Assembly: GCA_030645775.1 (NCBI GenBank)
Contig: JAUSLX010000168.1
Span: forward strand, 1-36,620
Length of the DNA: 36,620 nt
Direction: 5' to 3'
Origin: Gallionella sp.
Lineage (GTDB): Bacteria; Pseudomonadota; Gammaproteobacteria; Burkholderiales; Gallionellaceae
Positions 1-36,620 of the stretch are shown in pieces. A program made the position numbers and the translations under genes. Position 1 is the first letter of the stretch; each line of letters begins with the position of its first letter. Under the pieces are notes generated by a model. The model did no database searches, was not told where the DNA came from, and saw only the letters and a program-made list of their open reading frames with translations.

Positions 1-3151
<3,151 letters not shown>

Positions 3152-3183
3152 CAGTAAAAATGATTTTTTTCATCCTCCAGGAT

Positions 3184-3231
3184 TGCAAAGCATTTGCACT
3201 CAGTCACAATGCTTGCAATAATCGCAAGCAT
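3184..3231 (+). promoter_or_regulatory. Two palindromes and a possible promoter in front of hicA
   Basis: Two perfect inverted repeats precede the hicA start: TGCAAA-GCA-TTTGCA at 3184-3198, and ATGCTTGC-N7-GCAAGCAT at 3209-3231, whose right arm runs into the hicA ATG. A sigma-70-like pair overlaps them: TTGCAC (3194-3199), 17 bp, AATAAT (3217-3222). TA operons are usually repressed by the antitoxin binding such palindromes, so these are proposed HicB operators. If this -10 box is used, the transcript would start within a few bases of the hicA ATG and be nearly leaderless. Palindromes are seen; their role is inferred. Confidence 0.5.
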
Positions 3232-3484
3232 GAATAGTGCGCAACGAAAAACATTGGAGGCGATTTTTGCCGCGCCTATGCCAAAAAACCTTGAGTGGGC
3301 GCGGATGGAGTCATTATTTGCGGCATTGGGGTGCGTCACGATTGAAGGAAATGGTTCACGGGTGCGTTTTGACTTGCATGGCGTGACCGGCACCTTTCAC
3401 CGGCCTCATCCGGCGAAGGAAGCCAAAACCTATCAGCTAAAGGATGTCAGGTTGTTTTTAAGCGAAGCGGGAGTAAAAGCATGA
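3230..3484 (+). CDS. hicA: HicA-type mRNA interferase toxin
   Basis: Small RNase toxin of a type II hicAB system, expected to cleave mRNA in the cytoplasm unless bound by HicB. The 84-residue product starts MNSAQRKTLEAIF, the typical start of this HicA subgroup. It has the double-stranded-RNA-binding-like fold pattern, with the conserved GSRVRF strand and a FHRPHP motif carrying the probable catalytic histidine. The ATG at 3230 is preferred over the in-frame ATGs at 3194 and 3209 because it matches the family start. The stop overlaps the hicB start in an ATGA junction (3481-3484), indicating translational coupling. Toxin comes first and antitoxin second, the classical hicAB order. There is no strong Shine-Dalgarno sequence. 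Confidence 0.9.
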   Translation: MNSAQRKTLEAIFAAPMPKNLEWARMESLFAALGCVTIEGNGSRVRFDLHGVTGTFHRPHPAKEAKTYQLKDVRLFLSEAGVKA

Positions 3485-3822
3485 ATACAATGACTTACAA
3501 AGGTTATGCTGCAAGGATTGAATACAGCGATGACGACGCTTGTCTAGTTGGGCATATCGCTGGCATTCGCGACGTGATTGGTTTTCATGCTGACAACGTG
3601 CAGGAACTGAGAGCGGCATTTGACGAGGCAGTAGATGACTATCTTGCTGCCTGCGCCAAAATTGGTAAGTCTCCCCATAAGCCAGTCAGTGGACGGCTAA
3701 TGTTGCGCGTACCACCGGAAATACATTCTGCCGCGCTTGTGGCAGCACAGGTCAGTGGGCAAAGTCTTAACCAATGGGCTACCCAGGCTTTGCAGCGCGC
3801 GGCGGGGCGCTATGAAAGCTAA
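3481..3822 (+). CDS. hicB: HicB-type antitoxin with C-terminal ribbon-helix-helix domain
   Basis: Antitoxin partner of the upstream HicA. The 113-residue protein has an N-terminal partly degraded RNase-H-like HicB domain (MTYKGYAARIEYSDDD, then HIAGIRDVIGFHADNVQEL). A C-terminal segment (about residues 70-110, GRLMLRVPPEIHSAALVAAQ) looks like an Arc/CopG ribbon-helix-helix DNA-binding domain. Such HicB proteins neutralise HicA and repress their own promoter, probably through the palindromes at 3184-3231. It is coupled to hicA by an ATGA overlap, and its 3' end overlaps the next small gene by 11 bp, so three genes may share one transcript. Confidence 0.9.
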   Translation: MNTMTYKGYAARIEYSDDDACLVGHIAGIRDVIGFHADNVQELRAAFDEAVDDYLAACAKIGKSPHKPVSGRLMLRVPPEIHSAALVAAQVSGQSLNQWATQALQRAAGRYES

Positions 3823-4078
3823 AAAACTGAATGTACAAGAAGACGATCTGCGCCCTGAATACGATTTTGATTTTCCCAAGGCAGAACGAGGCCGTTATGC
3901 AAATCGTCTGAAGACTGAAGGCTCAAACCTTGTCCGTATCGAGCCGGAATTGGCAAAGTCATTTTCCGATTCAGCTTCATTCAATGCGGCCTTGCGCACC
4001 ATCATTAAGTTTGCGCAGTGTTCGGCTAATCTGACGCAACATTCGGGCACAAGTGGCACCAAGCGGCGCGCTGCTTAA
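3812..4078 (+). CDS. Small antitoxin-like protein of unknown function overlapping hicB
   Basis: An 88-residue protein whose ATG lies inside the hicB 3' end (11-bp overlap), suggesting co-translation. It carries the signature EYDFDFPKAERGRYANRL followed by VRIEPELAKSFSDSASFNAALRTII. This form is common in short bacterial proteins encoded beside TA genes and sometimes annotated as antitoxins. The C-terminal tail (QHSGTSGTKRRAA) is low complexity and may be altered. No cognate toxin other than hicA or the following hicBA pair is adjacent, so it may be an orphan or a third member of the hicAB operon. The family resemblance is from memory of the motif; the function is not established here. Confidence 0.65.
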   Translation: MKAKKLNVQEDDLRPEYDFDFPKAERGRYANRLKTEGSNLVRIEPELAKSFSDSASFNAALRTIIKFAQCSANLTQHSGTSGTKRRAA

Positions 4079-4109
4079 TATCTGAAAAACATCACCAAGT
4101 GGAGACATC

Positions 4110-4316
4110 ATGCAACTGACAGCCGTTTTAACGCAAGCCGAGGAAGGCGGGTACATCGCCATGAATCCTGAAACAGGCACGACCACACAAGGAGAAACGA
4201 TAGACGAAGCCTTGTTGAATCTGCAGGACGCGACGGCGCTTTATCTGGAAGAGTTCCCCATGGTTTCTTACGGACACCCGCTGATAACCACGTTCGATAT
4301 CCCTGCTCATGCCTAA
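4110..4316 (+). CDS. HicB-like antitoxin, short form
   Basis: A 68-residue protein with the HicB/UPF0150 pattern: LTAVLTQAEEGGYIAMNPETGTTTQGETIDEALLNLQDATALYLEE. This is the partly degraded RNase-H-like fold found in short HicB antitoxins, here without a separate DNA-binding domain. It precedes and overlaps the next gene by 8 bp (4309-4316), so this module has the order antitoxin then toxin, the reverse of the pair at 3230-3822. A plausible ribosome-binding sequence (GTGGAGAC) lies just before the ATG. It is expected to neutralise the toxin at 4309-4530. Confidence 0.87.
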   Translation: MQLTAVLTQAEEGGYIAMNPETGTTTQGETIDEALLNLQDATALYLEEFPMVSYGHPLITTFDIPAHA

Positions 4317-4530
4317 GCTGCCGCACATCTCTGGTGCCCATGCCGTCAGGATATTTGAACGCATGGGATTTGTTGTTATGCGCCAAAACGGTAGTCACAT
4401 CGTCCTGCGCAAAGGCTTGTCAGGATGCGTTATACCGAATCACAAAGAAATCAAGATCGGTACGTTGGCTAGCGTACTGCGTCAGGCAGGTGTGTCGGCG
4501 GAAGAATTTATGCGTGTGCTGCATGACTAG
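4309..4530 (+). CDS. HicA-type (YcfA-like) toxin
   Basis: A 73-residue HicA/YcfA-family toxin beginning MPKLPHISGAHAVRIFERMGF, with the conserved GSHIVLRK motif that carries the catalytic histidine and the downstream NHKEIKIGTLASVLRQAGVS block. It is full length for the short YcfA-like group. The start overlaps the antitoxin gene, supporting coupled translation. It belongs to a different HicA subgroup from the toxin at 3230, so the two modules were probably acquired separately rather than produced by tandem duplication. The first is long HicA plus RHH-type HicB; the second is short YcfA plus short HicB. Confidence 0.9.
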   Translation: MPKLPHISGAHAVRIFERMGFVVMRQNGSHIVLRKGLSGCVIPNHKEIKIGTLASVLRQAGVSAEEFMRVLHD

Positions 4531-4684
4531 AAACATCGATAAAGATAAATACGTGTGTGACGTGCAGGTCAATGCAAGTTCGCAGGCGCTTTCGAAACAG
4601 GCTATACCAACAGAAGTCGATCAAACAAATTGGCGCAGTTTTGTTGGAAGGTTGAGTTAATCTCCAAATTTCAATGGTGACCTT

Positions 4685-4876
4685 ATGGACGGTAGAATGG
4701 TCAGCGTGCCACTAGCCCGGTCATGGCGCTTGTGCGAGGCAACGCCCGCGCAGCGCAATCATTGGGAATTTATTGGTGACGGCATAGGCATCCACTGGCC
4801 TGAAGTTGATGAAGACATCAGCGTGGAAGGCATGCTGTATGGCGCGCCTGCTCCAAGGCAGATGGTGCAGGCTTAA
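4685..4876 (+). pseudogene. Damaged DUF2442 domain gene
   Basis: The 63-residue frame reads DGRMVSVPLARSWRLCEATP, then HWEFIGDGIGIHWPEVDEDISVEGML. This is the C-terminal two thirds of a DUF2442 protein, a small domain often encoded with DUF4160 in TA-like pairs. Upstream, the frame opens only after a TAA at 4658-4660 and reads SPNFNGDLMDGR. Family members normally have a few residues between GDLM and DGR and a start further upstream, so the N-terminus appears shortened by a deletion. No DUF4160 partner lies nearby. It may still make a short protein from the ATG at 4685, but it is best read as a remnant at the edge of the TA island. Confidence 0.6.
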
Positions 4877-4888
4877 CAGAAACAAACC

Positions 4889-4918
4889 GTTGGGTTACTG
4901 TCACCGACAAAACCCAAC
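4889..4918 (+). other. Hairpin-forming inverted repeat upstream of the FKBP gene
   Basis: GTTGGGTT (4889-4896) and AACCCAAC (4911-4918) form an 8-bp stem with a 14-base loop. No U tract follows, so it is not a classical intrinsic terminator. It may close the TA island transcript or be a small repeat. Nothing else is evident between 4877 and 4964. Confidence 0.35.
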
Positions 4919-4964
4919 CAGAAAACTAAATGTTATTATTTAAATCAATAAGTTGGGACTGACA

Positions 4965-5420
4965 ATGAAACGTTTTACTTTTTTACCGCTGGCAGTGCTG
5001 TTAGCTGCCCTTTCAACCACCGCGTGCTCTGAACAGGCCGCACCCCCCACACCTACCATGGAGAAAAGCAACATGACTGAATTAATCAAAACCGACACTA
5101 AACTGGGCGAAGGCGCCGAAGCTACCGCAGGCAACCACGTTTCCGTGCATTACACTGGCTGGCTGTACGATGAAGCTGCACCTGAGCATAAAGGCAAGAA
5201 GTTCGACAGTTCACGCGATCGCAACGAGCCTTTTGGTTTCCCGCTCGGCGCAGGTCATGTGATCAAGGGTTGGGATCAGGGGTTTGACGGCATGAAGGTG
5301 GGCGGTCAGCGCACGCTGATTATTCCTTCCAGCATGGGCTATGGCGCCCGCGGTGCGGGCGGCGTGATCCCACCGAACGCAACGCTGGTATTCGACGTAG
5401 AACTATTGGGCGTTAATTGA
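4965..5420 (+). CDS. Exported FKBP-type peptidyl-prolyl cis-trans isomerase
   Basis: Catalyses cis-trans isomerisation of peptidyl-prolyl bonds, probably in the periplasm. The 151-residue protein begins with a signal peptide ([21 protein letters not shown]). The Cys at the end of this stretch is preceded by TTA, a poor lipobox, so lipoprotein anchoring is possible but unsure. The FKBP domain fills the C-terminal ~105 residues with [35 protein letters not shown], the GYGARG loop and VFDVELL, all typical of active single-domain FKBPs. The ATG at 4965 is chosen because it is followed directly by the signal peptide; the TTG at 4953 is less likely. It is monocistronic, 60 bp before porC. Confidence 0.93.
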
Positions 5421-5480
5421 ACCTTTCTTTCTGAACAGGCGTAAAATTCTGCGCCGGGCTATGCATAACGGGAGAGGCTG

Positions 5481-6062
5481 ATGTTTGAGGTACGAGTTCA
5501 TGGTCGTGGCGGCCAAGGCGTGGTGACAGCCGCAGAGATGCTGTCGGTTGCCGCGTTCGAGGAAGGACGTCATGCGCAGGCCTTTCCCAGCTTCGGTTCG
5601 GAGCGCACCGGCGCACCGGTGGTGGCATTCTGCCGTATCTCCGACAAAGAGATACGTCTGCGCGAACCTGTCATGGAACCGGATGCGATCATCATTCAGG
5701 ATCCCACCCTGTTACATCAGATCGACGTGTTTGCCGGATTAAAGCAGGACGGCTATGTGCTGCTCAATTCGCGTCACAGTATTGAGGAACTAGGCCTGGG
5801 CGAACTCATCAAGGGACGCAATGCAGAACGATTCTGCACCCTGTCAGCGACTGAGCTTGGTCTCAAGCATGTCGGCCGACCCATCCCCAATGTGCCGCTG
5901 CTGGCCGGATTCGCCGCACTCTCCGGCACGATCAAACTGGAATCGGTAATCAAAGCCATCAACGAGAAGTTTTCCGGAAAAGTGGCGTTGGGCAACATCG
6001 CCGCCGCCGAGGAAGCCTACCTGCTGGTGCAAGCCAAGATGAAGGAGTGGGCAGATGCTTAA
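5481..6062 (+). CDS. porC: 2-oxoacid:ferredoxin oxidoreductase, gamma subunit
   Basis: Gamma subunit of a thiamine-diphosphate 2-oxoacid (pyruvate-type) ferredoxin oxidoreductase, which interconverts 2-oxoacid plus CoA with acyl-CoA, CO2 and reduced ferredoxin. The 193-residue protein has the typical gamma start VRVHGRGGQGVVTAAEML and the AFPSFGSERTGAPV motif. A clear ribosome-binding site (GGGAGAGG, about 6 bp upstream) precedes the ATG. Its end overlaps the alpha gene by 8 bp. The operon runs gamma, alpha, (TA cassette), beta, flavoprotein. Substrate specificity (pyruvate versus 2-oxoglutarate or branched 2-oxoacids) cannot be settled from the sequence; the symbol follows the pyruvate-type subunit layout. 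Confidence 0.9.
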   Translation: MFEVRVHGRGGQGVVTAAEMLSVAAFEEGRHAQAFPSFGSERTGAPVVAFCRISDKEIRLREPVMEPDAIIIQDPTLLHQIDVFAGLKQDGYVLLNSRHSIEELGLGELIKGRNAERFCTLSATELGLKHVGRPIPNVPLLAGFAALSGTIKLESVIKAINEKFSGKVALGNIAAAEEAYLLVQAKMKEWADA

Positions 6063-7308
6063 GCAGACCGAAGGTTCCAAGGCCGTCGCGGAAGCCGTCG
6101 CGCTGTGCCGCCCCGAAGTGATCTGCGCCTATCCGATCTCGCCACAGACACATATCGTCGAAGCGCTGGGCGAAATGGTGAAGTCAGGCGAGCTGACACC
6201 CTGCGAATTTATCAACGTCGAGAGCGAATTTGCCGCGATGTCGGTGGCCATCGGCGCTTCGGCGGCGGGTGCGCGCGCCTATACAGCGACCGCCTCGCAA
6301 GGATTACTGTTCATGGCCGAGGCAGTTTATAACGCCTCCGGCCTCGGGCTGCCCATTGTGATGACGGTGGCCAACCGCGCCATCGGCGCACCGATAAACA
6401 TCTGGAACGACCATTCCGACTCGCTTTCGCAACGCGATTCCGGCTGGATGCAGTTGTTTGCCGAAACCAATCAGGAAGCGCTCGATCTGCATATCCAGGC
6501 GTTTCGCCTGGCAGAAGAATTGTCCATGCCCATCATGGTGTGCATGGACGGTTTCATCCTGACCCACGCCTTCGAGCGCGTGGACATCCCCTCGCAGCAA
6601 CAGGTCGATGCTTACCTGCCACCGTTTGATCCGCGTCAGGTACTCGATCCGGCAGAGCCGGTTTCCATCGGCGCGATGGTCGGCCCGGAAGCCTTCATGG
6701 AAGTGCGTTATCTCGCCCACGCCAAACAGATGCAGGCACTGGAACTGATCCCGCAACTGGCTGCCGAGTTCAGGGAAAAATTCGGACGTGAAAGCGGCGG
6801 ATTGGTGCGCAGCTACCGCGCCGACGATGCCGAAACCATGATTATCGCAATGGGCTCGGTGCTCGGAACAATCAAGGATACGGTGGACGAAATGCGCGAC
6901 GAGGGGCACAGGATCGGCGTGCTGGGCATCACTAGTTACCGGCCCTTTCCTCTGGAGCAGGTGCGCGCGGCGCTAATACACTGCAAACGATTCCTGGTAC
7001 TGGAAAAGAGTCTGGCGGTCGGCATGGGCGGCATTCTCGCCACCGATGTGCGCATGGCGGTAAGCGGCACGGGCCTGAAAGGTTACACCGCTGTCGCGGG
7101 CCTGGGCGGACGACCCATCCCAAAATCCTCGCTGCATAAACTTTTCCGCCAGGCGGAAAAGGAAGAGCTGCCACCCGTCACCTTCCTCGATCTGGACTGG
7201 GATGCGGTCAACAAACAACTGGAACGCGAGCGGCAGAGCCGCCACTCCGGCCCCATCGCCGAAAATATACTGCATGACAAGGGTATCGTTTCGGCCAAGT
7301 TCGGTTAG
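6055..7308 (+). CDS. porA: 2-oxoacid:ferredoxin oxidoreductase, alpha subunit
   Basis: Alpha subunit, carrying the pyrimidine-side thiamine-diphosphate domain and the transketolase C-terminal-like domain. The 417-residue protein shows YPISPQTHIVEALGEMV near residue 25, the VESEFAAMS glutamate region, TASQGLLFMAEAVYNASGLGLPIVM, and NIWNDHSDSLSQRDSGW, all hallmarks of PorA-type alpha subunits. The C-terminal third has the domain II region from about residue 262 (TMIIAMGSVLGTIKDTVDEM). The start overlaps porC by 8 bp, so the two are coupled. Its TAG stop (7306-7308) lies inside the left copy of the 92-bp duplication that brackets the TA cassette. In an uninterrupted operon porB would start immediately downstream. 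Confidence 0.93.
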   Translation: MLKQTEGSKAVAEAVALCRPEVICAYPISPQTHIVEALGEMVKSGELTPCEFINVESEFAAMSVAIGASAAGARAYTATASQGLLFMAEAVYNASGLGLPIVMTVANRAIGAPINIWNDHSDSLSQRDSGWMQLFAETNQEALDLHIQAFRLAEELSMPIMVCMDGFILTHAFERVDIPSQQQVDAYLPPFDPRQVLDPAEPVSIGAMVGPEAFMEVRYLAHAKQMQALELIPQLAAEFREKFGRESGGLVRSYRADDAETMIIAMGSVLGTIKDTVDEMRDEGHRIGVLGITSYRPFPLEQVRAALIHCKRFLVLEKSLAVGMGGILATDVRMAVSGTGLKGYTAVAGLGGRPIPKSSLHKLFRQAEKEELPPVTFLDLDWDAVNKQLERERQSRHSGPIAENILHDKGIVSAKFG

Positions 7309-7395
7309 GGATAATCATGGGTTTTCAACCAGTCAAGTTTTACCAGACCGGCACTTTCACCGTCGGCAACCGCCTGCTCGCACCAGACGAGCGCA
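7304..7395 (+). repeat. Left copy of a 92-bp direct repeat (partner 8103-8194)
   Basis: Bases 7304-7395 and 8103-8194 align without gaps. The first 26 codons of porB differ at only two bases (7367-7383 region: AAC versus AAT, CCAGAC versus CCGGAC), and the 13 bases upstream of the ATG differ at four. Homology stops abruptly after GACGAGCGCA. The repeats bracket the StbD/RelE cassette, and the right copy continues into the complete porB. They are proposed to mark the insertion event, as attachment-site-like or target-duplication repeats. Confidence 0.9.
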
Positions 7396-7460
7396 TCAAT
7401 AGTCGCAAAATAAATATAATTTGCATTTTATATTTCCCCAGACCTAGAATGCACTTATGA
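7317..7460 (+). pseudogene. Truncated duplicate of the porB 5' end
   Basis: The first 26 codons of porB (MGFQPVKFYQTGTFTVGNRL and six more) are repeated here ahead of the intact gene. They then run into unrelated AT-rich sequence and end at TGA 7458-7460, giving a 47-codon frame. That stop overlaps the ATG of the antitoxin (ATGA, 7457-7460), so ribosomes that translated porA and re-initiated at this false porB start would be delivered to the antitoxin start. The fragment cannot have enzyme activity. It is the scar, or host-side duplicate, of the TA cassette insertion. Confidence 0.88.
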
Positions 7461-7669
7461 ATACCGTCCTGTCACCGCTTGAATCAGAATTCGCCACGTC
7501 CGACGAAGCCGATGCTTACGATGCCTGGTTTCGCTCAAAGGTGGAAAAGTCGCTACAACAAGCGGATGAACCGAATGCAGTTCGCCTCTCACATGACGAA
7601 GTCATGTCAAAAGCCCGCGCCAGAATTGAAGCAAAGATAAAAGAGAATGCAGCACGTCGTCTGGCTTGA
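7457..7669 (+). CDS. StbD/RelB-like antitoxin (stability determinant)
   Basis: A 70-residue protein reading LSPLESEFATSDEADAYDAW, then FRSKVEKSLQQA and LSHDEVMSKARARIEAKIKE. This matches the short antitoxins annotated as stability determinants and paired with RelE/ParE toxins. The N-terminal half resembles the dimerisation/DNA-binding part and the C-terminal helix would wrap the toxin. It overlaps the toxin gene by 23 bp and starts within the stop codon of the truncated porB copy. Expression may therefore depend on the por operon transcript as well as on an AT-rich segment at 7396-7440 (TATAAT at 7415-7420, no good -35 box). Confidence 0.85.
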   Translation: MNTVLSPLESEFATSDEADAYDAWFRSKVEKSLQQADEPNAVRLSHDEVMSKARARIEAKIKENAARRLA

Positions 7670-7925
7670 AACAGCAAGCCGGGATTTAGACCAAATTCTC
7701 GGTTACATAGAAGACCGCAATTTACTTGCCGCGTTAAACTTGCAAGAGTCCATCGAATACGCAGTTTCGCAACTCCCGTTCCATCCTTATCTCTACCGAC
7801 TTGGACGAGTTCCCGGCACACGCGAACTGGTCGTCCACCCAAATTATTTGGTGATCTACCGGGTGGCAGTTTCAGCCATTGAGATCATCAACGTGGTGCA
7901 CGCCAGGCAGCAATACCCCTTTTAA
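7647..7925 (+). CDS. RelE/ParE-family toxin
   Basis: A 92-residue RelE/ParE superfamily toxin: VVWLETASRDLDQILGYIED, a middle LPFHPYLYRLGRVPGTRELVVHP, and the terminal YRVAVSAIEIINVVHARQQYPF. The motif order (WL..A..DL..I..YI, then R.G...GTREL, then I..V.HA.Q.YP) is that of the ParE-like group that pairs with StbD-type antitoxins. Members act as ribosome-dependent mRNA interferases or gyrase inhibitors; the sequence alone does not decide which. It appears full length. The toxin sits inside a core metabolic operon, so cassette loss would be penalised by post-segregational killing, which may explain its retention. Confidence 0.9.
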   Translation: MQHVVWLETASRDLDQILGYIEDRNLLAALNLQESIEYAVSQLPFHPYLYRLGRVPGTRELVVHPNYLVIYRVAVSAIEIINVVHARQQYPF

Positions 7926-8102
7926 CTTTCTATACGATTAAGGAAGCCAAATTTATTGCCCTACTGAAATTAAAAATGGTGATATTTTTCGGGTGGGACT
8001 CGCGATTAAGTTGGCTGGGGCGAAAAATGTAAAGGCTGCGGTTGCAGGGGCGGCAACGGCGGCAAGGAGCAAATAGTAATCATGAATAAACCAGAAAATT
8101 GA
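7926..8102 (+). other. Non-genic tail of the TA cassette with a coding-like remnant
   Basis: This stretch lies between the toxin stop and the right copy of the 92-bp repeat. A frame ending at TAG 8074-8076 reads KNGDIFRVGLAIKLAGAKNV followed by an alanine-rich tail. It has no start codon of its own and looks like the C-terminal end of an unrecognised gene. A six-codon frame (MNKPEN) at 8082-8102 ends just before the porB ribosome-binding region (TTAGGAGAC). No integrase, inverted repeat or tRNA is visible that would mark a known element type. Confidence 0.4.
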
Positions 8103-8194
8103 GTTAGGAGACATCATGGGTTTTCAACCAGTCAAGTTTTACCAGACCGGCACTTTCACCGTCGGCAATCGCCTGCTCGCACCGGACGAGCGCA
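8103..8194 (+). repeat. Right copy of the 92-bp direct repeat
   Basis: Partner of 7304-7395. It contains the working ribosome-binding site (TTAGGAGACATC before the ATG at 8116) and the first 26 codons of the intact porB. The right copy has a better Shine-Dalgarno sequence (AGGAG) than the left one (AGGGATAATC). Confidence 0.9.
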
Positions 8195-9126
8195 GTCTGC
8201 AATCAGGTGAGGCGCGCAGCAACTCGATTAACTCGGGCCACAGGGCGTGCCAGGGATGCGGCGAAGCGCTGGGCGCGCGTTATGCCATCGACGCGGCGAT
8301 GGCGGAAAGCAATAACCAGCTGATTGCGGCGAACGCAACCGGCTGCCTGGAAGTGTTTTCCACGCCTTATCCCGAATCGTCCTGGCAGGTGCCGTGGATA
8401 CATTCGCTGTTCGGCAATGCGGCGGCAGTTGCCACCGGCATCGCGGCGGCAATGAAGGTGAAGGGGCGGCCTGAGGTGCGCGTGGTGGCCCAGGGCGGCG
8501 ACGGCGGCACGACCGACATCGGTTTCGGCTGTCTGTCCGGCATGTTCGAGCGCAATGATGACGTGCTGTACATCTGCTACGACAACGAGGGTTACATGAA
8601 TACCGGCGTGCAGCGCTCTTCGGCCACACCTCCTGCGGCGCGTACCGCAACCACCATGCCGGTCGGCCCTGAGCCGGGCAACGTGTTCGGTCAGGGCAAA
8701 AACGTGCCGGAAATCGCCATGGCGCACGGCATTCCCTATGTTGCCACGGCGACGGTCGCCGACCTGCGCGATCTGGAATACAAGGTGCGTAAAGCCATGA
8801 AGATGCACGGTGCGCGTTACATCCATATTTTCGTGCCTTGCCCGCTGGGCTGGGGCACCGCCTCGCATGACACCATCCGCATGGCGCGTCTGGCCAAGGA
8901 ATCAGGCATGTTTCCGGTATTCGAAGCCGAACACGGCGAAGTCACCGGTGTACTGAAGATCCGCCACAAGGTCGAGGTGGAAGAGTATCTCAAGCCGCAG
9001 AAACGTTTCGCCCACTTGTTCGGCAAGAACGCCCATCCCGAAACGGTGGCGCGCATGCAAGCCATTGCCGATCGCAACATCCGCAAGTACGGCTTGCTGG
9101 AAGAGGAGGAGGTACAAAATGCCTAA
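8116..9126 (+). CDS. porB: 2-oxoacid:ferredoxin oxidoreductase, beta subunit
   Basis: Beta subunit, binding the thiamine-diphosphate pyrophosphate/Mg2+ end and one [4Fe-4S] cluster. The 336-residue protein shows CQGCGEALGAR (C45/C48), ATGCLEV, and FVPCPLGWG, together the four expected cluster cysteines. The ThDP/Mg motif is GGDGGTTDIGFG followed by YDNEGYMNTGVQ. An uninterrupted gene is regenerated downstream of the TA cassette because the first 92 bp are duplicated, so the product should be functional. Its end overlaps the flavoprotein gene (ATG at 9119 inside AATGCCTAA), indicating tight coupling. Production relative to porA now depends on read-through or re-initiation across an 807-bp insertion. 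Confidence 0.93.
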   Translation: MGFQPVKFYQTGTFTVGNRLLAPDERSLQSGEARSNSINSGHRACQGCGEALGARYAIDAAMAESNNQLIAANATGCLEVFSTPYPESSWQVPWIHSLFGNAAAVATGIAAAMKVKGRPEVRVVAQGGDGGTTDIGFGCLSGMFERNDDVLYICYDNEGYMNTGVQRSSATPPAARTATTMPVGPEPGNVFGQGKNVPEIAMAHGIPYVATATVADLRDLEYKVRKAMKMHGARYIHIFVPCPLGWGTASHDTIRMARLAKESGMFPVFEAEHGEVTGVLKIRHKVEVEEYLKPQKRFAHLFGKNAHPETVARMQAIADRNIRKYGLLEEEEVQNA

Positions 9127-10744
9127 CAAGCCGTTTGCGATTACGCTTAAACCCGGCACCTCGCTGGCCAATCTGACTGGCACTTGGCGCACCGCGCGCC
9201 CTGTCTATCTGGATCGCCTGCCACCGTGCAACAACGCCTGCCCGGCTGGCGAGAACATTCAGGGCTGGCTGTTTCACGCCGAATCCGGCGATTATCAACA
9301 AGCCTGGCGCGTGCTGGTGCAGGACAATCCGCTGCCTGCCGTGATGGGGCGCGTGTGCTACCACCCCTGCGAAGGCGCATGCAATCGCGGACAACTGGAC
9401 AGCGCCGTCGGCATCAATTCGGTCGAACGCTTCCTGGGCGATGAGGCGATCAAGCTAGGCTGGAAATTTAATGCCCCCGCCGCTGCCAGCGGCAAGAAGG
9501 TGCTGGTAGTCGGTGCCGGGCCATCGGGCCTTTCCGCCGCCTACCATCTGGCACGCATGGGCCATCAGGTCGAAATCCATGAAGCAGGCCCGCTGGCAGG
9601 CGGCATGATGCGTTTCGGCATTCCGAAGTATCGCTTGCCGCGCGAGGTGCTGGATGCCGAGGTTGCACGCATCGTTGATCTGGGCGTGACACTCAAACTC
9701 AACACCAAAGTGGAAAATATCGAGCAGAGCATGAAGCAGCATGGCTTCGATGCGGCTTTTCTGGCGGTCGGTGCCCATATCGGCAAGCGCGCTTTCATCC
9801 CCTCCGGCGATGCCGCGCACATCATAGATGCCGTATCCGTGCTGCGTTCGATGGAAGGTGAAGATAAGCCGATGCTGGGCCGCAAGGTCGTCGTGTACGG
9901 CGGCGGCAACACCGCGATCGACGTGGCGCGCACGGTCAAGCGCATGGGCGCCGAGCCGATTGTCGTCTATCGCCGCACGCGCGATAAAGCACCCGCGCAT
10001 GACTTCGAAATCGAGGAAGCACTGCAGGAAGGCGTGATGATCAAGTGGCTGTCCACCATCAAACAGGCTGATGCGGGTCAAATCACGGTCGAAAAAATGC
10101 AACTCGACGATAAGGGCTACCCGCAACCGACAGGTGAATTCGAAACGCTTGCAGCCGACTCCGTGGTATTGGCGCTCGGACAGGACGTTGATCTTTCCTT
10201 GCTGGAAGGCGTGTCCGGCCTGGAGATTGTGGACGGCACGGTACAGGTATCCGCCAACATGATGACCGGCCATCCCGGCATCTTTGCCGGTGGCGACATG
10301 GTGCCGTCAGAGCGCACCGTTACCGTGGCGGTAGGTCACGGCAAAAAGGCCGCGCTCAACATCAACGCCTGGCTGAACAATGCGACTTATGAACCCGCAC
10401 CCAAGCATGAACTGGCCAGTTTCGACAAGCTCAACCCGTGGTATTACTCGGATGCCGACAAAACAGTGCGCCCGATGCTGGACATCATCCGCCGCCAGAC
10501 CAGCTTCGACGAAGTGCAAGGCGGGCTGGATGAGAGCAATGCTTTATTTGAGGCACGCCGCTGCCTGTCATGCGGAAACTGCTTCGAATGCGACAACTGC
10601 TACGGCGTATGCCCGGACAATGCCGTCATCAAGCTGGGGCCCGGCAAGCGTTTCGAGTTTAACTACGATTACTGCAAAGGTTGTGGCATGTGTGCGACGG
10701 AATGCCCTTGCGGCGCAATTGTGATGGTGCCCGAAGAAACCTGA
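9119..10744 (+). CDS. GltD-like FAD/NAD(P) oxidoreductase fused to a two-[4Fe-4S] ferredoxin
   Basis: A 541-residue electron-transfer subunit of the Por complex. An N-terminal cysteine-rich helical domain (CNNACPAGENIQGW, VCYHPCEGACNRG) resembles the glutamate synthase small subunit. It is followed by an FAD Rossmann motif (VLVVGAGPSGLSAAYHLARMG) and an NAD(P) motif (VVVYGGGNTAIDVARTVKRMG). The C-terminus has a ferredoxin domain with CLSCGNCFECDNCYGVCP and CKGCGMCATECPCGA. The architecture suggests electrons from 2-oxoacid oxidation pass through the clusters to FAD and NAD(P)+, or the reverse for reductive carboxylation. NADP-coupled 2-oxoacid oxidoreductases with such a subunit are known from Azoarcus-type betaproteobacteria. 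The start at 9119 overlaps porB by 8 bp. Confidence 0.9.
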   Translation: MPNKPFAITLKPGTSLANLTGTWRTARPVYLDRLPPCNNACPAGENIQGWLFHAESGDYQQAWRVLVQDNPLPAVMGRVCYHPCEGACNRGQLDSAVGINSVERFLGDEAIKLGWKFNAPAAASGKKVLVVGAGPSGLSAAYHLARMGHQVEIHEAGPLAGGMMRFGIPKYRLPREVLDAEVARIVDLGVTLKLNTKVENIEQSMKQHGFDAAFLAVGAHIGKRAFIPSGDAAHIIDAVSVLRSMEGEDKPMLGRKVVVYGGGNTAIDVARTVKRMGAEPIVVYRRTRDKAPAHDFEIEEALQEGVMIKWLSTIKQADAGQITVEKMQLDDKGYPQPTGEFETLAADSVVLALGQDVDLSLLEGVSGLEIVDGTVQVSANMMTGHPGIFAGGDMVPSERTVTVAVGHGKKAALNINAWLNNATYEPAPKHELASFDKLNPWYYSDADKTVRPMLDIIRRQTSFDEVQGGLDESNALFEARRCLSCGNCFECDNCYGVCPDNAVIKLGPGKRFEFNYDYCKGCGMCATECPCGAIVMVPEET

Positions 10745-10878
10745 TGGGACTGGTTTCGCAGCCGTTGCTGGCATTCGTGCCGTTTGCGGTGCTGTACATG
10801 AACCAACCCCTGAAGTGGGATTATCTGTATGCCGCGCTGTGCATGATGGGCGCGGTGTATTTTATTTTCAGAGCGTAA
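10744..10878 (+). pseudogene. C-terminal remnant of a DUF486 (DMT-like) membrane protein
   Basis: The 44-codon frame after the flavoprotein stop reads FVPFAVLYMNQPLKWDYLYA then ALCMMGAVYFIFRA. This is the conserved C-terminal end of the DUF486 small four-helix membrane family (usually about 110-120 residues). The N-terminal two thirds are absent: upstream sequence belongs to the Por flavoprotein, whose TGA overlaps the ATG at 10744. A deletion probably joined the por operon to the tail of this gene. It retains one or two membrane helices but is unlikely to function. Confidence 0.75.
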
Positions 10879-10887
10879 ACGAAACTG

Positions 10888-12303
10888 ATGATGAGCAAAC
10901 CAAAACACATACATATCCTCGGCATCTGCGGCACCTTTATGGGCGGCATTGCGGCCATCGCCAAGCAGGCCGGTTACCGCGTCACCGGATGCGACGCCAA
11001 CGTCTATCCGCCGATGAGCACGCAACTGGAAGCGCAAGGCATCGAACTGATCACCGGCTTCGGCATCGAACAGCTTGAGTTGAATCCTGACATTTATGTG
11101 ATCGGCAACGTGGTCACGCGCGGCAATCCGCTGATGGAAGAAATTCTGGGCCGCAACCTGCCTTATGCCTCCGGCCCGCAATGGCTGTCGGACACGCTGC
11201 TGAGAGACAAGTGGGTACTGGGCGTGGCGGGTACGCATGGCAAGACCACCACCGCGTCGATGCTGGCCTGGATACTGGAACACGCAGGGCTGAATCCCGG
11301 CTTTCTGATCGGCGGCGTGCCGCAGAATTTCGACATCTCGGCGCGCTTAAGTGGCCTCCCCTCGCCCGCAAGCGGGAGAGGGGTTGGGGGTGAGGGGACG
11401 CCGTTCTTCGTCATCGAGGCCGACGAATACGACACCGCGTTCTTTGATAAGCGCTCCAAGTTCGTGCATTACCATCCGCGCACCGCGATCCTGAATAACC
11501 TTGAATTCGACCACGCCGACATCTTCGCAGACCTGTCTGCCATCGAGACGCAATTTCACCATCTGGTACGCACCGTGCCGGGCAACGGCCTGATCGTCAG
11601 CAACGGCCGCGAGGAATCCTTGCAACGCGTATTGGCGCGCGGTTGCTGGACGCCAGTGGAACGCTTCGGCTCCCCTCTCCCGCTTGTGGGGGAGGGGTTG
11701 GGGGAGAGGGGTTGGCAGATCGACGCGGACAATCGCGTAACCCTGAACGGTGAGCTGCAAGGCACGCTGCACTGGGAACTGCTGGGCGAACACAACCGCA
11801 TGAACGCGCTGGCGGCTCTGGCCGCCGCGCGCCATGTCGGCGTGCCAGTCGCGCTGGGGTTGGAGGCGTTAAGTCGGTTCAAAAACGTGAAGCGTCGCAT
11901 GGAAGTAAAAGGCGTGGTCAACGGCATCACCGTTTATGACGACTTCGCCCATCATCCCACCGCGATAGCCACCACCGTTGCCGGCTTGCGCCACAAGGCG
12001 GGCAACGCACGCATCCTCGCGGTTCTGGAACCGCGCTCCAACACCATGAAGCTGGGCGTAATGAAAGATGCCCTGCCCGGCAGCCTGAAAGATGCCGATC
12101 GGGTGTTCTGCTATTCGGGCAATCTCGGCTGGGATGCCAGCGGCGCACTGTCCCTGATGGGCGACAAGGCAGTTGTCATCGACGATCTCGATACGCTGAT
12201 TGAAGCCATCGCGACCACAGCACGTCCGGGCGATCATGTTCTGGTGATGAGCAACGGCGGCTTCGGCGGGATACACGACAAGTTATTGAAAAAGCTGGTG
12301 TAG
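10888..12303 (+). CDS. mpl: UDP-N-acetylmuramate:L-alanyl-gamma-D-glutamyl-meso-diaminopimelate ligase
   Basis: Recycles murein tripeptide by ligating it to UDP-MurNAc in the cytoplasm. The 471-residue protein has an N-terminal Rossmann-like domain (HILGICGTFMGGIAAIAKQA), the Mur ligase P-loop GTHGKTTT (residues 115-122), the central-domain motif IEADEYDTAFFDKRSKF, NLEFDHADIF, GEHNRMNALAA, and the C-terminal DDFAHHPTAI and VLEPRSNTMKLG motifs. Two segments look foreign: residues 157-171 (LPSPASGRGVGGEGT) and 262-275 (SPLPLVGEGLGERG). Each is encoded by a GC-rich palindromic repeat inserted in frame, lengthening the protein by about 30 residues over the usual ~455. All catalytic motifs remain, so it is probably active. 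ATG at 10888 or 10891. Confidence 0.95.
   Translation: MMSKPKHIHILGICGTFMGGIAAIAKQAGYRVTGCDANVYPPMSTQLEAQGIELITGFGIEQLELNPDIYVIGNVVTRGNPLMEEILGRNLPYASGPQWLSDTLLRDKWVLGVAGTHGKTTTASMLAWILEHAGLNPGFLIGGVPQNFDISARLSGLPSPASGRGVGGEGTPFFVIEADEYDTAFFDKRSKFVHYHPRTAILNNLEFDHADIFADLSAIETQFHHLVRTVPGNGLIVSNGREESLQRVLARGCWTPVERFGSPLPLVGEGLGERGWQIDADNRVTLNGELQGTLHWELLGEHNRMNALAALAAARHVGVPVALGLEALSRFKNVKRRMEVKGVVNGITVYDDFAHHPTAIATTVAGLRHKAGNARILAVLEPRSNTMKLGVMKDALPGSLKDADRVFCYSGNLGWDASGALSLMGDKAVVIDDLDTLIEAIATTARPGDHVLVMSNGGFGGIHDKLLKKLV
11355..11398 (+). repeat. Class A palindromic repeat, in frame within mpl (copy 1)
   Basis: Core CTCGCCCGCAAGCGGGAG followed by a purine tail of the form GAGGGGTTGGGGGTGAGGGG. 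It is in frame and encodes Mpl residues 157-171 just before the FFVIEADEYD motif. It shares core and tail with copies at 11671-11713, 25726-25763, 25791-25826, 28768-28806 and 35092-35132. Confidence 0.88.
11671..11713 (+). repeat. Class A palindromic repeat, in frame within mpl (copy 2)
   Basis: CCCCTCTCCCGCTTGTGGGG with the tail GAGGGGTTGGGGGAGAGGGG. It encodes Mpl residues 262-275 in a loop region before the GEHNRMNA motif. It is read in a different codon phase from copy 1 (LPLVGEGLGERG versus SPASGRGVGGEG), so the two are independent insertions rather than a duplication within the gene. Confidence 0.88.
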
Positions 12304-12635
12304 CAGTTCGGGCGGATCAGATTGACTGCCTGCTTTCGGGCAGCATATTGCTCATATTTCGCTCGCGCTTTTTCATCCGCCATTTTTTGCTCATAATCGC
12401 CGTTACCCTATCCACAAATGTGGCCTCATTCAGGTGAACTTCACGCTAAACCTATCACTAAAATGATCAATGGCATATTGGAAGTCCGCAATCCTTTTGA
12501 ACAGTAAAGGAAAATGCACGAATTTGAGGCGGCCAGTGCACCAATGATACCGACTGGTGCTCCAGGTTAAATCAAACGTTCGGCACGTAAATATATAACA
12601 TATTGATTACATATAATAATTAACCAATTTAATTT
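12304..12635. other. Non-coding region upstream of the nrt promoter
   Basis: No convincing gene is visible. There is one 6-bp inverted repeat, GCACCA (12538-12543) and TGGTGC (12555-12560), separated by 11 bases. The arms are those of NtrC sites but the spacing is 8 bp too long. AT content rises sharply from 12565 onward, leading into the promoter. The first half could be the remnant of a lost gene or insertion element, but I recognise nothing in it. Confidence 0.4.
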
Positions 12636-12652
12636 CTGGCATGAGTATTGCT
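12636..12652 (+). promoter_or_regulatory. Sigma-54 promoter of the nrt operon
   Basis: CTGGCATGAGTATTGCT matches the -24/-12 consensus YTGGCACGN4TTGCW with a single change (C to T after TGGCA). The invariant GG and GC are 10 bases apart, as required. Expected transcription start is near 12663, giving a leader of about 136 bases before nrtA. Sigma-54 promoters are usual for NtrC-controlled nitrate assimilation genes. Confidence 0.82.
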
Positions 12653-12708
12653 TTGTAGTAGGCATCAACGAATCAACGGCGGTTCGGAGGATTTGAAATA
12701 AAGGACAA

Positions 12709-12754
12709 AGGCGTCCCACTGCGTACATGCGCAGTTGGGCGCCTTTTTGTTTTT
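12709..12754 (+). terminator. Intrinsic terminator in the nrtA leader (possible attenuator)
   Basis: AGGCG-t-CCCA-CTGCG and CGCAG-t-TGGG-CGCCT form a 14-bp stem with two single-base bulges and a six-base loop, followed by TTTTTGTTTTT. It lies downstream of the sigma-54 promoter and about 45 bases before the nrtA ATG, so it should terminate nrt transcription unless overridden. Nitrate-assimilation leaders in Klebsiella and others use antitermination by ANTAR proteins (NasR/NasT) at this position. The loop here (TACATG) does not fit the A1/G4 hexaloop rule, so the mechanism is open. Confidence 0.8.
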
Positions 12755-12798
12755 AAATTGTGAGTTTGTAATTTAACCGGATACAAGGAGAGTAAATC

Positions 12799-14220
12799 AT
12801 GCAGAGCACTCATAAACTGGCAGCTGCCGTCGACGGCAGTGGGAAAACCCGTTGCGGTTTTCTTAAGATGACCGCAATTGCAGTGTTTGTGTTGAGCGGT
12901 GTTGCGTCGCTCGGTATGGCACAGGCTGCGGTTGGCAAGGCGGAACAGACGTCGTTGAAGTTTGGTTTTATCAAACTGACCGATATGGTGCCACTGGCGA
13001 TTGCTTACGAGAAAGGTTATTTCGAGGATGAGGGCTTGTCCGTCATGCTTGAGGCGCAGGCAAACTGGAAGGTGCTGCTTGACCGTGTGGTCACAGGTGA
13101 ACTGGACGGCGCGCACATGCTGGCCGGTCAGCCTATTGGAGCCACCATTGGGTTTGGCACCAAGGCCAACATCATCACCGCATTCAGTATGGATATGAAC
13201 GGCAACGGTATCACCGTTTCCAACGCCGTGTGGAGCGAGCTCAAGAAGAAGCTGCCGATGAAGGATGGTAAGCCGGTACATCCGATAGACCCCAAGTATC
13301 TCAAAGCGGTTGTCGACGATTACAAGAAGCAGGGCAAGCAATTCAAGATGGGTATGGTATTTCCTGTGTCCACACATAATTACGAACTACGCTACTGGCT
13401 GGCAGCAGGCGGCATGAATCCTGGCTACTACGCGCCGGCCAAGGGCGACACCAGCGGCACTATCAAGGCGGACGTGCCGTTGTCTGTGACACCTCCACCC
13501 CAGATGCCGTCAACCATGGAGGCGGGCACAATAGACGGTTACTGCGTGGGTGAGCCGTGGAATCAGCAGGCGGTGTTCAAGGGTATTGGTGTGCCGATTG
13601 CCACCGACTCCGACGTGCAGAAGAACAATCCTGAGAAGGTATTCGGTGTTTCCAGGGCATGGGCGGAAAAAAATCCAAATACGCATATCCATGTCGTAAA
13701 AGCGCTGATCCGCGCGGGTTACTGGCTGGATGAGCAGAACAACAAGAACCGCATGGAAGCGGTAAAGATTATCGCCAAGTCTCAATATGTGGGCGCAGAC
13801 GAAAAAGTTATCGCTAACAGCATGACTGGAACCTTCGAATATGAAAAAGGTGACAAGCGTGCCGAGCCGGATTTCAACGTGTTCTTTCGCTACAACGCGA
13901 CCTATCCGTACTACAGCGATGCGATTTGGTATCTGACACAAATGCGTCGCTGGGGACAGATTGCAGAAGCGAAGCCGGATAACTGGTACCTCAAAATGGC
14001 GAAGGAAATTTATCGCCCGGACATTTATGCCATTGCTGCAAAGGAGTTGATCGCCGAAGGCAAGATGAAGGCAGCTGATTTCCCGGATTTTTCCAAGGAG
14101 ACCGGGTTTAAGGGCGCGCAAAGCGGCTTCATCGACGGTGTGGTGTATGACGGACGTAAGCCGAACGAGTACCTCAACAAGTTCAAGATAGGCCTGAAGC
14201 GCAACGATCAGCCGAAATAA
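12799..14220 (+). CDS. nrtA: Nitrate/nitrite ABC transporter, periplasmic substrate-binding protein
   Basis: Binds nitrate outside the inner membrane and delivers it to the NrtB permease. The 473-residue protein begins with a Sec-type signal (basic start, hydrophobic [20 protein letters not shown], cleavage near residue 43). The mature part has the NrtA/CmpA-family pattern: [21 protein letters not shown], then [51 protein letters not shown], and [19 protein letters not shown] lies 8 bases before the ATG at 12799. It is first in nrtABCD and is followed by a stable hairpin (14232-14251) that could protect the 3' end and raise binding-protein yield over the membrane subunits. Bicarbonate-binding CmpA is the alternative in the family; the nir/nas neighbours favour nitrate. 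Confidence 0.94.
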
Positions 14221-14231
14221 AAAGTGAAAAG

Positions 14232-14251
14232 GCCCCGGCGCAGGCCGGGGC
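14232..14251 (+). other. Intercistronic hairpin between nrtA and nrtB
   Basis: GCCCCGGC (14232-14239), loop GCAG, GCCGGGGC (14244-14251): a perfect 8-bp G+C stem with no U tract. Such hairpins between a binding-protein gene and its permease gene usually stabilise the upstream mRNA. The role is inferred from position and structure. Confidence 0.7.
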
Positions 14252-14273
14252 GAAAATACGGAGCGAGGTAAGC

Positions 14274-15266
14274 ATGAGCACAACAATACAACTATCCCTA
14301 TGGCAACGTCTGGCTGCACTGCTGCAGTCCAATGGTGAATCGAGAGCGCGGATAATTTTGCGCAGTATCGCGCCGCCGTTGCTTGGCATCATCGTTTTTC
14401 TCGGTATCTGGCATGTCGCGGCCAGTGGTGTCCAGACATCGCTGGGCACGCTGCCTGGGCCGGTTGCAGTGGCCAGTCAAGCCGGCAACCTGTATCAGGA
14501 GTATCGCAACGAGCAGGCGCGTGAGACTGCGTTTCATGAACGTCAGGAAGAACGCCGTGCGGAGTTCATGGCACAGAATCCGGGGCAGAAATTCGATGTC
14601 ATCAGCTACACCGGCCAGCCCACCTATCTGGACCAGATATTCACCAGTCTTTACACGGTATTCATCGGATTCATGCTGGGGACGATCATTGCCGTGCCGC
14701 TTGGGATACTGTGCGGGTTGAATCGCACGATACAGGCGGCGCTCAATCCGCTGATCCAGATTTTCCGGCCGGTATCGCCGCTTGCCTGGCTGCCCATCGT
14801 AACGCTGGTAGTGAGTGCGCTCTATGTCAGTGCAGACCCGATGTTTGCGAAGTCTTTCCTGGTTTCGGCGATCACGGTGACGCTGTGCTCGATGTGGCCG
14901 ACGCTGGTCAATACCGCCCTGGGTGTGGCGTCCATAGATAAGGATCTGCTCAACGTTTCCAAAGTGCTGCGTCTATCCACGCGTACCAAGGTGATGAAAA
15001 TCGTCATTCCATCGTCGCTTAAACTGATCTTTACCGGTATGCGCTTGTCTCTCGGCGTGGCATGGATGGTGCTGATTGCAGCCGAGATGTTGGCTCAGAA
15101 TCCCGGTCTGGGCAAGTTTGTCTGGGATGAATTCCAGAACGGCAGTTCGCAGTCGCTGGAACGCATCATGGTGGCGGTATTCACCATCGGTTTTGTTGGC
15201 TTTCTGCTCGACCGCTCCATGCATACTTTGCAGCAAATGGCTAGTTTCGGCCAACGCTCCGACTAA
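14274..15266 (+). CDS. nrtB: Nitrate ABC transporter permease
   Basis: Inner-membrane channel subunit of the nitrate importer. The 330-residue protein has an N-terminal membrane segment (about residues 31-50), a charged extracytoplasmic stretch (about 72-108, with EEYRNEQARETAFHER-like composition), and then the BPD_transp_1 permease domain with several helices. The coupling-helix EAA motif is recognisable around LNPLIQIFRPVSPLAWLPIV and SKVLRLSTRTKVMKIVIPSS. The ATG at 14274 follows GGAGCGAGGT. The gene lies 53 bp after nrtA, across the hairpin, and 25 bp before the ATPase gene. The long soluble insert between the first helix and the permease core is typical of the proteobacterial NrtB group. 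Confidence 0.93.
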   Translation: MSTTIQLSLWQRLAALLQSNGESRARIILRSIAPPLLGIIVFLGIWHVAASGVQTSLGTLPGPVAVASQAGNLYQEYRNEQARETAFHERQEERRAEFMAQNPGQKFDVISYTGQPTYLDQIFTSLYTVFIGFMLGTIIAVPLGILCGLNRTIQAALNPLIQIFRPVSPLAWLPIVTLVVSALYVSADPMFAKSFLVSAITVTLCSMWPTLVNTALGVASIDKDLLNVSKVLRLSTRTKVMKIVIPSSLKLIFTGMRLSLGVAWMVLIAAEMLAQNPGLGKFVWDEFQNGSSQSLERIMVAVFTIGFVGFLLDRSMHTLQQMASFGQRSD

Positions 15267-15291
15267 GACGAATAATCAGGAAAATTGAATC

Positions 15292-17016
15292 ATGTCCAAC
15301 TATCAACTTGCAGTAGAAGAGTCATATGAAGCGCTCTCTGCACCGGAGGCGGGGGTGCTGAGCCTGGAGTTCAAGGGTGTCAGCAAATCGTTTGGCACCG
15401 GGGCGCAGCGTACGGTCGTGCTGAAAGACATCAATCTGCAGATCAGGGAAGGTGAATTCGTCGCCATTGTCGGTTTTTCCGGCAGCGGCAAATCCACCCT
15501 GATCTCGCTGATAGCGGGTTTGCAGCAGGCTGATGAAGGTGAGGTGCTGTGCAACGGTCAGGTTATCGAAGGGCCGGGGCCGGATCGGGGTGTGGTGTTT
15601 CAGAATTATTCCCTGATGCCGTGGATGACGGTACGTCAGAATGTGGCGCTTTCGGTCGACCAGGTATTCAGCAAGGCCACTCAGGCGGAGCGTACGGCAC
15701 GGGTCGAGAAATACATAGACATGGTGAATCTCACTCCTGCCATGGATAAAAGGCCGTCCGAACTGTCAGGCGGCATGCGCCAGCGGGTATCGGTGGCGCG
15801 TGCCCTGGCGGCTGCACCGGATATCCTGTTGCTTGATGAGCCGCTGGGCGCGCTGGACGCGCTTACCCGTTCCAAGCTGCAGGATGAGATCATTCGTATC
15901 TGGAGTCAGGAGAAAAAAACCGTCGTGCTTATCACTAACGATGTGGACGAAGGCATCATCATGGCCGACCGCATTATTCCCTTGAACCCGGGGCCGAATG
16001 CAACGCTGGGGCCGGAGTTTCACGTGACCTTGCCCAGGCCGCGCGACCGGGCGGCGATCAATCATTCACCGGAATTCAAGCGTATCCGCCGCGAAGTGAC
16101 CCAGTATCTGATGCGGGTCGGCTCTGAAAAAAATGCGGCGACTGAGAATAATGTCGTCAGCTTGCCACAGGTTCTGCCCAACACCTCGCGAGAACATCAG
16201 CTTGAAGCGAATCGGAAGCCGCGCAATGTCGTCGCTGTGGAACGCTACGTCGATTTCTCGCAGGTATCGAAGATTTATCCGACCCGAAAAGGACCGGTTA
16301 AGGTCGTCGATGGCTTTGATCTCAAGATACGCAAGGGCGAGTTCATTTCCGTTATCGGTCACTCAGGCTGTGGCAAATCGACTGTGCTGTCCATGATGGC
16401 AGGCCTCAACGATATTAGTGCAGGTGTCATTGTTCTGGACGGGCGCGAAGTCGACAACGCGGGGCCGGATCGCGGCATTGTGTTTCAGGCACCCAGTCTC
16501 GTGCCATGGCTAAGTGCTTATGAGAATGTCGCTCTGGGTGTGGAGCAGGTTTACCCGCATGCCAGCAAACAGGAGCGCCGGGATATTATCGAGAATTATC
16601 TGGCTCGGGTAGGGCTGGCCGAGGTGTGGGATAAGAAAGCTTCCGAGCTTTCCAATGGCATGAAGCAACGTGTCGGTATCGCCCGCGCGTTTGCGCTCTC
16701 GCCCAAGATGCTGTTGCTCGATGAGCCGTTCGGCATGCTGGATTCGCTGACGCGCTGGGACTTGCAGGAGGTGCTGATGGAAGTCTGGACGCGTACCCAG
16801 GTCACAGCCATGATGGTCACCCATGATGTGGACGAAGCGATTCTGCTTGCCGACCGCGTGGTGATGATGACCAACGGGCCGAATGCCAGGGTGGGCAAAA
16901 TACTGGAAATCAACCTGCCGCGTCCGCGCACGCGCAAGATGTTGCTGGAACATCCGGATTATTACGCTCTGCGCGAGCAACTCCTTACCTTCCTCGCCGA
17001 ATGCGATCATGCCTGA
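15292..17016 (+). CDS. nrtCD: Nitrate ABC transporter ATPase, two nucleotide-binding domains in one chain
   Basis: A 574-residue fusion of two ABC ATPase domains that powers NrtAB. Domain 1 (about 24-275): Walker [10 protein letters not shown] (61-69), signature LSGGM (158-162), Walker B ILLLDEP (178-184), and ITNDVDEG at the switch where N216 replaces the usual histidine. Domain 2 (about 318-570): Walker [10 protein letters not shown] (356-364), signature LSNGM (453-457), Walker B MLLLDEP, and VTHDVDEA with H511. In cyanobacteria the two ATPases are separate and NrtC carries an extra binding-protein-like domain; that domain is absent here. The non-standard switch residue of domain 1 and altered signature of domain 2 fall in the same composite ATP site, so one site may be regulatory. 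Last gene of the nrt operon. Confidence 0.92.
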
Positions 17017-17020
17017 CGGA

Positions 17021-17046
17021 AAAAGACGCCCGCTTCCATGCGGGCG
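17021..17046 (-). terminator. Terminator for the minus-strand nirC-kinase unit
   Basis: On the minus strand CGCCCGC-ATGGAA-GCGGGCG (17046 to 17027) is followed by TCTTTTT (17026-17020). This 7-bp G+C stem with a U tract ends the unit that includes the PP2C-kinase gene, about 70 bases after its stop. On the plus strand it lies 11 bases after the nrtCD stop and may also help end that transcript, although no plus-strand U tract follows. Confidence 0.8.
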
Positions 17047-17114
17047 CGCAACCCATCTGCAAGCTGCAATCGCTCAGCGAGCCGATCGCAAGCGAGCAAT
17101 TGCCTTGTGTCGCG

Positions 17115-18839
17115 TCACTTGATCGACAGTAGTGCGAAAACGATAATGAGCAGGATAAATGAAACGCCTTGCCAGAAAATGACCGGATTGCGTTCTAATA
17201 GCGGCGGGCGTGTTTTATTCAGAAAGTCCTTGTTCGGATGACGCAGGTCAAATATGAACTCGGATAACTCCTCGTAACGCTTGTATGGATACGGATGGAC
17301 GGCCTTCCTCAGCGCCTCATCAATCCAGGCTGGGATCTCACGATCATCATCCAGTGCCGAATCATATTTTAGTTTTCTTTGAGCCGCTTTTGTTCTGGAT
17401 TTTGCTACTTGAGTTCCATAGGGCAGTTTTCCTGTCAGCATTTGATAGCTAATCACACCTAAAGAAAATATATCCGAACGCGATGACCCCGCTTCACCCA
17501 GAAAATATTCGGGTGCGGTGTATTGTGCCGTGCCCAGTATGTTATTTTGCGTCAGGGTGGTGGTAATTTCCGTAATGCCGGCTACGCTTGTCGAGCCAAA
17601 ATCAATGATCTTCACTGTGCCCGTGTTGTCGATCATGATGTTGTTGGGCCTCAGATCCTGATGCAGCATTTCCATGCGGTGAAAAGCGAGCAATCCTTTG
17701 GCAATCTGTTCAACTATGCCACGCACTGTTTCTACGTCGGGCTTCGGATGGTCTATCATCCACTGTGCCAATGTCTGGCCTTCGATAAACTCGGTGACGA
17801 TGTAAAAATAGTTACGTTTTCGGGTCTGTAAGCATGGTTTTAGTACATACGCACTGTTTATGCGCCGGGCGATCCACTCTTCCATCAGAAATCGCTCAAG
17901 GTAGGCCGGATCAGCCCGGAGGTCGATTGAGGGGGTTTTTATGATGACCTGAGCGTTTGTTTCGGCATCAATGGCCAGATAAACATGACTGCGACTACTG
18001 GCGTGCACCTCCCTGACAATGTGGTAGCCGTCAAAAAACGTTCTGGCATCCAGGATTGGCGGGAAGGGCAGTTCGGTTAATTTTTGATAAATCTCGTTTT
18101 CATCCTGACCGGGTAGCGTATCTATCCTGATGATCTGAGCAGTGAGATTATCCGTACTGCCTTGTTCGTATGCTTCGCCTACGATTATTTTCGCCGCACC
18201 ATTCAGATCATTTTCATATTCATGAATAGTATTGATGATGAAATTCTCCCGGGCATATTCATAAACACCGTCGGTCGCCAGTAAAAATATATCCCCCTTA
18301 GCCACCGGCAGCGCTTGATAATCGATTTCAAGCTGCGGATTAATGCCAAAAGCACGGCTCAACTGGCTTTCTTCAGGCGAAATCCAGTGTCGATGATCTG
18401 TGGTCAATTGCTCCAGGGTATCGTCGCGCAGCCGGTAGATGCGCGAATCGCCCACATGAAGAATATGCGCCGTTGTAGATTTGATAATGAGTGCGCTTAA
18501 GGTGCATACATAGCCTTTGTCTTTATCGTATCGGTGCTGACTCTGTTGCGTCTGTGAATGCAACCAGGAATTGGTTGCCATCAATACGCGTTGAGCCGAC
18601 TTCTTGACCGACCAGGCTTCCGAAGTGCAAAAATAATCCGCTAAAAAGCTTTTAACGGCCGTTTCGCTGGCAATTTGGCTTACCTTGCTACTGCTGATCC
18701 CGTCGGCCAGCGCAATGGCAATGCCCTTGGAAGTCAAAAGAGGCTCTGCAGGCGTATAAATGCCGTGAAAATCCTGATTAATTTCCTTGCGTCCTTTGTC
18801 AGAATGTTGCCCTGCAGATATTTTTAATTGGGTGGACAT
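17115..18839 (-). CDS. Bifunctional PP2C-type phosphatase and Ser/Thr protein kinase with C-terminal membrane anchor
   Basis: A 574-residue regulator joining opposing activities. Residues 1-240 form a PP2C phosphatase: DGISSS (D46), HVGDSRIYRL (D131), ATDGVYEY (D190) and STDNLTAQ (D230), the metal-binding set. Residues 270-535 form a Hanks-type kinase: VIIK lysine (K301), HQDLRPNN (393-400), DFG (413-415), TAPEYF, and SDIFSLGVISYQML. The catalytic loop reads HQD instead of HRD, so it is a non-RD kinase. A single hydrophobic helix (about 552-571) near the C-terminus should anchor it to the inner membrane with both domains cytoplasmic. Equivalent fusions are encoded beside nir/nas genes in Pseudomonas and other proteobacteria, so it may control nitrate/nitrite uptake post-translationally. 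Its target is unknown. Transcribed with the FNT gene; terminator at 17021-17046. Confidence 0.93.
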   Translation of the reverse strand: MSTQLKISAGQHSDKGRKEINQDFHGIYTPAEPLLTSKGIAIALADGISSSKVSQIASETAVKSFLADYFCTSEAWSVKKSAQRVLMATNSWLHSQTQQSQHRYDKDKGYVCTLSALIIKSTTAHILHVGDSRIYRLRDDTLEQLTTDHRHWISPEESQLSRAFGINPQLEIDYQALPVAKGDIFLLATDGVYEYARENFIINTIHEYENDLNGAAKIIVGEAYEQGSTDNLTAQIIRIDTLPGQDENEIYQKLTELPFPPILDARTFFDGYHIVREVHASSRSHVYLAIDAETNAQVIIKTPSIDLRADPAYLERFLMEEWIARRINSAYVLKPCLQTRKRNYFYIVTEFIEGQTLAQWMIDHPKPDVETVRGIVEQIAKGLLAFHRMEMLHQDLRPNNIMIDNTGTVKIIDFGSTSVAGITEITTTLTQNNILGTAQYTAPEYFLGEAGSSRSDIFSLGVISYQMLTGKLPYGTQVAKSRTKAAQRKLKYDSALDDDREIPAWIDEALRKAVHPYPYKRYEELSEFIFDLRHPNKDFLNKTRPPLLERNPVIFWQGVSFILLIIVFALLSIK

Positions 18840-18858
18840 TTTTTATACGGAAGGTGTC

Positions 18859-18987
18859 TCAGCCATTCGTCAGAACCGCTGTTGTCCATTCCTTGCTCAT
18901 CCCGCTTCCTTTTGCCAGTTCGGGCAAAGTCAGCTTTTTGCTCAATTTCTGCGTGATGATAAGTTCGGTAACCTCGTTGCGTGTCAT
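18859..18987 (-). pseudogene. cynS: N-terminal remnant of cyanase (cynS)
   Basis: A 42-codon frame reads MTRNEVTELIITQKLSKKLT and then SGMSKEWTTAVL before TGA. This is the N-terminal helical (repressor-like) domain of cyanase, which hydrolyses cyanate with bicarbonate to ammonia and CO2. The intact enzyme has about 147-156 residues. The whole C-terminal catalytic domain, with its Arg, Glu and Ser active-site residues, is missing, and no continuation exists in any frame before the kinase start at 18839. A deletion has therefore fused the remnant to the leader of the kinase gene. Cyanate and nitrate genes often share loci, so an ancestral cluster with active cyanate use is likely. Confidence 0.85.
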
Positions 18988-19060
18988 GGTGTTTCCTTTG
19001 CGGATTTTGCCTCAGAGCCTCTGGCCCTGGCAGGGCTGAGGCTCGCCGGCTTAATGACGC

Positions 19061-19873
19061 TTAATTAAAGGAACGCTTGGGCGCGGTTCTGATGTGTGTG
19101 GTGTACAAAGTCAAACCGGTAAATGCCAGGCCACCCACCAGATTCCCCAGAACGGTAGGAATCTCATTCCATATGAGGTAATCCATCACGGAAAAATTTC
19201 CGCCGAGGATCAAGGCTGACGGGAACAGGAACATGTTCACAACAGAATGCTCGAAGGTCATAGCAAAAAATAGCATGATGGGCATCCACATTGCGATGAC
19301 CTTGCCGCTTACGGTCGTGGAGATCATCGCACCAACGACGCCCAATGAAACCATCCAGTTGCACAGCATGCCTTTGATAAAGAGTGTCAGCATACCCGCG
19401 GCACCGTATTCCTTGTAACCCAGCGTACGTGATTCACCGATACCGGCTATCTTTTTGCCCACTTCACCGGGTTCAATGGAGAAGCCGTAGGTAAAGACTA
19501 TCGCCATCATTACCGCCACGGTGACCGCCCCCGCAAAATTGCCTGCAAAAACCAATCCCCAGTTTCTTAAGATGCCGCCGAGGGTGACACCCGGACGCTT
19601 ATCAAATAAGGCAAGCGGCGTTAAAACAAACACACCGGTCAGCAGATCGAACCCCATCAAATACAGCATGGAAAACCCGACCGGGAAAAGCATGGCGCCT
19701 ACGAGGGCAGATCCAGTCTGAACGGCAACGGTAATTGCAAATACGGCAGCCAGGGCGAGAATGGCACCGGCCATGTAAGACCTGATCAGTGTATCTCTGG
19801 TTGACATGAAAATTTTGGATTCGCCGGCATCCACCATTTTTGTAACAAACTCTGAAGGGACTAAATAAGACAT
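19061..19873 (-). CDS. nirC: Formate/nitrite transporter family channel, probably for nitrite
   Basis: A pentameric inner-membrane channel of the FNT family; between nrt and nirB the likely substrate is nitrite. The 270-residue protein has six predicted helices and family motifs GFSMLYLMGFDLLTGVFVLTP, NWGLVFAGNFAGA, KGMLCNWMVSLGVV (with the conserved lysine), and MTFEHSVVNMF with the central histidine. Members also carry formate (FocA) or hydrosulfide, and context is the reason for choosing NirC. The start at 19873 follows GAGAGGAAAGAG on the minus strand. A sigma-54 promoter (19954-19969) would give a leader of about 70 bases. The downstream cynS remnant and the PP2C-kinase gene lie on the same strand. 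Confidence 0.88.
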   Translation of the reverse strand: MSYLVPSEFVTKMVDAGESKIFMSTRDTLIRSYMAGAILALAAVFAITVAVQTGSALVGAMLFPVGFSMLYLMGFDLLTGVFVLTPLALFDKRPGVTLGGILRNWGLVFAGNFAGAVTVAVMMAIVFTYGFSIEPGEVGKKIAGIGESRTLGYKEYGAAGMLTLFIKGMLCNWMVSLGVVGAMISTTVSGKVIAMWMPIMLFFAMTFEHSVVNMFLFPSALILGGNFSVMDYLIWNEIPTVLGNLVGGLAFTGLTLYTTHIRTAPKRSFN

Positions 19874-19953
19874 GCTCTTTCCTCTCTAAATAAAATTAAT
19901 ACGGCTGCATCATTGAAGAGCTATTTTTGAATGTGCTGATACATGGATGTAAA

Positions 19954-19969
19954 AGCAATAGTTATGCCA
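19954..19969 (-). promoter_or_regulatory. Sigma-54 promoter of nirC
   Basis: On the minus strand TGGCATAACTATTGCT, preceded by C, gives YTGGCA and TTGCT with GG and GC exactly 10 bases apart. The expected start is near 19943, about 70 bases before nirC. It differs from the consensus only at the C after TGGCA and the G that follows. Confidence 0.8.
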
Positions 19970-20048
19970 GAGCGAAAAAATATTCCCTATCCTGCTGTTT
20001 TATTTATTTATTTCCCTGAAATATAGCCCGGTTGGATGCGGGTTCGTA

Positions 20049-20084
20049 GCACCCTTTTAGTGCGGTGCGGGACCGAACTGGTGC
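20049..20084. promoter_or_regulatory. Paired NtrC-like enhancer sites
   Basis: GCAC-CCTTTTA-GTGC (20049-20063) matches the NtrC core GCACN7GTGC perfectly. GGAC-CGAACTG-GTGC (20070-20084) matches it with one mismatch. Their centres are 21 bp apart, two helical turns, so NtrC dimers would sit on the same face of DNA. They are about 110-135 bp upstream of the nirC start and 280-305 bp upstream of the nirB start, workable distances for an enhancer serving both promoters. Confidence 0.7.
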
Positions 20085-20332
20085 CGTATTCACAGGAGGA
20101 CTGCCAAAGCGGCGCGTTTTGGTGCATAAAAATTTGAATTGTGCACAGTTGGTGCGCCGCGCATCCGGCATAGCTTGAATTGCCCTTATATTGCCAGGGG
20201 TGTGTCTGTGGTGGTGACACCTTCTATCTACGGGCACTTTGTGGTTTATGCACGCCAGAGTCAGCGATGCGATGCGTTTTTATCAGTCACACGGTGATGT
20301 TTTTAACGCGGATGAAGCGCATTTTTATAAAG

Positions 20333-20348
20333 TGGCACAGGATTTGCT
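20333..20348 (+). promoter_or_regulatory. Sigma-54 promoter of nirB-nirD-nasA
   Basis: TGGCACAGGATTTGCT has the full TGGCAC -24 element and TTTGCT -12 element with GG and GC 10 bases apart. The expected start is near 20359, about 34 bases before the nirB ATG, so there is no room for a leader attenuator like that of nrtA. Confidence 0.85.
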
Positions 20349-20392
20349 TGTTGGTACCGGACATTTATTGAATTTTGTTTAAAGGGGGACAG

Positions 20393-22837
20393 ATGAACAA
20401 GCAAAAACAGAGACTGGTGGTTATAGGTAACGGCATGGCGGGCATACGTACGCTTGAGGAGTTGCTCAAGATGTCACCGGATGAATATGACATCACGGTG
20501 TTCGGTACGGAGCTGCAACCTAATTACAACCGCATCCTGCTCTCCCCGGTGCTGTCCGGTGAGATGAAGTTTCAGGATACCGTGTTGAATGACTGGAGCT
20601 GGTACCAGGAAAATAACATCACGCTGCATGTCGGCAAGACGGTGAACAAGATAGACCGGGTGCGCTGTCAGGTTGAAACTGAAGATGGCATGGCTGTGCC
20701 CTATGATCGTTTGCTGATCGCAACCGGTTCGAATCCGATCATGCTGCCGATACCGGGCATGAATCTTCCCGGCGTGCTGGCCTATCGCAGCATAGACGAT
20801 GTCGAGAAAATGCTTGCAGCAGCCAAGACCGGCAAGCGCGCGGTGGTGATCGGCGGCGGCTTGCTGGGTCTGGAGGCCGCAAATGGCCTGTCTTTGCAAG
20901 GCATGGACGTGTCGGTGGTGCATCTGTGCGACTGGCCGATGGAGCGCCAGCTGGACAAGGTGGGTGGCGGTCTGTTGAAGGAAGCGCTGGAAAAGCGCGG
21001 GCTCAGGTTTTACCTGTCACGCCAGACTGAAGCGATTCTGGGTGACGACAAGGTCAGCGGTCTGCGCTTTGTGGATGGCGAGGAAATCGAGGCTGATCTG
21101 CTGGTGATGGCCGCAGGCATACGCCCCAATATCGCTCTGGCCAAGGCGGCAGGCATCCATTGCGAACGCGGTATCGTGGTCAGCGACACGATGCAGACTT
21201 ACGACCCGAAGATTTATTCGGTCGGTGAATGCGTTCAGCATCGCGGGCAGACCTACGGGCTGGTCGCTCCCTTGTTCGAGCAGGCCAAAGTGGCGGCGAA
21301 CCACCTGGCCCGTTACGGCAGGATGCGTTATGAAGGTTCTTCGGTCTCTGCCAAGCTCAAGGTGACGGGCATTGATTTGTTTTCTGCCGGTGATTTCAAT
21401 CCCGGCGAGGGAGACGAAGAGCTGCTGTTGCAGGATTCCGCGCGCGGCGTATACAAAAAACTGGTACTGCGCGACAACAAGCTGCGCGGCGCAGTTCTCT
21501 ATGGCGAAACCATGGACGGCCCCTGGTATTTCCAGCTGATGCGCGACGGGACTGACATCACGGAGATGCGTGAGCACATTCTGTTCGGGCAGATGCATCT
21601 GGGAGATTCCGGTCGCGGCGGGGTGTCCAGCGTGGCAAACATGCCGGATACGGCGGAAATTTGCGGTTGTAATGGCGTATGCAAGGGAACCATCGTCAGC
21701 GCCATCATCGATAAAAAGCTGTTTACGCTGGAAGAGGTACGCGCCCATACCAAGGCATCCGCTTCCTGCGGCTCGTGCACCGGCCTGGTAGAAGCCATTC
21801 TGGCCAACACCCTGGGCGGTGATTATTCTGCCAAATCAAGCAAGAAGGCGATCTGCGCCTGTACGGAGTCCGCACACCAGGATATGCCGCAGGCCATACG
21901 CGATCTGGGGGCGAAGAACATCCCCGATCTGATGCAGGCATTGCAATGGAAAACGCCGGATGGCTGCCATATCTGCCGTCCCGCACTGAATTATTACCTG
22001 ATGACCGCCTGGCCGGGCGAATATCAGGACGACAGCCGTTCGCGCTTCATCAACGAACGGGTGCACGCCAATATCCAGAAAGACGGCACCTACTCCGTGA
22101 TTCCGCGTATCTGGGGCGGCGTGACCTCGCCAGCCGAATTGCGTGCGATTGCCGAAATCGCCGAACGGCATGAGGTTCCTACCGTTCATATCACCGGCGG
22201 GCAGCGCATCGGTTTATACGGTATCACTAAAGAAAATCTTCCCAAGATGTGGGGCGAGCTGGTTGAGGCGGGCTTTGTGTCCGGCCATGCGTACGGTAAA
22301 TCGCTGCGCACGGTCAAGACTTGCGTGGGGTCGGAATGGTGTCGCTTCGGCACCCAAGATTCCACGGGCCTGGGCATCAAGGTCGAAAAGCTGACTTGGG
22401 GTTCGTGGACGCCTCACAAATTCAAAATTGCCGTTTCCGGTTGTCCGCGCAATTGCGCCGAGGCGACCATCAAGGACTTCGGCATCGTCTGCGTGGATTC
22501 AGGCTATGAGATTCACGTCGGTGGCAATGGCGGGATCAAGGTGCGCGTCACCGATTTCCTCTGCAAAGTCGAAACGGAAGCACAGGTGCTGGAATATTGT
22601 GGCGCTTTCATGCAACTGTATCGTGAGCAGGCGCAATATCTGGATCGCACCGCACACTGGATAGAGCGTGTCGGTTTGGCCTACGTCAAACAGCACATCG
22701 TCGATGATGCGGCAGGGCGGGTCGAATTGTATGCACGCTTCCTCGAATCCCAGCGTTACTCGCAGGATGACCCCTGGAAGGAGCGCGCCGAAGGGAAGGA
22801 TGCGCATGAATACGCGGCATTGGCGGTAATTTCGTAG
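20393..22837 (+). CDS. nirB: Assimilatory NAD(P)H-nitrite reductase, large subunit
   Basis: Reduces nitrite to ammonium with six electrons from NAD(P)H in the cytoplasm. The 814-residue protein has an N-terminal FAD/NAD(P) oxidoreductase region (LVVIGNGMAGIRTLEELL and VVIGGGLLGLEAANGL), then a BFD-like [2Fe-2S] domain (CGCNGVC near 424-430, SCGSC near 458-462). The ferredoxin-like half domains and the siroheme/[4Fe-4S] site follow, with TCVGSEWCRFG (C644, C650) and SGCPRNC (C684, C688). AAGGGGG lies 5 bases before the ATG at 20393, which is preferred over an upstream TTG at 20375. The TAG stop (22835-22837) is part of an inserted repeat, so the last residues (AALAVIS) may not be the ancestral C-terminus. 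First gene of nirB-nirD-nasA. Confidence 0.96.
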   Translation: MNKQKQRLVVIGNGMAGIRTLEELLKMSPDEYDITVFGTELQPNYNRILLSPVLSGEMKFQDTVLNDWSWYQENNITLHVGKTVNKIDRVRCQVETEDGMAVPYDRLLIATGSNPIMLPIPGMNLPGVLAYRSIDDVEKMLAAAKTGKRAVVIGGGLLGLEAANGLSLQGMDVSVVHLCDWPMERQLDKVGGGLLKEALEKRGLRFYLSRQTEAILGDDKVSGLRFVDGEEIEADLLVMAAGIRPNIALAKAAGIHCERGIVVSDTMQTYDPKIYSVGECVQHRGQTYGLVAPLFEQAKVAANHLARYGRMRYEGSSVSAKLKVTGIDLFSAGDFNPGEGDEELLLQDSARGVYKKLVLRDNKLRGAVLYGETMDGPWYFQLMRDGTDITEMREHILFGQMHLGDSGRGGVSSVANMPDTAEICGCNGVCKGTIVSAIIDKKLFTLEEVRAHTKASASCGSCTGLVEAILANTLGGDYSAKSSKKAICACTESAHQDMPQAIRDLGAKNIPDLMQALQWKTPDGCHICRPALNYYLMTAWPGEYQDDSRSRFINERVHANIQKDGTYSVIPRIWGGVTSPAELRAIAEIAERHEVPTVHITGGQRIGLYGITKENLPKMWGELVEAGFVSGHAYGKSLRTVKTCVGSEWCRFGTQDSTGLGIKVEKLTWGSWTPHKFKIAVSGCPRNCAEATIKDFGIVCVDSGYEIHVGGNGGIKVRVTDFLCKVETEAQVLEYCGAFMQLYREQAQYLDRTAHWIERVGLAYVKQHIVDDAAGRVELYARFLESQRYSQDDPWKERAEGKDAHEYAALAVIS

Positions 22838-22899
22838 GTCGGAATTTATTCCGACAGGGTTTGCGAATCGAAGAATCGTCGGGTTGAAACCCGACCTAC
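22834..22899. repeat. Class B inverted repeat at the end of nirB
   Basis: GTAGGTCGGAATTTATTCCG at the left and GTCGGGTTGAAACCCGACCTAC-type sequence at the right form a larger inverted repeat made of two smaller hairpins, ending GTAGGTC (22834-22840) and GACCTAC (22893-22899). The stop codon of nirB (TAG, 22835-22837) is the second to fourth base of the repeat. The same GTAGGTCGGG family appears at 26248-26317 and inside murI at 34385-34413. It fills most of the nirB-nirD gap. Confidence 0.88.
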
Positions 22900-22920
22900 T
22901 ATCAAACAAGGAGCAATGTA

Positions 22921-23256
22921 ATGAACTGGATACAAGTCGGCAATCTGGAAGATATTCCGCGCCAGGGTTCACGAATCATCAAGACTGCAACGGGCGAGAT
23001 TGCGCTGTTTCGCAGCGTGGACGATCAGGTGTTCGCGTTGAACAATCGTTGTCCGCACAAAGGCGGGCAGCTGTCACAAGGCATCGTGCACGGCACACGC
23101 GTCACCTGTCCTATGCATAACTGGGTCATTGATCTGGAGTCGGGCGAGGCCGTCGCACCGGATAAAGGCTGTGCGCACAGGCATGAAGTACGGGTTGCAC
23201 ATGGCGTGGTGTTTCTTGAAGTCGGCAACAAGGTACAAGGCACGAGGTGTGAGTAA
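22921..23256 (+). CDS. nirD: Nitrite reductase small subunit, Rieske-type
   Basis: Small subunit of NADH-nitrite reductase. The 111-residue protein has a Rieske fold with CPHKGGQLSQG and CPMHNWVIDLESGEA, giving the Cys-X-His and Cys-X2-His [2Fe-2S] ligands. Many NirD proteins have lost these residues, so this is the cluster-binding subtype. AAGGAG lies 8 bases before the ATG. It is separated from nirB by the class B repeat and from nasA by only 10 bp. The C-terminal residues (QGTRCE) run close to the repeat-like start of nasA. Confidence 0.94.
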   Translation: MNWIQVGNLEDIPRQGSRIIKTATGEIALFRSVDDQVFALNNRCPHKGGQLSQGIVHGTRVTCPMHNWVIDLESGEAVAPDKGCAHRHEVRVAHGVVFLEVGNKVQGTRCE

Positions 23257-23266
23257 CCTCCAAACC

Positions 23267-26218
23267 ATGAAACCTCAGTCCTCAGTCCTTAACCCTCAGT
23301 CCTCGGTCTTGACCACCTGTCCTTATTGTGGCGTTGGCTGTGGTGTTGAAGTCAAGGTCGGCGCGGAGACGGTCACTTTGGCAGGGGACAAGCGTCATCC
23401 GGCCAATTCCGGGCGGCTGTGCTCCAAGGGTGCGGCGCTGGCTGACACGCTGGATAACGAAGGGAAGTTGCTTTACCCACTGGTAAATAATCGCCGTACA
23501 TCCTGGGAGGATGCGCTGGGGCGTGTCGCTTCCGGGTTCAAGAAAATCATCACAGAACATGGGCCGGAGGCGGTCGCTTTTTACGTGTCCGGGCAGTTGC
23601 TGACCGAAGATTATTACGTCGCCAACAAGTTGATGAAGGGATTCATCGGCAGCGCGAACATCGACACCAATTCGCGCCTTTGCATGTCTACCGCAGTGGC
23701 GGCCCACAAGCGCGCTTTCGGTGCCGATGCGGTGCCGGTTTGTTATGAGGATGTCGAAACCGCAGACCTGGTCGTCATAGTTGGTTCCAACTATGCGTGG
23801 GCACACCCCGTGTTGTATCAGCGTCTGGTCGCCGCAAAAAAAGCGCGGCCCGAAATGCAGGTGGTCGTGATTGACCCGCGTCGTACCGCGACCTGTGATA
23901 TCGCCGATCTGCATCTGGCGATTGCGCCGGGGGCGGATGCGTATCTGTTCAACGGTCTGCTGCATCATTTGCGCCGCGAGGACGCACTTGATCTGGCTTA
24001 CGTCGAGGCGCATGTGGAGGGCTTTGCCGCTGCCTTTGCGGCGGCGCGCGAAGGCGGATCGATTCCGAAAGTGGCACGAATTTGCGGCCTTGCCGAGACA
24101 CAGTTGGGCGAGTTTTATCAATTATTTGCGCGTACCGGGCGCACCGTGACCATTTTCTCACAAGGCATCAACCAATCCTCCAGTGGCGTGGACAAGGCCA
24201 ACGCGATTATCAATGTGCACCTGGCCACCGGGCGCATAGGCCGTCCCGGCATGGGGCCTTTTTCGGTAACCGGTCAGCCCAACGCGATGGGCGGGCGGGA
24301 AGTGGGCGGTCTGGCCAATCAACTGGCGGCCCATATGGATTTCTCCGATCAGGCCAGTGTGGATCGGGTGGCGCGCTTCTGGAATGCGCCTAACATCGCA
24401 CAGGCACCGGGTCTGAAAGCCGTGGATATGTTTCAGGCCATCGCCTCGGGAAAGATCAAGGCAGTTTGGATCATGGGCACCAATCCGGTGGTCAGCATGC
24501 CAGATGCGGATCGGGTGCGTGCCGCCCTGTTGGGTTGCGAGCTGGTAGTGGTATCCGATTGCGTGCAACACACCGACACCACCGCCTGCGCCGACATTCT
24601 GCTGCCCGCCACAGGCTGGGGCGAAAAGGACGGTACGGTGACTAATTCCGAACGATGTATTTCCCGGCAGCGCGCCCTGTTGCCCGCATCGGGCGAAGCG
24701 CGGCCGGACTGGTGGATCATCTCCCGGGTCGCACAACGGATGGGCTATGCCGAGGCGTTCGACTATACCAAGCCAGCGCAGATTTTCCGCGAACATGCGC
24801 GCCTGTCGGGTTTTGAAAACAAAGGTAACGGGCAAGCCCGTCTCCCTCTCTCTAACTCTGATGAAACAACTAGCCATTCGTCTAAGCTGTCAAAAAACGG
24901 CAGCCAAGACGCTGGTTATCTCCCGCAAGCGGGAGAAAGGACAACCGAATCGCTACGCGAATTTCATATGAGCCGCGCCTTCGACATCAGCGCCTGGTCG
25001 GAACTGAGCGATGAAGAATACGATGCACTGCTACCTGCGCAATGGCCAGTGTACCTTACACCCCCCTTGGAAAAAGGGGGGCAGGGGGGATTTAACGGCA
25101 CACCGCGACTTTTTACAGACGGGAAGTTTTATACGCCCAACGGCCGCGCACGCATGGTCGCCGTCGCGCCTCGACTACCCGCCGTGGCGGTGGATAGCGA
25201 TTTTCCGCTGGTGCTGAATACCGGCCGGATACGCGACCAATGGCACACCATGACCCGTACCGGCAAGGTGCCGCGTCTGAACGCACATCTGCCGGAACCT
25301 TTCGTACAAGTTCAAATGTCCGACGCGCAAGGCTACCAGCTTGCCAATGGCGGCTTGGCGTGCCTGACCAGTCGCCACGGCAGCATGCTGGCGCGCATAC
25401 AGGTCAGTGAAGATCAGCGCCCGGGTTCGGTGTTCGTGCCCATGCACTGGAATGATGCGTTTGCCAAATCGGCACGTGTGGACGCGCTGGTCGCACCGAT
25501 CACCGATCCGATTTCCGGTCAGCCGGAATCCAAACACACGCCGGTACGGGTGGAGTCCTATCAGCCGGCCTGGCAGGGTTTTGTGCTCAGCCGTGTCCGG
25601 CTGGAATTGCCGGATACTCGTTACTGCGCCCATTCACAGGGTGCGGGTTACTGGCGACACGAGATCGCGGGCGAGCGCATACCACAGGATTGGTGCGAGT
25701 GGGTGCAAGCGGCCTTGCATCCACGACCCCCTCCCCCTTGCAGGGGGAGGGTTGGGGTGGGGGTAGAGCCGAGAGGAAATCTTGAATTCACCCCCTCCCC
25801 AACCCTCCCCCTGCAAGGGGGAGGGAGTGATGCAGAGAACACTTGTCAGTGGCTTGAATATCGCGATGCGGCGATGGGGCGTTATCGTGCCGCCTGTATT
25901 CTGGATGGTCGTCTGGAAGCGGTGTTTTTTATAGCAATGGATCATCGTTTGCCGGAACGCGAATGGCTCGCCAGCCTGTTTGGAAAAGCCAAACTTGAAG
26001 CCGCCGAACTAGCCGGATTGTTGGCCGCCCGCCCGCCCAAGGGGGGCGATACGGGGCATATCGTTTGTGCCTGTTATAGCGTGGGTGAAAAGACCATACT
26101 GAATGCGATTCAGGAGCAGGGTTTAGCCAGCGTGGAAGCGGTTGGTCAGTGCCTGAAGGCAGGCACCCAGTGCGGTTCCTGTGTGCCGGAAATTCGCCGC
26201 CTGCTGGAGCACCATTAA
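23267..26218 (+). CDS. nasA: Assimilatory nitrate reductase catalytic subunit
   Basis: Molybdopterin enzyme reducing nitrate to nitrite in the cytoplasm. The 983-residue chain has the [4Fe-4S] motif CPYCGVGC (C18, C21, C25) with C52 in GRLCSKG. The molybdopterin domains follow (FIGSANIDTNSRLCMSTAVAA with the Mo-ligand Cys region, GPFSVTGQPNAMGGREVGG, WIMGTNPVVSMPDADRVR). A C-terminal BFD-like [2Fe-2S] domain (CACYSVGEK, C934/C936; QCGSC, C969/C972) accepts electrons. Three foreign segments interrupt it at about residues 523-568, 597-610 and 820-855, all encoded by GC-rich repeats in frame, and the N-terminus PQSSVLNPQSSVL comes from a direct repeat. Their positions are between core motifs, so the enzyme could still fold. 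ATG 23267 has no good Shine-Dalgarno site; coupling to nirD is likely. Confidence 0.94.
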   Translation: MKPQSSVLNPQSSVLTTCPYCGVGCGVEVKVGAETVTLAGDKRHPANSGRLCSKGAALADTLDNEGKLLYPLVNNRRTSWEDALGRVASGFKKIITEHGPEAVAFYVSGQLLTEDYYVANKLMKGFIGSANIDTNSRLCMSTAVAAHKRAFGADAVPVCYEDVETADLVVIVGSNYAWAHPVLYQRLVAAKKARPEMQVVVIDPRRTATCDIADLHLAIAPGADAYLFNGLLHHLRREDALDLAYVEAHVEGFAAAFAAAREGGSIPKVARICGLAETQLGEFYQLFARTGRTVTIFSQGINQSSSGVDKANAIINVHLATGRIGRPGMGPFSVTGQPNAMGGREVGGLANQLAAHMDFSDQASVDRVARFWNAPNIAQAPGLKAVDMFQAIASGKIKAVWIMGTNPVVSMPDADRVRAALLGCELVVVSDCVQHTDTTACADILLPATGWGEKDGTVTNSERCISRQRALLPASGEARPDWWIISRVAQRMGYAEAFDYTKPAQIFREHARLSGFENKGNGQARLPLSNSDETTSHSSKLSKNGSQDAGYLPQAGERTTESLREFHMSRAFDISAWSELSDEEYDALLPAQWPVYLTPPLEKGGQGGFNGTPRLFTDGKFYTPNGRARMVAVAPRLPAVAVDSDFPLVLNTGRIRDQWHTMTRTGKVPRLNAHLPEPFVQVQMSDAQGYQLANGGLACLTSRHGSMLARIQVSEDQRPGSVFVPMHWNDAFAKSARVDALVAPITDPISGQPESKHTPVRVESYQPAWQGFVLSRVRLELPDTRYCAHSQGAGYWRHEIAGERIPQDWCEWVQAALHPRPPPPCRGRVGVGVEPRGNLEFTPSPTLPLQGGGSDAENTCQWLEYRDAAMGRYRAACILDGRLEAVFFIAMDHRLPEREWLASLFGKAKLEAAELAGLLAARPPKGGDTGHIVCACYSVGEKTILNAIQEQGLASVEAVGQCLKAGTQCGSCVPEIRRLLEHH
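23273..23310 (+). repeat. Class C direct repeat forming the NasA N-terminus
   Basis: CCTCAGTCCT occurs at 23273-23282, 23280-23289 and 23294-23303, followed by a degenerate fourth unit CCTCGGTCTT. The units encode PQSSVLNPQSSVL ahead of the TTCPYCGVGC motif. Related CTCAGTTCTCAG...CCTCAG sequence lies at 28413-28435, at the 3' end of the Bro-N pseudogene. Confidence 0.75.
24833..24970 (+). repeat. Insertion in nasA containing a peptide-coding palindromic repeat
   Basis: This stretch encodes a serine-rich segment and then LPQAGERTTESLREFHM, absent from usual NasA proteins between the FREHARLSGF and SRAFDISAWSELSDEEYD blocks. Its last 50 bases (24920-24969), starting with CTCCCGCAAGCGGGAG, align without gaps to 28789-28740 on the minus strand inside the Bro-N pseudogene. 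The 3' 24 bases differ at only two positions. Confidence 0.85.
25058..25094 (+). repeat. Class D palindrome in frame within nasA
   Basis: CACCCCCCTTGGAAAAAGGGG followed by GGCAGGGGGGAT encodes TPPLEKGGQGGF, roughly NasA residues 597-610. It follows the QWPVYL block and precedes the TPRLFTDGKFYTPNGRAR motif that normally comes next. Its arms are C6 and G6 around an A-rich loop, so it is a different repeat class from A. Confidence 0.8.
25726..25830 (+). repeat. Two class A copies in inverted orientation within nasA
   Basis: The left copy (25726-25763, CCCCCTCCCCCTTGCAGGGG plus GAGGGTTGGGGTGGGGG) and right copy (25791-25826) are inverted relative to each other, separated by a 27-base spacer. 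Together they encode residues about 820-855 of NasA in frame (PPPPCRGRVGVGVEPRG then TPSPTLPLQGGGSD). RNA from this region could fold into a very stable long hairpin inside the coding sequence. Confidence 0.88.
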
Positions 26219-26247
26219 CCCTAAGCCGGACAAGCCGCACCAAACTT

Positions 26248-26317
26248 GTAGGTCGGGATTTTATTCAGGAATATAAGCGATGAAACCACTTTATTCCTGA
26301 ATAAAATCCCGACCTAC
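26248..26317. repeat. Class B inverted repeat after nasA
   Basis: Two perfect 26-bp arms (26248-26273 and 26292-26317) starting GTAGGTCGGGATTTTATTCA and ending in the complement, with an 18-base spacer. It lies 30 bp after the nasA stop and could act as a transcript-end stabiliser or a weak terminator. No U tract follows. It belongs to the same family as 22834-22899 and 34385-34413. Confidence 0.9.
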
Positions 26318-26360
26318 GAAAAACACAAATCATGTCACGTTTTGCGATTCGTTTTGCTCT

Positions 26361-26398
26361 TTCCCTCGCTTGCGCGGGGGAGAGCGTAGCGAGGAGGC
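26361..26398. repeat. Degenerate class A repeat
   Basis: CCCTCGCTTGCGCGGGGGAG with a GC-rich tail resembles the class A core with a more decayed stem. It lies in the nasA-kinase intergenic space (26219-26480), where apart from the two repeats I see nothing. Confidence 0.5.
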
Positions 26399-26480
26399 AA
26401 TTGGAAAGGGGGAAACGAGGAAACGGGCATGGCGAGCTTCATTGTCAGGGGTGGCTCATTGCTATGCACGTTAAGCCTGT

Positions 26481-27434
26481 TTACACCCCGTAGGATTCCG
26501 GCAGGGTGCTGCGCGAAAATCCGCTGCGGGAAAAGTCGCGGTCCGCCGACATGTAGCGGGATAACACGGACTGCGTGGACATGCTGAAGCCGCGATACAA
26601 GTCCATGTCATAGTCGGACATGCGTATTTTGTGCGCCGCATTGCCGAAATCACGAATGAATTCATCCCATGTGGCGTAGCGCTGCTCCTTGTTTTTTTCC
26701 AATGCGCGCTCGATGACGGCAGTCAATTCCCCGGGCAGTCCCCGGCGATAAGTCGCTATCGGCGTGATGGGAAAGTTGTGAATGGCAATCCGCGCATCGA
26801 ATTCGGTCTCGGCTTCAAAAGTGTGCTTGCCTGTCAGCAGGCGGTAAAGCACAGCCCCCAGCGCATAAATGTCGGCGCGCTGATCGAGCGCTTCTCCATC
26901 CAGCTGTTCGGGAGACATATAGGCCAGACTGCCCGCTACGACTGCACCCATCTCGCTTACCGGAATCGCACAACCGAAATCGGCCAGTTTGGCGACTCCG
27001 TCAGGTCTCAGAATGATATTGCCCGGCTTGACATCGCGGTGAACGATGCCGAGTTCCGCCGCATAGCGCAAGGCATTGGCCACCTGTTCGACCACGGACA
27101 GCACGGTCTGGATGGGCAGCAGCGTGTCGTCGCGCTCATGGTTATCGAGCGGTTTGCCGTTGATGTATTCCATCACCAGATAGGCGCCGCTTTTCTCGTT
27201 CAGGTCGGCATCCAGCACATGGACTATATTCTTGTGATGCATTTTGAGTCCCAGTTCCACCTCGGTGGCGAACATGGTTTTATAAATCTCGGATTGGCGT
27301 CCACGGCGCAGTTGCTTGATGGCGACTGAAGCGAGCGTTTTGACGTGCTGGGCGTGATACACATCGGAGGTCGCACCACTGCCCAATAGTTTGACGATGG
27401 AATAATTGCCTATGTGGGTCGGGCTGGCGGCCAT
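26481..27434 (-). CDS. Ser/Thr protein kinase (Hanks type)
   Basis: A 317-residue soluble kinase. It shows the glycine loop LGSGATSDVYHA (17-28), VAIK lysine (K40), a canonical catalytic loop HRDVKPGN (132-139), DFG (152-154), YMSPEQL in place of the usual APE, and DIYALGAVLYRLLTG. The C-terminal 60 residues after the kinase fold are serine- and arginine-rich (MSTQSVLSRYMSADRDFSRS) and could hold autophosphorylation sites. No membrane helix is visible. It follows purU on the same strand after a 56-bp gap, so they may be co-transcribed. Its substrate is unknown; unlike the PP2C fusion at 17115-18839, it is an RD kinase and has no phosphatase domain. Confidence 0.92.
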   Translation of the reverse strand: MAASPTHIGNYSIVKLLGSGATSDVYHAQHVKTLASVAIKQLRRGRQSEIYKTMFATEVELGLKMHHKNIVHVLDADLNEKSGAYLVMEYINGKPLDNHERDDTLLPIQTVLSVVEQVANALRYAAELGIVHRDVKPGNIILRPDGVAKLADFGCAIPVSEMGAVVAGSLAYMSPEQLDGEALDQRADIYALGAVLYRLLTGKHTFEAETEFDARIAIHNFPITPIATYRRGLPGELTAVIERALEKNKEQRYATWDEFIRDFGNAAHKIRMSDYDMDLYRGFSMSTQSVLSRYMSADRDFSRSGFSRSTLPESYGV

Positions 27435-27490
27435 GCATTAGTTCATTGGATGGGACGCGTTATCCGACAAATCCGGGCGGAAAGGTTCAA

Positions 27491-28342
27491 TTACTTGAAC
27501 ACGATAGTCTTGTTGCCGCACACCAGCACGCGGTCTTCGACGTGGTAGCGCAGGCCGCGCGCCAGCACGGTTTTCTCGATGTCGCGCCCGTAGCGCACCA
27601 GATCATCGACTGTGTCGCCGTGGTCTATGCGCACCGTGTCTTGTTCGATGATAGGCCCCGCATCCAGCTCGTCAGTGACGTAATGACAGGTCGCGCCGAT
27701 CAGCTTGACGCCACGCAGATACGCCTGGTGATAGGGTTTCGCACCGACGAAGGAAGGCAGGAAGCTGTGGTGGATGTTGATGATTTTCCCCGTATAACGC
27801 CGGCACAGGAAAGGCGGCACAATCTGCATGAAACGCGCCAGCACCATGGTGTCGCCCCGGTATTCATCGAACAGTGCGGCGATTTTTTTAAAGGCGGCCA
27901 GCTTGTCCTGCATATCCACGTGGATAAACGGGATGCCGTGCCATTCGACGAAACTGCGCAAATCCTCGTGGTTGGAGATCACGCAGGGGATGTCCACTTG
28001 CAATTCACCGCTGCGCCAGCGATGCAGCAGGTCGTCCAGGCAATGATCCTGTTTGCTGACCAGAATCACCAGACGCTTGTTCAGTTTTGAGTCAGAAAGT
28101 TGCCAGTTCATCTCGAACGTTGCTGCCAGCGCGGCAAAACGGCGGCCAAATTCGTCCGCCGCGAAGGGCAGCGAATCGGCGCGTATCTCCTGACGCATGA
28201 AGAAGCGTTGCGCCTCCAGTTCGGTGTGATAACTCGCTTCGACGATAAATCCGCCGTGCTCGGCGATGAAGCCGCTCACTGCGGCGATAATCCCAGCCCG
28301 GTCGGGACAGGAAATGGTCAGGGTGTAGTGGTGAGTGGTCAT
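27491..28342 (-). CDS. purU: Formyltetrahydrofolate deformylase
   Basis: Hydrolyses 10-formyltetrahydrofolate to formate and tetrahydrofolate, balancing one-carbon pools and supplying formate for purine synthesis. The 283-residue protein has an N-terminal ACT domain (TLTISCPDRAGIIAAVSGFI, through about residue 85) and a C-terminal formyltransferase-fold domain. The active-site motif INIHHSFLPSFVGAKPYHQA (Asn and His) is present, and ATCHYVTDELDAGPII carries the catalytic aspartate. Length and motifs match E. coli PurU (280 residues). The ATG is at 28342 (minus strand). It may form a two-gene unit with the downstream kinase. The link to metH elsewhere in the window is through folate metabolism only; the genes are far apart. 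Confidence 0.96.
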   Translation of the reverse strand: MTTHHYTLTISCPDRAGIIAAVSGFIAEHGGFIVEASYHTELEAQRFFMRQEIRADSLPFAADEFGRRFAALAATFEMNWQLSDSKLNKRLVILVSKQDHCLDDLLHRWRSGELQVDIPCVISNHEDLRSFVEWHGIPFIHVDMQDKLAAFKKIAALFDEYRGDTMVLARFMQIVPPFLCRRYTGKIINIHHSFLPSFVGAKPYHQAYLRGVKLIGATCHYVTDELDAGPIIEQDTVRIDHGDTVDDLVRYGRDIEKTVLARGLRYHVEDRVLVCGNKTIVFK

Positions 28343-28429
28343 TGCGTGTTACCAGAAATAAACTGCAAGGATTTTAACGGATAAGCTCGGCGTGTTCGTA
28401 AAAAGAGTGAACTCAGTTCTCAGCCTTCC

Positions 28430-29345
28430 TCAGTTTTTTGCAGTGCTGTCCGTCAATTGCTTAAAGTTCCCGGTCGAAATTACTGGCTTGCCGGTTTGCA
28501 GCTCAATATCCTTGCGCGTCCTGCCCGCCACCTCACCGCCATCTTTCGCGTCCTTTTTCAGCGGTTCGATGCCTTGTGAATCACGGTCACGGTGCAACTT
28601 GGTGGTTGTCGCTTCGCCCAGCATGGTCAGGATAAGTTCGATGTCTGTCATGTGGTCACGCAGGTTTTCACGCGCCAGCGACTTAACTTGCCTGTATTCG
28701 TCCACCTTCAGATCGAAAGTGCCTTGCATAATTTCGGGAATATGCAATTCGCGTAACGATTCGTTCGCCTCCTCGCCCGCGTGCGGGAGAGGATTGAGGA
28801 GAGGGCGGAGTCAGGATGGCAAATTCCAGGCCGGATGCAATGCCGCGCTGCTTCCATTCATCGGTCAAATCCTGTCGCACCGCGATACCGCGCAAGCGCT
28901 TGTCTATCCACCCCTTCGGATAGCCCTTCTTTTCGTATAAATCCTGCATCCGCCCCATCGCAAGCTCAGGATTTTCGATTTCCTTTACCCGCTCGTAACC
29001 CACTTTCGCCAGCCAACGCTTGAATGGTTCTGCCTGTGGCGAAGGGATGGACTGAATGATGCGGAACAAGCCCTCGGTGTTGGCGCAATTGGTTTTCCTT
29101 AGTTTTCCGTCTGGTGCCAACAGAGGAAGGGGGGTACAAGTTGTACCCCAGTTGTCATCCAGCAGCGGGTCACGGCTGCGCATTTTTTTGATGTATTGCT
29201 TCACATCTACCGAATCAGTTAACACCGCCACCACATCAACAATGGCAAACCACCACTCCTCGTTATGCCATGCACGGCGAATCGACTTTTCCTGAAAAAT
29301 AGCAGCGTGAGCGACGGGTTCAATTATTGTGTCTGTCTTGCTCAT
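28430..29345 (-). pseudogene. Bro-N domain gene broken by a repeat insertion
   Basis: Two frames of one ancestral gene. The first part (from ATG at 29345) reads as a Bro-N/antirepressor-like domain: AIFQEKSIRRAWHNEEWWFA, SVDVKQYIKKMRSRDPLL, NTEGLFRIIQSIPSP, then ASGLEFAILT. At that point a class A repeat enters and the frame drifts into unrelated sequence. The second part, one frame over, continues the family pattern with HIPEIMQGTFDLKVDEYRQV, ENLRDHMTDIELILTMLGEA and AGRTRKDIELQTGKPV, ending at 28430. Frame phases of the two parts differ by one base. Such genes are often phage-derived or carried in genomic islands. A truncated N-terminal protein could still be made. Confidence 0.85.
28740..28806 (-). 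repeat. Class A repeat with conserved 3' tail inside the Bro-N gene
   Basis: Minus-strand CTCCCGCACGCGGGCGAG core, preceded by CCCTCTCCTCAATCCT and followed by a tail reading CGAATCGTTACGCGAATTGC. Core plus tail (28789 to 28740) align without gaps over 50 bases with 24920-24969 in nasA. In the downstream frame it encodes LPHAGEEANESLRELHI, close to LPQAGERTTESLREFHM in NasA. Its length is not a multiple of three relative to the host gene, which causes the frameshift. Confidence 0.85.
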
Positions 29346-29445
29346 GAATTTTATCTCCCCTTTTCAGTTGCCTGTCTGGCTATGCAGCAAGAAATAATCG
29401 CGATTATGAGTATTGCGGTGATGGGGCATGTTTATGTCCGGCGAA

Positions 29446-29979
29446 CTATTTGATGATTCTTTCTAGCGCGCCATCTTGCAAACACTGTAGGTTTAATAGT
29501 GCAGGCGATCGATTAAAAAATTCACGTAAAGGAGCTTTTGCGCTATGCCAGCCAGCACCATCCGTAATCCAAATAAATTCGCTTTTGTATTTTTGATTCT
29601 CCGTGTCTGTATGCCCATGCTCTGCGAAAAAGGCACTTACATCTTTATATTCGCCAGCAGTTGACTTAAGTTTTGAACCGCCACCACCATAAAAATTCGT
29701 CTCGATAAAGTACAAGCGGTTTGCTATTTGCACAGCGAAATCTATTCGTCTATCAGTTTTATCTACCGCAATATCAATATGCCATTCCGCTTTAATTTTG
29801 GCTTTAGTAGCTTGCGCCATATAAACACCACCTTGTTTCGAGGCTGCACTTGCGATGAATGGCTCAACTATGCTTTCCATCATCGTTCCAGTTCTATTTT
29901 TCCTCGCATTAGAATCTAGGCCAACCTCTGCACCCGTCGCGTATTCCTGCTTCGGTATCTTCATCATTTGCCTTTCCAA
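29446..29979 (-). pseudogene. C-terminal part of a DpnII/MboI-type restriction endonuclease
   Basis: The 177-residue frame reads VGLDSNARKNRTGTMMESIV, then DRRIDFAVQIANRLYFIETN directly followed by FYGGGGSKLKSTAGEYKDVS and IWITDGAGWHSAKAPLREFF. These are conserved blocks of the DpnII family, which cuts GATC when unmethylated. Full DpnII enzymes have about 290 residues; roughly the first 110 are absent, and a TAG in the same frame near 30010-30030 stops further extension. No cognate adenine methyltransferase is visible in the window. An active enzyme would be dangerous without one, so this is probably an inactive remnant. The catalytic D..E-N core may still be present in the fragment. Confidence 0.83.
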
Positions 29980-30049
29980 AAGTAGCGTTAATTTTACGTC
30001 ACCTTTGGAGGACTATTTTTCGGGGGGAGTCTCAATCACCAAGAGCCAA

Positions 30050-30226
30050 TTAATTAGAGCTCGTAGAACGCCCTATTTCAGTATCAAAATAATCATCTGA
30101 ACTTAGAATAATCTCTTCATGCTTATAAAGTAAAGTTGCCTTTTCAATAGCATTCTCAATTGAATTTGCTTCAATTTCAATAATTTTAGAAAGCGTTTCT
30201 TTTATTTTAATTTCAAAAGTCTTCAT
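30050..30226 (-). CDS. DpnD/PcfM-like small protein
   Basis: A 58-residue protein beginning MKTFEIKIKETLSKIIEIEA with NAIEKATLLYKHEEIILSSD and an acidic tail. This is the pattern of DpnD/PcfM-family proteins, which accompany DpnI/DpnII restriction loci and conjugative elements and have no known function. It precedes the DpnII remnant on the same strand and is much more AT-rich than the surrounding chromosome, a sign of transfer together with the restriction gene. Its ATG overlaps the TGA of the truncated IS30 frame (ATGA, 30223-30226), so translation may be coupled by accident of the insertion. Confidence 0.8.
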   Translation of the reverse strand: MKTFEIKIKETLSKIIEIEANSIENAIEKATLLYKHEEIILSSDDYFDTEIGRSTSSN

Positions 30227-30408
30227 AGTCTGCCAACGCCACGCGGCATCTTCGGACGAACCCAGCCGTTACGCTTCAACTCCCTACTCAGCGTCTCCGC
30301 AGAACGACCAAGTTCACGAGCAATTTGACTAGGCTTGAACCCCATCGATAACTGTGTCTGGATCATCGTTCTCTCTTCAATACTCAACTGCTTGTATATT
30401 TTTCCCAT
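30223..30408 (-). mobile_element. IS30-family transposase N-terminal fragment
   Basis: From ATG 30408 the frame reads YKQLSIEERTMIQTQLSMGF, then KPSQIARELGRSAETLSREL and KRNGWVRPKMPRGVGRL. This is the helix-turn-helix N-terminus of IS30-type transposases (full length about 320-380 residues). The catalytic DDE domain is missing: the frame stops at 30223-30225 exactly at the DpnD start. Sequence upstream to 30483 stays open and may include the element's outer end. The break point suggests the element was cut when the restriction-locus segment was joined, or the reverse. Confidence 0.85.
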
Positions 30409-30578
30409 GCAATATTTTCCTCTAAAAACGTTGCACTTGGTTTTTGAGCGCGCCCTTCTTTTTAGGTAAGCGCGAAGTAACAAAGCATCATTCGGGAAAT
30501 TTATTGCCCCCTCCTACTCATCACTTATTCTAAGTGCGATTGCGGCAGCCCATTGATTACGTTCTATTTTGCTAATTG

Positions 30579-31298
30579 TTAATTACCAAGCCCAACTCGA
30601 TTTCGATGCTCCGAAATAAATGTAGTCGCAGGTTTGATGCCCCGTGGCAACTTGAACTGAGACGTGCATTGTTGCCGCCAGATTTCAATTGCACGAATAG
30701 TCTGCGGGGATTTCCAGATTAAATTCAAACCGTCGTCCATCGCGAAGTAACCGTTCTCAAATAACTTGTCGTGCAGGGTGCATAAACAGATGGTGTTGGA
30801 AAGCAAGCCGCGTGCTTCGGGATGGTCAGCCCAGCGAGCAATATGGCTGGAGACTAACAGTCCTTTGTCATTAACATCGCACAGTGCACAACTATTACGG
30901 TAGTTAGCAAGCGTTTGTTTCCGTAGCGCGTTCATTCCTCTTCTGACCCGAAGCAATGAGACATCGCTGGATGTTTCAACATCGGTTAATACAAGCAGCC
31001 CTTCCTCAACGGCATTCTCCAATACATCATCGGGCAGGTCTTCGTCTGCAGCGCTGACGGGGACTTGGTTAAGCGTATATATGCCCACGTCTGAGAAGAA
31101 TAAATATTTTTCATCTCGCAACTCTTGCAATACTCGGCTGACCGTTTGTCCGGGTGTTTTTCCGGTACTGCCAGTGTCTCTGGTGATGTTGCTTAATTCT
31201 TGTGCGAGAAAGACATCACGCTCGATGCGAATGGTTGAATTGCGCGCCGCATATCTTTCCAGTGCAAACTTGACGGCTTGATGCCAAGTGAATGACAT
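30579..31298 (-). CDS. HNH-domain protein, probable restriction-type endonuclease
   Basis: A 239-residue protein with a C-terminal HNH nuclease domain: RVRRGMNALRKQTLANYRNS, then CALC (zinc-type Cys pair), SSHIARWADHPEARGLLSNT and CLCTLHDKLFENGYFAMDDG. This is the HNH_2-like layout seen in many predicted restriction endonucleases, with the SHI..W histidine, the asparagine and the LHD histidine. The N-terminal half (about 1-95, MSFTWHQAVKFALERYAARN, then LQELRDEKYLFFSDVGIYTL) looks like a winged-helix or specificity domain. No methyltransferase is adjacent. It appears intact and may act alone against modified or foreign DNA, or be an orphan of a lost system. Confidence 0.82.
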   Translation of the reverse strand: MSFTWHQAVKFALERYAARNSTIRIERDVFLAQELSNITRDTGSTGKTPGQTVSRVLQELRDEKYLFFSDVGIYTLNQVPVSAADEDLPDDVLENAVEEGLLVLTDVETSSDVSLLRVRRGMNALRKQTLANYRNSCALCDVNDKGLLVSSHIARWADHPEARGLLSNTICLCTLHDKLFENGYFAMDDGLNLIWKSPQTIRAIEIWRQQCTSQFKLPRGIKPATTFISEHRNRVGLGN

Positions 31299-31441
31299 AA
31301 GTTGATCCTTTTAATAAGTAATTTCTCGACTTGATCCTAACATGCTGTGCACTGGATTGGATCGGAACTATCCAGAATCCGGCAACTGCCATCAACTACA
31401 CAAGCTGCCTAATTCAATAACTCCTTGCTTCAATGAAGATT

Positions 31442-31729
31442 TCAGGCGGACTCCAGCTCGATTCTGAATTTTTTGCCCAGTACGGAGGCTGCACTGGACA
31501 GGGTGGTGAGGGTCAGGCTGGTATCTGTCGCGTCGAGCAGACGGTTGAGTGACGCACGACTGGTATGCATCTTCTTGGCCATTGTGGTTTTGGTGAGGTT
31601 TTGCGCTTTCATTTCTTGGCCTATCTGCCAGGCGATTACACGCTTGACGGCCACCGCTGTTGCTTCGTCCAGTAAGGCTTCTTCACCCAAAAAGTCATCG
31701 AAGCTGCTGCCGATATTTTTTGCTTTCAT
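31442..31729 (-). CDS. higA: HigA-like XRE-family antitoxin
   Basis: A 95-residue helix-turn-helix protein, LDEATAVAVKRVIAWQIGQE, then KAQNLTKTTMAKKMHTSRAS and LNRLLDATDTSLTLTTLSSA. This is the XRE/Cro-type DNA-binding fold of HigA-like antitoxins that follow a Gp49-type toxin. Its start (31729) shares bases with the toxin stop, so translation is coupled. It should bind and inhibit the toxin and repress the operon promoter upstream of 32058. It is second in the operon, the toxin-first order typical of higBA. Confidence 0.88.
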   Translation of the reverse strand: MKAKNIGSSFDDFLGEEALLDEATAVAVKRVIAWQIGQEMKAQNLTKTTMAKKMHTSRASLNRLLDATDTSLTLTTLSSAASVLGKKFRIELESA

Positions 31730-32058
31730 TATTCACTCCTCATTCTGTCTGTTGCCAATTTCAGATCGGGTTGCGGCGTTGTTTGAGATTTTTTGATAAA
31801 GCCGTGCAGTAAAACGATCATGCTGTTTGATACCGTAAACAGCACGCGCGCAATACGGTTTTCCAAATGGATGCGCACCTCCCAAAGGTCTTTGTCCATT
31901 TTGCGTACCAGGGGCATACCCAGTGGCCAGCCAAACTGCACGGTCTTGATGTCTGCACCTATCATTTTTCGGTCGCTGGCAGACAGCTCGCGTAACCAGT
32001 CGCGCACAGGTTCTGTGCCGCCATCGGTCTTGAAGAATCTGACTTCGAGTTTGTGCAT
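31729..32058 (-). CDS. higB: HigB-like (Gp49 family) toxin
   Basis: A 109-residue toxin of the phage-derived Gp49/HigB group within the RelE superfamily: VRFFKTDGGTEPVRDWLREL, then LRELSASDRKMIGADIKTVQ, WPLGMPLVRKMDKDLWEVRI, and IVLLHGFIKKSQTTPQPDLK. The LWEVR and LLHGFIKK motifs are diagnostic. Family members cleave mRNA on the ribosome. It is first in the operon, with the antitoxin at 31442-31729. The upstream region (32059-32100) has a TACCATTATTGATACA stretch that could hold the promoter. Confidence 0.9.
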   Translation of the reverse strand: MHKLEVRFFKTDGGTEPVRDWLRELSASDRKMIGADIKTVQFGWPLGMPLVRKMDKDLWEVRIHLENRIARVLFTVSNSMIVLLHGFIKKSQTTPQPDLKLATDRMRSE

Positions 32059-32424
32059 TTGCGAAATGTATCAATAATGGTACGCGCAAGCAAGCTTCTT
32101 TGAGTTTATTTGTAGTGGTATTGGATAGCGTGCTTTGTTCACGGTGATGTTATGGAATGTGAATTGTTTTCAGTTTGATGCCGAACTGCCAAGTGGGTAC
32201 TGACAAGCATTTCGTCCAATTTTTGTAGCACTCCTGCCACAGAATAATATTCACCTGTTTTCCGCGCCTCATCGCGTGCAGCTAATCCATACGACAAAAA
32301 TTCCTGCTGTTGTAGGCTTGTCATTTTCAGGCAGCTTCCTCAAATGGCATTTTTCATTCGGGGAAAACCAATACGGCAGGGTGGCAGCGGAGCGCGGGTG
32401 CCTGGCTACGTTGGGCAATAATGT
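32059..32424. other. Spacer between higBA and ccdAB with a small minus-strand frame
   Basis: The only coding-like content is a 61-codon minus-strand frame at 32139-32324: LQQQEFLSYGLAARDEARKT, then GEYYSVAGVLQKLDEML. Its first 40 residues resemble small antitoxin-like proteins paired with RelE/ParE toxins, while the last 20 residues do not. It may be the decayed remnant of another TA pair. The rest holds the ccdAB upstream region. Confidence 0.45.
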
Positions 32425-32458
32425 TGTTATACTATGCGCATATCAAGACAATATAACA
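32425..32458 (+). promoter_or_regulatory. Palindromic operator region of ccdAB
   Basis: TGTTATA (32425-32431) and TATAACA (32452-32458) are an inverted repeat around a perfect 10-bp palindrome TATGCGCATA (32433-32442). A TATACT -10-like element (32428-32433) overlaps the left arm, but no clear -35 box is seen. CcdA antitoxins repress their operon at such sites. The ccdA ATG lies 11 bases after the right arm. Confidence 0.6.
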
Positions 32459-32469
32459 GGAAGACTGCC

Positions 32470-32709
32470 ATGTCCATCAGTGTAGCGTCCCCAAAAAAAG
32501 CCACCAATATAACCCTCTCCGCCGATGTGTTGAGTGAGGCGAAGGCTTTGGGCATCAACATTTCTCAGGCGTGTGACCAGTTTTTGCGGGGCTTGATCAC
32601 GCAGGAGCAGGAACGACGTTGGCTGGCTGATAACGCCGAATTCATTGCGGCCTACAATGCCGGCGTGGAGCGCGATGGGTTGCCGCTGGATGCGTGGAGG
32701 AGCTTCTGA
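32470..32709 (+). CDS. ccdA: CcdA-type antitoxin
   Basis: A 79-residue antitoxin: KKATNITLSADVLSEAKALG, then INISQACDQFLRGLITQEQE and WLADNAEFIAAYNAGVERDG. The N-terminal half is the ribbon-helix-helix DNA-binding domain, and the C-terminal tail (RRWLADNAEFIAAYN) is the CcdB-binding segment typical of CcdA. The ATG at 32470 is chosen because the family starts just before the KKATNITLSADVL strand; the upstream frame to 32434 lies in the operator. It ends one base before the toxin start. Confidence 0.92.
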   Translation: MSISVASPKKATNITLSADVLSEAKALGINISQACDQFLRGLITQEQERRWLADNAEFIAAYNAGVERDGLPLDAWRSF

Positions 32710-32710
32710 C

Positions 32711-33028
32711 ATGGCGCGCTTCGAGGTCTTTCGCAACAGTGGATCCCATGCCGATGACGTTCCTTACTTGCTGGATGTGCAAAGCGATTTGCTGCATGGC
32801 CTGGAGACGCGGGTTGTTATTCCCCTGCGCCGCTGTGACCGATTCCTCGTCAGTCGGATTCCGCAGCGCTTGACGCCGGTTTTCAATATTGAGGGTATCG
32901 CCTGTATGCTGGAAACGCCCAAACTGGCCGCCGTGCCGCAACGGTTGCTCAAACAAACGGTGTGCTCGCTGTCCGCCGAACAGTCCGTGATAACAGGCGC
33001 GCTTGATTTTCTGTTTCAGGGGTTTTGA
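32711..33028 (+). CDS. ccdB: CcdB-type gyrase-poisoning toxin
   Basis: A 105-residue toxin of the CcdB/MazF fold: MARFEVFRNSGSHADDVPYL, then LLDVQSDLLHGLETRVVIPL, FNIEGIACMLETPKLAAVPQ, and IGALD-like ITGALDFLFQGF at the end. CcdB traps DNA gyrase on DNA. The C-terminal residues of F-plasmid CcdB (WGI) contact gyrase, and here the end is FLFQGF, as in many chromosomal homologues. It follows ccdA by one base. It is probably functional, since all family blocks are present. Confidence 0.93.
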   Translation: MARFEVFRNSGSHADDVPYLLDVQSDLLHGLETRVVIPLRRCDRFLVSRIPQRLTPVFNIEGIACMLETPKLAAVPQRLLKQTVCSLSAEQSVITGALDFLFQGF

Positions 33029-33188
33029 GTGGGACCTTGCGGATGCCAGGGGAACGCTGTTGTTCCGGGCGGGCGTGTTGCTCAAAACCTGTGAATACGA
33101 TAGTGTGCCGGTGGAATTTCCGGCATGAAGTCATATCTGCCGGATATTATTGTCCACGAATTTGTCACCATTGATTGAAAGCACTGCC

Positions 33189-34265
33189 ATGAAATATTTG
33201 AAGTCCGAGTTGCCCATTGCCATCGCGCTCATCCTGCTGGGATTGGGTTTTGCACTTGAACACAGCGCCGTGGAACAGGGCGGCGCGCTGCTGTGGGGGC
33301 TGTTGCTGGTGATACTCGCTGCGGTCATCGGCGTGGCGTTCCGCATCGCGCATCACGCAGAAGTGCTGGCGATACGCTTCGGCGAGCCTTATGGCACACT
33401 CATTCTGACAACCGCAGCGGTAGCGGTGGAGGTGGTGATTCTGATCGTGTTGTTGCAGGGTGCGCCGAATCCGACACTGGCGCGCGATACTGTGTTTGCC
33501 GCGATTATGTTCGACATCAACGGTATTCTCGGCTTGGCCGCCATCGTCGGCGGACTCATGCACGGCAGCGCCAAATACAATGTGGATTCGGCCAATTCCT
33601 TTGTCGCCATGCTGCTGGTCGCGATTGGCATCGGTATGTTCATCCCGGACTTCGTTCCCGATGAGCAATGGTTGGTTTATTCCGCTTTCTCGGTGTGTGT
33701 GATGGTGGTGATGTATATCGCTTTCCTGCGCTTGCAGACGGTCGAACATCGTAAATTCTTCGAATATTCGGCCGAAACCGAAGAAGAAGCGCACGATGAA
33801 GCGCATAGCCCGAATAGTCTGCATATCGCGATCATGCTGGGTGCGGTCGTGCTGGTCGGTCTGCTGTCGGAAGTGTTATCCGTGTTGCTGGATGCCGGGC
33901 TCACAGGCAGCAGCTTGCCCAAGTCTATCCCGGCGGTGCTGGTGGCGCTGATTTCCGCCAGCCCGGAGATACTCACGGCGCTCAAGGCGGCGCAGCAGAA
34001 CCGCATGCAGACCACCGTCAATATCGCGCTCGGCGCTTCGCTCGCCACCGTGCTGCTGACGTTGCCGGTGATCGAAGCCATCGCGTTGTTCAACGGCGAG
34101 CGTATCGAGATGGCCTTGACGCCGGTGCAGGGCGGCATGCTGTTGCTCACTTTCCTCGCCGTGATGAATAATCTGCACGACGGTGAAACCAACGCCATCG
34201 AAGGCATCAGTCACTTTGCCCTGTTTGCCGCGTTTATTGCGCTGGTGATGATGGGGGTGATTTAG
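33189..34265 (+). CDS. chaA: ChaA-like calcium/sodium-proton antiporter
   Basis: Inner-membrane cation/proton antiporter of the CaCA superfamily. The 358-residue protein (E. coli ChaA has 366) contains the two conserved alpha-repeat motifs, GEPYGTLILTTAAVAVEVVI near residue 64-83 and ALISASPEILTALKAAQQNR in the second half. Each carries the acidic ion-binding glutamate in a membrane helix. An acidic loop (EYSAETEEEAHDEAH, about 201-215) lies between the two halves, as in ChaA. The ATG at 33189 is preferred over a TTG at 33150 since it directly precedes the first helix region. It converges with murI, with only 7 bp between stops. Confidence 0.93.
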   Translation: MKYLKSELPIAIALILLGLGFALEHSAVEQGGALLWGLLLVILAAVIGVAFRIAHHAEVLAIRFGEPYGTLILTTAAVAVEVVILIVLLQGAPNPTLARDTVFAAIMFDINGILGLAAIVGGLMHGSAKYNVDSANSFVAMLLVAIGIGMFIPDFVPDEQWLVYSAFSVCVMVVMYIAFLRLQTVEHRKFFEYSAETEEEAHDEAHSPNSLHIAIMLGAVVLVGLLSEVLSVLLDAGLTGSSLPKSIPAVLVALISASPEILTALKAAQQNRMQTTVNIALGASLATVLLTLPVIEAIALFNGERIEMALTPVQGGMLLLTFLAVMNNLHDGETNAIEGISHFALFAAFIALVMMGVI

Positions 34266-34272
34266 CAGCCTG

Positions 34273-35082
34273 TCAGCCGTTTGCAAATGCGTGTGGCAAG
34301 GGTTGCGCGCTGATGTCTTCGCCCCACAATAGCGACATGATGCGAGAAGCTTGCGTTGTATCGCCGCTGGTAAAAAACAGTTCTGTAGGTCGGGTTTCAA
34401 CCCGACAGGTCGGATGATCGGGCAATTCGGTTAACAATCGGCTTTTCAAATGGCGCGCAACGGCGGCGCCGGTATCCACCAGCATGATGTCCTCGCCCAC
34501 CACTTCGCGAATCAGCGGGGCTAAAAATGGGTAATGGGTGCAGCCCAGGATCAGCGTATCTGCGCCGCGCTCCAGCAAGGGCGCAGTGTAACGTTCGACC
34601 AGTTCGCGGGTTCGGATGCTGTGCAGCTCGCCCAGTTCCACTTGTTCGACCAGTCCGGGACAACCCTGGGTGATGATCTTGACTGCTCCGGCATAGCGTT
34701 CCAGCAAGGCTGCGAAACGTGCGCTTTCCAGCGTGCCTGTGGTCGCCAGCACGCCGATCACGCCGCTTTTTGTCGCGGTGACGGCAGGCTTGACGGCAGG
34801 TTCCATGCCGATGATGGGACAGTTAAAATCACGGCGCAAGGTGGCCGCGGCGGCCGCGGTGGCGGTGTTGCAGGCGATAACGATGGCCTCCGCGCCTTGG
34901 GAAAGCAGGAAGTTGCTGAGGGCAATCGAGCGCTGCTCGATGTAGGACGCCGTTTTGTCGCCGTAGGGTACATGGCCGGAATCGGCAACATAGATCAGGT
35001 GCTCATTCGGCAGGGTCTGGCGGATGTGGTGCAGCACCGACAACCCGCCGACCCCGGAATCAAAAACGCCGATTGCTGTCAT
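34273..35082 (-). CDS. murI: Glutamate racemase
   Basis: Interconverts L- and D-glutamate to supply D-Glu for peptidoglycan. The 269-residue protein has the start IGVFDSGVGGLSVL (D8, S9), the first catalytic cysteine in ACNTATAAAA (C71), and the second in GCTHYPFL (C181, H183), so the two-base catalytic set is complete. Residues 224-233 (PTCRVETRPT) are encoded by a class B palindrome (34385-34413) inserted in frame near the C-terminus, after the substrate-site residues. Activity is likely retained. With mpl at 10888, it adds to the peptidoglycan functions in the window, although they are not linked. The gene upstream on the same strand is the ABC-F gene, 53 bp away. Confidence 0.95.
   Translation of the reverse strand: MTAIGVFDSGVGGLSVLHHIRQTLPNEHLIYVADSGHVPYGDKTASYIEQRSIALSNFLLSQGAEAIVIACNTATAAAAATLRRDFNCPIIGMEPAVKPAVTATKSGVIGVLATTGTLESARFAALLERYAGAVKIITQGCPGLVEQVELGELHSIRTRELVERYTAPLLERGADTLILGCTHYPFLAPLIREVVGEDIMLVDTGAAVARHLKSRLLTELPDHPTCRVETRPTELFFTSGDTTQASRIMSLLWGEDISAQPLPHAFANG
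34385..34413. repeat. Class B palindrome in frame within murI
   Basis: GTAGGTCGGGTTTCAACCCG followed by ACAGGTCGG: a hairpin with GTCGGGTTTCAACCCGAC at its core. It encodes PTCRVETRPT on the minus strand. The core is the same as the right half of the repeat after nirB (GTCGGGTTGAAACCCGAC, 22879-22896). Confidence 0.88.
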
Positions 35083-35091
35083 GCCTGAACA

Positions 35092-35132
35092 TCCCTCATC
35101 CCCAGCCCTTCTCCCGCCAGCGGGAGAAGGGA
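35092..35132. repeat. Class A repeat between the ABC-F gene and murI
   Basis: CTTCTCCCGCCAGCGGGAGAAG with the purine-rich tail (complement of CCCTCATCCCCAGCC). It occupies almost the whole 53-bp gap and forms an 11-bp stem right after the ABC-F stop, so it could act as a terminator-like or mRNA-stabilising hairpin. Confidence 0.85.
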
Positions 35133-35135
35133 GTG

Positions 35136-36620
35136 TTAAATCGACATACCCTGATCGCGCAGATATTCTTCATAGGTGCCGTGGTAGTCGGTGACGCCCT
35201 TGGCAGAAATTTCGATAATGCGCGTGGCTACCGATGACACGAATTCGCGGTCATGGCTGACGAAGATCACCGTGCCCTTGTATTCGAGCAGTGCGGTGTT
35301 GAGCGATTCGATGGATTCCATATCCATGTGGTTGGTCGGTTCGTCCATCAGCAGCACGTTGTTGCGTTGCAGCATCAGCTTGCCGAACAGCAGACGCCCC
35401 TTCTCACCGCCGGACAGCACGTTGACCGGCTTATGCGCATCGTCGCCGGAAAACAGCAGGCGTCCCAGTGTGGCGCGCACAGTCTGATCGTCGTCATTCG
35501 GGCCGCGCCAGTAGGTCATCCAGTCAGTCATGATCTTGCTATCTGCAAATTCGGACGAGCTATCCTGTGCGTAGTAGCCAACTTTTGCCTTGTCCGTCCA
35601 CTTGATGGCGCCGTAATCAGCTTGCAGATCGCCTGCCAGACAGCGCAGCAGCGTGGTTTTACCGATGCCGTTGGGGCCGATGATGGCGACCTTGTCACCC
35701 GCATCGATGCGGAAATTTACATTGGAGAGCAGCGGGCGATCAAAGCCCTTGGACAGATTCTCAACTTCCACGGCGGTGCGGTGCAGTTTTTCGCGTTCAT
35801 CGTATTCAAAACGGATGAAAGGGTATTGGCGGGTGGAAGGCTTGATGTCTTCGATCTTGATTTTGTCGATCTGGCGCGCGCGCGAGGTGGCCTGCTTGGC
35901 CTTGGAGGCATTGGCCGAGAAGCGTGCCACGAAGGCTTTGAGTTCGGCGACTTTTTCCTTGGCCTTGGTGTTGTCAGCAGATTGCTGTTCGCGCGCCTGG
36001 GTGGAGGCCAGCATGTAATCGTCGTAAGTACCCGGGTAGGTGGTGATCTTGCCGAAATCCAGATCGGACATGTGGGTGCATACGCTGTTCAGGAAATGGC
36101 GATCGTGCGAAATGATGACCATGGTGCAGGTGCGCGCATTGAGGATGTTTTCCAGCCAGCGGATGGTATTGATGTCCAGGTTGTTGGTCGGCTCGTCCAG
36201 CAGCAGGATGTCCGGGTTGGAGAACAGCGCCTGGGCCAGCAACACGCGCAGTTTGAAGCCGGGAGCGACCGCACTCATCGGGCCCTGATGCAACTCGATC
36301 GCGATGCCCAGTCCCAGCAGCAATTCGCCGGCACGCGCTTCGGCTGTATAACCGTCGTATTCGGCGAACTCGGCCTCCAGATCGGCGGCGCGCATGTAAT
36401 CTTCTTCGCTGGCATCCGGGTTTGCGTAGATACCATCGCGTTCCGACATCACCGCCCACATCTCGTCATGCCCCATCATCACGACATCCAGCACGCGATT
36501 GTCTTCATAGGCAAACTGATCCTGGCGCAACTTGCCCAGTCGCTCGGTCTTGTCCAGCATGACCTCGCCTGAAGTCTGCTCCAGATCGCGGCCCAGAATT
36601 TTCATGAAGGTGGATTTGCC
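35136..36620 (-). CDS. ABC-F ATPase (YbiT type), N-terminus outside the window
   Basis: Cytoplasmic ABC-F protein with two ATPase domains, of the kind that acts on ribosomes as a translation factor. The frame stays open to the right edge, reading [20 protein letters not shown], the end of the first Walker A motif, so about 35-40 N-terminal residues are missing. Domain 1 has a non-standard signature VAPGFKLR and [12 protein letters not shown]. The linker is charged ([20 protein letters not shown]). Domain 2 has [20 protein letters not shown] and [11 protein letters not shown]. The VAPG signature and the NHMDME block match the YbiT group rather than EttA or Uup. It ends at TAA 35136, before a class A repeat and murI. 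Confidence 0.93.

Follow-up and report, generated by a model that had tools for sequence, protein, structure and literature searches.

The window, by which we mean the whole stretch of DNA analysed here, is a single contig of 36,620 bases (36.6 kb) from a draft genome of 2.28 Mb in 269 contigs. On its + strand it carries a por operon in the order porG, porA, porB and a gltD-like gene, as assigned with Pfam, and among named records its porB is closest to Gallionellaceae entries (Gallionella, Sideroxydans). In this genome (G000), porA and porB lie 807 bp apart, with a toxin–antitoxin pair between them and a copy of a 99-nt repeat on either side of the pair. The features of the region are as follows.

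6055..7308, + strand: porA, pyruvate/2-oxoacid:ferredoxin oxidoreductase alpha (Pfam POR_N and PFOR_II)
7297..7395, + strand: left repeat copy, made up of the porA end, the spacer and porB codons 1–26 (direct-repeat search, copy alignment)
7317..7460, + strand: truncated porB' ORF of 47 codons, whose stop at 7458–7460 overlaps the antitoxin ATG (7457) as ATGA
7396..7456, + strand: cassette leader, its final part common to the G015 and G095 pairs, with homology from about 7438
7457..7669, + strand: antitoxin, 70 aa, PaaA2-like / RelB family (PDB sequence, NCBIfam; Pfam PaaA2 26.1 bits, cut-off 27)
7647..7925, + strand: toxin, 92 aa, ParE2-like (Pfam ParE_toxin 6.1e-14; PDB 5cw7/5cze 2.2e-24)
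7926..8095, + strand: 170-bp tail, G+C 0.44, with a weak match (70% over 106 bp) near a VapBC-like pair in G095
8096..8194, + strand: right repeat copy, with the ribosome-binding site and the intact porB start (direct-repeat search, copy alignment)
8116..9126, + strand: porB, intact, 336 aa (Pfam, NCBIfam)
9119..10744, + strand: gltD-like oxidoreductase, the next operon gene, with an 8-nt overlap with porB (Pfam)

The two small genes are predicted to form a type II toxin–antitoxin system of the PaaA2/ParE2-like class. The toxin matches ParE of PDB entries 5cw7/5cze as well as Pfam ParE_toxin, and the antitoxin, which lies directly upstream with a gene overlap of 23 nt, matches PaaA2 of PDB entry 3zbe (5.2e-06), falling 0.9 bits under the Pfam PaaA2 cut-off and above that of the NCBIfam RelB family. 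An earlier note on this DNA had labelled the genes StbD/RelE; their identity as a toxin–antitoxin pair stands, while the closer class by PDB sequence is PaaA2/ParE2-like, and NCBIfam places the antitoxin in the RelB family and the toxin in the RelE_StbE subfamily. The three PDB entries, 5cw7, 5cze and 3zbe, are presumably PaaA2/ParE2 of E. coli O157, which both window proteins match by sequence. PaaA2/ParE2 systems have a three-gene form with a PaaR-type gene; the window differs in that porA is separated from the antitoxin by 148 bp, too short a distance for such a third gene.

Among 76 genomes of the genus, DNA of the pair was matched in the window, G015, G095 and G023 at 78–82%, and the four toxins share 93–96% protein identity, which suggests that the gene is held under constraint. 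Toxin relatives also occur in 2433 of 72,556 plasmid records (six at 60–80% identity, the others lower) and in one of 50,697 phage records; a pattern scan of viral contigs found none.

The G+C content of the insert is 0.47 against 0.60–0.61 in porA and porB, and AGGAG, a ribosome-binding-site-like motif, is retained before porB. The overlap between the stop of the porB stub and the antitoxin ATG could couple translation of the antitoxin to that of the operon; since ATGA is inherent to the antitoxin start, an in-frame overlap has a chance of about 1/3. The leader may also hold the pair's own promoter, a candidate picked out by eye from a TAGAAT −10-like motif, and a promoter consensus scan found none. 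A terminator scan was near chance, with three sites, one of them on the operon strand, against a shuffle mean of 1.2. The tail (7926–8095) is not a repeat family: 74 of the 76 genomes match it at E up to 1, nearly all with short, chance-like hits.

The two copies of the repeat, 799 nt apart, constitute the sole direct repeat family of at least 30 nt reported in the window. They are identical at 90 of 99 positions, with a longest identical run of 56 nt. Counted from both ATGs (7317 and 8116) they agree at 77 of 79 positions, the two differences being synonymous and located in codons 18 and 23, and in the spacer upstream of the ATG 4 of 13 bases differ when no gaps are allowed. The duplication described in the earlier note is thus real: the 92-nt span it had claimed (7304–7395) recurs at 86 of 92 positions, the first 26 porB codons and the 13 bases upstream are present on both sides, and porB is whole.

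An assembly artefact, in which strains with and without the cassette were joined into a chimera, would suit a metagenome draft of 269 contigs, and the 700-bp insert occurs whole in no other of the 76 genus genomes. We nevertheless consider it unlikely. Mismatches separate the copies at 9 of 99 positions, and neither edge of the cassette falls within the 56-nt identical run, which means that a k-mer jump inside the repeat would fail to produce the left edge; moreover, inserts at the same junction recur in other genomes.

The porA–porB junction of relatives gives the context for the insert. We found porAB in 38 of the 76 genomes, a distribution at odds with the notion of a "core operon". The 38 junctions measured come from 37 genomes, with G097 contributing two; in G010, the thirty-eighth porAB genome, porA and porB lie on separate contigs. 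The gap is 9–23 bp in 28 of the 38 loci and at least 94 bp in the other ten: G022 (1391 bp), G090 (1030), G000 (807), G021 (226), G024 (221), G076 (204), G028 (157), G009 (155), G072 (100) and G069 (94). Because the junction is empty in 28 of the 38 loci, the window cassette is an insertion; the uninterrupted junction that the earlier note proposed to seek in relatives does exist, and insertion at the 5' end of porB is supported.

The longest inserts carry cargo unlike that of the window. In G022 the insert encodes one protein of 459 aa from the anti-phage family PD-T7-1 (3.7e-181), with a stop that overlaps the porB start, and in G090 it contains an LprI-like gene and a 123-aa ORF. The G090 insert was scanned as L036, a contig that agrees with that of G090 in length (108,002 bases) and in its 1030-bp gap. 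In G010, type I restriction genes occupy both contig ends, with hsdM right after porA on one contig and full-length hsdR right before porB on the other. On the porA contig the restriction genes are followed by genes for a lipoyl ligase, DAHP synthase and EF-Tu, and the genome is listed at 5% contamination; given these ordinary genes, a rearrangement or misjoin is possible in G010. The seven shorter inserts (94–226 bp) show no mutual similarity at E up to 1e-3, except for a palindromic element in G069 and G072. The porA–porB junction is reused by several unrelated cargoes, with G010 counted by its two contig ends only.

The repeat does not recur with these other cargoes. The inserts of G022 and G090 contain no direct repeat of at least 25 nt, and in the stretches searched G010, G022 and G090 each have one porA end and one porB start, which is not repeated. 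The repeat is therefore not a general mark of insertion at this junction. When 11 junctions were scored against shuffles for a stub of the porB start, G000 being the case already described, an in-register match of 17 of 22 nt turned up in G072 (p = 0.01) and an out-of-register one in L050 (p = 0.005), and the remaining eight fell short of significance; for inserts other than that of the window, such stubs are suggestive at most.

Two sets of junctions were compared along the operon. In the first, gaps of at least 90 bp occurred in 0 of 37 loci at porG–porA and in 0 of 39 at porB–gltD, where the reading frame of the gltD query was off by one base. The second, with the gltD query in frame and a partly redundant sample (three contigs twice), gave such gaps in 11 of 33 loci at porA–porB, one of 32 at porG–porA (L041, 114 bp) and one of 34 at porB–gltD (L053, 141 bp). 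The porG–porA and porB–gltD genes overlap or abut and are seldom gapped; as these tight neighbours overlap, the comparison does not test site preference, and the Fisher tests between junctions (p < 0.001) do not separate tolerance from preference. The porA–porB junction may simply be the slot where insertion breaks nothing. Of the looser junctions, the one between porG and the gene before it measured 571–667 bp in 5 of 23 loci of the second set and 0 of 8 of the first, gaps that we suspect to be tandem FKBP paralogues, and gltD–mur reached at least 90 bp in 18 of 20 and 3 of 7, respectively. The one negative junction value, −770 (G009/L034), is a misplaced match. The nrt operon was unsuitable as a control, with long matches in just three genomes besides that of the window.

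The nearest homologues of the pair lie elsewhere. In G015 the order is mogA, a nucleotidyltransferase-like pair, a duplicate of the final 31 codons of mogA and the toxin–antitoxin pair, the leader of which begins directly after the stop of the mogA 3'-end copy (mogA and the adjoining pair are named from their sequences). In G095 the arrangement is the same, here with two mogA 3'-end copies, and the intact mogA is on another contig; the G075 locus comprises mogA, what is left of the nucleotidyltransferase-like pair after a deletion, and a decayed mogA 3'-end copy. The three arrangements may derive from one ancient event. The mogA fragment of G015 is more similar to the mogA of G006 (88/93), G016 (87), G075 (86) and G062 (86) than to the mogA of G015 itself (80/93), in a comparison of 30 mogA tails from fetched loci out of 60 genomes with a mogA match; site-by-site sign tests for the four relatives gave p = 0.039, 0.039, 0.11 and 0.21. 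Being closer to the mogA of other species than to its own, the G015 repeat is probably an imported gene end, unless the mogA of G015 was replaced later. In G023 the pair sits beside other genes and has no long gene-end repeat (one 36-nt match at 72%).

Of 33 toxin matches, 30 loci were fetched, and five of these showed direct repeats: the porB case, the G015 mogA case, L272, L283 and L267, with those of L272 and L283 looking like dispersed intergenic repeats. L258 (G095) was scored repeat-free because the 1.5-kb flank cut off one copy. The control set of 97 loci had 15 with repeats and includes six loci from the toxin-pair search (L127–L132), four of them with repeats; the other 11 control repeats comprise nine tandem repeats of 280–317 nt in the por region, one of 36 nt (L229) and L236, which is the G075 mogA case. 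The related cassettes adjoin mogA 3'-end copies in G015 and G095, and that of G023 lacks a long gene-end repeat, so the pair occurs elsewhere without the porB repeat; a cassette lacking the flanking repeat in relatives is the outcome that the earlier note had itself named as refuting its reading.

These loci bear on site-specific integration, in which a mini-element would have entered the 5' end of porB with an integrase acting in trans. Integrases that use gene ends restore the gene on integration, as the porB start is restored downstream here, and the mogA case is the mirror image of this, at the 3' end of a gene. Usual att cores are much shorter than 99 nt; the repeat far exceeds them, and its copies are not identical. 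The pair, furthermore, occurs beside two unrelated genes, or beside neither in G023, and a Pfam scan of 29 window ORFs, out of 195 mechanical ORFs, found no integrase or transposase, in line with the remark of the earlier note that none is visible. We give this explanation little credence, and an integrative element targeting porB, to which that note had likened the insert, is unsupported.

We favour, tentatively and with a probability of roughly 0.45, the reading that the repeat is a scar left by capture without an integrase, in which one end joined by homology and the other illegitimately. A PaaA2/ParE2-like cassette that brought no integrase would have been captured at porA–porB, a tolerant slot in a por operon of the Gallionellaceae. 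We infer the donor, the one-sided homologous step and the identity of the resident copy as follows. The incoming fragment would most likely have come from a closely related strain in which the cassette was already linked to porB. Homologous recombination at porB would have resolved one side and an illegitimate join at codon 27 of the resident porB the other, so that the resident porB start would be left upstream as a 99-nt stub and the incoming copy would supply the working porB.

Observations in favour of capture are the repeat next to an intact porB, the empty junctions in relatives, the other cargo at the same site, the mogA parallel and the uneven divergence of the two copies. Spacer and coding parts differ at 4 of 13 and 2 of 79 positions without gaps (Fisher p = 0.003, post hoc); with gaps allowed the spacer needs 3 changes in 13 (p = 0.02, post hoc). 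A spacer more diverged than the coding part fits two alleles better than one duplicated, decaying copy, and suggests that the copies are two alleles; selection on the ribosome-binding site could alternatively cause the spacer difference. To judge from their sequences, both copies of the porB start belong to the same lineage, agreeing with each other at 77 of 79 positions and with any compared relative at 73 of 79 at best. Against capture stand this greater closeness to each other than to any relative, which is also expected of simple duplication, the single porB start in G010, G022 and G090, and the G023 pair without a long gene-end repeat. The gapped spacer value and the lack of repeated gene ends in G010, G022 and G090 lowered our support for it. 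Identity to seven relatives along the operon, in 400-bp steps, showed no clear breakpoint at porB, and no donor bearing the cassette without the repeat was found. A recent transfer from a G010-like donor was considered and set aside: the window is more similar to G010 in porB than in porA, but the same holds for G014 against G010 (89% for porB, 85% on the porA side).

The closest competitor, a realistic possibility that we rank second, is insertion with long target duplication. The cassette would have entered near porB codon 27, about 99 bp of target would have been copied in repair or replication, and the copies would have diverged later, with no donor porB needed. Nobusato, in 2000, and Furuta, in 2010, reportedly described such insertions for restriction-modification genes of Helicobacter pylori. 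Three sources describe restriction-modification genes whose insertion duplicated roughly 100 bp of target (PMC3874152, PMC3031569, PMC1643837). The window resembles such insertions in its small addiction-type cargo, the absence of a visible transposase, the direct repeat of about 100 bp and the empty, single-copy site in relatives, and the closeness of the two copies to each other fits as well. It differs in that its cargo is a type II toxin–antitoxin pair rather than restriction-modification genes and its repeat restores the start of a gene within an operon. The copies may also be two alleles, the spacer having diverged more than the coding part, and the repeat of the mogA parallel looks imported; nor is there a recombinase or transposase among the 29 scanned ORFs. 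On balance we prefer capture to target duplication followed by divergence.

Other elements of the proposed capture have published precedents. Restriction-modification systems insert inside operons (PMC4615327), where addiction genes sit between genes of a single pathway and share their strand, one example being the large and small chains of glutamate synthase; the cargo and the operon are different here, and more than one type of cargo occurs at porA–porB. A review of toxin–antitoxin systems states that restriction-modification systems share addiction and apparent mobility with them, citing a founding paper on insertion with target duplication (PMC2654758). For the effector-immunity arrays of Vibrio cholerae, homology-facilitated illegitimate recombination that leaves gene remnants has been proposed (PMC5361080), and in E. 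coli such recombination has been measured (PMC3240628). As in those arrays, the capture would have one homologous anchor, one illegitimate end and a displaced gene remnant; the arrays are secretion-system modules rather than a metabolic operon, and the remnant here is a gene start. PMC5635113 likewise describes transfer hotspots that lack mobile elements and recombine at flanking core genes. They share with the por locus a changing cargo between conserved genes and no visible mobility genes, while the porA–porB slot is usually a gap of 9–12 bp within the operon of one enzyme and shows no clear flanking breakpoint. Among the literature matches listed, which cover few subscription journals, there was no operon-borne toxin–antitoxin pair accompanied by a repeat of this kind, nor any account of the porA–porB junction.

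The present case bears on how small addiction and defence genes move without a transposase. It combines a gene-regenerating repeat around a toxin–antitoxin pair, a junction with recurrent cargo and a second locus whose repeat is perhaps traceable to another species. A duplicated target and an imported donor end can be told apart by setting the divergence between the copies against that of the flanking genes. The cassette and the reused junction suggest that defence-type genes can spread without an integrase of their own. A broader and more doubtful proposal is that toxin–antitoxin pairs and single defence genes of the Gallionellaceae spread integrase-free, attached to part of an adjacent housekeeping gene, so that the gene-end duplicates (the porB start and the mogA end) would be donor-derived scars and porA–porB a standing landing slot for defence genes. 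If this were true, the 'long target duplications' of the literature may often be ends brought in from a donor instead of copies of the target.

The junction between porA and porB, which in the window holds the PaaA2/ParE2-like toxin-antitoxin pair, carries other cargo in relatives of the same genus. In genome G022, an anti-phage PD-T7-1 gene lies between porA and porB (L113, 4006-5385), with its stop codon overlapping the start of porB. In G010, type I restriction genes are found 3' of porA on one contig and 5' of porB on another (L112, L126). The two G010 hsdR copies are approximately 80% identical to each other, and the operon may therefore have been split via recombination between them, or the arrangement may reflect misassembly.

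Within the window, the 170-bp tail that separates the toxin gene from porB (7926-8095) shows a 70% match to a stretch of G095 upstream of a VapBC-like pair. A nucleotidyltransferase-like pair, named from its sequence, is flanked by duplicated mogA 3' ends in G015 (L128, L221), G095 (L129, L222) and G075 (L236). The PaaA2/ParE2-like pair adjoins this group in both G015 and G095; in the latter, the intact mogA and the duplicated-end group reside on different contigs.

Four further features occur in the window:

3481-4530, shortly before the por region, hicB-like and hicA-like genes with approximately 490 bp between them
12799-17016, nitrate-type ABC transporter operon
25726-25828, 39-nt inverted repeat, 95% complementary, with a 25-nt loop
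28683-32709, defence-like gene cluster: Bro-N, DpnII-like endonuclease, HNH nuclease, HTH/Gp49 (HigBA-like) pair and CcdA antitoxin

The DpnII-like endonuclease is assigned by a profile match confined to the second half of the profile. The inverted repeat, made up of G-rich and C-rich runs, lies within a molybdopterin oxidoreductase ORF (23129-26218), between the matched domains of that ORF. Lastly, the transporter operon has long matches in only three of the 75 other genomes of the genus (G010, G014 and G032), and is 94% identical to that of G010 over its whole length.
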